DNA of 64,000 nt from Rhodopseudomonas faecalis (GTDB taxonomy: Bacteria > Pseudomonadota > Alphaproteobacteria > Rhizobiales > Xanthobacteraceae), in the NCBI RefSeq assembly GCF_003217325.1, contig NZ_QJTI01000004.1, positions 1 to 64,000 on the forward strand, read 5' to 3'. The position numbers were made by a program, and so were the translations under genes. This document shows, one piece after another, positions 1-64,000 of this stretch; positions within the stretch are counted from its first letter, which is position 1; every line of letters begins with the position of its first letter. The notes under the pieces were generated by a model. That model had not been told where the DNA came from. It saw nothing but the letters and a program-made list of their open reading frames with translations, and made no database searches.

Positions 1-33
1 CTCCGCAAGGCTCAGTTGATCTCGCTCCGCCAT
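1..33 (-). CDS. 5' end of a gene running off the left edge
   Basis: An ATG on the minus strand is preceded at good spacing by a GGAG ribosome-binding sequence and opens eleven codons without a stop (MAERDQLSLAE) up to the window edge. It points the same way as arfB and would be the next gene downstream of it. The fragment is too short to identify, and the call rests only on the start signal and open frame. Confidence 0.35.
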   Translation of the reverse strand, partial: MAERDQLSLAE

Positions 34-117
34 CGCCGTCTCCGATCCAATGCCAAACCATTGAATCACCAATCGCCAATAACGCAACGATCCCCGCAAG
101 GGGGAGGGAAACCTCGC

Positions 118-540
118 TCAGTCATCAAACCGCTTGCCGCGCCCGGCCTTGATATCGCCGCGCCGCTTTTTGCTTTCCAGACGGCGCTTTTTGGAGCCGA
201 GCGTCGGCTTGGTGGCGCGGCGCACCACCGGCCGGATCGCAGCTTCCTTGAACAATTCCACCAGCCGCTCGATGGCATCGGCGCGGTTGCGCTCCTGGGT
301 GCGGAAGCGCTGGGCGTGGATCACAATCACGCCGTCCTTGGTCATGCGCTGGCCGGCGAGCCGCGCCAGCCGCAGCGCCATATCCTCCGGCAGCGTCAGC
401 CGCTTGGTGTCGTAGCGCATCTGCGCGGCGGTCGAGAGCTTGTTGACGTTCTGCCCGCCGGGACCGGAGGCGCGCACGAAATCGAACTCGATGTCGTCTT
501 CATCGATCGCGATGGAGCGGGTGATCCGCAAGAGGGGCAT
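118..540 (-). CDS. arfB: Alternative ribosome-rescue factor ArfB (YaeJ-type peptidyl-tRNA hydrolase)
   Basis: A 140-residue protein with the release-factor GGQ motif at residues 28-30 (SGPGGQNVNK), the catalytic loop that hydrolyses peptidyl-tRNA in the ribosome. It lacks the codon-recognition domains of RF1/RF2 and ends in a strongly basic tail (about residues 105-140, rich in KKRR). In ArfB that tail inserts into the empty mRNA channel of stalled ribosomes. Length and architecture fit the family. The ATG start follows an AAGAGGGG-like ribosome-binding sequence. It lies about 160 bp downstream of two M16 peptidase genes on the same strand and may be transcribed with them or separately. Confidence 0.92.
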   Translation of the reverse strand: MPLLRITRSIAIDEDDIEFDFVRASGPGGQNVNKLSTAAQMRYDTKRLTLPEDMALRLARLAGQRMTKDGVIVIHAQRFRTQERNRADAIERLVELFKEAAIRPVVRRATKPTLGSKKRRLESKKRRGDIKAGRGKRFDD

Positions 541-699
541 GGCGGCACCAAACGGGACGGAACGAACGGACAGCGCCGCATCACCGCGGCGCTACCCAAA
601 AACAGCGCCGCCTCTGTAGCACAGCCGGCCGCGCGCTGGGAAAGGGCGCGGCGCGAGCCTCGGTCTATTCGCGTTGCGGAGCGCGCGCCCGCCCTCGCC

Positions 700-2079
700 T
701 CAATTGGCGCGCGGCGGGGTCGCGGCCGCGGGCGACTGCGCCGCAGCTGCGGCCGGGCGGCCGACCACCACGCTGAGCAGGCCATCGGCCCACAGCCGCT
801 TGGCGACGCGGCGCGCATCCTCGAGCGTCACGGCATCGACCAGCGCGTTGCGCTTCTCGATATAGTCGATCGGCAGCTTGTCCTGCTGATATTGCAGCAG
901 CGCGGTCGCCAGCTTCGAGGAGGTGTCGAGCGACAGCATCTGCGAGCCTTTGAGATACGACTTCGCTTCCTCAAGCTCGGTGGCGCTCGGGCCCTCATCG
1001 GCCATGCGCTTGATCTCGGCATCGATCGCGGTCAGCGTCTCGGCAACGCGGTCGGCGCGGGTGCCGGTGTTGCCGATGAACAGCGCCGAATGCTCCATCC
1101 ACAGCAGCGTGCCATAGACCGAATAGGCCAGGCCGCGCTTCTCGCGCACCTCATGATAGAGGCGCGAGGTCAGCGTGCCGCCGCCGACGATGTGGTTGAC
1201 CACATAGCCGGCCATGAAATCCGGATCGTTGCGCTTCAGGCCCGGGCCGCCAAAGGCCACGGCGGTCTGCGGCACGTCCATCGCCACGAATTCGCGCTTG
1301 GGCGGCTTGGTGGCCACCACATCGGCGACCGCGACCAGATCGGCCTTGGCCGGCAAGGCGCCAAAAGTGGCATCGAGCAGCCGGCCGAGCGCAGCGGCGT
1401 CGATATCGCCGACCACCGCGATCTTCAGATTGCTGCGCGCCAGCACGCGCTTGGCGTAGCTGCGCAGATCATCAATGGAGATCTTGCCGATGCTGTCGAG
1501 CGTACCGCTCGCCGGGCGGCCATAGGGATGATCGCCGAACGCCAGTTCCAGAAACTTTTTGTTGGCGTGCCAGCCCGGATTGGCCGATTGTCGGCGCAGC
1601 GTCGCGGACAGCTGCGCGCGCACCCGTTCGACATCGGCGGGCTCAAAGCGCGGCTTGGTCAGCGCCAGCCGCAGCAGGTCGAACGCCTCGTCGCGATGCT
1701 CGGTCAGCATGCGCAGCGAGCCGCGGAAGTAATCGCGGGTCGAGCTGAACGACAATTCGATCGCGCGGCGCTCCATGCGCTCATGGAAGCTGCGCGAGTC
1801 GAGATCGCCGGAGCCCTCATCGATCAGATTGGCAACCAGATGGCCGACGCCGGGCTTGTCGGCCGGGTCCTGGGTGGCACCGCCGTCAAAGCCGAACTCC
1901 ATGGCGATCAGCGGCACGGTGGCGTCCTGCACGAACCAGGCTTCGATGCCGCCGGGCGACACCAGGCGCTGTACCTTGGCGGCGGCCGAAGCGGCGGTGA
2001 CGGAAGCGGCGGCGATGCCGACGCCAATGGCGAGCACCAGCAGCGTGCGCAGCGGACGGACCATCACAGCGGCGATCAC
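700..2079 (-). CDS. M16 family peptidase homologue, catalytically inactive subunit
   Basis: A 459-residue secreted M16 (insulinase-like) protein with an N-terminal signal sequence (roughly residues 1-34) and the two-halved M16 fold, including the REKRGLAYSVYG segment of the C-terminal half that helps bind substrate. At the position of the zinc motif HxxEH it reads HLVAN (residues 80-84), so the metal ligands and catalytic Glu are missing. Bacterial M16B enzymes often work as an active/inactive pair, and the adjacent upstream gene has an intact HFLEH. The GTG start overlaps the upstream stop (GTGA) and sits behind AGGAG, suggesting translational coupling. An ATG 15 bp further in is the alternative start. 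Likely acts in the periplasm on peptides, by family inference. Confidence 0.88.
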   Translation of the reverse strand: MIAAVMVRPLRTLLVLAIGVGIAAASVTAASAAAKVQRLVSPGGIEAWFVQDATVPLIAMEFGFDGGATQDPADKPGVGHLVANLIDEGSGDLDSRSFHERMERRAIELSFSSTRDYFRGSLRMLTEHRDEAFDLLRLALTKPRFEPADVERVRAQLSATLRRQSANPGWHANKKFLELAFGDHPYGRPASGTLDSIGKISIDDLRSYAKRVLARSNLKIAVVGDIDAAALGRLLDATFGALPAKADLVAVADVVATKPPKREFVAMDVPQTAVAFGGPGLKRNDPDFMAGYVVNHIVGGGTLTSRLYHEVREKRGLAYSVYGTLLWMEHSALFIGNTGTRADRVAETLTAIDAEIKRMADEGPSATELEEAKSYLKGSQMLSLDTSSKLATALLQYQQDKLPIDYIEKRNALVDAVTLEDARRVAKRLWADGLLSVVVGRPAAAAAQSPAAATPPRAN

Positions 2080-3476
2080 GAGCGTTTCTCCTCACGCTTG
2101 CCGCCATTGTCCTTGATCAGATAACCGGTGACCGAGCGGTTCTTGTCGAGCCAGCGCTGCGCGGCGGCGCGCACCTCGTCGGAGGTCACGGCGCGGATCC
2201 GGTCCGGCCAGGCGCGGATGTCATCGACCCCAAGGCCGACCGCGAGACCGGCGCCATACCAGCGCGCCAGCGCCGCCTGGCTGTCCTGGGTGTAGATCGC
2301 TTCGGCGATCAATTGCGTCTTGACCCGCTCCAGCGCTTCGGCCGGCACGCCGTTGCTGGCGACGTCGGCGATCACTTCGTCGATCGCCTGCTCGATCTTG
2401 CCAAATTCGACGCCCGGCTTCGGGGTCACCGCCAGCATGAAGTAGCTGTCATCGACCGCGGTGCCTTGATAGGAGGCGCCGGCGCTGACCGCGAGCGGCC
2501 GATCGATCACCAGCGCCCGGTACAGATAGGAATTGGCGCCGTTGCCGATCACCTGCGCCAGCACGTCGAGCGCCGCGCTTTCTTCGGGCTTGGTGGTCAT
2601 CACCGAGGGCGCCAGATAGTAACGACGCAGCGCCGGCTGTTCGACCCGCGGATCGGCCAGCGTCACGGTGCGCGGCCCGGCCGGCACCGGCTCCTGCGGC
2701 CGCACCCGCCGTTCCGGGATCGCCGGCTGCGGCGCGATCGTGCCATAGGTGCGCTCGGCGATCGCGCGCACCTCATCCGGCTCGACATCGCCGCTGATCA
2801 CCAGCGTGGCGTTGTTGGGCGCGTAGAAGCGGCGATAGAACGCCAAAGCGTCGTCGCGGTCGAGCTTCTCGATCTCCTGGCGCCAACCGATCACCGGCCG
2901 GCCATAGGGATGGTTGAGATAGAGCGCCGCCATGATCTGCTCGGTGAGCCGCGCATCCGGATTGTTGGCGACGCGCATGTTGAACTCTTCGAGCACCACA
3001 TCGCGCTCCGGCAGCACGTTCTCATCCTTGAGCACCAGGCCGGTCATGCGATCGGCCTCAAACTCCATGATGGTGGCGAGCTTGTCACGCGGCACGCGCT
3101 GGAAATAGCCGGTGTAGTCGGTGGTGGTGAAGGCGTTCTCATTGCCGCCGATGCGCAGCACGGTCTGGCTGAAGGCGCCGGCCGGATTCTTGGCGGTGCC
3201 CTTGAACATCAGATGTTCGAGAAAATGCGCGAGCCCGGATTTGCCGGGGGTCTCGTCCGCCGAGCCGACCTTGTACCAGATCATCTGGGTGACGACCGGC
3301 GTGCGGTGATCGGGGATCACCACGACGCGCATGCCGTTGGGCAGCGTGAACGAGGCCGGCGCCTCGGAGCGCGGCGTCTGCGCGCCTGCGGCCGAGCCGA
3401 ACAGCACGGCGAGGCTCAGCGTGATCGCGGCGAAGGCCCCGCGGCCACGGCGCAACGCGCGGGCCGGCGGGTTCAT
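2076..3476 (-). CDS. M16 family zinc peptidase, active subunit
   Basis: An insulinase-family metallopeptidase of 466 residues from the ATG chosen here. It carries the inverted zinc motif HFLEH near residues 84-88 followed by MFKGT, as in processing-peptidase-like M16B enzymes. A signal peptide (AITLSLAVLFGSAAGA) implies periplasmic location. A TTG at 3509 would overlap the preceding gene's stop and add eleven residues, but the ATG at 3476 gives a more conventional signal peptide. It forms a tightly linked cluster with the hypothetical gene upstream and the zinc-less M16 homologue downstream, so the two M16 products probably form a heterodimer or heterotetramer. The substrate is unknown. Confidence 0.9.
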   Translation of the reverse strand: MNPPARALRRGRGAFAAITLSLAVLFGSAAGAQTPRSEAPASFTLPNGMRVVVIPDHRTPVVTQMIWYKVGSADETPGKSGLAHFLEHLMFKGTAKNPAGAFSQTVLRIGGNENAFTTTDYTGYFQRVPRDKLATIMEFEADRMTGLVLKDENVLPERDVVLEEFNMRVANNPDARLTEQIMAALYLNHPYGRPVIGWRQEIEKLDRDDALAFYRRFYAPNNATLVISGDVEPDEVRAIAERTYGTIAPQPAIPERRVRPQEPVPAGPRTVTLADPRVEQPALRRYYLAPSVMTTKPEESAALDVLAQVIGNGANSYLYRALVIDRPLAVSAGASYQGTAVDDSYFMLAVTPKPGVEFGKIEQAIDEVIADVASNGVPAEALERVKTQLIAEAIYTQDSQAALARWYGAGLAVGLGVDDIRAWPDRIRAVTSDEVRAAAQRWLDKNRSVTGYLIKDNGGKREEKRS

Positions 3477-3505
3477 ATGGCGCGGACCGCCAGCAATGGC
3501 GCGGC

Positions 3506-4228
3506 TCAATTGCTGGTCTCTTTGCCCGACATGATGTCGATGCGCTTATTGTTCAACGACTCCTTGGGGCCGGTGCCATAAGCATAGTCTGGCGACGGCG
3601 TCTGATAGCCGGTCGGCGGCTGGGTCAGCGTTTCGCGCGTCGGCTCGCCGGTGAAGGTCGCGGTCTCGGCCTTGTTGCCGCTGAACACGTTCCACAGCGA
3701 GCCGTTGAAGCCGAGCTGCGAGGGGCTCAGCATCGGGTTGTTGGCGCTGTTGCCGGGCGTCAGCGGCTCGGTCGGCGACGACGGCTTGGTCTTGGCCGCG
3801 GCAAGTTCGTTCGGCATCAGCGGCCGCGCGCCTTCATGGCCGACCGGCTTCTGCTTCTTGGCCTGGTCCTTCAGGCGACGCCGTTCGAGTTCTTCCGGAT
3901 CGGTCGGCCAGTTCGGCGCCGTGATCGCGGCGGCCTGCGGCGGCGGCAGATCGAGCTTGGGCGGCACCACCAGCGGCGAGCGCTCGCGATAAGTGATACC
4001 GCGATTGTCCATATTGGTGCCGCCAAGGCCGGTCATGATGTTCTTGATGATCTTCTCCTCGAAAGTGGAGTCATCATCAGCTTCCGGATCGTCAGCCCGG
4101 GCCACATTCGAGGCCATCAGCACACCGATGCCGGCCACCACGGCGATCAGCCGGAAAGCCGACCACCAGCTCGCCGACGTCAACCACTGCAACCGATCGT
4201 TGGCTTGGCGTCCACGCATTGCGTCCAT
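3506..4228 (-). CDS. Conserved hypothetical protein, membrane-anchored or secreted, proline-rich
   Basis: About 240 residues with one hydrophobic segment near the N-terminus (SAFRLIAVVAGIGVLMAS) ending in a signal-peptidase-like ARA site. The remainder is acidic, then proline-rich and of low complexity, with no catalytic motif I can recognise. The segment KIIKNIMTGLGG follows the acidic stretch. It starts the minus-strand cluster with the two M16 peptidases and ends next to their start, so it may be an accessory envelope protein for them, which is inference from position only. The ATG at 4228 is chosen over an upstream TTG and an ATG at 4219; all are in frame. Confidence 0.7.
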   Translation of the reverse strand: MDAMRGRQANDRLQWLTSASWWSAFRLIAVVAGIGVLMASNVARADDPEADDDSTFEEKIIKNIMTGLGGTNMDNRGITYRERSPLVVPPKLDLPPPQAAAITAPNWPTDPEELERRRLKDQAKKQKPVGHEGARPLMPNELAAAKTKPSSPTEPLTPGNSANNPMLSPSQLGFNGSLWNVFSGNKAETATFTGEPTRETLTQPPTGYQTPSPDYAYGTGPKESLNNKRIDIMSGKETSN

Positions 4229-4287
4229 CCCGTTCAATCGACGAACTCAGCTCGCCGTACGCTCTACTTGATTGATATCCCAAGGGA

Positions 4288-4785
4288 TCAGGGCGCTTTT
4301 ACGGCGGGTTGCCCTCGGAAACTGTCATAGAGCAGCGCTGCGACGCCGGCAACGATCGCCACGTCGGCAAGGTTAAACACATACCAATTGTAAACCTTAT
4401 CCCCGATCTGCGCATGCAGCAGCACGAAATCGACCACCGCGCCATGCGCCAGCCGGTCGATCAGATTGCCGATCGCGCCGCCGATGATCAGGCCGAGCGC
4501 CACCGCCACCAGGGTGCTGCCGGTGCGCGCCATCCAGATCGTCAGCGCCACCACGGCCACCGCCTTGACGCCGAGCATTAGCGATTGCCCGACCGGGCCC
4601 TGATCGGAGAACCAGCCGTAGCTGATCCCGGTGTTCCAGGCCAACACCAGGTCCATGAACGGCATCACCGGCACGACGCCCTGGCGGCCAAGCTCAAAAC
4701 CGTAAAGCAGCCAAAGCTTTGACGCCTGATCCAGCAGCAGCGCCAGCAGCACGGCGATGATCCCGAAGCGCAGCGGCGCGTTCAT
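4288..4785 (-). CDS. lspA: Lipoprotein signal peptidase (signal peptidase II)
   Basis: A 165-residue inner-membrane aspartyl protease that cleaves prolipoprotein signal peptides. Four hydrophobic segments are visible. The two catalytic aspartates fall in GAVVDF (D119) and FNLADVAI (D141), with the family segments AWNTGISYGWF and GGAIGNLIDR also present. The frame stays open upstream through a palindromic repeat and into ileS antisense, but the ATG at 4785 (MNAPLRFG) gives the canonical length. It lies downstream of ileS on the same strand, the common ileS-lspA order, separated by a spacer that contains the repeat at 4806-4835. Confidence 0.95.
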   Translation of the reverse strand: MNAPLRFGIIAVLLALLLDQASKLWLLYGFELGRQGVVPVMPFMDLVLAWNTGISYGWFSDQGPVGQSLMLGVKAVAVVALTIWMARTGSTLVAVALGLIIGGAIGNLIDRLAHGAVVDFVLLHAQIGDKVYNWYVFNLADVAIVAGVAALLYDSFRGQPAVKAP

Positions 4786-4805
4786 GGGCGCACGCTCACG
4801 GCCGA

Positions 4806-4835
4806 GGATGGCCGGGACGAGCCCGGCCATGACAC
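4806..4835. repeat. REP-like palindrome between ileS and lspA
   Basis: A short inverted repeat of the GATGGCCGGG / CCCGGCCATGAC type. It matches one half of the paired elements at 8660-8748, 31808-31897 and 46478-46568. It sits in the spacer of the ileS-lspA unit, where the hairpin could affect mRNA stability between the two genes (inference). Confidence 0.8.
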
Positions 4836-4858
4836 GTCTCTGTGGAGACCTGCGCCGC

Positions 4859-7800
4859 TCAAGACGCCGCCAGCCCGAGCGCCTGCCATTCGCGCAGCGC
4901 CTGAGCGTCGCGCGGCGACACGTCCGGGAATTCCGGATCGTCGCCGACCGTCGGCAGGATCTTCCAGGAACGTGCGCACTTCTTGCCCTGGGCCTTTTCG
5001 ACCACCACGCCGACATCGGCCAGTTCCGGCAGCCGGAACGCATCGGCCGGCGGCGTGTCATTGCCGCGCAGCAGGGTGACCATGGCATTCGAGGTGATGC
5101 AGATCTCGGCCCAGTCGACGTCGTACAGATCACCCATGATCTGCTCAGGCAGATAGATCATCGGCGAGGCTTCCAGCGACGAGCCGATGCGCTTGGCGGC
5201 GCGTTCGACTTCCAGCGCGCCGGTGACCACGCGGCGGATCGCGCGGACCAGCACCCACTTCTTCTCCAGCGCCTCGTCGCGATACTGCTCGAGCCCTTCG
5301 GGGAACAGCGTCAGATGCACGCTCGGTTCGCCATCGGGCCGATAGAGCTGCCAGGCTTCATCGGCGGTGAACGACAGCGCCGGCGCGAGCCACTTCAGCA
5401 CCGCGTCGCAGATGATGTCGATCGCAGTCAGCGCCGCCTTGCGGGTCAGCGACGACGGCGGCTCGCAATACAGCGTGTCCTTGCGCACATCGAAATAGAA
5501 CGCCGACAATTCGGTGTTCATGAAGTTCGCGAGCGAGGCGATCACGGTCTTGTAGTCGAACGCCGCATAGGCCTCGCGCACGATCGCGCTCTGCCCGGCG
5601 AGCTGATGCAGCATCAAGCGCTCCAGCTCCGGCATCTGATCGAACGGCACCGCCTGGTCGCGCTTGTAGTGATGCAGCGTGCCAAGCATCCAGCGGATCG
5701 AGTTGCGCAGCTTGCGATAGGTCTCGACCACGTTTTTCAGGATTTCCGGGCCGATGCGCTGATCGTCAGCGTAGTCGGTGGCGCACACCCACAGCCGCAG
5801 GATGTCGGCGCCGGACTGCGCGATCACCTTCTGCGGCTCGACGGTGTTGCCGAGCGACTTCGACATTTTGCGGCCGTTCTCATCGAGCGTGAACCCGTGA
5901 GTCAGCACATAGTCATAGGGCGCGCGGCCGCGGGTGCCGCAGCTTTCCAGCAGCGAGGAGTGGAACCAGCCGCGGTGCTGGTCCGAGCCCTCGAGATACA
6001 TCACGCTGTCCTGGCCGCCATCGACCTTGCGATGAATGCCAGCCAGCCCCGGGAAATGCACCGGGTCTTCCAGCACGAAGGCGTGGGTCGAGCCTGAGTC
6101 GAACCAGACGTCGAGAATGTCGTCGACCTTCTGCCAGTCCTCATTGGCGCGCGAACCCAGGAAGCGCTCGCGGGCGCCTTCCATGTACCAGGCATCGGCG
6201 CCTTCCTGCTCGAACGCTTCGGCGATGCGCTGATTGACCGCTTCATCAACCAGGATTTCGGCCGAGCCGTCGCCGTTCTCGCGCACGAACACCGCGATCG
6301 GCACGCCCCAGGCGCGCTGGCGCGAGATCACCCAGTCCGGACGGCTGGAGATCATGCCGGTGATGCGGTTCTGGCCGGCGGGCGGCACCCATTGCGTCAC
6401 CGAGATCGCCTGCAGCGCCCGGGCGCGCAGCGTGTCGCCAGACTTGGCGGCGCCGCCATCGGCGATGTCCTTGTCCATCGCGATGAACCATTGCGGCGTG
6501 TTGCGGAAGATCACCGCCTTTTTGGAGCGCCATGAATGCGGATACTGATGCTTGAGCTTGCCGCGCGCCAGCAGCCTACCGCGCGCGATCAATTCCTGGA
6601 TCACCGCCTCGTTGGCGTCGCCCTTCTCGCCCTTGTCGTTGATCACCCGCTTGCCGACCAAGCCGGGCACCTGCTCGGTGTAGGCGCCGTTTTCATCGAC
6701 AGTGTAGGGAATGGTCGAGGAGATGCCGCGCGCTTCCAGCGCCCTGGCATTGTGCGTCCAGATCTCGAAGTCTTCGCGGCCATGGCCGGGCGCGGTGTGC
6801 ACAAAGCCGGTGCCGGTGTCGTCGGTGACGTGATCGCCATCGAGCAGCGGCACCGTGAACTGATAACCGCCACCCAGGCCGCACAGCGGATGGGCGCATT
6901 CCAGCGACTTCAGCGTTTCGGCGGCAACGACGGCGACCTTCTCAAAAGCCACCACGCGCGCCTGCTTGAACACGCTTTCAGCCAGCGCATCGGCGAGGAT
7001 CAGCAGATCGCCGGTTTTCGCCCAGTTATCAGCCGGCGCGTCGGTGACCTTGTAGAGACCGTAGCCGATCTTGGACGAGAAGCTGATGGCGCGGTTGCCG
7101 GGCAGCGTCCAGGGCGTGGTGGTCCAGATCACGACCGACGCATCCGCCAGATCACCTCTCCCCGCTTGCGGGGAGAGGTCGGCGCGCAGCGCCGGGTGAG
7201 GGGGCGTTTCGACAAGGGAAGCCCCCTCACCCCGACCCTCTCCCCGCGCGCGGGGAGAGGGAGAAGTGACCGCGAACTTCACCCACACGGTATCCGAGGT
7301 GTAGTCCTCGTACTCGACCTCGGCCTCGGCCAGCGCGGTCTTTTCGACCACGCTCCACATCACCGGCTTGGAACCGCGATACAGCGTGCCGTTGGCAGCG
7401 AACTTCATCAGCTCGCGCGCGATCTGCGCCTCGGCGGCGTAGTTCATCGTCGCGTAGGGATGATCCCAATCGCCGATCACGCCGAGCCGCTTGAACTCGT
7501 CGCGCTGCACGTTCAGCCATTTGGTGGCATAGCCGCGGCATTCCTTGCGGAACGCGACCATCGCCGCCGAATCCTTGAAGTTCGGCTTCGGCTTGCCCTT
7601 GGAGCGGTAATTCTCCTCCTCGATCTTCCATTCGATCGGCAGACCGTGGCAATCCCAGCCAGGCACATAGTTGGAGTCGTGACCGAGCATCTGCTGGCTC
7701 TTGGTCACCACGTCCTTCAAAATCTTGTTGAGCGCATGCCCGATATGGATGTTGCCGTTGGCATAGGGCGGGCCGTCGTGCAGCACGAATTTCGGCCGTC

Positions 7801-7966
7801 CCTTGGCCACCTTGCGGAGCTGGCCATACAGGTCCATCTCCGCCCAGCGCTTGAGCAGTTCCGGCTCGCGCTGCGGCAGCCCAGCGCGCATCGGAAAGTC
7901 CGTCTGCGGCAGGAACAGGGTTTTGGAATAATCGAGGGTTTCGGTTTTTTCGGGCGTGTCGGTCAT
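4859..7966 (-). CDS. ileS: Isoleucyl-tRNA synthetase (with an in-frame palindromic-repeat insertion)
   Basis: A 1035-residue class I synthetase that charges tRNA-Ile in the cytoplasm. The HIGH motif is at residues 74-77 ([11 protein letters not shown]), KMSKS lies near residue 700 (RKMSKSLGN), and the editing-domain signature [11 protein letters not shown] is present. Just before that signature, residues about 234-273 are Arg/Gly/Pro-rich ([18 protein letters not shown]). They are encoded by a palindromic intergenic-type repeat at 7150-7266 that keeps the frame open, and such a segment is foreign to the family. The start chosen is ATG 7966 (MTDTPEKTE); the frame stays open 33 codons further upstream but without IleRS-like sequence. 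lspA follows downstream. Confidence 0.96.
7150..7266. repeat. Composite palindromic repeat inserted inside the ileS coding sequence
   Basis: Two near-perfect hairpins of the type CCTCTCCCCGC/GCGGGGAGAGG lie at 7154-7179 and 7236-7261. They flank a further inverted repeat pairing GGGTGAGGGGGC with GCCCCCTCACCC (about 7194-7233). The same hairpin sequence occurs as an ordinary intergenic element at 22453-22480. Inside ileS it adds about 39 codons with no stop or frameshift. Confidence 0.9.
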
Positions 7967-8121
7967 GGCGCCGTCAATAGCGGTTTTGCTGCGCCGGGGA
8001 AACCCGAACGCATTGCACGGAAAGCAAATCTGCACCGACTTGCCCCGATTGCCGGCCTGCGGCAAGCCCCGGTTGAAAACCCTCTCCGAAAGGCTAATCT
8101 CTTGATCGAATGGAGGGTTTC

Positions 8122-8499
8122 ATGACCGCGAAGTCGCTGGCCGAGACCGTCGAGCGGTTCAAGGAGCTGCGGCGAAAAGGCGACAGCCGATCCGTCGAGG
8201 CTTTCATCTCTGATGAATCCCTGCTCGATCAGACCGAGACCATCCGCACGCAGGAGCAGGACCAGGCGGTGCGCTCCATTCCAGTGGGGCCCGAGCGCGC
8301 CGACGCGATCTTCCGGTCGGTCGCGACGCTCGCGCTCGCTGAACGGGTGTTCGGCAACCGGGACAAGGCGCAAGCTTGGCTGACACGGCCCAACCGGGCG
8401 CTGAACGGCCAACGCCCAGCCGACCTGTTGCAGGATGAGCTTGGCGCCGCCGTGGTGCAGGAGCTGCTGGAGCAGATCGACCACGGCATTTTCGCCTGA
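8122..8499 (+). CDS. Orphan MbcA/ParS/Xre-type antitoxin (toxin-binding domain)
   Basis: A 125-residue protein whose last 60 residues match the MbcA/ParS/Xre antitoxin C-terminal domain (DUF2384): LALAERVFGNRDKAQAWL, then RPNRALNGQRPADLL, ending in the GAAVVQELLEQIDHGIFA helix. In complete systems this domain docks onto and inhibits a RES-domain toxin that degrades NAD+, and the antitoxin gene lies just upstream of the toxin gene. Here only a short RES-like tail follows (8506-8574), so the antitoxin seems to have lost its partner. The ATG at 8122 is preferred because GGAGGG stands just upstream; an in-frame ATG lies four codons earlier. It is divergent from ileS. The N-terminal half shows no clear DNA-binding motif. 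Confidence 0.82.
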   Translation: MTAKSLAETVERFKELRRKGDSRSVEAFISDESLLDQTETIRTQEQDQAVRSIPVGPERADAIFRSVATLALAERVFGNRDKAQAWLTRPNRALNGQRPADLLQDELGAAVVQELLEQIDHGIFA

Positions 8500-8505
8500 G
8501 CGTCG

Positions 8506-8574
8506 ATGGAGCTGAATGCGGGGCGCATCACGATTGCCGAGATCATCCACGCGCCGTTCGACCCGCGGCTATAG
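8506..8574 (+). pseudogene. Remnant of a RES-domain toxin gene (C-terminal tail only)
   Basis: Seven bases after the antitoxin stop, an ATG opens 22 codons reading MELNAGRITIAEIIHAPFDPRL and then TAG. The ending ITIAEII..PFDPRL resembles the extreme C-terminus of RES-family NAD-degrading toxins, which commonly finish in a (K/R)-x-x-PF-x-FD-x-RL pattern. The rest of the roughly 150-residue toxin is absent, so an internal deletion seems to have fused the antitoxin end to the toxin end. The identification rests on position plus a short motif and is moderate. Confidence 0.5.
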
Positions 8575-8575
8575 C

Positions 8576-8640
8576 GTTGTCCAGCAAAGTGGATGCCGGT
8601 TCGCGTCAAGAAAACGCGTCAGAACATCAAGTTATACCAG
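8576..8640. repeat. Dispersed intergenic element (candidate)
   Basis: The segment AAGTGGATGCCGGTTCGCG followed by TCAAGAAAACGCGTCAGAAC resembles a short element I recall as common between genes in Rhizobiales. No second copy was found in this window, so the assignment is from memory only. It lies immediately downstream of the RES remnant. Confidence 0.35.
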
Positions 8641-8659
8641 AGGCCCCTACCATTGACCC

Positions 8660-8748
8660 GTCATGCCCGCGCTTGTCGCGGGCATCCACGTCTTGAAAGC
8701 GCTGCAAGATCAAAGACGTGGATGGCCGGGACGAAGCCCGGCCATGAC
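8660..8748. repeat. Paired REP (BIME-like) element, copy A
   Basis: Two different palindromes face each other: GTCATGCCCGCG..CGCGGGCATCCACGTCTT and AAGACGTGGATGGCCGGG..CCCGGCCATGAC. The inner ACGTCTT/AAGACGT sequences also pair. Copies with the same two halves lie at 31808-31897 and 46478-46568, and single halves at 4806-4835 and 52022-52051. A further small hairpin (GGTTCTGA/TCAGAACC) at 8792-8812 precedes the end of ribF. Confidence 0.9.
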
Positions 8749-8818
8749 TTGCGGATAGGTTGGTATCAATGGCCGTTGGTATCAGAGCCTCGGTTCTGAT
8801 TCACTCAGAACCAACAGC

Positions 8819-9790
8819 TCAGCCGATCTTGCCCAGTTTCGGGAACGCATCCGGTGCGGCGGCCAGCGCGGCGCGGGCCCGGATGGTATCATCGTCCATT
8901 TGGGTGATCAGCGCGGCGATCGAGTCGAACTTGGCCTCAGGGCGGATGAAGTCGATGAAGGCGACGTCCAGGGTCTGGCCATAGAGGTCGCCCTTGAAAT
9001 CGAACAGGAACACTTCGAGCAGCGGCGCGCCATTGTCGAAGGTCGGGCGCCGGCCGAAATTGGCGACGCCATCGATCCTTCGGCCGCCGACCTCGACCCG
9101 CACCGCATAGATGCCGTGCTTCAGGCCACAAGTGGGCGACAACCGCAGATTGGCGGTCGGATAGCCGAGTTCCCGGCCGCGCTTGTCGCCATGGATCACC
9201 TCGCCGGTGACGAACCACGGCGCGGTCAGCATCGCGGTGGCGTCCTGGATCCGGCCTTCCGATAGCGCCACCCGGATCGCGCTCGACGACACCGGCAGAT
9301 CGCCGACATCGACATGGGGCTGGACATCGACCTCGATGCCGAGCTTCGGCAATTCGCTGGCCAGCAGGCTCGGCGAGCCAACACGGCCTTTGCCGAAATG
9401 GAAATTGTAACCGACCGCAATGCCGGACACGCCGAGCCGGCCGACCAGCTCATCGTGAATGAAGGCATCGGCCGGGGTCGCGGCACGCTTGGCGTCGAAG
9501 CCGAGCAGAATGACGCCGTCGAGCCCGGTGCCGGCCAATAGCCGCAGCTTGCCATTGATGTCGGCCAGCCAGAATTCCGGATTTTGCGGGTTGAAGAACG
9601 CGCGCGGATGCGGCTCGAACGTCACCGCAAACGCCGGCTTGCCGCGGCTGCGCGCCATCTCCAGACAGGCGCCGATCACCGCGCGATGGCCGCGATGCAC
9701 GCCGTCGAAATTGCCCATCGCCACCGCGGCACCCCGCGGGATCGCGGACGCCGGCGTGTTATCCCGGATCACGGCAAAAGCAGTCGTCAT
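8819..9790 (-). CDS. ribF: Bifunctional riboflavin kinase / FAD synthetase
   Basis: A 323-residue cytosolic enzyme that phosphorylates riboflavin to FMN and adenylylates FMN to FAD. The N-terminal nucleotidyltransferase domain (about residues 15-180) has AMGNFDGVHRGHR, the HxGH-type nucleotide-binding motif. The C-terminal flavokinase domain (about 185-310) has GYPTANLRL with the PTAN motif. The ATG at 9790 (MTTAFAV) is chosen over an in-frame TTG six codons upstream. It is flanked by repeats and an RNase T2 gene, with no FMN-riboswitch-like sequence in its short leader that I could see. Confidence 0.96.
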   Translation of the reverse strand: MTTAFAVIRDNTPASAIPRGAAVAMGNFDGVHRGHRAVIGACLEMARSRGKPAFAVTFEPHPRAFFNPQNPEFWLADINGKLRLLAGTGLDGVILLGFDAKRAATPADAFIHDELVGRLGVSGIAVGYNFHFGKGRVGSPSLLASELPKLGIEVDVQPHVDVGDLPVSSSAIRVALSEGRIQDATAMLTAPWFVTGEVIHGDKRGRELGYPTANLRLSPTCGLKHGIYAVRVEVGGRRIDGVANFGRRPTFDNGAPLLEVFLFDFKGDLYGQTLDVAFIDFIRPEAKFDSIAALITQMDDDTIRARAALAAAPDAFPKLGKIG

Positions 9791-9905
9791 TGTGTGGATG
9801 TCATTCAATTCATGAAGGGTGGGGCGCGAACTGACGCGCTCAAGGTGCCTGAGTCAAGCACGGCCGCCGACGCTGGCGCCGCGCCTGCTCACGCTTGCGC
9901 GATCG

Positions 9906-10592
9906 TTAGCCGCCGCGCACCGGCGGCATCGTCACCTGATCGCGGCGGCAGGCGCGGCGATCGATCTCCTCGCAAGCGCGGAACTGCAGATCCTTGCTCA
10001 TGCAGATTCGCACCTCGCTCAGCCTGGTGCGATTGCAGGTCACCGCGATCGCCGACCGGCTCAGGCCCGGATTGGCCTTGATGAACGCCTCTTCGATCTG
10101 ATCCGGCGTCAGCGTCTTTTCGGACTCCAGATCGATGAATTCGTCAGGAATCTTCACCGACGAGCGCGCCTTGCGGATGGTTTCGAAATAAGGCCGCGCC
10201 GTCAGGCCCGAACAGGTGCCGTGCTTGTCCCATTCATGGAAGATCAGCCCCGGCGCAGGCATCAGATCGAGCATCGAGGTCATGATCTCGCGCGGCAGCC
10301 GCGGTGCTGGCACCTGGCAATAATCCGGAAAGCCGCGTTCATATTGCGGCCACAGCCCGTGCACCACGAAGGAGAACGGCCGACTCCTGTCGCATTGGGT
10401 CTGCTGGTTGCGGCCGGACTGGCCGCGCTCGGCGGCCTCCGCGCAATAAGACGGCGACCATGACAGCGACAGCACGTAAAAATCGAAAGCACCCGGCGCG
10501 TTCTGCCGGCGGTCCTGCGCATTGGCGGCGCCGCCTGCGCCCGCGATGATCGCCGCTGCCAGCAGCAGCGTTTTAGCCCCAAACGTCTTCAT
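9906..10592 (-). CDS. Secreted ribonuclease T2 family protein
   Basis: A 228-residue precursor with a clean signal peptide (MKTFGAKTLLLAAAIIAGAG.. ending in NAQ). Both RNase T2 active-site blocks are present: FVVHGLWPQ (CAS I, catalytic His) and FHEWDKHGTC (CAS II, EWxKHGTC). The first block YVLSLSWSPSYC is also typical. The enzyme would cut RNA in the periplasm through 2',3'-cyclic intermediates, probably for scavenging. It is transcribed alone on the minus strand, between ribF and a small secreted protein. Confidence 0.93.
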   Translation of the reverse strand: MKTFGAKTLLLAAAIIAGAGGAANAQDRRQNAPGAFDFYVLSLSWSPSYCAEAAERGQSGRNQQTQCDRSRPFSFVVHGLWPQYERGFPDYCQVPAPRLPREIMTSMLDLMPAPGLIFHEWDKHGTCSGLTARPYFETIRKARSSVKIPDEFIDLESEKTLTPDQIEEAFIKANPGLSRSAIAVTCNRTRLSEVRICMSKDLQFRACEEIDRRACRRDQVTMPPVRGG

Positions 10593-10678
10593 GGTCGTGG
10601 TTCCCTGCCCGCGGCCAGACTAGACGTTCGCCGGCGCTCGCTCAACTGCGGCGCGTGCGTCAATCAGACGGCGCGAGA

Positions 10679-11143
10679 TCAGGGACGCGCGGCCTTGCAG
10701 GCCGGATTGTAGGCCCAGTCGCGATCGAGGCCGACCACGCAGAATTCGACGCCATGGCCGAACGAGGCAAAACCGCCGTCCTCGATGATCGAGTAATGCA
10801 GCTTGCGGGCCTTGCCGTCGTTGAACAGCGCGGTGCCCGAGCAGAACCGGCGCGGAATATTGTCGGACTGCCAGGGCCGCAGCGCGGTTTCATGGATGTC
10901 GGTGAAGCCGGTGATCTCCAGGCGCGAGTTCCAGAAGGTCTGCTCCTTCTCGGTGAACTGCGAGTTGATCGCGGTCAGCCCGGCTTCGCAGGACGGCAGC
11001 TGGCCGTCATAGCGCGGCCCGGACATCCAGAAATTCATCTCCAGGAAGTTGGCGGCCTGCGCGGGCGGCGTCAGCGCCAGCGCACCCAGCAGCGCCGCTG
11101 CGCCCAACACCGGCATTTTGGCAAATGAAAGAAGGTCGCGCAT
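10679..11143 (-). CDS. Conserved hypothetical secreted protein
   Basis: A 154-residue protein starting at ATG 11143 (MRDLLSFAKMPV) with a signal peptide ending near PAQAANF. The mature part contains four cysteines (for example LPSCEAG, RRFCSG, EFCVVG and NPACKA) and repeated aromatic residues, suggesting a small disulfide-stabilised periplasmic domain. No enzyme motif is recognised. The frame remains open upstream, but those residues look like translated intergenic DNA. It is divergent from the next small secreted gene. Confidence 0.72.
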   Translation of the reverse strand: MRDLLSFAKMPVLGAAALLGALALTPPAQAANFLEMNFWMSGPRYDGQLPSCEAGLTAINSQFTEKEQTFWNSRLEITGFTDIHETALRPWQSDNIPRRFCSGTALFNDGKARKLHYSIIEDGGFASFGHGVEFCVVGLDRDWAYNPACKAARP

Positions 11144-11331
11144 GTCGAGGTCCGCCCCATGGATTCCGCGCGAACGGTGCCGCGAAGCCGGCAGCAGGTC
11201 AAGTGCACCGGGGCCACACTGCCCGACAACCCGCGTTTGCCCCCGTGCGGTGCGCTTTCCATCGCCGCGGTTGCGGCCTAGAGTTGGAGCACTGCGCCGC
11301 GCACCGTGGCGGCGCGACCAGAGGGGAGAGA

Positions 11332-11622
11332 ATGATGCGAAGGATCGTGGCGGCGACTTTGGCCGTGGTCGGCGTGTTTGGTGCAAGCGCAGCCAAGGCG
11401 GACTATGTGCCGATGGTCAAGGGCAACGATACCGGCGGCATCATTTCCTACAATCTGGTCGGCCATGCCGACATCAAGGCGATCGCCGCCGACCACTGCG
11501 CCCGTTACGGCAAGGTGGTGAAGCTGCTCGGCGTGCAGACCCAATATGGCGGCTACATCTCGTTTGCTTGCCGCTGGGTGCCCTATGGCGCCGACGAGCG
11601 GCCGCTGCGGGTGCGCTACTGA
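11332..11622 (+). CDS. Small conserved hypothetical secreted protein
   Basis: A 96-residue protein with a signal peptide (MMRRIVAATLAVVGVFGASA..AKA) behind a strong GAGGGGAGAGA ribosome-binding sequence, which decides the start. The mature domain of about 75 residues contains the two cysteines HCARYG and FACRW and the segment GGIISYNL. No known function. It is followed after 26 bp by a DUF3617 gene on the same strand, so the two probably form an operon of small envelope proteins. Confidence 0.72.
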   Translation: MMRRIVAATLAVVGVFGASAAKADYVPMVKGNDTGGIISYNLVGHADIKAIAADHCARYGKVVKLLGVQTQYGGYISFACRWVPYGADERPLRVRY

Positions 11623-11648
11623 GCTGAATTGATCGGTAGGAGGCGGGC

Positions 11649-12176
11649 ATGACCCGAGGCTGCGCGTGGTTGGCGCTGGCGCCGGCATTTTGGCTGGCCA
11701 CCGCTCCGGCGGTCGCGATCGAGGTCGAGATGCCGAACCGCAAGCCGGGCTTGTGGGAGATGAAGATGGTCAATTCCGGCGTCGCCGGGATGACCATGCA
11801 GCACTGCACCGACGAGGTCACCGACAAGCAGCTGCGCACCGCCTACTCGCCGATGGCCAAGGAAATCTGCAGCAAGAATGTCGTGCAGAAGACCGCGACC
11901 GGCTACATCACCGACGCGGTGTGCACGGTCGGCGGCGTCACCATGAACTCGCATTCGGTGATCAATGGCGATTTCAATTCCGCCTACACCGTCAATGTCA
12001 GCTCGGAGCAGCAGGGCGCGCCGTCCGGCGTGCCGCAGCGCACCTCGATGACGCTGGAAGCGAAATGGCTCGGCCCGTGCAAGCCGGAGCAGAAGCCGGG
12101 CGATATCGTGATGCCGGGCGGCTTCAAGATCAACGTCAACGACATGGACAAGCTCAAGGGCCTGCTGCCGCGCTAA
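11649..12176 (+). CDS. DUF3617 domain-containing secreted protein
   Basis: A 175-residue protein with an N-terminal signal sequence and the DUF3617 hallmark RKPGLWEMKM early in the mature part, followed by the cysteine segments MQHCTDE, AKEICSKN and DAVCTVG and the pattern TMNSHSVINGDFN. The family is periplasmic, of unknown function, and frequent in proteobacteria. It is preceded by an AGGAGG ribosome-binding sequence and probably shares a transcript with the 96-residue gene upstream. Confidence 0.85.
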   Translation: MTRGCAWLALAPAFWLATAPAVAIEVEMPNRKPGLWEMKMVNSGVAGMTMQHCTDEVTDKQLRTAYSPMAKEICSKNVVQKTATGYITDAVCTVGGVTMNSHSVINGDFNSAYTVNVSSEQQGAPSGVPQRTSMTLEAKWLGPCKPEQKPGDIVMPGGFKINVNDMDKLKGLLPR

Positions 12177-12283
12177 CCGCTTGAGCGGCGGTGATGCGGC
12201 CGGCTGTGTGCGCTACGCCACATCGCCGGTAGAATCGCGCGGCGCGCTCCCCGCCGCAATTGACAGCCCGCAGGTGACTCTCG

Positions 12284-12300
12284 ATGTTACAATGTAACAT
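12284..12300. promoter_or_regulatory. Zur-box-like 17-nt palindrome
   Basis: A perfect 8-1-8 palindrome (ATGTTACA, A, TGTAACAT) lies 47 bp before the DUF2946 start codon. Its odd-centred form matches the general alphaproteobacterial Zur site pattern (ATGTTATA-N-TATAACAT) at nearly every position. This suggests zinc-dependent repression of the DUF2946-TonB receptor unit. The palindrome is seen directly; the regulator is inferred. Confidence 0.65.
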
Positions 12301-12347
12301 TGGCTGACCTCAGGTCAGCCGGCGATGGGGTCGCTGGGCTGCGCGGC

Positions 12348-12731
12348 ATGGGGCTGATCAGAACAAATCGACGGAGCGGATCGTGGCTGGCGCTGATGGC
12401 GCTGCTGCTGCAGATCGTGCTGTCGTTCGGCCATGTGCACGGGCTTGCCGAATTCGCCGACGCGACGGGACACGCCGCGCTCGCCGCCGCGGCACCGACC
12501 TCGCCCGGTGAGCCGGCCGGCTCCGATCCTGACGGCGACCACCACGGCGCCCCGGACTTGTGCGCGATCTGCGCCACTTTGGCGCTGGTCCATGCCGGCG
12601 TCGCGGCCACGCCGCCGGCACTGCCGCTGCCGGCCTTGGCGGGCAGCGCCGATAGCCGCGCCCTGCCCGCGCCGGCGCACGCCGCGCTCAATGCCACGGC
12701 GTTCCAGCCGCGCGCGCCGCCAGCCGCCTGA
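12348..12731 (+). CDS. DUF2946 family protein (metal-associated envelope protein)
   Basis: A 127-residue protein with an N-terminal hydrophobic segment (SWLALMALLLQIVLSFG), then HVHG, a His/Asp-rich stretch (DGDHHGAPD) and a CxxC pair in DLCAICATLAL, the DUF2946 layout. The C-terminal half is alanine/proline-rich. The family is often encoded beside TonB-dependent metal receptors. Here it lies between a Zur-like palindrome and a TonB receptor gene, which suggests a part in zinc handling. The ATG at 12348 is chosen; an upstream TTG would fall within the operator palindrome. Confidence 0.72.
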   Translation: MGLIRTNRRSGSWLALMALLLQIVLSFGHVHGLAEFADATGHAALAAAAPTSPGEPAGSDPDGDHHGAPDLCAICATLALVHAGVAATPPALPLPALAGSADSRALPAPAHAALNATAFQPRAPPAA

Positions 12732-12847
12732 CATCCTGCCTTGCCGCCAAACCGCCGCGCGCCGCACCGGCCCGCGCGGCACCATGAACTCGCCGCCAGC
12801 GCCGAGACTGCTCGGCTGCCGGCGCGCCGCGACGCCTCAGGAAAGTC

Positions 12848-15154
12848 ATGTCGTCATTGAAACCAACCTCGCTGCTGCTCGCCTGCAGCTCCGCCGCGCT
12901 ATTGCTGCCCGGCCCCTGCGCCCCGGCGCTGGCCCAGACCGCCACCGCGCTGCCGGAAATCACCGTCACCGCCGCGAGCCCGATTACCCGGCGCAAGCCG
13001 GCGCCGCGGCCCGCCGAGCCCGCCGCAACTCCGGCGCCGGTTGCCGCCGAGCAGCCGCCGCAGCAGGGCATCCTGCCGGTGGTCACCGATCAGTTCGCCA
13101 CCGTCACCGTGGTGCCGAACGAGGAAATCCGCCGCAGCGGCGAGGCGACGCTCGGCGATCTGCTGTTCTCCAAACCCGGCATCACCGGTTCGAGCTTTGC
13201 GCCCGGCGGGGCCAGCCGCCCGATCATCCGCGGCCTCGACGTCAACCGGGTCGGCATTGTCGAAAACGGCATTGGCGGCGGCGGCGTATCCGATCTTGGC
13301 GAAGACCATTTTGTGCCGATCGATCCGTTGGCCACCAACCGCATCGAAGTGATCCGCGGCCCGGCGGCGCTGCGCTATGGCTCGACCTCGATCGGCGGCG
13401 TGGTCAGCGCCAGCAACAACCGCATCCCGGAGGCGATGCCGAGCTGCGCCGCGCCGTTCCGCACTTTTGGCCCGTCCGACGCCAAACCGTTCGGCTCGCC
13501 CTGCGTCACCGCCGAGACCCGCACCTCGTTCGACACCGTCGATCGCGGCCTTGAGGGCGGCGTGCTGTTCGACGCCGGCGCCAAGCAATTCGCGCTGCAT
13601 GCCGACGCCTATGGCCGCAAGGCCGGCGACTACGACATTCCCGGCTATCCCTATCTCAATGACCCGGGCTATCCGGTGAACGGCCGGCAGCCCAATTCCG
13701 GCGTGCGCGCCAGCGGCGGTTCGGTCGGCGGCTCCTATCTGTTCGACGGCGGCTTCATCGGCGCGGCGCTGACCCAGAACGACTCGCTGTACCGGATTCC
13801 CGGCCTTGACGGCGCCAATCACCAGACCCGGATCGACGCGCGCCAGACCAAGCTGACCGTCAAGGGCGAGTATCGCCCCGACAGCGCCATGATCGACGCG
13901 ATTCGGCTATGGGTCGGCAGCACCGATTATCGCCACAACGAGATCGGCCTTGCCGATTTGGCGATTCCGGCCAGCGACGGCGTGCGCCAGACCTTTACCA
14001 ACAAGGAGCAGGAAGGCCGCGTTGAGGTGCAGTTCGCGCCATTCGACGCGCGCTTTGCGGCGATCACCAGCGCGGTCGGCGTGCAGGGCGGCTATCAGAA
14101 ACTGACCGCCTCCAGCCCGGACGATCCAGGCTCGCTCTACAATGGCCTGTTCAATCCGAACGATAATTATCGGATCGCCGGCTACGCTTTCAACGAGTTC
14201 AAATTCACCAACTCGACACGGGCGCAGATCGCCGGCCGGATCGAACATGTCGAGCTGAAGGGCGCTACCCCGAGTTTCCCGGCCGACTACATCCCGAATT
14301 TCCTGCCACAGGAGTCGATCGCTCAGCAGCGCTCGTTCACGCCAAAGAGCGGCAGCATCGGCCTGCTGCAGGACCTGCCCTACGGCCTGGTTGCCAGCGT
14401 GTCGGCGCAATATGTCGAGCGCGCGCCAAAGCCGGCCGAACTGTTTTCGCGCGGCGGGCACGACGCCACCGCGACCTTCGACATCGGCAATCCGAACCTG
14501 AAGATCGAAACCGCAAAAACGCTGGAAGTCGGGCTGCGCAAGGCCGATGGCCCGCTGCGCTTTGAAGCGACGATGTACTACACGCGCTTCAACAACTTCA
14601 TCTACCGGCGGCTGACCGGGCTGATGTGCGGCGAGGATTTTGACTCCTGCGGCGACGGCAATCCCGACAACGAGCTGAATCAGGCGGTGTATTCGCAGCG
14701 CGACGCCGTGTTCCGCGGCGGCGAAATCCAGAGCCAGCTCGACATCGGCGCCTTCCATGGCGGCATCTGGGGTGTCGAAAGCCAGCTCGACGTGGTGCGC
14801 GCCACCTTCACCGATGGCACCAACGTGCCGCGCATTCCGCCGGTGCGCGCCGGCGGCGGCCTGTTCTGGCGTGACGCCAACTGGCTGACCCGGGTCAACC
14901 TGTTGCACGCGATGGCGCAGAACAACGTGGCGCCGATCGCCGAAACGCCGACGCCCGGCTACAATCTGCTGAAAGCGGAAGTCAGCTACCGCACCAAGCT
15001 CGATCCGGCGCGCTATGGCGCCAACGAAATGACGCTTGGTCTGGTCGGCAACAATCTGCTCAACGAGCCGATCCGCAGCGCGGTGTCCTACACCAAGGAC
15101 AATGTGCTGATGCCGGGCCTTGGCGTGCGCGCCTTTGCCAATCTGAAGTTCTAA
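12848..15154 (+). CDS. TonB-dependent outer-membrane receptor (probable zinc receptor)
   Basis: A 768-residue precursor with a signal peptide ending in ALAQ and a TonB-box-like LPEITVTA. The plug domain (about residues 75-200) contains LLFSKPGITGSSF and RIEVIRGPAALRYG, and the long beta-barrel ends with a terminal Phe (FANLKF), as outer-membrane proteins require. The barrel has NPNLKIETAKTLEVGLR, typical of the family. It is immediately downstream of a DUF2946 gene and a Zur-like operator, so zinc uptake (ZnuD-like) is the most likely role. A different metal or chelate cannot be excluded from sequence alone. Confidence 0.88.
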   Translation: MSSLKPTSLLLACSSAALLLPGPCAPALAQTATALPEITVTAASPITRRKPAPRPAEPAATPAPVAAEQPPQQGILPVVTDQFATVTVVPNEEIRRSGEATLGDLLFSKPGITGSSFAPGGASRPIIRGLDVNRVGIVENGIGGGGVSDLGEDHFVPIDPLATNRIEVIRGPAALRYGSTSIGGVVSASNNRIPEAMPSCAAPFRTFGPSDAKPFGSPCVTAETRTSFDTVDRGLEGGVLFDAGAKQFALHADAYGRKAGDYDIPGYPYLNDPGYPVNGRQPNSGVRASGGSVGGSYLFDGGFIGAALTQNDSLYRIPGLDGANHQTRIDARQTKLTVKGEYRPDSAMIDAIRLWVGSTDYRHNEIGLADLAIPASDGVRQTFTNKEQEGRVEVQFAPFDARFAAITSAVGVQGGYQKLTASSPDDPGSLYNGLFNPNDNYRIAGYAFNEFKFTNSTRAQIAGRIEHVELKGATPSFPADYIPNFLPQESIAQQRSFTPKSGSIGLLQDLPYGLVASVSAQYVERAPKPAELFSRGGHDATATFDIGNPNLKIETAKTLEVGLRKADGPLRFEATMYYTRFNNFIYRRLTGLMCGEDFDSCGDGNPDNELNQAVYSQRDAVFRGGEIQSQLDIGAFHGGIWGVESQLDVVRATFTDGTNVPRIPPVRAGGGLFWRDANWLTRVNLLHAMAQNNVAPIAETPTPGYNLLKAEVSYRTKLDPARYGANEMTLGLVGNNLLNEPIRSAVSYTKDNVLMPGLGVRAFANLKF

Positions 15155-15166
15155 GCGTCACTGGAT

Positions 15167-15192
15167 CGGAGCCGCGCCGCGGCGTGGCTCCG
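15167..15192. terminator. Stem-loop between convergent genes
   Basis: A 13-bp inverted repeat (CGGAGCCGCGCCG / CGGCGTGGCTCCG) with a single G-T wobble lies between the ends of the TonB receptor and GNAT genes. No clear U-run follows on either strand, so it may act as a weak bidirectional terminator or 3'-end stabiliser. Confidence 0.6.
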
Positions 15193-15201
15193 GTTCGCCC
15201 G

Positions 15202-15720
15202 TTACGACTTGCGGGCGTAGCGCCAGTCGGGGCGGATCGCGCCGGACACGTCATTGAACGCGCCGTCCACCAATTCGGCGACCAGCAGCCGGCGCGGATC
15301 GACCGGCCCCGGCATGGTGACCCGGCCCTTGGGGATCGCCTTAAACCCGTTGCGGCCATAATAGGGCTCGTCGCCAACCAGCAGCACCAGCCGGTGGCCC
15401 TGCGCCCTGGCATCGTCGAGCGCGCGTTGCAGCAGCGCCTTGCCGACGCCGCGGCCGCGGAACGGCGGCTCCACGGTCAAGGGCCCGAGCAGCAGCGCCG
15501 GCACATCGCCGATCGCGATCGGCAATTGCCGCACCGAGCCGACCAGCAGGGTGTTGACCCAGGCGGTGAACGACAGCTCGAACAGGTGGTCGACATGCTC
15601 GCGCAGCCGATAGGCGCTGAGCGCGAACCGGCCCGGCCCAAAGGTGCGCTCGTGCAGCCGTTCGATCGCCTGAGCGTCGTTGGCGGTTTCAGGAATGATG
15701 GTGAGAGCAAGATCGGTCAT
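15202..15720 (-). CDS. GNAT family N-acetyltransferase
   Basis: A 172-residue acetyltransferase with the acetyl-CoA pyrophosphate-binding motif A (FRGRGVGKALLQRA, Q/RxxGxG/A type) and, before it, the strand LLLGPLTVEP. After it come LVLLVGDEPYYGRNGF and a C-terminal domain like that of YhbS-type proteins (COG3153). The substrate is unknown. The ATG at 15720 (MTDLALTI) is used rather than an upstream frame extension. A NUDIX gene on the same strand lies 63 bp upstream. Confidence 0.85.
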   Translation of the reverse strand: MTDLALTIIPETANDAQAIERLHERTFGPGRFALSAYRLREHVDHLFELSFTAWVNTLLVGSVRQLPIAIGDVPALLLGPLTVEPPFRGRGVGKALLQRALDDARAQGHRLVLLVGDEPYYGRNGFKAIPKGRVTMPGPVDPRRLLVAELVDGAFNDVSGAIRPDWRYARKS

Positions 15721-15783
15721 AAGGGGCGCCGCATAGCATTTGCGCCGCGCGCGGTCCATGGGCTCGATCGGGACAAGGTGGCC

Positions 15784-16305
15784 TCAGGCCCCGGCATCGT
15801 CGGCGGCGGACACGTTGTCCGGCCGCCAGGTCGCGATCGGCGCCGCGCCCTGCAGCACCTCGGCAATGCGCAAGCGGGTGCCGAGCGTGGTGTCCTCCGG
15901 CAGCGCGTCGGGGGCGAAGAACCTGGCTTCGGCGATCTCGTGGTTCGGCTCAGGCAGCCGGTCCTGGCGAAATTCCCGAACCACATAGACCGCGACGTGG
16001 TCGCGCCGCGACACATGATTGTTGAGGAATACGCCGTGCAGCACTGGCTCGCCGATCAGCTCGATCCGGCCTTCTTCCAGCAATTCGCGGCGCAGCGCGC
16101 CGACAAAAGTCTCGCCGACCTCGACGCCGCCGCCCGGCAATTGCCAGCCTGCGACATAGGTATGGCGGATCAGAAACACCTGGCCGCTTGGGTCCAGCAC
16201 CAGGCCGCGCACGCCGAGCGTCATGCCGCGCGCCAGCCGCCAATAGAAGTGAAACACCCGGCGCAGCGCCGGCTCCAGCGCGCGCCGCAGCGGCGACAGA
16301 TCCAT
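15784..16305 (-). CDS. NUDIX hydrolase
   Basis: A 173-residue protein with a NUDIX box GGGVEVGETFVGALRRELLEE. The core Glu residues (REL-x-EE) are kept, but the glycine expected near the end of the box is Arg. The N-terminal 28 residues (LRRVFHFYWRLARG) are basic and precede the domain, as in a Rhizobiales group of NUDIX proteins. It probably hydrolyses a nucleoside diphosphate derivative; the substrate cannot be read from sequence. Confidence 0.85.
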   Translation of the reverse strand: MDLSPLRRALEPALRRVFHFYWRLARGMTLGVRGLVLDPSGQVFLIRHTYVAGWQLPGGGVEVGETFVGALRRELLEEGRIELIGEPVLHGVFLNNHVSRRDHVAVYVVREFRQDRLPEPNHEIAEARFFAPDALPEDTTLGTRLRIAEVLQGAAPIATWRPDNVSAADDAGA

Positions 16306-16434
16306 GGCGTCGTCCCCTCTCCCGGTCTTTGGCCTGCTTGCGCCGGATCAGTCGGCTTGTAAAGCGCGCGCGGCATTGTCGGATTTGCGCGGCCTCGTTG
16401 ACGGCAGCTCAGCCCCAGGCATCTGATCGGCGCC

Positions 16435-17013
16435 ATGAGGTTTACCATGCGTCACACAACCCACCCCCTGCTCGCCATCACCGCCGCGGCGTTGCTCTCG
16501 GTCCCACTGCCCCGCGCGGCCACCGCGCAGCCGGCCCCGGCCGCCTTTGACGGCTTTTTGGCTGGGCTGACCGAATGTCAGTTCAGCCCAGATTTTCAGA
16601 AATTCCGCAGCGGCGTGATCGAGCGCTTCGCCAATCCGGCGTTCAGCAAGCAGCCGGTCGCCAACAAGAGCGCGGCGGTGCCGCTGCCCGCGGCGCTGTC
16701 CGGCGCGATCGATATCGAGGGCGCACGGCTGCGCAGCGACGATGACGGCGAATCGACCACCGTCGATATTCCCGTGACCGGCACGTATGGCGGCCTGCCG
16801 CTCAAAAACCTGTTGTTCGTGCTCGGTAATGAGAACGGCATCGCCATCGCCGGTGCCGAATTCGCGGCGCCGCGCGACCAGGTGGTCAAGACCTTTGGGC
16901 CGGCGATCAAGCGCGGCACTGCGCGGCTGAAGAAGACCGCCGACGAATTTCCGATGTCGGTCGGCTTTGGCAAGCCGCCCGCGGCATCGATCTATTGCGA
17001 CCAGTCGAATTAA
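16435..17013 (+). CDS. Conserved hypothetical secreted protein
   Basis: A 192-residue protein with a signal peptide (HPLLAITAAALLSVPLPRAA..). The mature part begins FDGFLAGLTECQFSPDFQKF and ends PAASIYCDQSN, giving one cysteine near each end that could form a disulfide. No catalytic motif is recognised. An ATG four codons downstream (MRHTTH) is an equally good start. It is divergent from the NUDIX gene and faces cspA tail to tail. Confidence 0.7.
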   Translation: MRFTMRHTTHPLLAITAAALLSVPLPRAATAQPAPAAFDGFLAGLTECQFSPDFQKFRSGVIERFANPAFSKQPVANKSAAVPLPAALSGAIDIEGARLRSDDDGESTTVDIPVTGTYGGLPLKNLLFVLGNENGIAIAGAEFAAPRDQVVKTFGPAIKRGTARLKKTADEFPMSVGFGKPPAASIYCDQSN

Positions 17014-17068
17014 CGCGCGGCTTCAGCGAAGCGCGCGCTGAGCAGCGTGCGCGGATGTCGATCAGACA

Positions 17069-17107
17069 CAAAAAATCCCGCGGATCGATGAAACGATCGC
17101 GGGATTT
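17069..17107 (-). terminator. Rho-independent terminator of cspA
   Basis: A stem AAATCCCGCG-GATCG / CGATCGCGGGATTT (one bulge), read on the minus strand, is followed by six T residues. It lies about 70 bp downstream of the cold-shock gene. Confidence 0.8.
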
Positions 17108-17175
17108 CCTTCGACCAATTACCCCTGCCAGTACATCCGTGGTCAGAGCTTATTGGTCGCTGCAGCGCTGGCGGA

Positions 17176-17385
17176 TTACGCCGCGCGCAGGTTCTCGGCA
17201 GCAGCCTTGCCGGAGCGGCGGTCGGCAACGACGTCATACGACACCTGCTGCCCTTCGCTGAGCGTGCTCATGCCGGCGCGTTCAACCGCGCTGATATGAA
17301 CGAAAACGTCGCGATCGCCATTCGACGGCTGGATGAAGCCAAAACCCTTTTGGCTGTTGAACCACTTCACGGTACCGGTATTCAT
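17176..17385 (-). CDS. cspA: Cold-shock protein (CspA family)
   Basis: A 69-residue single-stranded nucleic-acid-binding protein: [20 protein letters not shown] contains RNP1 (KGFGFI) and VFVHISAV contains RNP2. The final segment [15 protein letters not shown] is typical of rhizobial Csp proteins. It acts as an RNA chaperone. The start is ATG 17385; five extra in-frame residues upstream are not family-like. About 230 bp separates it from corA upstream on the same strand, which leaves room for the long leader usual in csp genes. A strong terminator follows. Confidence 0.94.
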
Positions 17386-17616
17386 TGCATAGTCCTTCAC
17401 TGTAGGCGTGCACGGGAGGCTGCGCGCAACACGATGCTGCGCACTTGGTCCCTTGATGTCGATTTTGGAGAAGTTCTGAAACGTGCGCGCCGTCAGTGAA
17501 GACGGAGAAGCGGCCCAGTTGTTCGGCCAAGTATCGATGGCTCAATATCTAGTGGTCGATTGCGGCCGATTCAAGACGGTCTGTCAAAATAGTCCTGCAT
17601 CGACTCGAAAGCGTCG

Positions 17617-18600
17617 CTACAGCCACTTCTTCCATTTGAAGAACATGTACGGCACCACCGCGACGATCAGCATCATCACCAGTGCTATCGGATAGCCCAA
17701 ATTCCACTCGAGTTCGGGCATGGCACGGAAGTTCATGCCATAGATCGAGGCGATCAGCGTCGGCGGCATCAACACCACCGCCATCACCGAGAACAGCTTG
17801 ATGATGTTGTTCTGCTCGAGATTGACGACGCCGAGCATGGCATCGAGCACGAAGGTGATCTTGTTCGACAGATAAGAGGCGTGGTCGGTCAGCGACATCA
17901 CGTCACGCTGCATGGTCTTGAGTTGCGCGCGCATTTCCTTCGACCATTTCAAGCCGTCGGACTCGGTCATCACAAAAGTCACCAGACGGCCGATCGAAAC
18001 CAGGCTTTCGCGCACCTTCGACACCAAGTCGCCCTTGCGGCCGATCGCGATCAGAATGTCGGAATAGCGCTTCGGGTGCCCGGTGCGGGCGCTGCCCTCC
18101 GGCTCAAAGATCGCGCGGCTGACCTGATCGACGTCGGCGCCGGCCCGTTCCAAAATGTCGGCGGCGCGGTCGATCACCGCGTCCAGCAGCTCCAAAAGTA
18201 TCGTTACACCGTTGGTGCCGGGCGAGATGGCGCGCGCCAGCTTGTTCTCGACCAGCACGAACGGCCGCGGGGAATCATAGCGCACCGTGATCAGCACGCG
18301 GTTGGCGAGAATGAAGGTGATCGGGCTGATGCGCGGCGACTCGCTGTCGGCGGCGCACACCAGCGAGGCGGTCATGAAACGCGCGCCGTTCTCGATATAG
18401 AGCCGGCTGGAGATCTCGATCTCCTGCATGTCTTCGCGGGTCGGGATCGCCACCCCGGTCAGCCGCTCCACCGCCCGGTCTTCTTCCGCGGTCGGCCGGT
18501 CGAGGTCGATCCAGGCGGTACCCTCAGGCAATCGTTCCAGGTCGCTGCCCCAGGACTTCCTCAGCGCGGCATCGTCAGCGGGGGCGAAGATCGCGAGCAT
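17617..18600 (-). CDS. corA: CorA family divalent-cation transporter
   Basis: A 327-residue inner-membrane protein with a long cytosolic N-terminal funnel domain and two C-terminal transmembrane helices. The signature GMN lies after the first helix (IYGMNFRAMPELEW). The second helix is followed by the basic tail FFKWKKWL. Helical segments such as LTDHASYLSNKITFVLDAML belong to the stalk. It probably carries Mg2+ (or Co2+/Ni2+), by family. It is a single gene, upstream of cspA on the same strand and divergent from the L,D-transpeptidase. Confidence 0.93.
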   Translation of the reverse strand: MLAIFAPADDAALRKSWGSDLERLPEGTAWIDLDRPTAEEDRAVERLTGVAIPTREDMQEIEISSRLYIENGARFMTASLVCAADSESPRISPITFILANRVLITVRYDSPRPFVLVENKLARAISPGTNGVTILLELLDAVIDRAADILERAGADVDQVSRAIFEPEGSARTGHPKRYSDILIAIGRKGDLVSKVRESLVSIGRLVTFVMTESDGLKWSKEMRAQLKTMQRDVMSLTDHASYLSNKITFVLDAMLGVVNLEQNNIIKLFSVMAVVLMPPTLIASIYGMNFRAMPELEWNLGYPIALVMMLIVAVVPYMFFKWKKWL

Positions 18601-18934
18601 GGCAACTCCAGAGTGTACAAGGAGCGGGAACGGGACCCGCTTGCAGTGCGCAACGCGCTACGGTTTGGCAAGCGCAAAGCGCAGCGAAAGGCAGGGTTGC
18701 CAACCGGCAATGACGGCACTGTGACATCTGCGCCGCCTTGCCGCAGCGCAACATGCCCAGTGTTTCGGCAGCCGCCCCGCACGCTGAGACATAAATATCA
18801 CAACTGCAAGCGGTGTGGTGAAAGCGCGATCTAAGCGCTGGAAAGCAGGGTGGATTCGGCGATAATCAAGACCGTGAAAGCTGACATTTTGCAGGTGGGT
18901 TGCGGTGCCGTTTCGGCGCCGCTCTTTGATTGGA
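18601..18934. other. Divergent intergenic region, no gene seen
   Basis: About 330 bp between the starts of corA and the L,D-transpeptidase. It should hold both promoters. I see no RNA gene, repeat or convincing operator in it. Confidence 0.5.
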
Positions 18935-19624
18935 ATGGGATCAATGGCGTCGATTGCATCGAAACTGGGTTTGCTGGCCGTAGGCCTCATGCTGTCGGGC
19001 TGTATGCAGACCACTTACCAGGCGGCGCCCGAAACCTCGTTGAAACCGAGTGACAAGGCGCAGCTGGCGAAGGCCCGCTACGCCAAGGTGTCGGTGCCGG
19101 AGCCGTTCCGCCGCGCCATCGTCGACTACCACCGCAAGGAAAGCCCCGGCACCATCGTCGTCGATTCCGACAACCATTACCTGTATCTGGTGCAGGATGG
19201 CGGCAAGGCGATCCGTTACGGCGTCACCGTGGGCGAAGAAGCGCTGGCGTTCTCGGGCATCGCCCGGGTCGGCAACATGGCCGAGTGGCCGAAATGGACC
19301 CCGACCGCCGACATCCACAAGCGCATCGAGGGGCTGCCGGCTTCGGTGCCCGGCGGCATCGATAATCCGCTCGGCGCGCGCGCGCTGTATCTGTATCAGG
19401 GCAGCCGCGACACCCTGTTCCGGATTCACGGCACCAACCAGCCGGAATATATCGGCGCCTCGATCTCCTCGGGCTGCATCCGCATGACCAACGAGGACGT
19501 CATCGACCTGTATAGCCGCGTCAAGGTCGGCACCATCGTCGTGGTGCTCGATCCCAAGCAGGGCGACTCGCCGCACAATTCCAAGATGGCGCTGGGCTTC
19601 GGCGGCGGCACCGCGGTTCAGTAA
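18935..19624 (+). CDS. L,D-transpeptidase (YkuD domain) lipoprotein
   Basis: A 229-residue envelope protein with a lipoprotein signal (LLAVGLMLSGC, lipobox LSGC) and a YkuD catalytic domain (about residues 90-205). The domain contains HGTNQPEYIG and the catalytic SSGCIRM. Such enzymes make 3-3 cross-links in peptidoglycan or attach proteins to it. ATGs at 18935 and 18944 are both plausible starts, and the lipobox position fits either. Transcription probably ends at the hairpin at 19689-19716, inside the end of the convergent gene. Confidence 0.9.
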   Translation: MGSMASIASKLGLLAVGLMLSGCMQTTYQAAPETSLKPSDKAQLAKARYAKVSVPEPFRRAIVDYHRKESPGTIVVDSDNHYLYLVQDGGKAIRYGVTVGEEALAFSGIARVGNMAEWPKWTPTADIHKRIEGLPASVPGGIDNPLGARALYLYQGSRDTLFRIHGTNQPEYIGASISSGCIRMTNEDVIDLYSRVKVGTIVVVLDPKQGDSPHNSKMALGFGGGTAVQ

Positions 19625-19632
19625 GTCCGAGC

Positions 19633-19651
19633 CGGCCGCCTCTGGCGGCCG
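19633..19651. terminator. Short hairpin downstream of the L,D-transpeptidase
   Basis: A perfect 8-bp stem (CGGCCGCC / GGCGGCCG) with a three-base loop lies nine bases after the stop codon, without a T-run. Confidence 0.45.
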
Positions 19652-19684
19652 ACCTCGCAGGTTTCAGAGCCAAATTTCAGACGA

Positions 19685-20740
19685 TTACAAGCGCCGGTGC
19701 TCCCGGCGCTTTTTTGTTGCCTGCTTGCTCTTGGCTGGCTTGGCGGCAACCGGCGGCGGTTCGGCCTCGGCGCCTTCCGGCTCAGCAACCTGCTGCGGAT
19801 CACCGGCGGCCGGTTCTTCGACGGCCGTCGGCCGCGCGCTGACCGCACCGGCGCCCTCGGCGCCGGGACGCGGCGGCGCCTCATCCGGCCGCACCGCCGG
19901 CAGCAGCGGCGCCACCTTGGGCAGCGGGTCCCAGACGTGCCAATTGCAGACGCGGTAGTCAGGCCGTCCCGGCGCCAGATCGAGATGGATGTGATCCTCG
20001 TGATAGCCATCCGAGCCCGGGCCGAGCACGGTCGAGAACCGCGCGCACACCGAGCCGACCACCTTCTCGCGCAGCGCGCGCGGCACGGTGCGATCGGTCA
20101 GCGAGACCGTCTGGCCGTTGGCCAGTTTGAGCGCGCGGATATCGATGGCATTGGCGCGGCCGTGCTCGGACAGCTTGCCGCCCTTCTGACGATTGCGGCC
20201 GCGGCATTCATAGGCATCAAAATTGTCGATCTCGACGATCTCGGTGCCGCGCGTGGCGGCAAGCGGCGATAGATCATCGCGCACCCAGTTCACCAATTCG
20301 CGCGCCATCGCGCAGCGCAGCACCGCGGCCGGCTTGACCGCGACCTGACTGTGATCGGGCAACACCACCGCTTCCAGCCGCACCAGATCTTCGCCGCCAC
20401 ACGCGCCCGGCCCTTTGATGTCCGGGATCGACGGCGCGATGGCAATCTGTTCGGTCAGCGACAACCGACATGGCGAGGGCGGCTTGGTGTGCGCTTGCGG
20501 TGCAACAGCTTGCGGTGCCGTTTCGGCCGATGGCTCGGCCTGCTCCCCGACAGGTTCTGAGAACGTTGGATCAGCTTCGATAGCAGCAGGGGCAGCCGCC
20601 GGACGCGGCTTCGGCAACGGCACTGCGGCATTGGCATTTCCTGGATAAGGAATAACCAGCAGCGCGGTTGCAACGACAACTAACAGTGTTTCGCTGCGGC
20701 GAACGTGGTGAGATGTCCATTTGCCGCGGCGCGTCTTCAC
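19685..20740 (-). CDS. Extensin-like C-terminal domain protein (secreted)
   Basis: A 351-residue protein starting at GTG 20740 with a signal peptide (LLVVVATALLVIPYPGNANA). A proline/alanine-rich linker is followed by the extensin-like C-terminal domain (about residues 90-280), with conserved cysteines (PSPCRL, GACGGED, LRCAMA, YECRGR, VCNWHVW) and the metal-site-like HGRANAIDI and EDHIHLDL, reminiscent of D-Ala-D-Ala peptidase folds. The tail is low-complexity and ends in the basic KKRREHRRL. It probably acts on the cell wall (inference). The GTG is chosen because longer frames run over the start of the divergent acyl-CoA ligase. Confidence 0.82.
   Translation of the reverse strand: MKTRRGKWTSHHVRRSETLLVVVATALLVIPYPGNANAAVPLPKPRPAAAPAAIEADPTFSEPVGEQAEPSAETAPQAVAPQAHTKPPSPCRLSLTEQIAIAPSIPDIKGPGACGGEDLVRLEAVVLPDHSQVAVKPAAVLRCAMARELVNWVRDDLSPLAATRGTEIVEIDNFDAYECRGRNRQKGGKLSEHGRANAIDIRALKLANGQTVSLTDRTVPRALREKVVGSVCARFSTVLGPGSDGYHEDHIHLDLAPGRPDYRVCNWHVWDPLPKVAPLLPAVRPDEAPPRPGAEGAGAVSARPTAVEEPAAGDPQQVAEPEGAEAEPPPVAAKPAKSKQATKKRREHRRL
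19689..19716 (+). terminator. Rho-independent terminator embedded in the end of the convergent extensin-like gene
   Basis: The stem AAGCGCCGG / CCGGCGCTT with a five-base loop continues into a T-run on the plus strand. It would end L,D-transpeptidase transcripts. Read on the other strand, the same bases encode the last residues (KKRREHRRL) of the extensin-like protein. Confidence 0.75.
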
Positions 20741-20791
20741 GCTAAGATCGGTTTCAATCCCGAAGGGATAAAGAACAGGAGGAACGTTCCA

Positions 20792-22420
20792 ATGCACGGA
20801 CTGATGCAAGATTGGCCCTTGTTGTGTCATCGGATTATCGACCATGCGGCGATGATCCATGGTGGTCGCGAAGTTGTCACCCGGTCGGTCGAGGGTCCGA
20901 TTCACCGCACCACTTACAGCGAGATTCGGCAGCGCTCATTGCAGGTGGCGCAGCGTCTGGATCGCGACGGCATCAAGCTCGGTGACCGGGTCGCCACCAT
21001 CGCCTGGAACACCTGGCGCCATCTCGAAGCATGGTACGGAATTATGGGTATCGGCGCGATCTGCCATACCGTCAACCCGCGTCTTTTCCCCGAACAGATT
21101 GCCTGGATCATCAACCACGCCGAAGACCGGATGGTGATGACCGACCTGACCTTCGTACCGATTCTGGAAAAGATCGCGTCGCAGCTACCGAGCGTCGAGC
21201 GCTTCATCATCCTCACCGACGCCGCGCACATGCCGCAGACCACGCTGAAGAACGCGGTCGCCTATGAGGAGTGGATCGCCGAGGCCGACGGCAACTTCCA
21301 GTGGAAGACCTTTGACGAAAATACCGCCGCGGCGATGTGCTATACCTCCGGTACCACCGGCGACCCGAAGGGCGTGCTGTATTCGCACCGCTCCAACGTG
21401 CTGCACGCGCTGATGGCCAATAATGGCGACGCGCTCGGCACCACCACCAAGGACACCATGCTGCCCGTGGTGCCGCTGTTCCACGCCAATAGCTGGGGCA
21501 TCGCGTTCTCGGCGCCGTCGATGGGCACCAAGCTGGTGATGCCGGGTCCGAAACTCGACGGCGCCTCGGTCTATGAGCTGCTCTCCACCGAAAAGGTCAC
21601 CCACACCGCCGGCGTGCCGACCGTGTGGCTGATGTTGCTGCAATACATGGAGAAGGAAAAGAAGACCCTGCCCGATCTGCGCATGGTGGTGTGCGGCGGC
21701 TCGGCGATGCCGCGCGCCATGATCAAGGCGTTCACCGACATGGGCATCGAAGCGCGTCACGCCTGGGGCATGACCGAGATGAGCCCGCTCGGCACCACCT
21801 GCTCGCTGCAGCCGCAATTTACCAGCCTGCCGCGCGAAAAGCAGCTCGACGTGCTGCAGACCCAGGGCTTCCCGCCCTTCATGGTGGAAATGAAGATCAC
21901 CGACGACGCCGGCAAGGAGCTGCCGCGCGACGGCAAGACTTTTGGCCGGCTCAAGGTGCGCGGCCCGGCGGTGGCGGGGCGCTATTTCCGCGTCGATAGC
22001 GACATCCTTGATGAGGACGGCTATTTCGACACCGGCGACGTCGCCACGCTCGACGGCTACGGCTACATGCGCATCACCGACCGCTCCAAGGACGTGATCA
22101 AGTCCGGCGGCGAGTGGATTTCCTCGATCGATCTGGAAAACCTCGCGGTCGGCCATCCCAAGGTGGCGGAAGCGGCGGTGATCGGCGTCTATCATCCGAA
22201 ATGGGATGAGCGGCCGCTGTTGATCGTGCAGCTCAAGCCGGATGCGACCTGCACCCGCGACGAGATCCTGCAGTTCATGGATGGCAAGATCGCCAAGTGG
22301 TGGATGCCGGACGACATCGTGTTCGTCGAGGCGATCCCGCACACCGCGACCGGCAAGATCCTCAAAACCGCGCTGCGCGATCAGTTCTCGAACTACCGGC
22401 TGCCGACCGCCGCGGCGTAA
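20792..22420 (+). CDS. Acyl-CoA synthetase (AMP-forming, fatty-acid--CoA ligase family)
   Basis: A 542-residue adenylate-forming enzyme that activates a carboxylic acid to its CoA thioester. The P-loop-like [16 protein letters not shown], the A5 region AWGMTEMSP, the A7/A8 segments [12 protein letters not shown] and [18 protein letters not shown], and the A10 lysine motif [12 protein letters not shown] are all intact. The overall sequence fits the medium/long-chain group that includes DmdB-type 3-methylthiopropionyl-CoA ligases, so the acyl chain is uncertain. The ATG at 20792 follows ACAGGAGG. The upstream extension is excluded because it overlaps the divergent gene. Confidence 0.93.
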
Positions 22421-22452
22421 CCGGCACCGCGGTACAGCATCACGTACCAACT

Positions 22453-22480
22453 CACCTCTCCCCGCGCGCGGGGAGAGGTG
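22453..22480. repeat. CCTCTCCCC palindrome, intergenic copy
   Basis: A perfect 14+14-nt palindrome (CACCTCTCCCCGCG and its complement) lies 32 bp after the acyl-CoA ligase stop. It is the same hairpin that occurs twice inside ileS at 7150-7266. It could also act as a terminator stem here. Confidence 0.85.
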
Positions 22481-22588
22481 ACGACCAACCGAAGTCCCTT
22501 GAATTTGCCGTAGCGCCGTGATCTCACGGAGACAGTTCGCAGCCCGGCTGTTCGGTCCCGGCGCGCTCCAACTCCGGCAGACCTGGCA

Positions 22589-23425
22589 ATGGCCCGCAGA
22601 TTTTCCGCTCCCTACCAGATGGAATCGATGTCCGGCCTCGCGCTGTGGGCGCGGCGGCTGGCGGTGTTTGCCGCGATCGCGACGCTGGCCTCGATCGGCA
22701 TCGTGCGTTTCGGGTTTCTGGAAGTGCGCCCGGCGATGGCGACGTTCTTCGCCGCGCTCGGCCTTGCGGGCTTGTCGATTCTGCTGGCGCTCGCCGGTTT
22801 CGTCGCGATCTGGCAAAGCGGCGCGCGCGGGCTCGGCGCGATCCTGGCCGCGCTGCTGATCGATGCGCTGATCCTGGCCTATCCCGGCTATCTCGCCGTG
22901 CAGTATCACCGGCTGCCGCCGATCCACGACATCACCACCGATTCCATCGACCCGCCGAAATTCGAGGTGCTGTCGCGGCTGCGGGTCGGCAGCGGCACCA
23001 ACACCGCGGTCTATGCCGGCCTCTATTCCGCCGAGCAGCAGCGCGAGACCTGGCCGGATATCGAAACCGTGCAGCTCGACGTGCCGCCGCAGCGCGCGTT
23101 CGACATTGTGCAGGCGATCATCAAGAAGCAGAAATGGCTCGAGGTCGATGCGCGCCCGCCGCAAGCGCCGCGCTTTGAAGGCAAGATCGAAGCGGTGGCG
23201 CGCACGCTGATCATGGGTTTTCGCGAGGACGTCGCGGTGCGGGTACTGCCCGACGGCGATGGCTCGCGCGTCGATCTGCGCTCGTCGTCGCGTTACTTCG
23301 AAAGCGATCTCGGCAGCAATGCCGCGCGCATCACCAAGCTGATCAAGGCGATCAATGACGCCGCCGATGTCGCGCCAGCGCCGAAGAAGCCGGCGGCCCC
23401 CACGCCGAAGAAAAACAGCAAGTAA
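22589..23425 (+). CDS. DUF1499 domain-containing membrane protein
   Basis: A 278-residue protein with three predicted transmembrane helices in the first 110 residues (starting LAVFAAIATLASIGIV) followed by a DUF1499 domain. That domain includes IETVQLDVPPQRAFDIVQAI and RVDLRSSSRYFESDLGSNAARI, the conserved R-S-S-R-Y/F-x-x-x-D-x-G-x-N-xRI signature. The C-terminus is Lys/Pro-rich. Function unknown. The ATG at 22589 (MARRFSAPYQ) is used; in-frame ATGs at 22619 and 22628 are alternatives. Confidence 0.85.
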   Translation: MARRFSAPYQMESMSGLALWARRLAVFAAIATLASIGIVRFGFLEVRPAMATFFAALGLAGLSILLALAGFVAIWQSGARGLGAILAALLIDALILAYPGYLAVQYHRLPPIHDITTDSIDPPKFEVLSRLRVGSGTNTAVYAGLYSAEQQRETWPDIETVQLDVPPQRAFDIVQAIIKKQKWLEVDARPPQAPRFEGKIEAVARTLIMGFREDVAVRVLPDGDGSRVDLRSSSRYFESDLGSNAARITKLIKAINDAADVAPAPKKPAAPTPKKNSK

Positions 23426-23469
23426 CGGCAGCGCCGCGCGCGGGCGAGCTGCAACGCGCCGGCGAAACG

Positions 23470-24393
23470 TCAGGCGCGCGCCAGCTTGTAGCGGCCGTCG
23501 AACACCGGATCGCCATCGGTGGTGACGATGCCGCGGCCGACCAGATCTTCCAGATGCGCCAGCACCGAATAGCCGGCCGCGGTCGCCAGCCGCGGATCGA
23601 TGCCGATATAGATCGCGCGCACCATGGTCGGAATGTCGGTCTCCCCCTTGCCGAGCCGGTGCAAAATCGAGGTCTCGCGCGCCTGGCGATGCCGGATCAG
23701 ATGGCGCACATAGCGTGGCCCTTCCGGGATCAGCTCGCCATGGGCCGAGAAATACAGCTGCTCGTCGCGGCGGCCGAGCTTGTCGAGCGAGGCCATGTAT
23801 TCCGGCATCGAACCATCCGGCGGCGCCACGATCGAGGTTGACCAGCCCATCACATGATCGCCGACAAAGCTGACACCGCGCTCGCGCCAGGAGAAGCACA
23901 GATGGTTGGCGCAGTGCCCGGGCGTCGGCACCGCTTCCAGCGCCCAATCCGGGCCGCCGAGCACGTCGCCGTCGCGGAGCTGCTCATCGGGCACGAAGGC
24001 GCGGTCGGCGCCGGATTCGGTCGAAACCTTCTCGTGCTCGTAAAAAGGCCGCGACGCGCGATGCGCGCCCTCGGCATAGACCGTGGCGCCAGTGACCTGT
24101 TTCAGATAGGCGGCGCCCGGCGAATGATCCTTGTGGGTGTGGGTGACCAGGATGTGGGTCACGGTCTCGCCGCGCACCGCATCGAGCACCGCGGCGAGAT
24201 GCACCGGATCATCCGGGCCGGGATCGATGATCGCCACTTGTCCGCGGCCGACGATGTAGCTGACCGTGCCGGTGAAGGTGAATGGCGAGGGATTGGCGCA
24301 CAACACCCGACGCACACCCGGCACCGGCTCATCCACGATTCCGGGCTGCAGTGCAAAGGCACGATTGAACGGAATGTCGTCGTTGTCGCTCAT
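23470..24393 (-). CDS. MBL-fold metallo-hydrolase (LACTB2-like)
   Basis: A 307-residue metallo-beta-lactamase-fold enzyme. The metal motif HTHKDHSPG (HxHxDH) is intact, followed by TPGHCANHLCF and the later ligand region FVGDHVMGW. The C-terminal part (ARETSILHRLGKGETDIPTM..) is the helical domain seen in LACTB2-type proteins, which can have RNA endonuclease activity. Substrate here is unknown. It is monocistronic, on the minus strand. Confidence 0.88.
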   Translation of the reverse strand: MSDNDDIPFNRAFALQPGIVDEPVPGVRRVLCANPSPFTFTGTVSYIVGRGQVAIIDPGPDDPVHLAAVLDAVRGETVTHILVTHTHKDHSPGAAYLKQVTGATVYAEGAHRASRPFYEHEKVSTESGADRAFVPDEQLRDGDVLGGPDWALEAVPTPGHCANHLCFSWRERGVSFVGDHVMGWSTSIVAPPDGSMPEYMASLDKLGRRDEQLYFSAHGELIPEGPRYVRHLIRHRQARETSILHRLGKGETDIPTMVRAIYIGIDPRLATAAGYSVLAHLEDLVGRGIVTTDGDPVFDGRYKLARA

Positions 24394-24543
24394 GCGGGCA
24401 CCTATAGGCGTTTCTCTCGATCAAGCTTTTGCGGTTCCGAAGCCATCAGAACCGAAGCTCTATTTGTTATTCTGGCGCGTTGTCTAAACGCGATCCGCGA
24501 TCCACTTCGCTCGCAAACGCGATCGTCGATTGATCCGCGCCGG

Positions 24544-24618
24544 CGTCATTGCGAGGAGCGAAGCGACGAAGCAATCCAGGCTTGCGGAATGGATTGCTTC
24601 GCTTCGCTCGCAATGACG
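24544..24618. repeat. CATTGCGAGGAGCGAAGCGA-type palindromic repeat, intact copy
   Basis: A long inverted repeat: CGTCATTGCGAGGAGCGAAG..GAAGCAATCC on the left and GGATTGCTTCGCTTCGCTCG..CAATGACG on the right, around a short centre. A decayed copy lies at 46322-46408. It is situated between the MBL hydrolase start and the gcdH end. Confidence 0.9.
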
Positions 24619-24635
24619 GCTGACGCCTTGAGGCG

Positions 24636-25850
24636 TTACGAAAACGCCTGAATGCCGGTGATGGCGCGGCCGAGGATCAGCGCATGGATGTCGTGCGTAC
24701 CCTCATAGGTGTTCACGGTCTCCAGGTTCTGCGCGTGGCGCATCACGTGATACTCGATCTGGATGCCGTTGCCGCCGTGCATATCGCGCGCGGCGCGGGC
24801 GATATCGAGCGCCTTGCCGCAATTGTTGCGCTTGACGATCGAGATCATCTCCGGGGCCATCTTGCCCTCGTCGAGCAGCCGGCCGACGCGCAGCGACGCC
24901 TGCAGGCCGAGCGCGATCTCGGTCTCCATGTCGGCGAGCTTCTTCTGCACCAGCTGCGTCGCCGCCAGCGGCCGATTGAACTGCTTGCGATCGAGCGTGT
25001 ACTGCCGGGCGCGCTGCATGCAATCCTCGGCAGCGCCGAGCACGCCCCAGGAAATGCCGTAGCGGGCGCGGTTCAGGCAGCCGAACGGCCCCTTGAGACC
25101 GGAGACGTTGGGCAGCAGCGCCTCTTCAGGCACCACCACGCCGTCCATCACGATCTCGCCGGTGATCGAGGCGCGTAAGGAGAGCTTGCCGCCGATTTTC
25201 GGCGCCGACAGGCCCTTCATGCCCTTGTCGAGAATGAAGCCGCGGATCTGGTTGTCATGCGCGGCCGACTTGGCCCACACCACGAACACGTCGGCGATCG
25301 GCGCGTTCGAAATCCACATCTTGCTGCCGGTCAGCCGATAGCCATCGGCAACCTTTTCGGCACGGGTCTTCATGCCGCCGGGATCGGAACCAGCATCGGG
25401 CTCGGTCAGGCCGAAGCAGCCGACCCATTCGCCGGAAGCCAGTTTCGGCAGATACTTCTTGCGCTGGCTTTCATCGCCGTAAGCGTAGATCGGGTACATC
25501 ACCAGCGAGGACTGCACCGAATTCATCGAGCGATAGCCGGAATCGACGCGCTCGATCTCGCGTGCCACCAGCCCATAGGCAACGTAGCTGGCGCTGGCGC
25601 AGCCATATTGCTCGGGCAGCGTGACGCCGATCAGACCCAACTCGCCCATCTCGTTGAAAATGGCGCGATCGGTCTTCTCGTCGAGATAGGCGCTGGTGAC
25701 GCGCGGCAGCAGCTTGTCCTGCGCATAGGCACGCGCGGTGTCGCGGATCATGCGTTCGTCTTCGGTGAGCTGATCCTCGAGCAGGAACGGATCGTCCCAC
25801 TTGAAACTCACCGGAGCCGGCTTGTCCTTGGTCTGCGCCCGAACGCTCAT
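24636..25850 (-). CDS. gcdH: Glutaryl-CoA dehydrogenase
   Basis: A 404-residue flavoprotein of the acyl-CoA dehydrogenase family that oxidises and decarboxylates glutaryl-CoA to crotonyl-CoA in lysine, tryptophan and aromatic-acid breakdown. FAD-contact motifs [18 protein letters not shown] and [18 protein letters not shown] are present. The catalytic Glu lies in [20 protein letters not shown], a stretch nearly identical to animal GCDH, which sets it apart from generic acyl-CoA dehydrogenases. The ATG at 25850 is used rather than the TTG one codon upstream. Single gene between a repeat and ribB. Confidence 0.95.
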
Positions 25851-25919
25851 CAAAACTCCTTTTGCACGACAGCGCGGCTTTTGCGCGCACGCAAGATCGG
25901 CAGGTTAGAGACTCGATGT

Positions 25920-26996
25920 TCAGCCTTCAAGGCGCTCGTTGGACACGATCTCGATGCCGAAACCGGACAGCCCCTTGTAGTCGAGCTGCGATGAGGTCAG
26001 GTGCCGGATCGAGGTGACGCCGAGATCGCGCAGAATCTGCGCGCCGACGCCGATCTCGCGCCACTGCTTGTGGCGATCGGCTTCCGACGACTGCGGCTCG
26101 TCGATCGGTTCGACCGGCACGCCGGCGGCGCCATCGCGCAGATAGACCAGCACGCCGGAGCCGGCTTTCTTGAAATGCTCCAGTACGGCTTCCATGCGGC
26201 GCGGCCCGGTGAACATCTCTTTCAGGATGTTGGGCTTGTGGAAGCGGGTCAGCACGTTCTTGCCGTCGCCGACGCCGTTATAGACCAGCGCGACATGGGC
26301 AATGCTGTCGAACGGCGAGCGATAGGCATAGCCCTGCATCGGGCCGATCGGGCTGTCCATGGTGAAACTCGCCACCCGCTCGATCAGCTTCTCGCGCGCC
26401 TGGCGATAGGCGATCAGGCCGGCGATGGTGACGTGCTTGAGGCCATGCGTCTTGGCGAATTCGCTGACCTGCTCGCCCTTCATCACCGAGCCGTCGTCAT
26501 TCATCAATTCGCTGATCACGCCGACCGGCGGCAGCCCGGCGAGCTTGCACAGATCGACCGCGGCCTCGGTATGGCCGGAGCGCAGCAGCACGCCGCCCTC
26601 GCGGGCGATCAGCGGGAAGATGTGGCCGGGGCGGGCAAAGTCATTGGCGCCGGCATTGGGATTGGCGAGCGCGCGGCAGCACGAGGCGCGCTCATCCGCG
26701 GAAATGCCGGTGCCGTTATCGGGCTTGTAGTCGATCGAGACCGTGAAGGCGGTGGTGTGGTTGCTGTCATTATGCGCCACCATCGGATCGAGCCGCAGGC
26801 GGCGGGCGTCCTGGACGGTGATCGGGGCGCAGACGATGCCGGAGGTGTGCCGGATGATGAAGGCCATCTTCTCCGCGGTGCAGAGCGAGGCAGCAACGAT
26901 CAGATCGCCCTCGCCCTCACGATCGTCGTCGTCGGTCACGACGACGATCTCGCCATGGGCAAAGGCTTGAAGAACTTCCTGGATGGAATGGGCCAT
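25920..26996 (-). CDS. ribB: 3,4-dihydroxy-2-butanone-4-phosphate synthase with degenerate GTP cyclohydrolase II domain
   Basis: A 358-residue riboflavin-pathway enzyme. The N-terminal domain (residues 1-205) has DDDDREGEGDLI, HTSGIVCAP, the AREGGVLLRSGHTEAAVDL active-site stretch and CKLAG, so DHBP synthase activity from ribulose 5-phosphate is expected. The C-terminal domain (about 210-355) has the GTP-cyclohydrolase-II outline (SPIGPMQGYAYRSPFD.., AQILRDLGVTSIRHLT) but lacks the Cys-rich zinc site (C-x2-GD..C-x-C) of RibA. It is therefore probably inactive as a cyclohydrolase, and a separate RibA must exist elsewhere. The ATG at 26996 defines the start. Confidence 0.93.
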   Translation of the reverse strand: MAHSIQEVLQAFAHGEIVVVTDDDDREGEGDLIVAASLCTAEKMAFIIRHTSGIVCAPITVQDARRLRLDPMVAHNDSNHTTAFTVSIDYKPDNGTGISADERASCCRALANPNAGANDFARPGHIFPLIAREGGVLLRSGHTEAAVDLCKLAGLPPVGVISELMNDDGSVMKGEQVSEFAKTHGLKHVTIAGLIAYRQAREKLIERVASFTMDSPIGPMQGYAYRSPFDSIAHVALVYNGVGDGKNVLTRFHKPNILKEMFTGPRRMEAVLEHFKKAGSGVLVYLRDGAAGVPVEPIDEPQSSEADRHKQWREIGVGAQILRDLGVTSIRHLTSSQLDYKGLSGFGIEIVSNERLEG

Positions 26997-27084
26997 TGGC
27001 ACTCGCTCGGATGATGTTAGCCGACCATATGGCGCAGCACGCCGGACGACGCAACCACCCGCGGAAATGCCACGGCGCGGAAGC

Positions 27085-27444
27085 TTAGGTGGCAGCGGCC
27101 TTTTTCTTCGCGAACTGGTCGTAAGCTTCGACCGCGGCCGCGGCATACATCACGCTCGGACCGGCGCCCATGTAGATCGCCATGCCCATGGTCTCCATCA
27201 CCTCGTCGCGGCTGGCGCCATGCTTGACCGCGGCCTCGGCGTGGAAGCCGATGCAGCCGTCGCAACGGGTCGCGACCGCGATCGCCAGCGCGATCAGTTC
27301 CTTGGTCTTGGTGTCGAGCGCGTTCGACTTCAGCGCGGCCTGCGCGATCGCCGAAAAGCCCTTCATCACGTCCGGGGTGCCGGTACGAACTTCCTTGAGC
27401 GCGACCGACAGGTCGGCGGTCATATCGATCCAGTTCTTGTGCAT
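27085..27444 (-). CDS. Carboxymuconolactone decarboxylase family protein (AhpD-like)
   Basis: A 119-residue helical protein with the AhpD-type redox pair in TRCDGCIGFHAEAAVKHG (CxxC followed by a conserved His). This indicates a peroxidase or thiol-reductase-like activity rather than lactone decarboxylation. The C-terminus is Lys/Ala-rich. It follows, on the same strand, a DUF2892 gene and a Crp/Fnr regulator, suggesting a small stress-response group. Confidence 0.88.
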   Translation of the reverse strand: MHKNWIDMTADLSVALKEVRTGTPDVMKGFSAIAQAALKSNALDTKTKELIALAIAVATRCDGCIGFHAEAAVKHGASRDEVMETMGMAIYMGAGPSVMYAAAAVEAYDQFAKKKAAAT

Positions 27445-27515
27445 GGTACTCGCCTGAAAAAGAGGTCCCGGGGACAGTCGCCCCCGGGATTAAGTCGCAA
27501 GAAAGACAGCTTAGT

Positions 27516-27707
27516 TCAGTTACGCTTGGCGGGGCAGGTATTGAAACCAAAAAGCGTATAGGCCGGGCAGAAGCCGATCGCAGCGGTCAACAGCGGCACA
27601 ACGCCGACCCAAGCCCAAACCGGTCCACCGGTCAGCGCCCAGCCGATCAGAGCGAGGCCAACCAGGGCGCGCAGCGCGCGATCGATCGTTCCAACATTGG
27701 CGGTCAT
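27516..27707 (-). CDS. DUF2892 domain-containing membrane protein (YgaP C-terminal-like)
   Basis: A 63-residue protein with two transmembrane helices (ALRALVGLALIGWALTG and WVGVVPLLTAAIGFCPAYTLF). The family signature NVGTIDRALRALVG at the N-terminus and GFCPAYTLFGFNTC at the C-terminus define DUF2892. It lies directly downstream of the Crp/Fnr regulator. DUF2892 domains are often joined to rhodanese domains in sulfur metabolism; here the domain stands alone. Confidence 0.85.
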   Translation of the reverse strand: MTANVGTIDRALRALVGLALIGWALTGGPVWAWVGVVPLLTAAIGFCPAYTLFGFNTCPAKRN

Positions 27708-27783
27708 GTGTGTTTCCTTCGGTTCTTTGAGTGACGTTATGCCCCCAACCTAGGTCGACAACGAGGTGACGTCTGTGACGAAG

Positions 27784-28461
27784 TCACCGGCCCGCCGAGG
27801 CCGCCACCGCCCGCAGCGGCGCCGCCTTGCGCAGTTCGACACGGCCGCGGCCAAGACTGACCCAGCCGCGTTTTTCAAATGCCTTGAGATGCCGGCTGAC
27901 CACCTCGCGCGCGGTACCGATCTCGGCCGCCAGCTGCTGGTGGGTGATCGACAGCGCGCTCTGCCCGGAGGTCAGCGTCAGCAGCCGCGACGCCAGCCGC
28001 GATTCGATCGATTCGAACGCGACGTGCTGGATCACGCGCATCAGGTCCGCCATCCGCGCCGCCTGGGCATTGAACACGAAGCTGCGGAACCTGGCCGAGC
28101 GGCCCATCAGATCGTGGAAGGTTGCCGCCGGCAGCCCGACCGCCTTGACCGGCGTCTCGGTGACCGCAAAGGCGCTGTAGCTCTGGTCGGCCAGCAGCGC
28201 CAACGTGGTCAGGATGCACATGCCGCCGGGGCCAATCCGATACAGCACGATCTCGTTGCCCTCGGCGTCGAGCTGGTAAACCCGCACCTGGCCCTCGCAC
28301 ACCAGGATGAAGAAATTGCAGGGCTGGTCCGGGGCAAACACCGTGACCCCGGCCGGCAGTTCCATCGGCACAGCGCCGCCAACCATCGGCGTGCGCTCGC
28401 TGGGTGCGAGGTCAGCCAGCGGCCCAAATTGCTGCAGCCAGTCGGTGTCGGACAAATCCAT
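27784..28461 (-). CDS. Crp/Fnr family transcriptional regulator
   Basis: A 225-residue regulator with an N-terminal cyclic-nucleotide-binding-like beta-barrel (CNFFILVCEGQVRVYQLDAEGNEIVLYRIGPGGMC) and a C-terminal helix-turn-helix with the recognition region LSITHQQLAAEIGTAREVVSRHLKAF. There is no N-terminal cysteine cluster, so it is not an oxygen-sensing Fnr; the ligand is unknown. Downstream on the same strand are DUF2892 and AhpD-like genes, its likely targets. The ATG at 28461 (MDLSDTDW) is preferred over a GTG six codons upstream. Confidence 0.88.
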   Translation of the reverse strand: MDLSDTDWLQQFGPLADLAPSERTPMVGGAVPMELPAGVTVFAPDQPCNFFILVCEGQVRVYQLDAEGNEIVLYRIGPGGMCILTTLALLADQSYSAFAVTETPVKAVGLPAATFHDLMGRSARFRSFVFNAQAARMADLMRVIQHVAFESIESRLASRLLTLTSGQSALSITHQQLAAEIGTAREVVSRHLKAFEKRGWVSLGRGRVELRKAAPLRAVAASAGR

Positions 28462-28636
28462 TGCGCACAACGGTCCCACTCGGGCGCGAGGCCCCTGCCG
28501 ATGATGCTAGGCTGCTGTTCCGGCTAGGAGTCAAGTCCGCCTTTTCGCGCGCCCTATTGCCCCGGAAGACCGGCGACGGCCATGGCGCCTTCTGCTACGC
28601 TAGCCCGGTTCAGAGGAATGAACCAAGGACCACGGA

Positions 28637-28765
28637 ATGCGACAAGCACTACAACGATGGCTGGACGGCCAGGGTCTGCTCGGGATCGCGGCCGGCGTAT
28701 TCGGGGTCGTCACGATATTGTCGCTGCTGCTCGTGGTCGGGGGCTACCTCCTAGTGACGCCGTAA
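28637..28765 (+). CDS. 42-residue single-pass membrane peptide
   Basis: An ATG preceded by an AAGGA ribosome-binding sequence opens MRQALQRWLDGQGLLGIAAG and continues with a strongly hydrophobic helix (VFGVVTILSLLLVVGGYLLV) to a TAA. The layout, an amphipathic basic N-terminus plus one membrane segment, is that of a real small membrane protein. It lies 31 bp upstream of an HtrA-like gene on the same strand and could be co-transcribed with it. Function unknown. Confidence 0.55.
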   Translation: MRQALQRWLDGQGLLGIAAGVFGVVTILSLLLVVGGYLLVTP

Positions 28766-28796
28766 TTCCGACATACATACAGCGGGTCTCTGGAGC

Positions 28797-29789
28797 ATGA
28801 TGATGCCGTCTCTGACCTCCTGGAAAGTCCCGCCCGCGGCTCAGCCGCGCGCCGAGGATTTCTGTTTTGATCTTGACCAGATTCTGCGGTCGGTGGTCGG
28901 CCTGCACGCGATCGTGCCGGCCGATGCCTTTACCGCGGAAACGCTGGGCACCGAGCGCAGCGGCAATGGCGTGGTGATCGATGACGGGCTGGTGCTGACC
29001 ATCGGCTATCTGATCACCGAAGCGGAGACCGTGTGGCTGCATCTCGGCGATGGCCGGGTGGTCGAGGGCCACGCGCTCAGCATCGATCCTGACACCGGCT
29101 TCGGCCTGGTGCAGGCGCTGGCGCCGCTCGATCTGCCGGCGGTGCCCCTTGGCAGTTCCGCGGCGGCGCGGCCCGGCGACCGGGTGCTGATCGGCGGCGT
29201 CGGCGGCGCCGAGCATTCGGTGGCGGCCTATATCGTCGCCAAGCAGGAATTTTCCGGCTACTGGGAATATCTGCTCGATGAGGCGATCTTCACCACGCCC
29301 TCGCACCCGAACTGGGGCGGCACCGCGCTGATTTCCGAGCGCGGCGAACTGATCGGCATCGGCTCGCTGCAGATCGAGCGCGAGCAGAGCGAGCAGGACG
29401 ACGACGTCCAGATCGAGCATTTCAACATGATGGTGCCGATCGATCTGTTGAAGCCGATCCTCAATGACCTCCGGACCGTCTGCCGGGTGCGCAAGGCGCC
29501 GCGGCCCTGGCTCGGCCTCTACGCCGCCGAAATCGACGATCAGGTGGTGGTGGTCGGCGTCACGCCGAAAGCGCCGGCGGCGCGCGCCGAACTCAAGCCC
29601 GGCGATCTGATCCTCGCCATCAACGGCGAGCAGGTCGACAATTGCGCCGACTTCTACCGCAAGCTCTGGGCGCTCGGCCCGGCCGGCGTCACCGTGCCGC
29701 TGACGCTGTATCGCGGCGGCGACACGTTCGATGTGGAGCTGGTATCCTCGGACCGCTTCAAGCCGCTGAAAAAGCCGCGGCTGCATTAG
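28797..29789 (+). CDS. HtrA/DegP-like trypsin-fold protein with PDZ domain, catalytic triad lost
   Basis: A 330-residue protein with an S1C protease-like domain (residues about 30-230) and a C-terminal PDZ domain (about 240-325: RPWLGLYAAEIDDQVVVV, LKPGDLILAINGEQV). All three catalytic positions are replaced: His by Tyr71 (VLTIGYLIT for VLTNAHVIT), Asp by Gly100 (DPDTGFGLV for DPxTDLAL), and Ser by Trp172 (PNWGGTAL for GNSGGPL). It is thus probably a pseudoprotease acting as a peptide-binding or chaperone factor. There is no signal peptide, so it may be cytosolic. Three consecutive ATG codons begin the frame. A stem-loop terminator follows. Confidence 0.88.
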   Translation: MMMPSLTSWKVPPAAQPRAEDFCFDLDQILRSVVGLHAIVPADAFTAETLGTERSGNGVVIDDGLVLTIGYLITEAETVWLHLGDGRVVEGHALSIDPDTGFGLVQALAPLDLPAVPLGSSAAARPGDRVLIGGVGGAEHSVAAYIVAKQEFSGYWEYLLDEAIFTTPSHPNWGGTALISERGELIGIGSLQIEREQSEQDDDVQIEHFNMMVPIDLLKPILNDLRTVCRVRKAPRPWLGLYAAEIDDQVVVVGVTPKAPAARAELKPGDLILAINGEQVDNCADFYRKLWALGPAGVTVPLTLYRGGDTFDVELVSSDRFKPLKKPRLH

Positions 29790-29799
29790 CACAGGCTGT

Positions 29800-29835
29800 C
29801 AGGGCCGAGCCCGCCGCGGCCCTGAACCCTTTTCC
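29800..29835 (+). terminator. Terminator after the HtrA-like gene
   Basis: The stem CAGGGCCG / CGGCCCTG with a nine-base loop is followed by AACCCTTTTCC, eleven bases after the stop codon. Confidence 0.65.
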
Positions 29836-29933
29836 TTGACCAATTTGCCGCCCAGCTCCGGCTTTTCTGCTCTGTCAATTGCAGCGCGGCGGCCGTAAAA
29901 CACCGCGACCTTCGAGAATTTTGAGGAAATCCA

Positions 29934-31778
29934 ATGCCCGCCTACCGTTCCCGCACCTCCACCCACGGCCGCAACATGGCCGGAGCCCGCGGCCTGTGGC
30001 GCGCCACCGGCATGAAGACCGAGGATTTCGGCAAGCCGATCATCGCGGTGGTGAACTCCTTCACGCAGTTCGTGCCGGGCCATGTCCATCTGCAGAATCT
30101 CGGGCAGATGGTGGCGCGCGAGATCGAGAAGGCCGGCGGCGTCGCCAAGGAATTCAACACCATCGCGGTCGATGACGGCATCGCGATGGGCCATGACGGC
30201 ATGCTGTATTCGCTGCCCTCGCGCGAACTGATCGCCGACAGCGTCGAATACATGGTCAATGCCCATTGCGCCGACGCCATGGTGTGCATCTCCAATTGCG
30301 ACAAGATCACCCCCGGCATGCTGATGGCCGCGCTGCGCCTCAACATTCCCGCGGTGTTCGTGTCGGGCGGCCCGATGGAGGCCGGCAAGGTGGTGCTGTC
30401 GACCGGCCCCCGCAAGGTCGACCTGATCGACGCCATGGTGGCCGCGGGCGATGACCGCATCAGCGATTCCGACGTCACCGTGATGGAAGAAAACGCCTGC
30501 CCGACCTGCGGCTCCTGCTCGGGCATGTTCACCGCCAATTCGATGAACTGCCTGACCGAAGCGCTCGGCCTGTCGCTGCCCGGCAACGGCTCGGTGCTCG
30601 CCACCCATGCCGACCGCCAGCGGCTGTTCGTCGAGGCCGGTCATCTGATCGTCGATCTGGCGCGCCGCTACTACGAACAGGACGACGAAAGCGTGCTGCC
30701 GCGCTCGATCGCCTCGTTCGAGGCGTTCGAGAATGCCATGTCGCTCGACATCGCGATGGGCGGCTCGACCAACACCGTGCTGCATCTGCTCGCCGCCGCG
30801 CAGGAAGGCGAAGTCAACTTCACCATGGCCGATATCGACCGGCTGTCGCGCCGCGTGCCGTGCCTGTGCAAGGTCGCGCCCTCGGTCTCCACCGTGCATA
30901 TGGAAGACGTGCATCGTGCCGGCGGCATCATGTCGATCCTCGGCCAGCTCGACTCCGCCGGGCTGCTGAACGGCGACACCAAGACCGTGCACGCGCCCTC
31001 GCTGCGCGCGGCGATCGATCTATGGGATATCAGCCGCAGCAATTCCGACACCGTGCGCCAGTTCTATCTCGCTGCGCCCGGCGGCGTGCCGAGCCAGACC
31101 GCGTTCAGCCAGAGCCGGCGCTGGGACAGCCTCGACACCGATCGCGAGAACGGCGTGATCCGCAGCAAAGCATACGCCTTCTCGCAGGATGGCGGTTTGG
31201 CGGTGCTGTTCGGCAACATCGCGCTCGATGGCTGCATCGTGAAGACCGCGGGCGTCGATGAGAGCATCCTGAAATTCTCGGGCCCCGCCGTGGTGTTCGA
31301 GAGCCAGGACGATGCGGTGTCCGGCATCCTGACCGGCAAGGTCAAGGCCGGCGACGTGGTGGTGATCCGCTATGAAGGTCCGCGCGGCGGCCCCGGCATG
31401 CAGGAGATGCTGTATCCGACCAGCTACCTGAAATCGAAGGGGCTCGGCAAAGCCTGCGCGCTGATCACCGACGGCCGGTTCTCGGGCGGCACCTCGGGCC
31501 TGTCGATCGGCCACTGCTCGCCGGAAGCGGCGGAAGGCGGCAATATCGGCCTGGTCGAAGCCGGCGATATCATCGACATCGACATTCCGAACCGCACCAT
31601 CAATCTGCGGGTGTCCGACGAGACGCTGGCGACCCGCCGCAAGGCGATGGAGGCCAAGGGCAAGGATGGCTGGAAGCCGGCCGCGCCGCGCAAGCGCAAG
31701 GTGTCGGCCGCGCTGAAAGCCTACGCGCTGCTGGCCTCCAGCGCCGCCAAGGGCGCGGTGCGGGTGCTGAAGGACTGA
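29934..31778 (+). CDS. ilvD: Dihydroxy-acid dehydratase
   Basis: A 614-residue enzyme of valine, isoleucine and pantothenate synthesis that dehydrates 2,3-dihydroxy acids to 2-keto acids. Iron-sulfur cysteines lie in [11 protein letters not shown] and [20 protein letters not shown], which marks the [4Fe-4S] type. The C-terminal half has [15 protein letters not shown] and the terminal motif [11 protein letters not shown]. The length is that of the E. coli-type family. The ATG follows a GAGGAAATCCA leader. It is transcribed alone, ending at a strong hairpin at 31927. Confidence 0.97.
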
Positions 31779-31807
31779 TCGAAGCGATTGGTAGCAACCC
31801 ATCCGTA

Positions 31808-31897
31808 CGTCGTGGCCGGGCTTGTCCCGGCCATCCACGTCTTTGATCCGGCGGCGCCTTCAAGACGTGGATACCCGCGACAAGCGCGGGCATGACG
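31808..31897. repeat. Paired REP (BIME-like) element, copy B
   Basis: It has the same two facing palindromes as 8660-8748 but in opposite orientation: CGTGGCCGGGCTTGTCCCGG..CCATCCACGTCTT and AAGACGTGGATACCCGCGAC..GCGGGCATGACG. It lies between ilvD and its terminator. Confidence 0.9.
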
Positions 31898-31926
31898 GAT
31901 CATGGTGGCATCATCCAATACGTTGT

Positions 31927-31960
31927 GCCGGAGACTGACCTCAGTCTCCGGCGTTTTGTT
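31927..31960 (+). terminator. Rho-independent terminator after ilvD
   Basis: A perfect 12-base inverted repeat (GCCGGAGACTGA / TCAGTCTCCGGC) is followed by GTTTTGTT. It separates ilvD from the convergent ModE-like gene. Confidence 0.85.
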
Positions 31961-31972
31961 ATCAGCGTGACC

Positions 31973-32347
31973 TCACGCTTTGCTCTTGCGCGGACGGCTG
32001 GCGATCTCGGCCGACAGCGCCGCCAATTGCCGCTGCGCGGCGCGCGCCGCAGCTTTCTCGATCGCGCGGTAGCGACTGACCAGCGATCGACCGAACGGCG
32101 TCAGCATCGCGCCGCCGCCATTCTTGCCGCCGGTCTGGCGCTCGACTGCGGCCTGACCGCAGATCCGGTTGGTTTCATCGACCAGGTCCCAAGCGCGCTT
32201 GTAGGACATGTCGAGCGCGCGCCCCGCCGCGGCGATCGAGCCGCAGGCGTCGATCTGTTCGAGCAGCGCGATCTTGCCGGGGCCGATGCGGCGCTCCGGC
32301 GCGAGATCGATCCGCAGGCTGAGCGACGGCAACGACGATTTCCGCAT
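31973..32347 (-). CDS. ModE-like winged-helix protein (DNA-binding domain only)
   Basis: A 124-residue protein homologous to the N-terminal DNA-binding half of ModE: IGPGKIALLEQIDACGSIAA followed by AAGRALDMSYKRAWDLVDE, the classic ModE helix-turn-helix, and QTGGKNGGGAMLTPFG, the wing. It lacks the C-terminal molybdate-binding (Mop) domains of full ModE. Either it senses molybdate differently or it acts with a partner. A GGAGG ribosome-binding site fixes the ATG at 32347. It lies downstream of modD on the same strand, 61 bp away, and is likely to regulate this locus. Confidence 0.88.
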   Translation of the reverse strand: MRKSSLPSLSLRIDLAPERRIGPGKIALLEQIDACGSIAAAGRALDMSYKRAWDLVDETNRICGQAAVERQTGGKNGGGAMLTPFGRSLVSRYRAIEKAAARAAQRQLAALSAEIASRPRKSKA

Positions 32348-32408
32348 AGCAGCCTCCTGCAGCGTCACGGCAGTTCAGCATAGGCCGCAGCGGCGCACCG
32401 TCCAGCGC

Positions 32409-33272
32409 TCAATGCGTGTCGGGCAGGATCTGCACCTGCACGTCGCGCGGCTTGGCGAGATAAGGCGCCGAGGTCACCAGCACATCGGCGCCGGCGCCGG
32501 CATAGGCCGCGGCATTGCCGGCATTGACGCCGCCCGCCACCGCAACCTGCGGCCGCCGCGGCCGCTCCGACAATTGCTGCGACAGCGCCATCACTTCATC
32601 GGGCGTGAATTTTTCGAGCTGCAGCACGTCGAAGCCGGCCTCGGCGGCGAGCAGCGCCGCCTCGATCGAAGTCACCTCGATCACCAGCTTCTTCTCCGGC
32701 GCGCCGCGCCGCAGCAGCGCCACCGTCGCCGCCAGCGGTTGCTCGCCCAGCAAAGCGCGATGCTCGGGGAACAGCAAAATGCTCTCCGACAGGCCGAGCC
32801 GGTGCATCACCGCCCCGCCCGCTTTCACCGCGGCGGCGGCGAAACGCTTGGTGCCGGGCGTGTTCTTGCGGGTGCAGGCCACCACCACCTGCGGCGACAC
32901 CGACTGCGCGGCGGCGACGATCTCGCGCGCCGCCGAGGCAACGCCGGACCAGACCTCGATCAAGGTCTGCGCCACCTTCCAGCTTTTCAGCAGCGCCCCA
33001 GCCGGTCCGCGCGCGGTCAGGATCGGCGCGCCATGGGTCAGCGTCGCGCCGCAGCAGGACGCCAGCTCCACCTCGCCGCCGCACATCGCAATCAGCGCCG
33101 CGGCATCATTGACCGCCGAAGCCACCATCACGTCGCGAGCGGTGAAGCGCATGATCGCCGGCACCGCGCCGATGCCGAGCGCCTCGGTGGTCAGGTCGCC
33201 ATGGGGAACATCGTCGAGCAGCAGATCTTCAAGCTCGGCGCGACTGGCGCCGGTGGGAAGGGACGCGGTCAA
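32409..33272 (-). CDS. modD: ModD, NadC-like pyrophosphorylase associated with molybdenum
   Basis: A 287-residue homologue of quinolinate phosphoribosyltransferase. It has DVPHGDLTTEALGIG near the N-terminus, the phosphate-binding CTRKNTPGTKRFAAAAVKAGG, and the C-terminal GGVNAGNAAAYAGAGADVLV. These features, with the HRLGLSESILLFPEH segment, mark it as the ModD branch rather than NadC, and a true nadC is present at 57128. ModD genes cluster with molybdate transport and regulation genes, and their reaction is not established. The TTG at 33272 is chosen because GGAGA sits six bases upstream and family similarity begins there. Confidence 0.85.
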   Translation of the reverse strand: MTASLPTGASRAELEDLLLDDVPHGDLTTEALGIGAVPAIMRFTARDVMVASAVNDAAALIAMCGGEVELASCCGATLTHGAPILTARGPAGALLKSWKVAQTLIEVWSGVASAAREIVAAAQSVSPQVVVACTRKNTPGTKRFAAAAVKAGGAVMHRLGLSESILLFPEHRALLGEQPLAATVALLRRGAPEKKLVIEVTSIEAALLAAEAGFDVLQLEKFTPDEVMALSQQLSERPRRPQVAVAGGVNAGNAAAYAGAGADVLVTSAPYLAKPRDVQVQILPDTH

Positions 33273-33326
33273 GGCAGGTCTCCAGACGGGACAGCGGGAC
33301 TGCAGCCACACGGCCGCCGCGGTCGC

Positions 33327-33352
33327 CGCTATGTACGAATGAATACATCGAT
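33327..33352. promoter_or_regulatory. Mo-box-like palindrome between the divergent molybdenum genes
   Basis: CGCTATGTA, eight bases, then TACATCGATG. The inner arms ATGTA/TACAT are a perfect inverted repeat, and the outer CGCT resembles the CG-n-TATATA-N6-8-TATATA-n-CG form of ModE sites. It lies about 55 bp upstream of the modD start and upstream of the divergent YqeB-like unit. The assignment is inferred from sequence and context. Confidence 0.45.
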
Positions 33353-33506
33353 GTCGGACTCCCGACGCCCTGGCAGGCATCTTTTAGGGATTCCGGCCAC
33401 CGATTAAGCAAAATACACGCCGAAACGCCCGGCATGATGCTTGCTAGACTGACTTTGATCAATGCCACCAACGGGTGATCCGACCGGATGCCCGCGCACC
33501 GTCAGG

Positions 33507-33722
33507 ATGCCGCTCATGGGCCTCGAGCTTCCCGAACCCGACCCGAATCTGGTGGCGGCGATCATCTACCACCCCGAAGACGACATCGACACACTGCTCG
33601 CCGAATTGGGTGAGTGGTGGCGCGAAGTCTCGACCCGGCAGGCCGCGCGCGCGGTGCGCGCCCTGGAGATCGCCGCCGCCGAACTGAGCGCGCAGACGAC
33701 CGCCAGCGGGAGGCCGTCATGA
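33507..33722 (+). CDS. Small hypothetical protein, molybdenum locus
   Basis: A 71-residue acidic helical protein (MPLMGLELPEPDPNLVAAII, then DDIDTLLAELGEWWREV). Its stop overlaps the start of the YqeB-like gene (ATGA), so the two are translationally coupled. In-frame ATGs at 33462 and 33516 are alternative starts. It may be a partner of the YqeB-like protein, which is inference from coupling. No known domain is recognised. Confidence 0.6.
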   Translation: MPLMGLELPEPDPNLVAAIIYHPEDDIDTLLAELGEWWREVSTRQAARAVRALEIAAAELSAQTTASGRPS

Positions 33723-34591
33723 GCGATGACGCCCTGCAATCGCGGCTGCATTGCTCGCAATTGCCGATCGCCCTGATCATGGGCACCAGCGAAATCGCCT
33801 CGGCAGTCGCGGTGCGGCTGACCCAGCTCGGCTATGCGGTGATCATGAGTCACGATCCGTTTCCGCCGGTGATGCGGCGGGCGATGGCGTTTCATGACGC
33901 GCTCTATGACGATCGGGTGGCGGTGGACGGCATCGAGGGCAAGCACGCCGAGACTGCGAGCGAAATCGCCACCGCGCTGTCGCAGCCCAATCAGGTCGCG
34001 GTAACGTCGCTGCATCTCACCGATCTGCTAGCGCTCTATCCGATCAGCATTTTGGTCGATGCCCGCATGCAGAAGCATCGCATCACCCCTGATTTCCGCG
34101 GCGTCGCCGGGCTCACGATCGGCCTCGGCCCCAAATTCGCGGTGGACGTCAATTGCGACATCGCGGTGGAAACGCGGCCAGCGAAAAACGGCACCGTGAT
34201 CCGCTCCGGGCAGACCGACGATCCAGACGGCATCGCCCGGAAGCTTGGCGGGGTCGGCGCCGAGCGCTTTGTCTATTCCGAGCGCGCCGGCCGCTGGCAC
34301 ACCGCACTCGAAATCGGCGCCCGGGTGTTCAAAGGCTTTGTGATCGGCCATCTCGACGGCCTGCCGGTGCCGGCGCCGATCGACGGCGTGCTGCGCGGCC
34401 TGGTGCGCGACGGCACTCAGGTCCCGCAGCGGGTGAAACTGATCGAGGTCGATCCGCGCGGCCCCGATGCCAGCTGGACCGGCAGCGACGAGCGCGGCCG
34501 CACCATTGCCGCTGCCACCGTGGCGGCGATCCGGCTGCATGCGCTGCGGCCGGCGATGGTCCGGCGCGGCGCCGGGTTGTTCTGGCGCTGA
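33719..34591 (+). CDS. YqeB/EF2563-type molybdenum-hydroxylase accessory protein
   Basis: A 290-residue protein with a Rossmann-like N-terminus (LPIALIMGTSEIASAVAVRL) and the family segments RGVAGLTIGLGPKFAVDVNCDIAVETRP, split here by function: GLTIGLGP-type glycine loop, then the DIAVET motif. It belongs to the EF2563 (YqeB) group linked to selenium-dependent molybdenum hydroxylases and to XdhC-like cofactor maturation. It is coupled to the small gene upstream and divergent from modD and the ModE-like gene. Whether the host makes a selenium-containing Mo enzyme cannot be seen here. Confidence 0.78.
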   Translation: MSDDALQSRLHCSQLPIALIMGTSEIASAVAVRLTQLGYAVIMSHDPFPPVMRRAMAFHDALYDDRVAVDGIEGKHAETASEIATALSQPNQVAVTSLHLTDLLALYPISILVDARMQKHRITPDFRGVAGLTIGLGPKFAVDVNCDIAVETRPAKNGTVIRSGQTDDPDGIARKLGGVGAERFVYSERAGRWHTALEIGARVFKGFVIGHLDGLPVPAPIDGVLRGLVRDGTQVPQRVKLIEVDPRGPDASWTGSDERGRTIAAATVAAIRLHALRPAMVRRGAGLFWR

Positions 34592-34818
34592 GCGAGCGGC
34601 GACGCGCCAAGATCGCCCAAGGTAAACGATCAGTTAACCGCGCGCCGCGCTGGTGTCATTCGGTCAACGAATGGCACAGGCAGATGTGTGCCGCTCGCCG
34701 ATCAATGCGGCCTGCCCCGGCCTCATCCTATAGAGCTGGCCGGCGCCGGCTCTCGCCGTCCTTTCCACCGGCCTGATCCATGCGCGTCAGGCCGACGGCG
34801 CACAGATAGGTTCTCGCG

Positions 34819-36801
34819 ATGAAGTTCACCACCCGACTGATCCTGCTGGTCACCGTGCTCACGGTCGGCGCCACGCTGCTGACCTCGGCGCTGCTGAGCT
34901 GGACCACCAAGCAAGCGATCATCAGCGGCGCGGAAAATTCTGGCGAGCGCGTGGCGCGGCTGCTGGCCCGCAGTGCCAGCCTCGCCACCTCGATTCCAGC
35001 TGAGGTGGAAGCGGTGATCGCCAAGCAGATGGTGGCGCAGGGCGCGATCCTGGCGCAGTTCGTCGAAGCGGCAGAGCGTGCCGGCTACAGCACCGCCGAG
35101 ATCAATCGTCGGCTGAAGCGTTTGACCGAGGAAACCGAGATCGACGAGATCTGGATCACCGACGAGAAGGGCCACGCTTATCTGCGCACTGAAAGCAATG
35201 TCGACTTCACCTTCAGCAATTCGCCGCAGGCGCAGCCGCAAGCCTATGCGTTCCACGATCTGCTCACCGGCAAGCGCAATGTGGTGATCCAGGACGCCCG
35301 CAAGCGCGAGATCGACAATCTGCATTTCAAATATGTTGGCGTGCCGGGCGTGGATAAGCCGCGCATCGTCCAGGTCGGTCATGACGCGCGTTTCCTGGAA
35401 CTGCTGGCGATGAAGATCGGCCTGCCGCGCACCGTCGAAAATCTGCTCGCCGGCGGAGATATCAACGCGGTCTGGGTGTTCGACCGCAAGCTCGATGCCA
35501 TCGTCGGCCCGGGCAGCTATGGCGCCGAGAAGCCGAATGAGGCCGAGATGGCGCCGGTGCGCGACGTGATCGCCGACGGCAAGATCCGCCATGTTGAAAG
35601 CCCCGGCAGCCTGAGCGTGATCGCGCCGGTGCAGAATGACAAGCAGCAGGTGATCGGCGCGGCGTTGGTGCGGCTGCCGATGGACCGGGTCTGGGCGTTC
35701 GTGCAGAAGCAGGTCGAGATCAGCGCCGCGATCGCATCGGCGATTGCCGCGCTCGGCATTGTGCTGTCGATCGGCGTGGCGCGCTATCAGGCGGCGCCGC
35801 TGCGCGAGATCACGCGCGCTGCCGCGGCGGTGGAAACCAAGAAATTCGATCCGGCCTTGCTGTCCAAGGTGACCGAACGGACCGACGAATTGGGGCAGCT
35901 CGCGCGGGTGTTCACCAGCATGGCGAGCCAGGTGGCGGCGCGCGAGGAATATCTCGACTCGATGGTGCAGCAGCGCACCGAAGAATTGGAGAACCGCAAC
36001 CGCAGCCTGGAAGGGCTGTCCGCCAAGCTGTCCAAATATCTGTCGCCGCAGGTGTACTCCTCGATTTTCTCCGGCAGCCAGGTCGCCGAGATCGCTTCCG
36101 AGCGTAAGAAGCTGACGATCTTCCTGTCCGACATCGCCGATTTCTCCGCGACCACCGACAAGCTGGAGTCGGAAGAACTGACGGCGATGCTGAACCGCTA
36201 TCTCGCCGAGATGGCGCAGATCGCGCTCAAGCACGGCGCCACCATCGACAAATATGTCGGCGACGCCATTTTGGCGTTCTTTGGCGATCCGGAGAGCCGC
36301 GGCGTACGCGAAGACGCGCGCGCCTGCCTGCTGATGGCGATCGAAATGCAGGCCAAACTCAAGGAGCTGGAGCTGGAATGGATGGGCGCCGGCACTGAAC
36401 GGCCATTCCGCGTGCGGATCGGCATCAACACCGGCTATTGCACGGTGGGCAATTTCGGCAGCCCCGATCGCATGGACTACACCATCATCGGCAGTGAGGT
36501 GAATCTGGCGTCACGGCTGGAACAGAGCTGCGAGCCCGGCTCGATCCTGATCTCGCATGTCACCTGGTCGCTGGTGAACGACATCATCGACGCCGAGGAA
36601 TGCCCGCCGCTGAACGTCAAAGGTTTTAGCGAGCCGGTGCGCACTTACGCGGTGCGCGGCCTGAAGACCGCCGCGCGCAGCACCATCATTCGCCGGGAAC
36701 TGACCGGCATGCGGCTGTTCATCGATACGGCGACGGTTGACCGCAGCGCCGTGCAGCAAACCCTGGCGCAAGTGGCCGAGCAGCTGCAGCCGCAATCCTG
36801 A
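34819..36801 (+). CDS. Membrane-bound adenylate/guanylate cyclase with HAMP domain
   Basis: A 660-residue receptor-type class III cyclase. A transmembrane helix at residues 7-27 precedes a periplasmic sensor of about 270 residues; a second helix (about 299-320) leads to a HAMP domain (about 320-372), then a coiled coil (VQQRTEELENRNRSLEGL) and a C-terminal cyclase domain (about 430-620). Metal-binding aspartates lie in IFLSDIADFS and DKYVGDAILAFFGDP, and the family segment YTIIGSEVNLASRLEQ is present. It should make cAMP (or cGMP) in response to a periplasmic signal. It is convergent with the DUF4407 gene. Confidence 0.93.
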   Translation: MKFTTRLILLVTVLTVGATLLTSALLSWTTKQAIISGAENSGERVARLLARSASLATSIPAEVEAVIAKQMVAQGAILAQFVEAAERAGYSTAEINRRLKRLTEETEIDEIWITDEKGHAYLRTESNVDFTFSNSPQAQPQAYAFHDLLTGKRNVVIQDARKREIDNLHFKYVGVPGVDKPRIVQVGHDARFLELLAMKIGLPRTVENLLAGGDINAVWVFDRKLDAIVGPGSYGAEKPNEAEMAPVRDVIADGKIRHVESPGSLSVIAPVQNDKQQVIGAALVRLPMDRVWAFVQKQVEISAAIASAIAALGIVLSIGVARYQAAPLREITRAAAAVETKKFDPALLSKVTERTDELGQLARVFTSMASQVAAREEYLDSMVQQRTEELENRNRSLEGLSAKLSKYLSPQVYSSIFSGSQVAEIASERKKLTIFLSDIADFSATTDKLESEELTAMLNRYLAEMAQIALKHGATIDKYVGDAILAFFGDPESRGVREDARACLLMAIEMQAKLKELELEWMGAGTERPFRVRIGINTGYCTVGNFGSPDRMDYTIIGSEVNLASRLEQSCEPGSILISHVTWSLVNDIIDAEECPPLNVKGFSEPVRTYAVRGLKTAARSTIIRRELTGMRLFIDTATVDRSAVQQTLAQVAEQLQPQS

Positions 36802-36814
36802 GCGCCGCCGGCCG

Positions 36815-38533
36815 TTACTTGCCGGCGACGTTGCGGTCGCGCGCTTCGCGGATCAGCCGGTCCATATCGGCGCCGAGTGCCGCCTCCTGCGCGGCGATCT
36901 GCTGCACCGGCACGGTGCCGTTGCCGACCACAGCGCCGTTCACGGGCTTGGCGGTGGGCACGATGGTCGGGCTGTCGGCTTTCTTGAGCTGCGCCGACTG
37001 AGCCCCCGGGGCCGGACCGTTGGCCTGCGGCTGCGCGGCGGCTTGCGGAGCCGGCTGCGCCGGACGCGGCACCTGCACCACCGGCTGCAACACCGAGCGC
37101 CGCACCTGCTGCAGCGGCGCCACCTTGGCCGGCGGCGTGGTGGCCGCTGCGGGGTTGGTCGCGCCATTAGCCGGCGCCGCGGGCTTGGCGGTGACCGGAA
37201 TGGTCCTGACCTGCATCGGCTGCGCCACGATCGCGCCCTTCGGCAATTGCGAGGTGAGCCGATCGCCGCTGACCCGGGCCTGGATGCGCGCGGCATAAAC
37301 GCTCGGCGGCGCGAAGAACATCTTGGCCAGCACCGGCACCACTTCCAGGAAGATCACGAACAGCTTGGTCATCCAGGAAAACAGCACGATGGTGGCGCCG
37401 TCCTTGGCGTCCTTCTTCAGTTCCTGATACGCGGTCATGCGCGACAGCGGATCGTTCTTGGCCTTGGCCTGGAAATGCGCGGCGCTCATCACTTCGCGCC
37501 GATAGGCTTCGATCCGTTCGTCCTTGCGGGTCTCGAACTGCTTGAGCGACGCACGCGCTTCATCGACCTGCGCCTGCAACGACTCGCGCTTGGACTTGAT
37601 GCCGGCGATCTCCTGCTCGCGCAGCGCCAGTGCATCCATCATCAGCTTGTTCTGCACCGCGCGCAATTCATCGCGCTTGGTGCGCAGCTGGGTGATTTCC
37701 GCCTGCCGGGCGTCGCGCTGCTGCTCGAGGCTTTCGCGCTGCCGCTTGGCGAATTGATAGCGCGGCCCGATGCCCGATTTGCCGCTATTGGCATCGCTGA
37801 GCTTCTGGCCGGTTTCCTCGGCATTCTCCTCGGCGGCGTATTTCAGAATGTTCTTGTCGATCTCGCGCAGCTCGGCGCGCAGCCCCTGTTCTTCGGTATC
37901 GAGTGCCTTGATGCGCTGCTCGATCTCATCAAAGCGGGCATTGGCCGCAGGATCGGCCGACGGAATCGCGGTCGGCGCGTTGCGCAGCGCGGTTTCCAGC
38001 GTTTCGAGATTGGCGCGGCGCCGTTCGCTCTCGGCGTCGAGCTGCGCCTGGAACTGTTCGACCTTCTGCACCACCGGCGCGTTGGCGGCGGCGCGGTTCT
38101 GCTCGATCCGCTCGCTGATGCTGTCCGAAAAAATCGCCAATTCCAGGAAGGTAGCGATCACCCAGGCCAGCCCGAACGAAATCGACAGACGCACCGTGAC
38201 GCGCAGCAAGCGCCACGCGGTCTGCTTCCAGCTGAGATCGCTTTCGGTGCCATCTTCATTGCGGCGGAGCAGGCCCTGATAGAACCAGTCCGACTGATAG
38301 AGCGCCCGGTCGAACATGAACACCACGGTGGCGATCACGAATGACGTCGCCGCCTGCAGCCTGACATCGGAGATCATGTAGCCGGTGGCGTGAAAGGAGA
38401 TGCCAAACACCACCACGAATGACAGACACAGCGATACGCCAAGATGCGCAGCCCAGATCCGGTCGGTGGGCGGGCATGTCGCCAGCGTTTCCCGATCAAC
38501 ACCTGCAATGTAGTTCAAGACACGCTGGAACAT
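36815..38533 (-). CDS. DUF4407 domain-containing membrane protein
   Basis: A 572-residue protein with three membrane segments in the first 140 residues (SLCLSFVVVFGISFHATG, LQAATSFVIATVVFMFDRAL, ISFGLAWVIATFLELAIF), a long charged coiled coil of about 220 residues, then a fourth segment (IVLFSWMTKLFVIFLEVVPV) and a Pro/Ala/Gln-rich tail. That order, including MFDRALYQSDW after the second helix, is the DUF4407 layout. Function unknown. The coiled coil is probably exposed and could act as a tether or scaffold. The ATG at 38533 is used; a GTG two codons upstream is possible. Confidence 0.82.
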   Translation of the reverse strand: MFQRVLNYIAGVDRETLATCPPTDRIWAAHLGVSLCLSFVVVFGISFHATGYMISDVRLQAATSFVIATVVFMFDRALYQSDWFYQGLLRRNEDGTESDLSWKQTAWRLLRVTVRLSISFGLAWVIATFLELAIFSDSISERIEQNRAAANAPVVQKVEQFQAQLDAESERRRANLETLETALRNAPTAIPSADPAANARFDEIEQRIKALDTEEQGLRAELREIDKNILKYAAEENAEETGQKLSDANSGKSGIGPRYQFAKRQRESLEQQRDARQAEITQLRTKRDELRAVQNKLMMDALALREQEIAGIKSKRESLQAQVDEARASLKQFETRKDERIEAYRREVMSAAHFQAKAKNDPLSRMTAYQELKKDAKDGATIVLFSWMTKLFVIFLEVVPVLAKMFFAPPSVYAARIQARVSGDRLTSQLPKGAIVAQPMQVRTIPVTAKPAAPANGATNPAAATTPPAKVAPLQQVRRSVLQPVVQVPRPAQPAPQAAAQPQANGPAPGAQSAQLKKADSPTIVPTAKPVNGAVVGNGTVPVQQIAAQEAALGADMDRLIREARDRNVAGK

Positions 38534-39134
38534 GGCCACTCCGCAGTGTTGGTGGTGTGGTTAACAATTGGTAGCCCCAGCAAATCTAGCAACGTCCCGC
38601 GCTCGTCAGAAGGGACCGCCGCCTGCCATCACTACACAGAGTTAACCGCCGCAGCGCCGCCGCGGCAAAATGGTGTCAAAACACCCTCCGCAGCGATTGT
38701 GACGCTTTACGCGGCAGCGTAGCGACGAAAATCGGCAGTATTTCGCTCGCAGGGCGAACCCGCCCAAACTATCAGCCCTGCTTTCCGACCGGGAGTCGGC
38801 CCTGATCAGCAAATAGTGATCGGGTTGTCAGCCAGTGCAGCGGCAAAGCTTCACCGTGTTCAGCCGTCAGCAGTGCCGAGCCGGTGCTCGATCGCATGCC
38901 GCCGCGCTGATCGATGACAGCCCAATTAGCTGATGCAGATGGCATTACCGCTCCAGGCGTTATTGCCGGCAACTCGATAACACAGCGAAAGATCATGTAG
39001 TTACGCATCGCTGCGCTGGACAATCGCGCATAGCGCGAACCATGGCGCGGATCAGCTCCTCACCAAGCAACGGAGTGAACTCAACGCTCGATCAGCGCTG
39101 ATCACTCACCATTGCAAATCGCCGTGCAGCGCCG
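38534..39134. other. 600-bp region without an intact gene
   Basis: Between the DUF4407 start and the storage-protein-like remnant I see no open frame with coding character. The only candidate, an 83-codon minus-strand frame at 38772-39023, lacks family features. The region looks visibly less GC-rich than its neighbours and may be decayed coding DNA belonging to the remnant that follows. Confidence 0.5.
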
Positions 39135-39260
39135 ATGCTAACTGCCCGCCATATCGAGCGCGTGCAGGTGGTGAATGGGCTGAAAGCCGGCAACCTCACC
39201 GCGGCGCTGCGCGGCGAACATGTCGGCACGCTGATCCACACCGCGGCCCGGCCAAGCTGA
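39135..39260 (+). pseudogene. C-terminal remnant resembling a molybdenum storage protein subunit
   Basis: A 41-codon frame beginning [20 protein letters not shown] and continuing [16 protein letters not shown] before TGA. This VQVVNGL[16 protein letters not shown] segment is, as I recall the family, the C-terminal signature of MosA/MosB (molybdenum storage protein, UMP-kinase fold). The upstream 200 or so residues are missing: stops interrupt the frame just before it. A stem-loop follows. It lies 4.5 kb from the molybdenum regulatory locus. The homology call is from memory and moderate. Confidence 0.5.
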
Positions 39261-39291
39261 TCTTCGCAAGCGGCTGAAGCAACGATCTCGC

Positions 39292-39323
39292 AGGGCGCCT
39301 GAGCTGCCGCTTGGGCGCCCTTG
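39292..39323 (+). terminator. Stem-loop after the storage-protein-like remnant
   Basis: AGGGCGCC and GGGCGCCCT flank a 13-base loop and are followed by TGTCGTT. It is placed where the original gene's terminator would lie. Confidence 0.45.
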
Positions 39324-39526
39324 TCGTTGCGGCGGGATGCGGTCCGTAAGACCTGCGCAAAACGCATGGACAGCTTGCAGCACGCCACCACGGGCCAACG
39401 CCGGCCAAGCAAGCCGGCACGCGGCGTGACTCCCCAGCGAAATGCGCTACAACGCGGCTTCACGCGCGGCGAGGACGATAACAGCGATGGTGTTTGGAAT
39501 TGATAGCCTGTCGGGAAAGGCTGAAC

Positions 39527-39603
39527 TGGTCGGAGTGGCAGGATTTGAACCTGCGACCCCTGCGTCCCGAACGCAGTGCTCTACCGGGCTGAGCCACACT
39601 CCG
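39527..39603 (-). tRNA. tRNA-Pro (anticodon CGG)
   Basis: A complete cloverleaf on the minus strand: acceptor CGGAGTG/CACTCCG, D stem GCTC/GAGC, anticodon stem CTGCG/CGCAG around the loop TTCGGGA (anticodon CGG), T arm GCAGG-TTCAAAT-CCTGC, discriminator A and an encoded CCA end. It lies 76 bp from the divergent tsaC/sua5 gene, itself a tRNA-modification gene. No attachment-site duplication or integrase is visible beside it. Confidence 0.96.
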
Positions 39604-39679
39604 ACAGCGAGGCCCGGCTTATAGCCTCGGCTTTCGGAGTGTGCAAGACGTTGAATCGAGAAAATGGACAAATGATTTG

Positions 39680-40663
39680 ATGACTGTCGATCTGACCACC
39701 GCCGTGCTCCCCGCCTCCGACCAGGCGGTGCAAACCGCCAACAGCTGCCTGCGCGGCGGCGGTTTGGTGGCGTTTCCGACCGAAACCGTTTACGGGCTCG
39801 GCGCCGATGCCACCAATGGCGCGGCGATTGCGCGGCTTTATCAGGCCAAGGCGCGGCCGGCGTTCAATCCTTTGATCGCCCATGTCGCGGATCTGGAGGC
39901 TGCGCAGCGAATCGGCCGGTTCGGCCCGGCAGCCTTGCAGCTGGCGCAGAGCTTCTGGCCCGGTCCGCTGACCCTGGTGGTGCCGAAAACCGAATCATGC
40001 ACCGTCGCGGAGCTGGCGACTGCCGGTCTCGGCACCGTCGCGATTCGCGTGCCGGCCCATCCGGTGGCGCAGGCGATACTGCGCGCGCTCGGCCGGCCGG
40101 TGGTGGCGCCGTCGGCGAATCGCTCCGGTCACGTGTCGCCGACCACCGCCGCCCATGTTCATGGCGACCTCGATGGCCGCATCGATCTGATCGTCGATGG
40201 CGGGCCGGTCACCGTCGGGGTGGAATCGACCATCGTCGGCTGTTTCGACACGCCGGTGCTGCTGCGCCCGGGCGGGGTGCCGCGCGAAGCGATCGAGGCC
40301 GTGCTGGGCGCGCCGCTGGCGCAGCCGCAGGCGCCGGCCGGTGCCGCGCCGCTGGCGCCCGGCATGCTGTCGTCGCACTACGCGCCGCGCAGCGCGGTGC
40401 GGCTCAATGCCAGCTCGGTCACGCCCGGCGAAGCGCTGCTGGCGTTCGGCCAGCCGCTGCCGCCGGGCAGCGAGGCCGCGTCGCGTGTGCTTAACTTGTC
40501 GGAAACCGGCGACCTCACGGAGGCCGCCGCCCATCTGTTCGGCTATCTGCGTGCGCTCGACGGCAAAAGCCCGATCGGCATCGCGGTGATGCCTGTGCCG
40601 ACCCATGGGCTCGGCGAGGCGATCAACGACCGGCTGGCGCGCGCCGCGGCGCCGCGGCCCTGA
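39680..40663 (+). CDS. L-threonylcarbamoyladenylate synthase (Sua5/YciO/YrdC)
   Basis: A 327-residue Sua5-type enzyme that makes threonylcarbamoyl-AMP for the t6A37 modification of tRNAs. The N-terminal YrdC domain (about residues 10-205) has GGLVAFPTETVYGLGADA, ARPAFNPLIAHV, FWPGPLTLVV and PSANRSGHVSPTTA. The C-terminal Sua5 domain (about 225-325) begins APGMLSSHYAPRSAV, which distinguishes Sua5 from the shorter TsaC. The ATG at 39680 (MTVDLTTAV) is chosen. It is probably the first gene of a short run with a D-2-hydroxyacid dehydrogenase and a GNAT gene. Confidence 0.95.
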   Translation: MTVDLTTAVLPASDQAVQTANSCLRGGGLVAFPTETVYGLGADATNGAAIARLYQAKARPAFNPLIAHVADLEAAQRIGRFGPAALQLAQSFWPGPLTLVVPKTESCTVAELATAGLGTVAIRVPAHPVAQAILRALGRPVVAPSANRSGHVSPTTAAHVHGDLDGRIDLIVDGGPVTVGVESTIVGCFDTPVLLRPGGVPREAIEAVLGAPLAQPQAPAGAAPLAPGMLSSHYAPRSAVRLNASSVTPGEALLAFGQPLPPGSEAASRVLNLSETGDLTEAAAHLFGYLRALDGKSPIGIAVMPVPTHGLGEAINDRLARAAAPRP

Positions 40664-40714
40664 CACCGATCCGGATTGATCCCAGTCCCAGCCATCAACA
40701 GCCGTGGAAGCGCC

Positions 40715-42127
40715 ATGACCGTCCCCCCGCCCTCGCTGTCGCCGGAGCTGATCGCCCGCTTTGCCGCGATCGTCGGCCCCAACCAGGCGCTGACCGCGCC
40801 GGCCGATCTCGCGCCCTATATCGCCGAGGACCGCGCCCGCTTCCCCGGCCGCTCGCCGCTGGTGCTGCGCCCGGGCTCGACCGAGGAGGTCGCGGCGATC
40901 TGCCGGCTCGCCAGCGCTGAGCGGATCGCGCTGGTGCCGCAGGGCGGCAATACCGGGCTGGTCGGCGGCCAGACCCCGCTCAATGGCGAGGTGGTGGTGT
41001 CGCTCAAGCGCATGGACCGGCTGCGCGAACTCGACCTCGCGTCCAACACCATGACGGTGGAAGCCGGCATGATCCTGCAACACGCCCAGGAGCACGCCGC
41101 GGCGGCCGACCGGCTGTTTCCGCTTTCGCTCGGCGCGCAGGGCAGCTGCACGATCGGCGGCAATCTGTCGACCAATGCCGGCGGCACCGCGGCGCTGGCC
41201 TATGGGCTGGCGCGCGACATGGCGCTCGGCCTGGAAGTGGTGCTGGCCGATGGCCGGGTGCTGAACGGTCTGTCCAAGCTCAAGAAGGACAACACCGGCT
41301 ACGATCTGCGCGACCTGTTCATCGGCGCCGAGGGCACGCTCGGCATCATCACCGCGGCGACGCTCAAACTGTTTCCCAAGCCGCGCGCGGTGGCGACCGC
41401 CTTTGTCGGGCTGCGCTCGCCGCAGCACGCGCTGACGCTGTTGCAGCTCGCCCGCGACGCCGCGGCCAGCGAACTGACCAGCTTTGAACTGATCGCCGAG
41501 ATCGCGGTGCGCTTCAGCGTCGCGATCGGCAATCGCGATCCGCTTTCCGGCCGCCATCCCTGGTACGTGCTGCTGGAAGTATCATCGCCGCGCAGCGACG
41601 CCCGCGACACGCTGGAAGCGATCCTGACCGCGGCGCTCGAGCAAGAGGTGATCGACGATGCGGTGATCGCCGAAAGCCTCAGCCAGCGCGCGGCATTCTG
41701 GAAGCTGCGCGAAGAGATTTCGCCATCGCAGAAGCCGGAAGGCGGCTCGATCAAGCACGACGTCTCGGTGCCGGTCGCAGCGGTGCCGGCTTTCATCGAA
41801 CAGGCCAACGACGCGGTGACGCGGCTCATCCCCGGCGCGCGGCCGGTGCCGTTCGGTCATCTCGGTGATGGCAATATCCACTACAACGTCAGCCAGCCGG
41901 TCGGCGCCGACGCAGCGGCGTTCCTGGCGCGCTGGCATGAGGTCAACGCCGTGGTGTTCGCGATCGTGCAGCAGCTCGGCGGTTCGATCTCGGCAGAACA
42001 CGGCATCGGCGTGCTGAAGCGCGACGAACTGCCGATGGTGAAGGACAAGGTGGCGATGGCGCTGATGCGGTCGATCAAAGCAACGCTCGATCCGCTCGGC
42101 ATCATGAACCCGGGTAAGGTGCTGTGA
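40715..42127 (+). CDS. FAD-linked D-2-hydroxyacid dehydrogenase (D-2-hydroxyglutarate/glycolate type)
   Basis: A 470-residue flavoprotein of the GlcD/D2HGDH family. The PCMH-type FAD domain (about residues 40-220) has LVPQGGNTGLVGGQTP and CTIGGNLSTNAGGTAALAYG. The C-terminal FAD-oxidase domain has the metal- and substrate-binding FGHLGDGNIHYNVSQP and SAEHGIGVLKRDEL. Sequence style and the stand-alone gene favour D-2-hydroxyglutarate dehydrogenase over the three-subunit glycolate oxidase. The ATG at 40715 follows GTGGAAG. It is followed after 3 bp by a GNAT gene, suggesting an operon. Confidence 0.9.
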   Translation: MTVPPPSLSPELIARFAAIVGPNQALTAPADLAPYIAEDRARFPGRSPLVLRPGSTEEVAAICRLASAERIALVPQGGNTGLVGGQTPLNGEVVVSLKRMDRLRELDLASNTMTVEAGMILQHAQEHAAAADRLFPLSLGAQGSCTIGGNLSTNAGGTAALAYGLARDMALGLEVVLADGRVLNGLSKLKKDNTGYDLRDLFIGAEGTLGIITAATLKLFPKPRAVATAFVGLRSPQHALTLLQLARDAAASELTSFELIAEIAVRFSVAIGNRDPLSGRHPWYVLLEVSSPRSDARDTLEAILTAALEQEVIDDAVIAESLSQRAAFWKLREEISPSQKPEGGSIKHDVSVPVAAVPAFIEQANDAVTRLIPGARPVPFGHLGDGNIHYNVSQPVGADAAAFLARWHEVNAVVFAIVQQLGGSISAEHGIGVLKRDELPMVKDKVAMALMRSIKATLDPLGIMNPGKVL

Positions 42128-42130
42128 GGC

Positions 42131-42586
42131 ATGGATCGCGTGACGACCAAAGCGGCGCTGGTGATTGCGCCGATCAACGACGACGACATTTCCGCCGTGG
42201 TGGCGCTGTGGCAAGACTGCGGCCTGACCCGGCCCTGGAACGATCCCGCCGCCGATATCGCGCTGGCAAGGCGCGGCGATAATTCCGAGGTGCTGATCGG
42301 CCGTGCTGGCGAGGCGATCGTCGCCACCGCAATGGTCGGCCATGAGGGCCATCGCGGCTGGGTGTATTACGTCGCGGTCGACCCCGCGCATCGCCAGCAG
42401 GGTTTTGGCCGCGCCATCATGGAGGCCGCCGAACACTGGCTGCGGCAGCGCGACATCGTCAAGATGCAGCTGTTGGTGCGGCCGGAAAACACCAAGGTGC
42501 AGGCGTTTTACGAGACGCTCGGCTATGGCGTGCAAGAGCGCATCGTCTACGCCAAATGGCTCGATGGCTGCCCACTGACGCCGTAG
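42131..42586 (+). CDS. GNAT family acetyltransferase (YpeA-like)
   Basis: A 151-residue acetyltransferase: DDISAVVALWQDCGLTRPWN at the N-terminus matches YpeA-like proteins, HRGWVYYVAVDPAHRQQGFG carries the start of motif A with its acetyl-CoA loop, and KVQAFYETLGYGVQERIVYAKWL the usual C-terminal part. The substrate is unknown. It starts only 3 bp after the dehydrogenase stop and is very probably co-transcribed with it. Confidence 0.88.
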   Translation: MDRVTTKAALVIAPINDDDISAVVALWQDCGLTRPWNDPAADIALARRGDNSEVLIGRAGEAIVATAMVGHEGHRGWVYYVAVDPAHRQQGFGRAIMEAAEHWLRQRDIVKMQLLVRPENTKVQAFYETLGYGVQERIVYAKWLDGCPLTP

Positions 42587-42607
42587 CGCCGGCGGCAGTC
42601 ATCTGCA

Positions 42608-42877
42608 CTAGTTTTCTTCGTCGCTACTTGGCACCCAGTTGGGTCGAGGCTCGCGGACGCCGACGAATTTCGTGACGCCAAGGATACGGCTGAGGTACTC
42701 GGTGTAGAACTGAGTGAGCTGTTCGGTCGGCAGCATCCTCTTCACCACCACGGACGTATTGCCGGAAGGATGCTCCAAGACCAAACGTCCCCGAACAAAC
42801 CTTTGCTTGCAGCCGATCCTCCTCGCCTCGTCCAAAAACTGCGCGAGCGTTGGCAATGATGGCAGCCTTGGCGGCAT
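42608..42877 (-). CDS. Small HicA-like protein, candidate toxin of a divergent pair
   Basis: An 89-residue basic protein. Its predicted order is helix (PTLAQFLDEARRIG), strand (CKQRFVRGRLVLEH), strand (NTSVVVKRMLP), then helix (TEQLTQFYTEYLSRILGV), which is the dsRBD-like fold of HicA mRNA interferases. The canonical HicA catalytic histidine in a GSHH-type turn is not obvious, so activity is uncertain. It is divergent from a HicB-like gene 236 bp away, whereas known hicA and hicB genes lie in one operon. It might alternatively be an unrelated hypothetical protein. Confidence 0.55.
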   Translation of the reverse strand: MPPRLPSLPTLAQFLDEARRIGCKQRFVRGRLVLEHPSGNTSVVVKRMLPTEQLTQFYTEYLSRILGVTKFVGVREPRPNWVPSSDEEN

Positions 42878-43113
42878 CCGGCACTCGACCTGGTTGAAGA
42901 ATCAACTTGGAACAACCTGCTATTCATGCCACAAAATCAGCGAACTGGACCGACTGCTGGTCGGTCTCCCCGTCCCGGGGGAGCTTTGCTGTTGGTTCTG
43001 AGTGGCTGGTGTTCGTGCTCAAGAAACCTTAACCGCAGGTCGTCATCATGCGCCGGCTAGTTGGAACAATCGCGAGCATTATTGGTTCGTTCCAGTCCCC
43101 TGGGGCGCGCAAG

Positions 43114-43449
43114 ATGAACAGCATCGGTATCAGAGCGGTCCTCTTTCAGCAGGATGAGGTGTGGTGCGCGCAGTGCCTCGAGCACGACATCGCCGCCGAA
43201 GCCCCGACCCTGGACGCGCTCAAGGATGAGATGGAAGCCGTGCTGGCAATTCAGGCTGAATTGTCGCTCAGCCACGGCAAGGAGCCGTTTGCTGACTTGC
43301 CGCGTGCTCCCGAAAAATACTTCCGCATGTACGAGGCGTTGCAACGTGCGTCCGGGCGCATCGCCGAAGAACATTCGATCCCGCTCGACGACCATGTTCA
43401 CGCCTGCATCGTCGCCCGGTTTGCATATCAGCACGACCACGTCGTCTGA
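43114..43449 (+). CDS. HicB-like protein, candidate antitoxin of a divergent pair
   Basis: A 111-residue protein whose first 50 residues resemble the HicB partial-RNase-H fold: GIRAVLFQQDEVWCAQCLEH (strands facing a 'DLPGC'-like turn), then AAEAPTLDALKDEMEAVLAI (the helix that follows in HicB). The remaining 60 residues are helical and acidic (RAPEKYFRMYEALQRASG). No ribbon-helix-helix or HTH domain is evident. The start at 43114 fits the fold; an in-frame ATG at 43048 would add 22 residues. It is divergent from the HicA-like gene. Confidence 0.55.
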   Translation: MNSIGIRAVLFQQDEVWCAQCLEHDIAAEAPTLDALKDEMEAVLAIQAELSLSHGKEPFADLPRAPEKYFRMYEALQRASGRIAEEHSIPLDDHVHACIVARFAYQHDHVV

Positions 43450-43510
43450 CACTCGGCGTATCGCCTGAGAGCCGATCACCTCGGACTGATCATTTCAGAA
43501 CAACGAGTTC

Positions 43511-44290
43511 TCAAAACAACGAGCCCTGCCCATCCGGCGCGGCACGTTTGCGGCGCCGCGCGGGTCTTGATGTGCTGATCTTTTTGGCAGATTGCGGCGA
43601 CGGCTCCTGCGGCAGCTCGGCCGGATCAGCGACCGGCTCGATCAGCCCGGCATGGTCATTGCCGACATTGTTGACCTCGGTCGATACCGGGTGCCACAGC
43701 AACGTGCCGTCCGGCGGCGCGTGTAGCAGCTCGGCGGCCTCTTCGGCCGACACCGTGGCGCAATCGAGCCAGCGATCGAGATCGCCGGCTGCGATCGTCA
43801 CCGGCACCCGGTCGTGCAGCACCGCCATCGCCGCGCTGGCCGCCGCGGTGATGATCGCCACAGTATCGACCTCCTCGCCATGCGGGCCGACCCAGGTTTC
43901 CGCGAGCGCCGCCAGCGCCAGCGGCGCGCCATCGCTCGGGTGGATGAAATAAGGCTGCTTGCGGGCGCCGCGCCGCTGCCATTCGTAATAACCGTCGGCC
44001 GGCACCACGCAGCGCCGGCGCCGCATCGCGCCACGAAACGCCGGCTTGTCGAGCACGGTTTCGGCGCGGGCGTTGATCAGCAGCGCGAACTGGCGCGGGT
44101 CCTTGACCCAGGACGGCATCAAGCCCCAGCGCATCAGTTGGAACTGGCGGATGCCATGATCGACCAGCACCACTGGGATCGGCTGGGTCGGCGCCACATT
44201 ATACCGAGGCGGAAAATTAGGCTGTTCCTGATAGCCAAACACCAGCCGTATCGCCGCGGGCGGCGAGGTGATCACAAACCGACCGCACAT
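43511..44290 (-). CDS. SOS response-associated peptidase (YedK/HMCES, SRAP domain)
   Basis: A 259-residue protein that starts MCGRF; Cys2 forms the thiazolidine crosslink with abasic sites in single-stranded DNA. Other SRAP residues are present: PRYNVAPTQ, RWGLMPSW, INARAETV, CVVPADGYYEW (catalytic Glu region) and LHDRVPVTI (catalytic His). It protects abasic sites at replication forks. A basic C-terminal tail (RPARRRKRAAPDGQG) may help bind DNA. The ATG at 44290 is required because the methionine must directly precede the Cys; the GTG one codon upstream is rejected. Confidence 0.95.
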   Translation of the reverse strand: MCGRFVITSPPAAIRLVFGYQEQPNFPPRYNVAPTQPIPVVLVDHGIRQFQLMRWGLMPSWVKDPRQFALLINARAETVLDKPAFRGAMRRRRCVVPADGYYEWQRRGARKQPYFIHPSDGAPLALAALAETWVGPHGEEVDTVAIITAAASAAMAVLHDRVPVTIAAGDLDRWLDCATVSAEEAAELLHAPPDGTLLWHPVSTEVNNVGNDHAGLIEPVADPAELPQEPSPQSAKKISTSRPARRRKRAAPDGQGSLF

Positions 44291-44344
44291 CACAGGTCCC
44301 CGGGCAACGCCATGTTCAGTCCCCTTTAACCGATCGTGCCCACA

Positions 44345-44866
44345 ATGCCGACAATGTCGACCATGTCACTCCAAGCGGCGCCTCCTGCTTGTCCAGCGCC
44401 GACCAGCGCCGGCAATGACGAGGCGTGGGCGGCGCAGCTGGCAGCAGCCAACATCAATCCGCAGACCTGCCTGGCCACCGACTACCTCAATCATTTCAAT
44501 GAAGCGGTGATGCTGCTGGAAATGATTCCGGACATGCCGGAGTGCTTTGAGGATTTTCTTGCCTGGCAGCCGCTCAGCTATGCCGAACATTTCACCGCGT
44601 CGAATTTCAAGGCCCGCGATCTGGCGATCTACGCCTATGAGAACGCCGATCCGGGGATCCGCGCCGATTTCGACGACCTGACCAACAACATGACGGTGAT
44701 CCTCACCGAGGTGGGCAACGCGATGCGCGAGGTCAAGCACGACTGGACCCGCGCCGTGCTGGCGGAACATGCGGTGCGCTGGATCAAGCCGATGATCGGC
44801 CGCGCCGGCGGTATCATCAACGGCCAGGGCAGCGCCGCCGACGTCGATTACATCATGGCGCATTGA
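44345..44866 (+). CDS. Conserved hypothetical protein
   Basis: A protein of about 173 residues, acidic and helix-rich, with no signal peptide. Distinct segments are CLATDYLNHFNEAVMLLEMI, MPECFEDFLAWQPLSYAEHF and the end GGIINGQGSAADVDYIMAH. No known domain is recognised. The beginning has several alternative ATGs (44345, 44354, 44363) in a repeated Met-Pro-Thr/Ser pattern. A NUDIX gene starts 6 bp after its stop, so the two are probably co-transcribed. Confidence 0.7.
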   Translation: MPTMSTMSLQAAPPACPAPTSAGNDEAWAAQLAAANINPQTCLATDYLNHFNEAVMLLEMIPDMPECFEDFLAWQPLSYAEHFTASNFKARDLAIYAYENADPGIRADFDDLTNNMTVILTEVGNAMREVKHDWTRAVLAEHAVRWIKPMIGRAGGIINGQGSAADVDYIMAH

Positions 44867-44871
44867 CGCCG

Positions 44872-45306
44872 ATGACGACGGTTCCCGTGGACACGGTGCC
44901 GCGGCGGCCGCTGCTTGCGGTCAGCGGCGCGATTTTTCGCAAAACCGAGCTGCTGGTGGTGCGCCGCGCCCGTCCGCCAGGCCAGCATCTATTCTCGCTG
45001 CCGGGCGGCAAGGTCGAATATGGCGAGGCGCTGACCGAGGCGCTGCACCGCGAGGTGGCCGAGGAAACCGGGCTGTCGATCGAGATCGTGGCACTGGCCG
45101 GCTGGCGCGAGGTGCTGCCGGGGCCAAAGCACCCCGGCCATTATCTGATCATGACCTTTGCCGCCCGCTGGCACGCCGGCGAACCGCAGCTCAATGAGGA
45201 ACTCGACGCGTTCCGCTGGATCGCGCCCGGCGAACTCACCACGCTGGCGCATACCGACGGTCTGCCCGCGATGGTGGCGGACGCCGCAAAGCTGCTCGGC
45301 CTTTAA
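44872..45306 (+). CDS. NUDIX hydrolase (ADP-ribose pyrophosphatase-like)
   Basis: A 144-residue NUDIX enzyme with a perfect box, GGKVEYGEALTEALHREVAE followed by ETGL (G-x5-E-x7-REU-x-EE-x-GU). The flanking strands LLAVSGAIFRKTELLVVRRA and GHYLIMTFAARW are as in small ADP-ribose or nucleotide hydrolases. Substrate unproven. The ATG at 44872 is used. Located just after the hypothetical gene on the same strand. Confidence 0.9.
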   Translation: MTTVPVDTVPRRPLLAVSGAIFRKTELLVVRRARPPGQHLFSLPGGKVEYGEALTEALHREVAEETGLSIEIVALAGWREVLPGPKHPGHYLIMTFAARWHAGEPQLNEELDAFRWIAPGELTTLAHTDGLPAMVADAAKLLGL

Positions 45307-45393
45307 CCATGGCTTGCGCGGGGGGAGCCCGCGTTGCATATCAGGCCACCCTGACCCCGGCCGCCGCGGGATCAGGCTCCGTTGGACCTGCGC

Positions 45394-45771
45394 ATGCTGT
45401 CTCGCCTTGCCGCCATTGTGCTGATGCTCGCCGCCTGCCTCGCCTCGCCGGCGCGTGCCCAGGAGGCTGCGGCGCCGTTTGACGCCGATCTGCAGCGGCT
45501 CGCCGAGATTCTTGGCGCGCTGCATTATCTGCGCGGCATCTGCGGCAGCAATGAAGGCGCCAAATGGCGCGCCGAAATGCAGGCGCTGATCGACGCCGAG
45601 ACGCCGTCCGGCGAACGGCGCACCCGGATGATCGCCGGTTTCAACCGCGGCTATAACGGCTTCCAGACCACCTATCGCAGCTGCACGCCGGCTGCTGATT
45701 TGGCGATTCGCCGCTATCTGGAAGAAGGCTCCAAAATCTCGCGCGACCTGACCGCGCGTTACGCCAACTGA
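45394..45771 (+). CDS. TIGR02301 family protein
   Basis: A 125-residue periplasmic protein with a signal peptide (MLSRLAAIVLMLAACLASPA..RAQ). The mature part has the family segments LAEILGALHYLRGICG and FNRGYNGFQTTYRSCTPAAD with two conserved cysteines. TIGR02301 is an alphaproteobacterial family without known function. A TTG four codons upstream is an alternative start; the ATG gives a conventional signal peptide. Confidence 0.85.
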   Translation: MLSRLAAIVLMLAACLASPARAQEAAAPFDADLQRLAEILGALHYLRGICGSNEGAKWRAEMQALIDAETPSGERRTRMIAGFNRGYNGFQTTYRSCTPAADLAIRRYLEEGSKISRDLTARYAN

Positions 45772-46007
45772 AGCCGGTTTCCGCTCCCGTCCGGCCCCAG
45801 CCGAACAACACTCACAACATCAAGGCCTTAAACCGCCACAACGTCCCCGGCGGCGCAACTTGGTGTGCGGTACTGTGGTCGGGCTGTGGATCACTGGCCC
45901 CGCCGTTAACCTTTCCTAAAGAACTGGCCTGCCGTGGCGGCTGCCGCGTGCTAATGCTCGGTCATTCCACGGCCCGCCCGGGTCGCAGCTTCAGCCTGTT
46001 GAGTTTC

Positions 46008-46271
46008 ATGAGCCAGCAATCGTCCTTTTCCACCCGCGAGCCGCTGCACGATCACGAACAGAAGCAGGCAGCACTCAGCTATCTGAACGAAGCCTGGGCG
46101 GAAGCCCGCCATGACGGGGTCGATGGGGACTGCTTGGCGCAGGCCAGCCTGTTCGCGGCACTCGCGGAACTGGTCAGCACCTATGGCGAGGACGCGGTGG
46201 CGACCTTTGTGGAAGGTCTGTCCACCCGGGTCCGCCACGGCGAATTCTCGATCGCGCTGGCGCGTCAGTAA
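46008..46271 (+). CDS. Small conserved hypothetical protein
   Basis: An 87-residue acidic helical protein (MSQQSSFSTREPLHDHEQKQ, AALSYLNEAWAEARHDGVDG, ASLFAALAELVSTYGEDAVA). No signal peptide or membrane segment, and no known domain. The ATG at 46008 is chosen because the upstream extension is basic and unlike the rest. It stands alone between repeat-bearing spacers. Confidence 0.62.
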   Translation: MSQQSSFSTREPLHDHEQKQAALSYLNEAWAEARHDGVDGDCLAQASLFAALAELVSTYGEDAVATFVEGLSTRVRHGEFSIALARQ

Positions 46272-46321
46272 GCGCCGCGATTTTCCAACTTTCATTTTTG
46301 GAAGCGAGCCCGCCCTCGTCT

Positions 46322-46408
46322 CGTCAGAGCGAGGACAGCAGCGACGAAGCAATGCAGGGCTCAAGGCACTGGGCCGTGGATTGCTTCGTTGCGCTTGCTA
46401 TCGGGACC
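46322..46408. repeat. Decayed copy of the CATTGCGAGGAGCGAAGCGA repeat
   Basis: GAGCGAGGACAGCAGCGACGAAGCAAT on the left and GTGGATTGCTTCGTTGCGCTTG on the right, split here from a longer match, correspond to the arms of 24544-24618 with many substitutions. The interior has expanded. It shares the spacer with the next element. Confidence 0.65.
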
Positions 46409-46477
46409 GCCAGCCCGGCCGCGACCTGCTGAGCGCTGCGCATTGTACCAACGGCGGGTGATAAAAGCCTCTCCGCA

Positions 46478-46568
46478 CGTCATGGCCGGGCTCCGTCCCG
46501 GCCATCCACGTCTTTGATCCGGCAGCGCTTTTAAGACGTGGATACCCGCGACAAGCGCGGGCATGACG
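46478..46568. repeat. Paired REP (BIME-like) element, copy C
   Basis: It is nearly identical to 31808-31897, including the CCACGTCTTTGATCCGGC centre. It lies just downstream of the dihydroorotase-like gene end and fills most of the 320-bp spacer to the small gene at 46008. Confidence 0.9.
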
Positions 46569-46591
46569 GGCAATGGTGGGGGCCGCTGGTA

Positions 46592-47926
46592 TTACGCCTT
46601 CAGCGTTTCCAGAAACCGCACCGGCTCGCCGATCGCCGGCGTCACCAATTCGCCCTGCCACATCACCCGGCGGCCACGCACGATGGTGCCGACCGGCCAG
46701 CCGGTGACGCGCAGTCCGTCATAAGGCGTCCAGCCGACGCGCGAGGCGGTCCAGGCATTGGTGATGGTCTCGCTGCGCTTGAGATCGACCACCGTGATGT
46801 CGGCGTCATAGCCGGCCGCGATCCGGCCCTTGCTGGCGATGTCGTAGATCCGCGCCGGGCCGGCGCTGGTGAGATCGACAAAGCGCGCCAGCGACAGCTT
46901 GCCGGCGTTGACGTGATCGAGCATCAGCGGCACCACGGTCTGCACGCCGGTCATGCCCGACGGCGAGGCCGGATAGCTCTTGGCCTTTTCTTCCAGCGTA
47001 TGCGGCGCGTGATCGGAGCCGATCACATCGACGATCCCTTGCGCGATGCCGCGCCACAGCCCGTCGCGATGCGCGCCGTCGCGCACCGGCGGGTTCATCT
47101 GCGCGCGCGTACCGAGCCGTTCGTAACATTCCGGCGCCGCCAGCGTCAGATGATGCGGCGTCACCTCGCAGGTCGCGACGTCCTTATGGTCGCGCAGAAA
47201 CTCAATCTCGTCGCGGGTCGAGACGTGCAGCACGTGAATGCGCTTGCCGGCCTCGCGCGCCAGCTTCACCAGCCGCTGCGTCGCGGTCAGCGCTGCGATC
47301 TCATCGCGCCACACCGGATGCGAGCGCGGATCGCCCTCGATGCGCAGATCCTTGCGCGCGTTGAGGCGATATTCGTCCTCGGCGTGGAACGCGGCGCGGC
47401 GCTGGATCACCGCCAGAATCTGGCGCAGGCCCTCATCGTCCTCCACCAGCAGGCTGCCGGTTGATGAACCGATGAACACTTTGACGCCGGCGCAGCCGCG
47501 CATGCGCTCGATCTCTGGCAGCTCGGCGACATTGTCGCGGGTGCCGCCGATGAAGAACGCAAAGTCGCAATGCATGCGATGCTGGCCGCGCCTCACCTTG
47601 TCGGCGAGCGCGTCGGCGGTGACGGTGAGCGGATTGGTGTTCGGCATTTCGAACACCGCGGTAACGCCGCCCATCACGGCGCTGAGCGAACCGCTTTCCA
47701 GATCTTCCTTGTGGGTCAGGCCGGGCTCGCGGAAATGCACCTGGGTATCGATCACGCCTGGCAAGAGATGCAGCCCGGTGCAATCCACCACCTCGCCGGC
47801 CGATGCCTGGCCGAGCGCGCCGATCGCGGCGATCCGGCCATCACGAATGCCGATGTCGCCGACGCCCTCCCCATCCTGGTTGACGATGGTGCCGGATTTC
47901 AAAATCGTGTCGAAACGCTGTGTCAT
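46592..47926 (-). CDS. pyrC: Dihydroorotase family amidohydrolase
   Basis: A 444-residue cyclic amidohydrolase assigned to the third step of pyrimidine synthesis. It has PGVIDTQVHFREPGL, GVKVFIGSSTGSL (the lysine that can be carboxylated), HVLHVST, CEVTPHHL and DVIGSDHAPHT (catalytic Asp). In most dihydroorotases the first metal motif is HxH; here it reads Gln-Val-His, so one ligand is replaced. That variant is, as I recall, common in Rhizobiales genes annotated dihydroorotase, so function may be preserved or altered. The ATG at 47926 is used. Single gene, divergent from ygfZ. Confidence 0.85.
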   Translation of the reverse strand: MTQRFDTILKSGTIVNQDGEGVGDIGIRDGRIAAIGALGQASAGEVVDCTGLHLLPGVIDTQVHFREPGLTHKEDLESGSLSAVMGGVTAVFEMPNTNPLTVTADALADKVRRGQHRMHCDFAFFIGGTRDNVAELPEIERMRGCAGVKVFIGSSTGSLLVEDDEGLRQILAVIQRRAAFHAEDEYRLNARKDLRIEGDPRSHPVWRDEIAALTATQRLVKLAREAGKRIHVLHVSTRDEIEFLRDHKDVATCEVTPHHLTLAAPECYERLGTRAQMNPPVRDGAHRDGLWRGIAQGIVDVIGSDHAPHTLEEKAKSYPASPSGMTGVQTVVPLMLDHVNAGKLSLARFVDLTSAGPARIYDIASKGRIAAGYDADITVVDLKRSETITNAWTASRVGWTPYDGLRVTGWPVGTIVRGRRVMWQGELVTPAIGEPVRFLETLKA

Positions 47927-48085
47927 CGGTCCTCGGCGGCTGGCAGCTAGGCAGTGCAGATATGGGGCAGGTGTTGTTGCGGACAACGTCTTGTTGCCGC
48001 CAATCTAGCTGCTTAACTTGGCTGCGACCATCCGCACCAGGATATTGGCAGCGTAGCGGCCAGCGCCGCGCATTGAGAGTTCAGC

Positions 48086-48961
48086 ATGAAGGCAGCGTTC
48101 CTCGCCGACCGCGGCGTTGTGAAGATCAGCGGCGACGATGCACGGCATTTCCTCAACGGCCTGGTCTCGACCGACATGACCAAGGCGCAGCCGGGCCAGG
48201 GCCGCTATGGCGCGCTGCTGACGCCGCAGGGCAAGATCATCGCCGATTTCCTGATCACCGAATTGCCGGCTGCCGATGACGGCGGCTTTCTGCTCGATTG
48301 CAGCGGCGCGCTCGCGGCCGCGCTGACCAGCAAACTGAATTTCTACAAGCTGCGCGCCAAGGTGTCAGTGGAGAACCTGTCGGACCGGCTCGGCGTGCTG
48401 GCGATCTGGGACGGCACGCCGTCGCCGCCGCCCGAGGGCGGCTTTGCCGATCCGCGCAGCCCAAAGCTGGGCTGGCGCGGCCTCTTGCCGCAGGAGCTGG
48501 CGACCAAAACCGCCGCGGCGCTCAAGGCCGAATGGCGCGAGCCCGCGGCCTATCACGCGCACCGGATTCGCTGCGGCGTGCCGGAGGGCGGCGTCGATTT
48601 CCACTATGGCGATGCCTTCCCGCACGAAGCCAATATGGACCGGCTGAGCGGCGTCGATTTCGGCAAGGGCTGTTATGTCGGCCAGGAAGTGGTGTCGCGC
48701 ATGCAGCACCGCGGCACGGCGCGCACCCGCACGCTGCGGCTTGGCTATGACGGCGCGGCGCCATCACCGGGCAGCGAGGTGCTCGCCGACGACAAGCCGG
48801 TCGGCCAGCTCGGCTCCGCCGCCGAGGGCTGCGCGCTGGCGCTGCTGCGCATCGACAAGCTCACTGATGCGGCCGGGGCGCGGCTCCATGCCGGCGATGT
48901 CACGCTGCGGCTGATCGATGACATCGAGCAGCCATCAGCGCCGGCACGGACGCCTTCATGA
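48086..48961 (+). CDS. ygfZ: Folate-binding iron-sulfur cluster assembly factor YgfZ
   Basis: A 291-residue protein of the GcvT-like fold that uses tetrahydrofolate to support maturation or repair of Fe-S enzymes. The diagnostic motif KGCYVGQEVVSRMQHRG (K-G-C-[FY]-x-G-Q-E) is intact near residue 195. The N-terminal DDARHFLNGLVSTDMTKAQPG is also typical. Its stop overlaps the tag start (ATGA), so the two genes form a translationally coupled operon. Confidence 0.94.
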   Translation: MKAAFLADRGVVKISGDDARHFLNGLVSTDMTKAQPGQGRYGALLTPQGKIIADFLITELPAADDGGFLLDCSGALAAALTSKLNFYKLRAKVSVENLSDRLGVLAIWDGTPSPPPEGGFADPRSPKLGWRGLLPQELATKTAAALKAEWREPAAYHAHRIRCGVPEGGVDFHYGDAFPHEANMDRLSGVDFGKGCYVGQEVVSRMQHRGTARTRTLRLGYDGAAPSPGSEVLADDKPVGQLGSAAEGCALALLRIDKLTDAAGARLHAGDVTLRLIDDIEQPSAPARTPS

Positions 48962-49578
48962 GCGAGCCGCGGCTCCATCCCGACGGCGTGACGCGCTGTC
49001 CCTGGCCGGGCGACGACCCGTTCTACATCGCCTATCACGATCAGGAATGGGGCGTGCCGGAATATGACGACCGCGCGCTGTTTGAAAAACTGATCCTGGA
49101 CGGTTTTCAGGCCGGGCTGTCGTGGATCACCATCTTGCGCAAGCGCGACAATTTCCGCCGCGCCTTCGACGGCTTTGATCCGGAAAAAATCGCGCGCTAT
49201 GGCGACGACAAGGTGCAGGCGCTGATGAACGACGTCGGCATCGTTCGCAACCGTGCCAAGATCGTCGGCACAATCACCAGCGCGCGCAGCTATCTCGACA
49301 TCATGGCGCACGGCCCGGGCTTTTCCGCGCTGCTGTGGGACTTTGTCGGCGGCACGCCGCAGATCAATCACTTCAAGACCACCACCAGCGTGCCGGCCTC
49401 GACGCCGCTATCGGCGCAGGTCTCCAAGGAACTGACGCGGCGCGGCTTCAAATTCGTCGGCCCGACCATCGTCTATGCGTTCATGCAGGCCACCGGGCTC
49501 GTCAACGATCATCTGGTCGATTGCGTCTGTCACCAGCGCTGCGCCGCGCTCAACAGGCCGCGCCCGTCGCCGCGTTAG
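48958..49578 (+). CDS. tag: DNA-3-methyladenine glycosylase I
   Basis: A 206-residue base-excision-repair enzyme that removes 3-methyladenine. RCPWPGDDPFYIAYHDQEWG contains the first zinc Cys and the conserved W/Y pocket, QAGLSWITILRKRDNFRRAF the central helix, and VDCVCHQRC the C-terminal zinc-binding residues. The length matches Tag. It is the second gene of the ygfZ-tag operon. Confidence 0.96.
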   Translation: MSEPRLHPDGVTRCPWPGDDPFYIAYHDQEWGVPEYDDRALFEKLILDGFQAGLSWITILRKRDNFRRAFDGFDPEKIARYGDDKVQALMNDVGIVRNRAKIVGTITSARSYLDIMAHGPGFSALLWDFVGGTPQINHFKTTTSVPASTPLSAQVSKELTRRGFKFVGPTIVYAFMQATGLVNDHLVDCVCHQRCAALNRPRPSPR

Positions 49579-49670
49579 CGCTGTCACAGATCATGCGGTG
49601 AAATGGTATTGGCCGCGGCCAGCTTCGTGCTATGCCGTGCCGCATCATTCGCAAGCGTTGCTGTTCCGCC

Positions 49671-50282
49671 ATGTCCTCGTCACGTTCGTCCTCCTCCGCG
49701 CCGCGCGCCTGGCAGCGGATGCTGTCCGGCCGCCGGCTCGATCTGCTCGATCCGTCGCCGCTCGATATCGAAGTCGAGGACATCGCCCATGGCCTGGCGC
49801 GGGTGGCGCGCTGGAACGGCCAGACCCACGGGCCCTATATTTTCTCGGTGGCGCAGCACTCGCTGCTGGTCGAGGCGGTGCTGCGCCTCAAATCGCCGCG
49901 CTATGATCACAGCGCCGCTTTGGCGGCGATGCTGCACGACGCCCCGGAATATGTGATCGGCGACATGATCTCGCCGTTCAAGGCGGTGATCGGCGGCGCC
50001 TACAAAGAGGTGGAGAAGCGTCTGCTCGGCGCCATCCATGTGCGCTTCGGCCTGCCGGCCGAGATCGATCCGGCGCTGGAGCGGCGCATCAAGGCCGCCG
50101 ATCGCGGCGCCGCTTATCTCGAGGCCACCACGCTTGCCGGCTTCGGCGTCACCGAATCGAAGCGGCTGTTCGGCTCCGATCCCGGCCTGCCCGACGACAT
50201 CCGCACCGATCTGCTGACGCCCTGGCCGATCGGCAAGGCCGAGAAGCGGTTCCTGGCCCGGTTCCAGACCCTGCTCGATTGA
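49671..50282 (+). CDS. HD-domain hydrolase (YfbR-like)
   Basis: A 203-residue metal-dependent phosphohydrolase: GPYIFSVAQHSLLVEAVL provides the first His, and AAMLHDAPEYVIGDMISPFK the HD pair and following residues. KAADRGAAYLEATTL carries the final Asp. The sequence resembles YfbR-type 5'-deoxynucleotidases and related proteins, so a nucleotide substrate is likely but unproven. The ATG at 49671 is used; the N-terminal 20 residues are Ser-rich. Confidence 0.87.
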   Translation: MSSSRSSSSAPRAWQRMLSGRRLDLLDPSPLDIEVEDIAHGLARVARWNGQTHGPYIFSVAQHSLLVEAVLRLKSPRYDHSAALAAMLHDAPEYVIGDMISPFKAVIGGAYKEVEKRLLGAIHVRFGLPAEIDPALERRIKAADRGAAYLEATTLAGFGVTESKRLFGSDPGLPDDIRTDLLTPWPIGKAEKRFLARFQTLLD

Positions 50283-50357
50283 GCATTACCGCGACTTGGA
50301 CGGCTTCCGCCCCGCGGAGCCGCTTTGTATAGTCGGGCCGATTTCCAAGAGAGTCCG

Positions 50358-50864
50358 ATGATCCACGTCTGTTCGCTTGCAGCCTTGCATCCGACCGTCG
50401 CAGCCACCGGCGCGAGCCATGTGCTGACCGTGATGGCGCGCGTCGCGCAGGTGCAGCGCCCGGCCTCGGTGGCCGAGGCCAATCATCTGCGCGTGGAGAT
50501 GGACGACATCACCGACGAGCTCGACGGCTTCAACGCGCCGTCGCTCGACCACATCGCCATGGTGCTGGATTTCGTGCGCGGCTGGGATCGCGCCGCGCCG
50601 CTGGTGGTGCATTGCTACGCCGGCATCAGCCGCTCGACCGCCAGCGCCTTCCTGGCCGCCTGCGCGCTCAACCCGCACCGCGACGAAATCACGATCGCCC
50701 GGCAGATCCGGCAAGCATCGCCGAGCGCCTTTCCGAACCGGCGCATCGTGGAGCTGGCCGACCGCGCGCTCGGCCGCCAGGGGCGCATGCTGCGCGCGCT
50801 CGATGCGATCGGCCCGGGCACCGCGGTGTTGGAAGGCGCGCCGTTCCGCGTCGAGCTCGAATGA
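50358..50864 (+). CDS. Tyrosine/dual-specificity phosphatase-like protein
   Basis: A 168-residue protein with a cysteine-phosphatase loop, VVHCYAGISRSTASAFLAA (HC-x5-R-S/T), and an upstream region NHLRVEMDDITDELDG that could supply the general-acid Asp. The family dephosphorylates phosphotyrosine or other phosphate esters. An AAGAGAG ribosome-binding sequence precedes the ATG at 50358. Its stop overlaps the start of the NadQ/NrtR-type regulator (ATGA), so the two proteins are coupled, which is an unusual partner for a NAD regulator. Confidence 0.86.
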   Translation: MIHVCSLAALHPTVAATGASHVLTVMARVAQVQRPASVAEANHLRVEMDDITDELDGFNAPSLDHIAMVLDFVRGWDRAAPLVVHCYAGISRSTASAFLAACALNPHRDEITIARQIRQASPSAFPNRRIVELADRALGRQGRMLRALDAIGPGTAVLEGAPFRVELE

Positions 50865-51838
50865 GCGAGAAACTGCCGACCCCGATCGAGATCGGCCTGA
50901 CGGCCGCGATCGTCGCGATCGAACGCAACGAGCCGATGATCCTGACCGCATCGGGCGGCGATGGCGACAGCCTGGCCGGGCTGCCATTCGGCCCGTTCGA
51001 CGCGATCGCGCATCGCACGCTGGAAATCGGGCTGCGCGCCTGGGTGGAAGAACAGGCCGGGCTGCGGCTCGGCTATGTCGAGCAGCTGTACACGTTTGGC
51101 GATCGCGGCCGCCATGCGCGGGTCGGCGATACCGACGTGCACGTCGCCTCGATCGGCTATCTGGCGCTGACCCGCGCCGCCGACAACGCCGCGCGCGCGC
51201 CGGGCGCCACCTTCGAGCCCTGGTATCGCTACTTCCCCTGGGAAGACTGGCGCGCCTCGCAGCCCGAGATCATCGCCCGCGATATCATCCCCGAACTAAC
51301 CGCCTGGGCCGCGCAGGCCGAACAGCCGGATGCCACCCGCGCGCTCGGCCGCAAGGATCGGGTGCGGCTGTTCTTCGGCATCGACGGCGCGCCATGGGAC
51401 GAGGAGCGCGTGCTCGACCGCTACGAGTTGTTGTACGAGGCCGGGTTGATAGAGGAAGCGCGGCGCGACGGCCGGCCCGCGGCGCTGGCGCGTAGCAAGG
51501 TGCCGGCGCTCGGCGTGCCGATGCGCTTTGATCATCGCCGCATTCTGGCGACCGCGATCGCGCGGCTGCGCGCCAAGCTGAAATATCGGCCAGTGGTGTT
51601 CGAGCTGCTGCCGCCCGACTTCACGCTGACCGAATTACAGCGCACCGTGGAGGCGATTTCCGGCCGCCATCTGCACAAGCAGAATTTTCGGCGGCTGGTG
51701 GAAGCCGGCGCGCTGGTGGAGCCGACCGGCGAAGTCGCGACCCATACCGGCGGCCGCCCGGCGGCGCTGTTCCGGTTCCGCCGCGAAGTGCTACAGGAAC
51801 GACCGGCGCCCGGCCTGCGGGTGCGCGGCCGGCGCTGA
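50861..51838 (+). CDS. nadQ: NadQ/NrtR-type regulator of NAD biosynthesis (NUDIX-like plus winged helix)
   Basis: A 325-residue protein with a NUDIX-like N-terminal domain and a C-terminal winged helix (TLTELQRTVEAISGRHLHKQ, NFRRLVEAGALVEPTG, GRPAALFRFRREVLQ), the architecture of NrtR and of the alphaproteobacterial NadQ (COG4111). The NUDIX box is degraded (RAWVEEQAGL where REUxEExGU is expected), so it probably binds rather than hydrolyses a NAD-related ligand. It overlaps the phosphatase gene. The nadABC genes begin 2.4 kb downstream behind a 23-nt palindrome, the likely operator. Symbol assigned by family and context. Confidence 0.82.
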   Translation: MSEKLPTPIEIGLTAAIVAIERNEPMILTASGGDGDSLAGLPFGPFDAIAHRTLEIGLRAWVEEQAGLRLGYVEQLYTFGDRGRHARVGDTDVHVASIGYLALTRAADNAARAPGATFEPWYRYFPWEDWRASQPEIIARDIIPELTAWAAQAEQPDATRALGRKDRVRLFFGIDGAPWDEERVLDRYELLYEAGLIEEARRDGRPAALARSKVPALGVPMRFDHRRILATAIARLRAKLKYRPVVFELLPPDFTLTELQRTVEAISGRHLHKQNFRRLVEAGALVEPTGEVATHTGGRPAALFRFRREVLQERPAPGLRVRGRR

Positions 51839-51855
51839 GCTGAGCGCACACTCTC

Positions 51856-51973
51856 CGTCATTCCGGGGCGCGCCGCATGGCGGCGCGAACCCGGAATCCA
51901 GAAATTGTTGCGAAGGCTGTTACCAGCCGATCGGGATTCCGGGTTCGCGCCAATAGGCGCGCCCCGGAATGAC
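51856..51973. repeat. CATTCCGGGG-type inverted repeat, copy 1
   Basis: GTCATTCCGGGGCGCGCC and GGCGCGAACCCGGAATC on the left face GATTCCGGGTTCGCGCC and GGCGCGCCCCGGAATGAC on the right, around a 40-base centre. A second copy is at 58057-58206. The element occupies much of the 300-bp spacer between the NadQ-like gene and the next, convergent gene. Confidence 0.9.
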
Positions 51974-52021
51974 TCGTTGCAGCGCTTGCGATGACTCGTT
52001 GGAACGTTTGCATCCAACACG

Positions 52022-52051
52022 ACGATGCCCGCGACCAGCGCGGGCATGACG
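52022..52051. repeat. Single REP half-element
   Basis: GATGCCCGCGACCAGCGCGG followed by GCATGAC is one palindrome of the paired REP family (compare 46478-46568). It lies next to the CATTCCGGGG repeat. Confidence 0.8.
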
Positions 52052-52139
52052 GTCATTGGCAGCAGCCGATGATATCAGTGGAAGCAATACTGGAGGAGCA
52101 ATTATGGGCGGATCGCAGCTCCGCCCTCGCTAGCCGCGA

Positions 52140-52724
52140 CTAATCAGTCGAGCGGCGCAGTTCCGAAGCGGCATCGGCGGGGGTGGCGACCGCCCGCACC
52201 GGCTCAAGCCGGGCCGCCTCGACGCGCGGCGTTTCCACCCGCGACGCCACCTCGGTCGGGGTCGCGTCCGCCGAGCGATAGGAGGTGCGCTGCAGCCGGG
52301 CCCGCGGCCGGGCATTGGCGCGCGCCACCAGCATCGGGCTGGCGCCCTGCTGCCGGAAATCGCAATAGGCGAAGCTCAGGCCGGACACCGAGCCGCGGAA
52401 GCTGCGGTCGTCCTGCTTGTTGAGATTGAAGCACGGTTCGAACGGAATGCCCTTCAGCGACGCGCATACCGCTTGGCCGCGCACCTGCAAGGTATTGCCG
52501 GGCAGCCGCATGTAGCGGGTCGGACCTGAGCCCGAGAACTGCACCGAACCAGCCGCCGAGCCATCCTCGAACACCCGGCCCGCGCCGCGCGTGCCGTCAA
52601 AACAGGTGAAGGCGAATACTTTGCCATGGACGAATTTGCGTGCTTCGTCCGCGTTCATCTCCGCGAAGGCAGGCGCGGCCATCGCTGCGGCAGTCAGGGC
52701 TCCGATCAAAATACGCACATACAT
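52140..52724 (-). CDS. Hypothetical secreted protein
   Basis: A 194-residue protein with a signal peptide (MYVRILIGALTAAAMAAPAFA). A mature domain of about 100 residues contains cysteines in FAFTCFDGTRGAGRV, QAVCASLKGIPFEPCFNL and FAYCDFR. The last 60 residues are low-complexity (Ala/Arg/Glu/Pro). The segment RVFEDGSAAGSVQFSGSGP suggests a beta-sandwich-like fold. No function known; probably periplasmic. Confidence 0.7.
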   Translation of the reverse strand: MYVRILIGALTAAAMAAPAFAEMNADEARKFVHGKVFAFTCFDGTRGAGRVFEDGSAAGSVQFSGSGPTRYMRLPGNTLQVRGQAVCASLKGIPFEPCFNLNKQDDRSFRGSVSGLSFAYCDFRQQGASPMLVARANARPRARLQRTSYRSADATPTEVASRVETPRVEAARLEPVRAVATPADAASELRRSTD

Positions 52725-52841
52725 CGCACACTCCGACTCGCTGCTGCAGCGACCGTGTAATGAGTCTCATTCTTTACGGGGTACTTACCATAATCACCAT
52801 GGCAACATTGGAGCAGCTTGGTTGGTAAATTCTGAACGTCC

Positions 52842-53828
52842 TCAGGAAATTTTCACCACGATTCGGCCGCGCACCTGGCCGGCCACCACCTTGGCGCCGG
52901 CGTCGAAAACCTGGTCCAGCGGTATTTCCTGAGTGATTTCAGCCAGTTTTTCCTTGTCCAACCCGGTCGCCAACCGGCTCCAGGCCTGCCGGCGCAGCTC
53001 GATCGGGCACATCACCGAATCGATGCCGTAAAGACACACTCCACGCAAAATGAAAGGCGCCACCGAGGTCGGCAGATCCATGCCGCCGGCCAGCCCGCAA
53101 GCGGCAATGGCGCCGCGATACTTGGTCATCGACAACAGATTGGCGAGCGTGGTCGAGCCGACGCTGTCGATGCCGCCCGCCCAGCGCTCCTTGGCGAGCG
53201 GCTTGGCCGGGCCGGACAGTTCGGCGCGATCGATCACTTCAGCAGCGCCGAGCTCGCGCAGATAGGGTTCTTCAGCGAGCCGCCCGGTCGAGGCAATCAC
53301 GTGGTAGCCGAGCTTGGACAAGAGCGCGATCGCCACCGAGCCGACCCCGCCGGCCGCGCCGGTGACCACCACCGGCCCCGATTGCGGATTAAGGCCATGG
53401 CGCTCCAGCGCCAGCACGCTCAGCATCGCGGTGTAGCCGGCGGTGCCGATCGCCATCGCCTCGCGCGCCGACATTCCGTCCGGCAACCGCACCAGCCAAT
53501 CGCCCTTGACGCGCGCCCGCTCGGCATAAGCGCCAAGATGGGTCTCGCCCATGCCCCAGCCATTGCCGATCACCTGATCGCCCGCCTTCCAGTCGGGATG
53601 CGACGAGGACAGCACGGTGCCGGAAAAATCGATACCGGCGATCATCGGGAAACGGCGCACCACCGGCGCCTTGCCGGTCAGCGCCAGGCCGTCCTTGTAG
53701 TTGACGGTGGACCATTCGACGCGGACCACCACGTCGCCGTCCATCAGCTCGGCCTCGTCAAACGCCGTCAGCGCCGCCGTGCTGCCCTTGTCCGCTTTAT
53801 CGATCCTGACCGCCCGGAACGTCGCCAC
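52842..53828 (-). CDS. acuI: Acrylyl-CoA reductase family oxidoreductase (YhdH/AcuI)
   Basis: A 328-residue medium-chain reductase. [19 protein letters not shown] is the NADPH-binding loop, [16 protein letters not shown] and GIDFSGTV the catalytic-domain segments, and [15 protein letters not shown] is characteristic of the YhdH/AcuI branch. AcuI reduces acryloyl-CoA to propionyl-CoA, for example in DMSP and 3-hydroxypropionate metabolism. The GTG at 53828 is chosen because GGGAGGAAG lies immediately upstream and the family N-terminus ([10 protein letters not shown]) follows. It is divergent from nadA. Confidence 0.88.
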
Positions 53829-54190
53829 CTGCTTCCTCCCCCGTCTGAACGCGTTGCTGAGGCAAACTAGTGGCTTTGCGGGGCAGATGGAATCAGAACT
53901 GCAACGCACCGGGCCGAGCCGGTCTTGTGGGGGCTACTCCGCTGCGGCCAAGCGCCGCCCAGGCGAGTTATGACAATTGCGCCAGGCGGGAAGCAGGGCT
54001 GTCGTCACAAATTTTACACCCCTGGCATCTGGCGAACCCGGCCGCATCGTGCTATATTTGATTTGCTCTTAATGAGGATAAGGCCTGAGCGGGCACCTCC
54101 AAGAGCCTGACATCGCCTCGGTGCTGCGCGAGAGATCAGTCCCAACGCAGCAGCTCACACCGGCCTCACGGCCGGGTTTCTCGGACCCTC

Positions 54191-54213
54191 TATATGCTCA
54201 GATTGAGTATATA
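54191..54213. promoter_or_regulatory. 23-nt palindrome, candidate NadQ/NrtR operator of nadABC
   Basis: TATATGCTCA, GAT, TGAGTATATA: a 10-3-10 inverted repeat with a single mismatch, ending 10 bp before the nadA ATG. Its position overlapping the leader and the gene at 50861, a NadQ/NrtR-type regulator, make a NAD-responsive operator the simplest reading. The palindrome is seen; the regulator match is inferred. Confidence 0.65.
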
Positions 54214-54223
54214 AGGACCTGTA

Positions 54224-55348
54224 ATGGAGAGTACGATGGCGCTTGCAGGAATCTACGGCCCCGAACATTTCGGTCGCCCGGTCCCCGGCCGCCAGGAAGC
54301 GCGGGCGCGCGCTGCGGTCAGCACGCTGGAGCGTGGCCGCGCGCTGCCGATGCCGTCGCTGGAATGGACGCCCGAGGTCGAGCGGGCCACCGCGCATCTC
54401 TATGAGCGCGTCAAGAACGTGATCACCCCGGTGGAGTGGCCGCTGATGGCGCCCTACATCAAGGCGATCAACGAATTGAAGCGCGAGCGCAACGCCGTGG
54501 TGCTGGCGCACAATTATCAGACGCCGGAAATCTTCCACTGCGTCTCTGACATCGTCGGCGACTCGCTGCAGCTCGCGATCGAAGCCACCAAGGTGAAGGC
54601 CGATGTGATCGTGCAGTGCGGCGTGCACTTCATGGCCGAGACCTCCAAGATTCTCAGCCCGGACAAGACCGTGCTGATTCCGGATTCCCGCGCCGGCTGC
54701 TCGCTGGCCGCGAGCATCACCGGCGAAGACGTGCGCGCGCTGCGCGAGCGGTTCCCCGGCGTGCCGGTAGTCGCCTATGTCAACACCTCCGCCGAGGTGA
54801 AGGCCGAGGTCGATATCTGCTGCACCTCCTCCAACGCCGTGCAGGTGGTGGAGAGCCTTGGCGTCGATACCGTGATCATGGTGCCGGATCAGTATCTGGC
54901 GCGCTTCGTCGCCTCGCAGACCGACGTCAAGATCATCGCCTGGAAGGGCGCGTGCGAAGTGCATGAGCGCTTCACCGGCGACGAGCTGCGCACCTATCGC
55001 GAAGCCGATCCGGACGTGAAGATCATCGCGCATCCGGAGTGCCCGCCGGACGTGATCGCGGAAGCCGATTTCACCGGCTCGACCGCGCATATGATCAACT
55101 GGGTGCGCAAGGAGCATCCGCCGCGGGTGGTGATGATCACCGAATGCTCGATGGCCGACAATGTTCAGGCCGAGCTGCCCGACGTCGAGATGGTGCGCCC
55201 CTGCAATCTCTGCCCGCACATGAAGCGGATCACCCTGCCGAAGATTTTGGACAGCCTGATCTACCTGCGCGAGGAAGTCACCATCGACCCCGCCGTGATC
55301 GACAAGGCACGGCGCTCGGTGGAACGGATGATCAACCTGAAGAATTGA
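54224..55348 (+). CDS. nadA: Quinolinate synthase A
   Basis: A 374-residue [4Fe-4S] enzyme that condenses iminoaspartate with dihydroxyacetone phosphate to quinolinate. The three cluster cysteines lie in [24 protein letters not shown] and [14 protein letters not shown]. Substrate-binding segments [20 protein letters not shown] and GSTAHMINW are intact. The ATG at 54224 follows AAGGACC; an in-frame ATG at 54236 with its own GGAGA is a good alternative. It is the first gene of nadA-nadB-nadC, behind a strong palindrome. The 200-bp leader includes a CCGGCC/GGCCGG hairpin near 54163. Confidence 0.97.
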
Positions 55349-55408
55349 GCGCGCTTCTGCGCTCAATCGGCCGCTTGCCGGCCGCTGCGTACAGAGTTGG
55401 ATCTCGCC

Positions 55409-57016
55409 ATGAGCGATCAACCGGAATTTGATCTCGCCGACGGTGCCGCCGAAGTCGTGATCGTCGGCGGCGGCCTCGCCGGACTGTTTTGCGCCCTCAA
55501 ACTGGCGCCGCGCCCGGTGACGGTGATCACCGCCGCCCCGCTCGGCGAAGGCGCATCGACCGCCTGGGCACAGGGCGGCATCGCCGCCGCGGTGGCCGAA
55601 GGCGACAGCGCCGAGTCGCACGCGGCCGACACCATCGCGGTCGGTGCCGGTCTGGTCGATGAGGCGGTGGCCTATCGCCTCGCCCGCGAAGCCGGTGCCC
55701 GCATCCACGATCTGCTCGATTATGGCGTGCCGTTCGACCGCGACCTCGAAGGCCGGCTCGCGGTGTCGCGCGAAGCGGCGCATTCGGCGCGGCGCATCGT
55801 TCACGTGCGCGGCGATATGGCCGGTCAGGCGATCATCACCGCGCTGATCAAGGCGGTGCGTGAAACGCCATCGATTCGCGTGCTGGAAGGCTATTTGGCC
55901 GAAGCGCTGCTCACCGATGGCGACGCGGTGATCGGCCTGCAACTGCGCAAGACCGGCGCCGATATCACCCGACCGCTGCGGGTCGCGGCGCGCGCCGTGG
56001 TGCTCGCCACCGGCGGCATCGGCCATCTCTATGCGGTGACCACCAATCCGACCGAAGCCTGCGGCCAGGGTCTGGCGATCGCGGCGCGCGCGGGCGCGGT
56101 GATCGCCGATCCGGAATTCGTCCAGTTCCATCCGACCGCGATCATGGTCGGCCGTGATCCGGCGCCGCTCGCCACCGAGGCGCTGCGCGGCGAAGGCTGT
56201 ACGCTGATCAATGGTGCTGGCGAGCGGTTCATGCCGGCGCGCCATCCGCTCGCCGAGCTGGCGCCGCGCGACATCGTCGCCCGCGGCGTGTTCGCCGAGA
56301 TCGCCGCCGGGCGCGGCGCGTTCCTCGACGCCCGCACCGCGCTCGGCGCGCGTTTCGCCGAAGAATTCCCGACCGTGTATCAGAGCTGCGTATCAGCGGG
56401 TATCGACCCGGCGCAGCAGCCGATCCCGGTGGCGCCGGCGGCGCATTACCACATGGGCGGCGTCGCGGTGGATATGCAGGGCCGCACCTCGCTGCGCGGG
56501 CTGTGGGCCGCGGGCGAAGTGTCGTGCACCGGCGCGCATGGCGCCAACCGGCTCGCCTCCAATTCGCTGCTGGAAGCGGTGGTCTATGCCGCGCGCATCG
56601 CCGAGGATATCGGCGGCCGTGAATTCGCCGCGCCCCCGCGCCGTGCCGAGCCTTTGCCGGCACTGCGCAGCGCGCCGCTCAGCGCCGCGCAGGAAGCCGA
56701 ACTGCGCAACACCATGAGCGCCAAGGTCGGCGTGATCCGCGACAGCGACGGCCTCGCCGCCGCGGTGCGCCGGTTCTCGGCGATGGAGATCGCCGCGACC
56801 AGCACCGCGCAGCTCAACATGGCGATCACCGCTCTGCTGGTGGCGGCGGCCGCCTGGACCCGGCGCGAAAGCCGCGGCGCGCATTGCCGCTCGGACTATC
56901 CGAACGAAAATCCGACGCTGGCCGATCGCACCATGACCACACTCGCCGACGCCCGCGCTACCGCGGCCTCGCTCGGCGAGGCCGCGCCGCGCGGCCCGCG
57001 CACTGCCCTCGCTTAG
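55409..57016 (+). CDS. nadB: L-aspartate oxidase
   Basis: A 535-residue FAD enzyme that oxidises L-aspartate to iminoaspartate for NadA. The dinucleotide-binding [17 protein letters not shown] is at the N-terminus, with [12 protein letters not shown], the FAD-binding [11 protein letters not shown], the active-site region FVQFHPTAI and [11 protein letters not shown], and [17 protein letters not shown] near the end. The length suits NadB. The ATG at 55409 is used. It is 60 bp downstream of nadA; a perfect hairpin at 57023 separates it from nadC. Confidence 0.97.
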
Positions 57017-57022
57017 GGCGTT

Positions 57023-57046
57023 GCGGTCCTGACGTTTCAGGACCGC
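57023..57046. other. Intergenic hairpin between nadB and nadC
   Basis: A perfect 10-bp stem (GCGGTCCTGA / TCAGGACCGC) with a CGTT loop, seven bases after the nadB stop. No T-run follows, so it is more likely an mRNA stabiliser or processing site than a terminator. Confidence 0.6.
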
Positions 57047-57127
57047 GATGCCCGACACGCCCTGCAACGCGCTCGCTCCACGCCGCGGCCTCGCGCTGGA
57101 CGACGCTTCCAACCATTGGATTGTTCG

Positions 57128-58006
57128 ATGATCCCTGCTGGCTCTTTGCTGCATCCCGATGCGTTCTTGTCGCCGCTGGTGATCGACGAGGCGGTGCGCC
57201 GCGCGCTCGACGAAGATCTGGGCCGCGCCGGCGATGTCACTTCGCTCGTCACCATTCCGCCCGACGCGCAGGCCCATGCCGTGCTGGTGGCGCGTCAGGC
57301 CGGCGTGATCGCCGGGCTGCCGCTCGCGGTTGCGACCTTCAAGGCGCTGGCGCCCGACGTCGTGATCCACGCCCACGCTCATGACGGCGCCGCGGTCGCG
57401 GCCGGCATCAACCTGCTGACCATCTCCGGCCCGGCGCGCGCGGTGCTGAGCGGCGAGCGCACCGCGCTCAACTATGTCGGCCGGCTGTCCGGCATCGCCA
57501 CGCTAACAGCCAACTATGTGCGCCACACCGCGGGCACCAAGATGCGGATCTGCTGCACCCGCAAGACCACGCCCGGTCTGCGCGCGCTGGAGAAATACGC
57601 AGTGCGCTGCGGCGGCGGCTTCAATCACCGCTTCGGCCTCGATGACGCGGTGCTGATCAAGGACAACCACATCGCGGTCGCCGGCGGCGTGCGCCCGGTG
57701 CTGGAACGCGCCCGCGCCCGGATCGGCCATCTGGTGAAAATCGAGATCGAGGTCGATACGCTCGATCAGCTGCGCGAGGTGCTCGACACCGGGCTCGCCG
57801 ATGCGGTGCTGCTCGACAATATGGACATCGCGACGCTCAAGCAGGCGGTGGCGATGGCGAATGGTCGCGTGGCGCTGGAAGCTTCCGGCGGCGTCACCGA
57901 AAGCACGATCGCGGCGATTGCCGCCACCGGCGTCGACTACGCCTCCTCCGGCGCACTGACCCATTCGGCGCCGAACTTTGACGTCGCGCTCGATATCGAC
58001 GTGTAG
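57128..58006 (+). CDS. nadC: Nicotinate-nucleotide pyrophosphorylase (quinolinate phosphoribosyltransferase)
   Basis: A 292-residue enzyme that converts quinolinate and PRPP to nicotinate mononucleotide. [13 protein letters not shown], the phosphate-binding [37 protein letters not shown] and [11 protein letters not shown] are all diagnostic. It completes the de novo NAD operon nadA-nadB-nadC. It is the true NadC; a diverged relative (ModD) lies at 32409-33272. The ATG at 57128 is used rather than the TTG four codons upstream. Confidence 0.97.
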
Positions 58007-58056
58007 TTGGTCGAGCCGTCATCCGTCGCTTCGAAACAGCAGCCACGAACAAAGCC

Positions 58057-58206
58057 CGTCATTCCGGGGCGCTGGTGACTCACCCCCGCCGTCATTCCGG
58101 GGCGCTCGCGACAGCGAGCGAACCCGGAATCTGACACTGGCGACAACACGCATTCCCAAAACGTCGAGATTCCGGGTTCGCGCCAACAGGCGCGCCCCGG
58201 AATGAC
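58057..58206. repeat. CATTCCGGGG-type inverted repeat, copy 2 (with a partial duplication)
   Basis: It is the same arms as 51856-51973: GTCATTCCGGGGCGCTCGCG..GCGAACCCGGAATC against GATTCCGGGTTCGCGCC..GGCGCGCCCCGGAATGAC. The left GTCATTCCGGGGCGCT occurs twice (58058 and 58091). It lies between the convergent nadC and SleB-type genes. Confidence 0.9.
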
Positions 58207-58244
58207 GTCGTGTTGCATGTTGTGGTCGGCGCGCCGACTACAAA

Positions 58245-59642
58245 TCAGCGCCGCGAGGCTTCGATCTCGGCCGAGCTTTTCGCCGCTTCGGCGAGGCTGG
58301 CGGAAATCGCCGCGGTCTGTTCCTGGCTGCCCCAGCTCGGCGCGTCGCTGCCATCGCCCCAATTGCGCGGACGATAGAAGGTGTGCACGCCGAATTTGTA
58401 CATCTTCTTCATCTCGTGCACCCAGGACGGCCGCACCCAATAAGCGTGGTAGTGGGTCGACTTGCCGACTTCCGGCAACCAGAGCTGGCCGTCGAGCGTG
58501 GCTTTCGCGATCTTCTTGGCGCGGTCCCACATGTCGGGCTCGCGCACCACATCGGCGACGCGGTCGCAGGCAAAGGTGAACTGGCAGGCGTAGCGGCGAT
58601 GCTTGTTCTGATAGACCACGCCGCAGACATTGCTCGGATAGAAGCCGGAGAACGCGCGGTTCAGCACCACTTGCGCCACCGCGATCTGGCCGCGCACCGC
58701 CTCGCCGCGCGCTTCGAAATACACCGCCTCGGCCAGGCACTTCTCATGCTTGGCGCGCAGCTTATCGTCGAACAGGCCGAGCCGTTCCGCCGGCGTCTTC
58801 TTGCGTTGATTGTCGGCGTTGACTTCACCCTTGGAGGCGACGCTCTCGCCGGCAGCCCCCGCCGGGTCCGGCGCCGCCGTGCTCTTCATGTCGGGATCGA
58901 TGATGGTCGGCTCTTCGCCGGGCTGCCAGCTTTCCAGCGTGCCGCCATCGCCAATCGAGCCGGTGCCGAAGAACAGCGCCGCGGTTTTCAGGCTGAAATT
59001 GTCGTGCGCCGGCTGCACCGTGGTGCCGCCCAGCGCGATCTCGCTGCCATTGTCGCCGAGCGCCGGCGTCTCATGCTGCGGCGTGCCGTCATACTGGCTG
59101 AGCGGCGGCCCTTGCAGCGCCGCAGCCAGCTCGGGATCAAGCGCGGAGGACGTGGGCGCCTGTTCGGCGCTCTTGGCACCGGCAATGTTGGGCGTCGCCG
59201 CGTCGTCGCTTTGCCCTTCCGGCGACACGCCTTCCGCGGTCGGCAGGTCCGGCACGGCGACGGCAAGCCGGTCGCCCTTCAGCGTGCGGTCGACGGTGGG
59301 GAAATCGGAAGCTTCATAGCGGCGCGGCGGCTGCATCAACGGATTGCGGCCGAGCGATGCATCGGGGCCGAGCGCCTCCAGGCTGGCAAGCCGCGCCCAG
59401 GGGTTTTGCGGCGCCGCGGTGCCGATCGGACGGCCGAAGCTGAAGGTCGCGACTTGGATCTTGGCCGCGGAGCCGGCGACCGCGCGGGTCTGCCAGCGCT
59501 CGGCAACGCCGGGCTGCCGCGCCAGCAACGACGCGATATCCTGATGGCCGATCGCTGAAGGCGCCATGGTGAAGACGCCGCACAGACCAAGACCGAAGGA
59601 CGCGAACCGCGCGCCCTTCGGCCGGTTACGCATGACTGACAT
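58245..59642 (-). CDS. Cell-wall hydrolase (SleB/Hydrolase_2 family)
   Basis: A protein of about 465 residues. An N-terminal signal or anchor segment (FASFGLGLCGVFTMAPSAIG) leads to a long low-complexity linker of about 250 residues. The C-terminal hydrolase domain (about 320-440) has CLAEAVYFEARGEAVRGQIA, in which the Glu is the presumed catalytic residue, and VVLNRAFSGFYPSNVCGVVY, YACQFTFACD and THYHAYWVRPSW. The family cleaves peptidoglycan (lytic transglycosylase in SleB). The start is uncertain: ATGs at 59642, 59633 and 59711 are all in frame. Confidence 0.87.
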   Translation of the reverse strand: MSVMRNRPKGARFASFGLGLCGVFTMAPSAIGHQDIASLLARQPGVAERWQTRAVAGSAAKIQVATFSFGRPIGTAAPQNPWARLASLEALGPDASLGRNPLMQPPRRYEASDFPTVDRTLKGDRLAVAVPDLPTAEGVSPEGQSDDAATPNIAGAKSAEQAPTSSALDPELAAALQGPPLSQYDGTPQHETPALGDNGSEIALGGTTVQPAHDNFSLKTAALFFGTGSIGDGGTLESWQPGEEPTIIDPDMKSTAAPDPAGAAGESVASKGEVNADNQRKKTPAERLGLFDDKLRAKHEKCLAEAVYFEARGEAVRGQIAVAQVVLNRAFSGFYPSNVCGVVYQNKHRRYACQFTFACDRVADVVREPDMWDRAKKIAKATLDGQLWLPEVGKSTHYHAYWVRPSWVHEMKKMYKFGVHTFYRPRNWGDGSDAPSWGSQEQTAAISASLAEAAKSSAEIEASRR

Positions 59643-59914
59643 CGATACGCTCACGCAACGCTTACACCCGATCGAGCGCACCTCATGTGCAATTCGATCG
59701 GTGTTGTTCATATCCCATTAAAGTTGCGGAGGAGTTAACCGGCGATGCATCCGGGCAACAGGCAAGCCTCGCCGTGATAACGGCGAAGTGGCTCGAATAG
59801 CTTGGTAAATGCCGGATTTTCAGAAGTGGTGAACAGTCTGTCAACGCGCCGCAAAATACATCGGCAAGTTGTAGAAATCTGAAACGGCGCAGCGGTCAGC
59901 AGCCCCGAAAAGCA

Positions 59915-59943
59915 CAATGGCCGGGGATGATCCCCGGCCATTG
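59915..59943 (-). terminator. Terminator of ppdK
   Basis: A 13-base perfect inverted repeat (CAATGGCCGGGGA / TCCCCGGCCATTG) around a three-base centre lies 38 bp after the ppdK stop. On the minus strand it is followed by TGCTTTTC. Confidence 0.75.
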
Positions 59944-59980
59944 CCGCATTCAATACTGAGGTCGGACTAACCGCCGCGGC

Positions 59981-63103
<3,123 letters not shown>

Positions 63104-63193
63104 GACGATCAACAGTCCACATGAGGGAGATTGGGTGCGGTCATACACCACGTTTTGACGAGGCGACGCAAGCCGCCGCTCTTGACTTGCCGA

Positions 63194-63352
63194 CTAAAGA
63201 TGAAACCAGCGCAGCACGCCAAGACCGATGAGACCTATGCAAATCAGGTAGAGCGCGACCACCAGATTCAGCAGCCGCGGCATGATCAGGATCAGCACGC
63301 CGGCGGCCAGCGCGATCAGCGCCGGCAAATGAGCGGTGATGTATTTCAGCAC
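63194..63352 (-). CDS. DUF3096 domain-containing small membrane protein
   Basis: A 52-residue protein with two hydrophobic helices: ALIALAAGVLILIMPRLLNL and VVALYLICIGLIGLGVLRWF. The PRLLN-x-(I/V)-V-A-x-YLI-x-G core identifies DUF3096. The GTG start at 63352 is fixed by a strong AGGAGG eight bases upstream. It is too short for routine detection. Function unknown; probably inserted in the inner membrane. Located 91 bp upstream of the ppdK start, on the same strand. Confidence 0.82.
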   Translation of the reverse strand: MLKYITAHLPALIALAAGVLILIMPRLLNLVVALYLICIGLIGLGVLRWFHL

Positions 63353-63675
63353 TAATCGTCCTCCTGTCTGCCGCCGCGCGCACGCAGGCGGCCTCCGAAT
63401 CGGACCCGCAGGATAGCCGCTGCACCCGCCGGCGACCTAGCCATCGCGAATGGCACAATTTGGCCGCAGTTCCTGCGCCCGCGCGCTGTGTCGCGCTCGC
63501 GGGGCGCGGCAGTTTTTTTCTGTGTGATCAGACGGTTACAGCCATGTCGGCGATCATGCCGCCGCACCCGATAACATCGGAACAACCGCGCCGCGCCGGC
63601 ATTGCCCCGGCATCCTTGATGCGCAGTGCGAAGCACTCGCAGCCCCAGACCACCCCTCGCAAGGAGGAGCAATCG
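63353..63675. other. Divergent intergenic region, no gene seen
   Basis: About 320 bp between the DUF3096 and DUF1236 starts. It contains a T7 run near 63514 but no convincing hairpin before it, and no repeat of the families seen elsewhere. Presumably carries the two promoters. Confidence 0.45.
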
Positions 63676-64000
63676 ATGCGTCACACCATGATCGCTTGGG
63701 CCGCCGCCGGCCTGATCGCCGCGCCCGCGACCGCTTTGGCGCAGAGTGTCGTGGCGGTGTCGGAAGGCGACCCCGGCATCGCCTTAGAGCAGCGCCCCGC
63801 GTTCCGCGAATATGTCGTTCAGCAGAACGTGCCAAACTACACGATCTCGGAGCGCGTGCGGATCGGCACGGTATTACCCGATACCGGCGTGGTGGTTTAC
63901 GACGTGCCGCAGCGTTTCGGGCAGACCACCCGCCGCTACACCGTGGTGAATGGCGAGACCGTGCTGGTCGAGCCGCGCACGCGGCGCGTGATCGAAGTGA
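63676..64000 (+). CDS. DUF1236 domain-containing secreted protein (cut by the right edge)
   Basis: An ATG behind AAGGAGGAGC opens 108 codons to the window end without a stop. A signal peptide (MIAWAAAGLIAAPATALAQ) is followed by the DUF1236 pattern: FREYVVQQNVPNYTISERVR, IGTVLPDTGVVVYDVPQRFG, YTVVNGETVLVEPRTRRVIE. The motif is nearly complete, so only a few residues are probably missing. DUF1236 proteins are periplasmic and frequent in Bradyrhizobiaceae, with unknown function. Confidence 0.85.
   Translation, partial: MRHTMIAWAAAGLIAAPATALAQSVVAVSEGDPGIALEQRPAFREYVVQQNVPNYTISERVRIGTVLPDTGVVVYDVPQRFGQTTRRYTVVNGETVLVEPRTRRVIEV

Follow-up and report, generated by a model that had tools for sequence, protein, structure and literature searches.

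The stretch of DNA analysed here (the window) covers 64,000 nucleotides of the Rhodopseudomonas faecalis genome and carries on its minus strand ileS, encoding isoleucyl-tRNA synthetase (IleRS), inside which lies a palindromic element (Table 1). The two hairpins and connecting inverted repeat originally predicted for this element from the sequence are borne out. The ileS frame runs from 7966 to 4859 straight through the element with zero stops and zero frameshifts, again as predicted, and its product reaches 779 bits with the NCBIfam ileS model, whose cut-off is 621. A non-functional gene together with a second ileS elsewhere had been named in advance as grounds for doubting the insertion; the frame is unbroken, and the genome holds no second full-length ileS, six further matches all being weak (64 bits or less) and one of these being another copy of the palindromic element. 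The element sits in the IleRS loop that begins after the VWVKF strand, which we take to be the start of the editing domain, and the insert ends about eight residues before WTTTPWT. Measured from anchor to anchor, this loop has 75 residues, vs. 42 in the sister species G002. The element itself codes for about 40 residues, close to the 39 or so that it had been predicted to add, but the net gain is only 33 because native loop residues were replaced.

Table 1. Features of the ileS locus and of related palindromic loops. Positions without a prefix refer to the window; G000 is the genome of the window.
Feature	Position	Strand	Remarks
ileS, isoleucyl-tRNA synthetase, 1035 aa	4859..7966	-	genome's only full-length copy
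Palindromic element, in frame in ileS	7150..7266	-	about residues 234-273 (...LSPQAGRGD)
Hairpin 1 (first in ileS sense), perfect, 13+13 nt	7236..7261	.	
Connecting inverted repeat, 12+12 nt	7194..7232	.	arms 7194-7205, 7221-7232
Hairpin 2, perfect, 12+12 nt with 2-nt loop	7154..7179	.	
ileS stretch just 5' of loop, diverged from G002	7277..7456	-	identity 0.87, 0.88, 0.95 in three 60-nt intervals
Single intergenic palindrome, same family as ileS element	22453..22480	.	
Palindromic uvrD/pcrA loop	G000:C23:23562-23699 (L153:582-3200)	+	loops of genus in L236-L247
DEXH helicase loop element	G000:C3:230152-230216 (L135:1-1839)	-	loops of genus in L256-L275
uvrD loop family, CCTCTCCCC type			G000, G004; by eye
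uvrD loop family, CCCTCTCCC...GGGAGAGGG type, possible relative of CCTCTCCCC type			G010, G002; by eye
uvrD loop family, CGTC-type REPs			six genomes; by eye
uvrD loop family, CATCCTTCGAGA type			G009, G011; by eye

Copies of the element are dispersed through the genome. The 24-nt core palindrome, with up to 3 mismatches, occurs at no fewer than 67 forward places in 4.07 Mb, compared with 0 for a reversed-pattern control, and its recurrence is thus not due to chance. With the 117-bp element as query, at least 100 matches were listed, some of which represent both strands of a single hairpin. In a sample of 40 genome stretches around listed matches plus two pieces of the window, 70 palindromes fell into 45 clusters, and 21 of these were two-hairpin clusters spanning 101-169 bp with a variable middle. 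None of 20 two-hairpin copies lacks an open frame, and in 12 of them three or four of the six are open. The copy count and intragenic share that had been proposed as a check could thus be supplied: recognised genes host three of the 45 clusters in frame. One of these genes is ileS, and the others encode a PcrA/UvrD helicase and a ligase-associated DEXH helicase; neither helicase reaches its NCBIfam equivalog cut-off, the analysed DEXH stretch being incomplete. This share is a minimum, because the remaining ORFs were judged by eye. Ten further long ORFs across elements of this genome were submitted to a Pfam scan, which found no family in nine and, in the tenth, a rhodanese starting downstream of the element; since no family spans the element, they were not counted as intragenic. 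The copy at 22453-22480 is the ordinary intergenic one that had been predicted, a single palindrome located after a stop codon. A CGTC-type palindromic pair (gtcatgcccgcgcttgtcgcgggcatccacg ... ggatggccgggacgaagcccggccatgac) was also noticed by eye at 8660-8750 of the window, downstream of a small ORF (8110-8499).

The element had also been called mobile, which we infer rather than observe: the genome gave no match to a Y1/RAYT-type transposase (PF01797, E 0.001; 5 of 14 controls were positive), and the ileS loop may have come in by a short recombination tract, as described below. In Rfam, six matches were obtained at E values of up to 1, all of them below their gathering scores. Among 23 aligned hairpin pairs from this genome, read by eye, most end in GCTCCCTC... 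and ...GAGAGGTGAA, with no common GTAG or CGTC end. Plasmid records with DNA resembling the window element number 168, including 66 from Sinorhizobium, and Rhizobium plasmids have such DNA too; one plasmid match labelled nitrite reductase actually lies between two genes.

The loop that houses the element differs widely between relatives. In three HMMER alignments listed against solved bacterial IleRS, the query aligns up to residue 234 and again from 269 or 274, the solved enzymes having one to seven residues where the insert stands. Among 90 distinct loops of relatives, trimmed between fixed anchors and including three carriers of the element, length ranges from 4 to 61 residues and the sequences are mostly unrelated; on this comparison, the loop is naturally hypervariable in length. 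A segment of the same size in unrelated sequence had been named as evidence against an insertion. Relatives without the repeat do hold unrelated loops of up to 61 residues, and the site is therefore tolerant of indels. This tolerance disfavours a special effect on proofreading, the role originally suggested for the insert. The proximity of the insert to WTTTPWT would fit a model in which it tunes proofreading via the adjacent threonine-rich editing strand; however, mostly unrelated loops fill the same position in relatives, and the insert is predicted, albeit by a weak model, to be disordered. We consider such tuning highly improbable, and an effect of the element on IleRS proofreading unsupported. 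The AlphaFold model in question (33 similar rows) is poor overall (mean pLDDT 60.4, pTM 0.45) and better over residues 281-360 after the insert (block means 73-91). It gives residues 237-269 of the insert a pLDDT below 50 and no secondary structure, between strands 223-236 and 276-282, suggesting a disordered, flexible loop.

We also considered the idea that other long ileS loops might be decayed repeats. Among the 26 loops of at least 24 amino acids, only the three carriers combine many dispersed-repeat matches with a strong fold. The other 23 lack a strong fold (z -2.8 to +1.8 against mononucleotide shuffles), 22 of them matching no repeat and one giving a single weak match. The idea was rejected on these grounds, and most of the diversity of the loop has another source. 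One long loop (L171, from G067) has a G+C content of 0.48 vs. 0.66 in its flanks, and several further long loops are likewise G+C-poor.

The best named relatives of this ileS belong to Rhodopseudomonas. Alignment with close relatives, as proposed with the original prediction, showed that 1 of the 16 genomes of the genus, that of the window, carries the repeat at this site; it is absent from the other 15 Rhodopseudomonas genomes, G002 included. The sister species has a plain short loop despite an identity of at least 0.92 in 24 of the 27 60-nt intervals compared around the insert (-720 to +900). The three intervals below this value are the outermost one on the 5' side (0.85) and two at -180 and -120 (0.87 and 0.88, respectively), while the eight intervals before the diverged stretch reach 0.97-1.00 and the 15 past the insert 0.92-1.00. 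In the 180 nt preceding the loop, R. faecalis is closer to G005 (0.956) than to its sister (0.90). Since this stretch is locally diverged and nearer to G005, either R. faecalis or G002 probably received it, perhaps together with the loop, by homologous recombination, and we regard it as a probable short recombination tract in one or other genome. The residues flanking the insert differ from those of the sister's loop, so that this is not a clean insertion and no target-site duplication, the mark of a MITE, is legible.

Two further genera carry this palindrome family in the same loop. Among 80 named relatives, the palindrome at the IleRS site was seen only in Rhodoplanes elegans (L088). A strict pattern applied to 391 genomes of the family identified three carriers, R. 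faecalis, Rhodoplanes elegans (G143, whose ileS segment is identical to that of L088) and G060, a member of another genus; this count is a lower bound because the pattern requires one hairpin arm to lie no more than 34 nt from the WTTTPWT codons. An order-wide pattern search of 397 genomes, including that of the window, found only the latter to be real, a match in G462 being a chance match to a short ordinary loop. The original view of an alphaproteobacterial case thus holds as regards an in-frame dispersed palindrome in a single-copy essential gene, absent from close relatives, but not as regards a lone one, given the two other genera and the two helicases with such elements. Misjoining of a repeat into ileS during assembly is given next to no credence: the genome is a draft of 62 contigs, and a repeat-bearing gene is divided between contigs in other assemblies, but the reading frame is kept exactly and the separately sequenced Rhodoplanes elegans and G060 show the same arrangement.

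The three copies could stem from one insertion or from several. On an ileS tree of 45 rows, built after removal of the loop, the carriers stand apart from one another; its well-supported branches require 3 changes to explain the 3 carriers, and trees with a single change account for 0% of 200 bootstraps. The G060 element finds its best match in another copy of its own genome (148 bits), compared with 119 bits for the best copy in G000, 113 for the G000 ileS copy and 68 for that of G143. The two best matches of the Rhodoplanes elegans copy, among the loci compared, are likewise other G143 copies. The scatter on the tree and these matches within the carriers' own genomes favour, without proving, separate captures in the three genera. 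A single old ileS insertion, inherited or recombined between lineages, mostly lost and in part rewritten when resident copies served in gene conversion, is an unlikely alternative. It would account for the common orientation and junction codons (GGTGA then YCTSGC) of the three copies, could turn the three tree changes into one gain and two losses, and fits with the indications of a short recombination tract next to the loop, in R. faecalis or its sister. The window's own copy also lends itself to a single origin: in a pool of 21 elements it is equally close to a resident copy (70) and to the G060 ileS copy (69), and its best matches among the loci compared are G143 genomic copies. Against a single origin stand the dispersion of the carriers on the tree, the resident matches in G060 and Rhodoplanes and the repeat-free loops in the other 15 Rhodopseudomonas and in the 4 further members of G143's genus whose loop could be read (a fifth, 58% complete, gave no match).

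The two helicases offer a view of occupied loops across the genus. The uvrD/pcrA loop, bounded by WLRLL(A/S)Q and KNICCVGDDDQSIYGW, could be read in 12 of 16 genomes; it is divided over two contigs in G006, G008 and G014, and G013 gave no match at the cut-off. The contigs that break at this repeat-bearing loop are C31 and C1 of G006, C56 and C17 of G008, and C213 and C198 of G014, the matches in G006 and G008 beginning no more than 25 bases from the first base of a contig. All 12 readable loops are palindromic, match dispersed repeats at 2 to 138 places (in 1.47 Mb of loci compared) and fold with z-scores of -5.2 to -8.7 relative to mononucleotide shuffles. By eye, they represent at least three distinct palindrome families, and the sister species R. 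faecalis and G002 (whose loop contains ten Ns) have different elements at this one site. The G010 loop opens with CCTCTCCCCGCGCGCGG, which is much of the hairpin of the R. faecalis type, and goes on with the other type, hinting at replacement of one element by another. In E. coli UvrD, four residues separate the two segments that align. The loop of the DEXH helicase was read in 14 of the 16 genomes (that of G006 falls in two open frames and that of G014 on two contigs), and in 12 of the 14 it matches dispersed repeats. Short remnants are seen in G008 and G012. One of the 12, the G009 loop, belongs to the CCCTCTCCC...GGGAGAGGG type and lies in an open frame that is just 147 aa long.

Pairwise dN/dS in 11 of the 14 DEXH loops (two remnants and one loop of another repeat type were dropped) was 0.57 in the true frame vs. 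0.85 and 1.10 in the shifted frames, and 0.16 in the flanks. In the six CGTC-type uvrD loops the corresponding values were 0.50, 1.04 and 1.07, with 0.03 in the flanks, and a wider uvrD set (11 of 12 loops, the one with Ns dropped) gave 0.54 vs. 1.07 and 1.13. The lower ratios in the true frame, obtained with a protein-guided alignment that is biased toward that frame, favour translation of the helicase-loop elements under weak constraint. Divergence at third codon positions, with stems defined by single-sequence folds, was lower in stems (DEXH 0.248, uvrD 0.156) than in non-stems (0.365 and 0.302) or flanks (0.312 and 0.229); the effect is smaller than with RNAalifold-based stems, which are partly circular. 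This is compatible with pressure on the palindrome, with gene conversion or with GC bias. Two-sided changes in consensus-fold pairs (5/52 in DEXH, 1/44 in the CGTC-type uvrD loops) are too few to decide.

If the hairpin were kept for a task at the DNA or RNA level, such as a translational pause before folding or protection of the mRNA, the peptide would be a by-product. The palindromic nature of all 12 readable uvrD loops despite their differing families, and the lower divergence of stems than of flanks in both helicases, are in line with such a role. However, 23 of the 26 long ileS loops have no strong hairpin, two DEXH loops have dwindled to short remnants, two-sided pair changes are few and the conservation of stems could also stem from GC bias, gene conversion or template-directed repair. 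We judge this role to be quite improbable.

In-frame insertion of REPs and of Rickettsia palindromic elements, with UvrD and tRNA synthetases among the targets, is already published. A gene-by-gene survey by Di Nocera et al. (2013, PMC3733652) describes intragenic GTAG/CGTC REPs that add residues in genes including UvrD/Rep helicases and tRNA synthetases, and names Rhodopseudomonas palustris among the hosts. It reports that recB was struck at about one site in two Xanthomonas species, while insertion sites differ in other genes of one category, and its authors suggest that intragenic REPs may occupy linkers or loops. The superfamilies are marked by a GTAG or CGTC tetranucleotide left unpaired on one side, with GTAG REPs being associated with Y1/RAYT transposases and no transposase link tabulated for the CGTC families. 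Our elements resemble those of the survey in being dispersed palindromes within genes, with UvrD and a tRNA synthetase among the targets. Unlike the REPs, the CCTCTCCCC element has no GTAG or CGTC end in the aligned copies, and the genome of the window lacks the PF01797 transposase match expected of a GTAG REP; the CGTC-type uvrD loops, by contrast, resemble members of the CGTC REPs (by eye and by blast). One loop is re-occupied here, whereas PMC3733652 reports differing insertion sites for other genes of one category. Rickettsia palindromic elements, described in a review (PMC10969869) as inserts of about 150 bp in frame in unrelated genes, belong to another bacterial order; the parallel drawn in the original prediction is apt as far as description goes, the ileS element being dispersed, intragenic, in frame, palindromic and absent in relatives. 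The RIME (Rhizobium-specific intergenic mosaic elements), according to PMC2573895, are palindromic, dispersed in rhizobia and intergenic. By description, the window element shares the first two properties, yet is intragenic in ileS, and the similar DNA on plasmids of Sinorhizobium and Rhizobium no more than hints at a link to RIME. Our literature search found no IleRS insert of this kind and no re-occupation of the UvrD loop in Rhodopseudomonas, although the supplementary gene lists and tables of Di Nocera et al. (2013, PMC3733652) may hold parts of either. What is new is the class of element, its place in the IleRS loop and the repeated filling of fixed loops in different genera and by different repeat families.

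The best explanation, which we consider likely, is that the ileS segment is a captured copy of a dispersed RIME/REP-like palindrome, in a loop that has probably been filled more than once. Copies of the element would land throughout the genome, those within genes surviving only if they keep the frame, bring no stop codon and fall in a loop whose length can change. The IleRS loop after the VWVKF strand, occupied in three genera, would be one of these tolerant sites. The ileS copy would be translated as a flexible loop of about 40 residues rich in Ser, Pro, Arg and Gly, with the enzyme still working, and short homologous recombination tracts may also exchange such loops between strains. A bolder proposal, which we think rather unlikely, is that certain loops in housekeeping and repair enzymes serve as standing docking sites for palindromes. 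What is kept there would be a hairpin as such, whatever its sequence or the peptide it encodes, and it might act as a signal during translation or at the mRNA level.

The process can be followed in these bacteria, through a sister species with a plain loop and three genera with one loop occupied, and in the helicases as long-term retention and shrinkage at the DEXH site and as different families at the UvrD site of sister species. Whether such inserts are neutral passengers or are kept for their hairpin or their peptide is an old question that is now directly testable in harmless photosynthetic bacteria.
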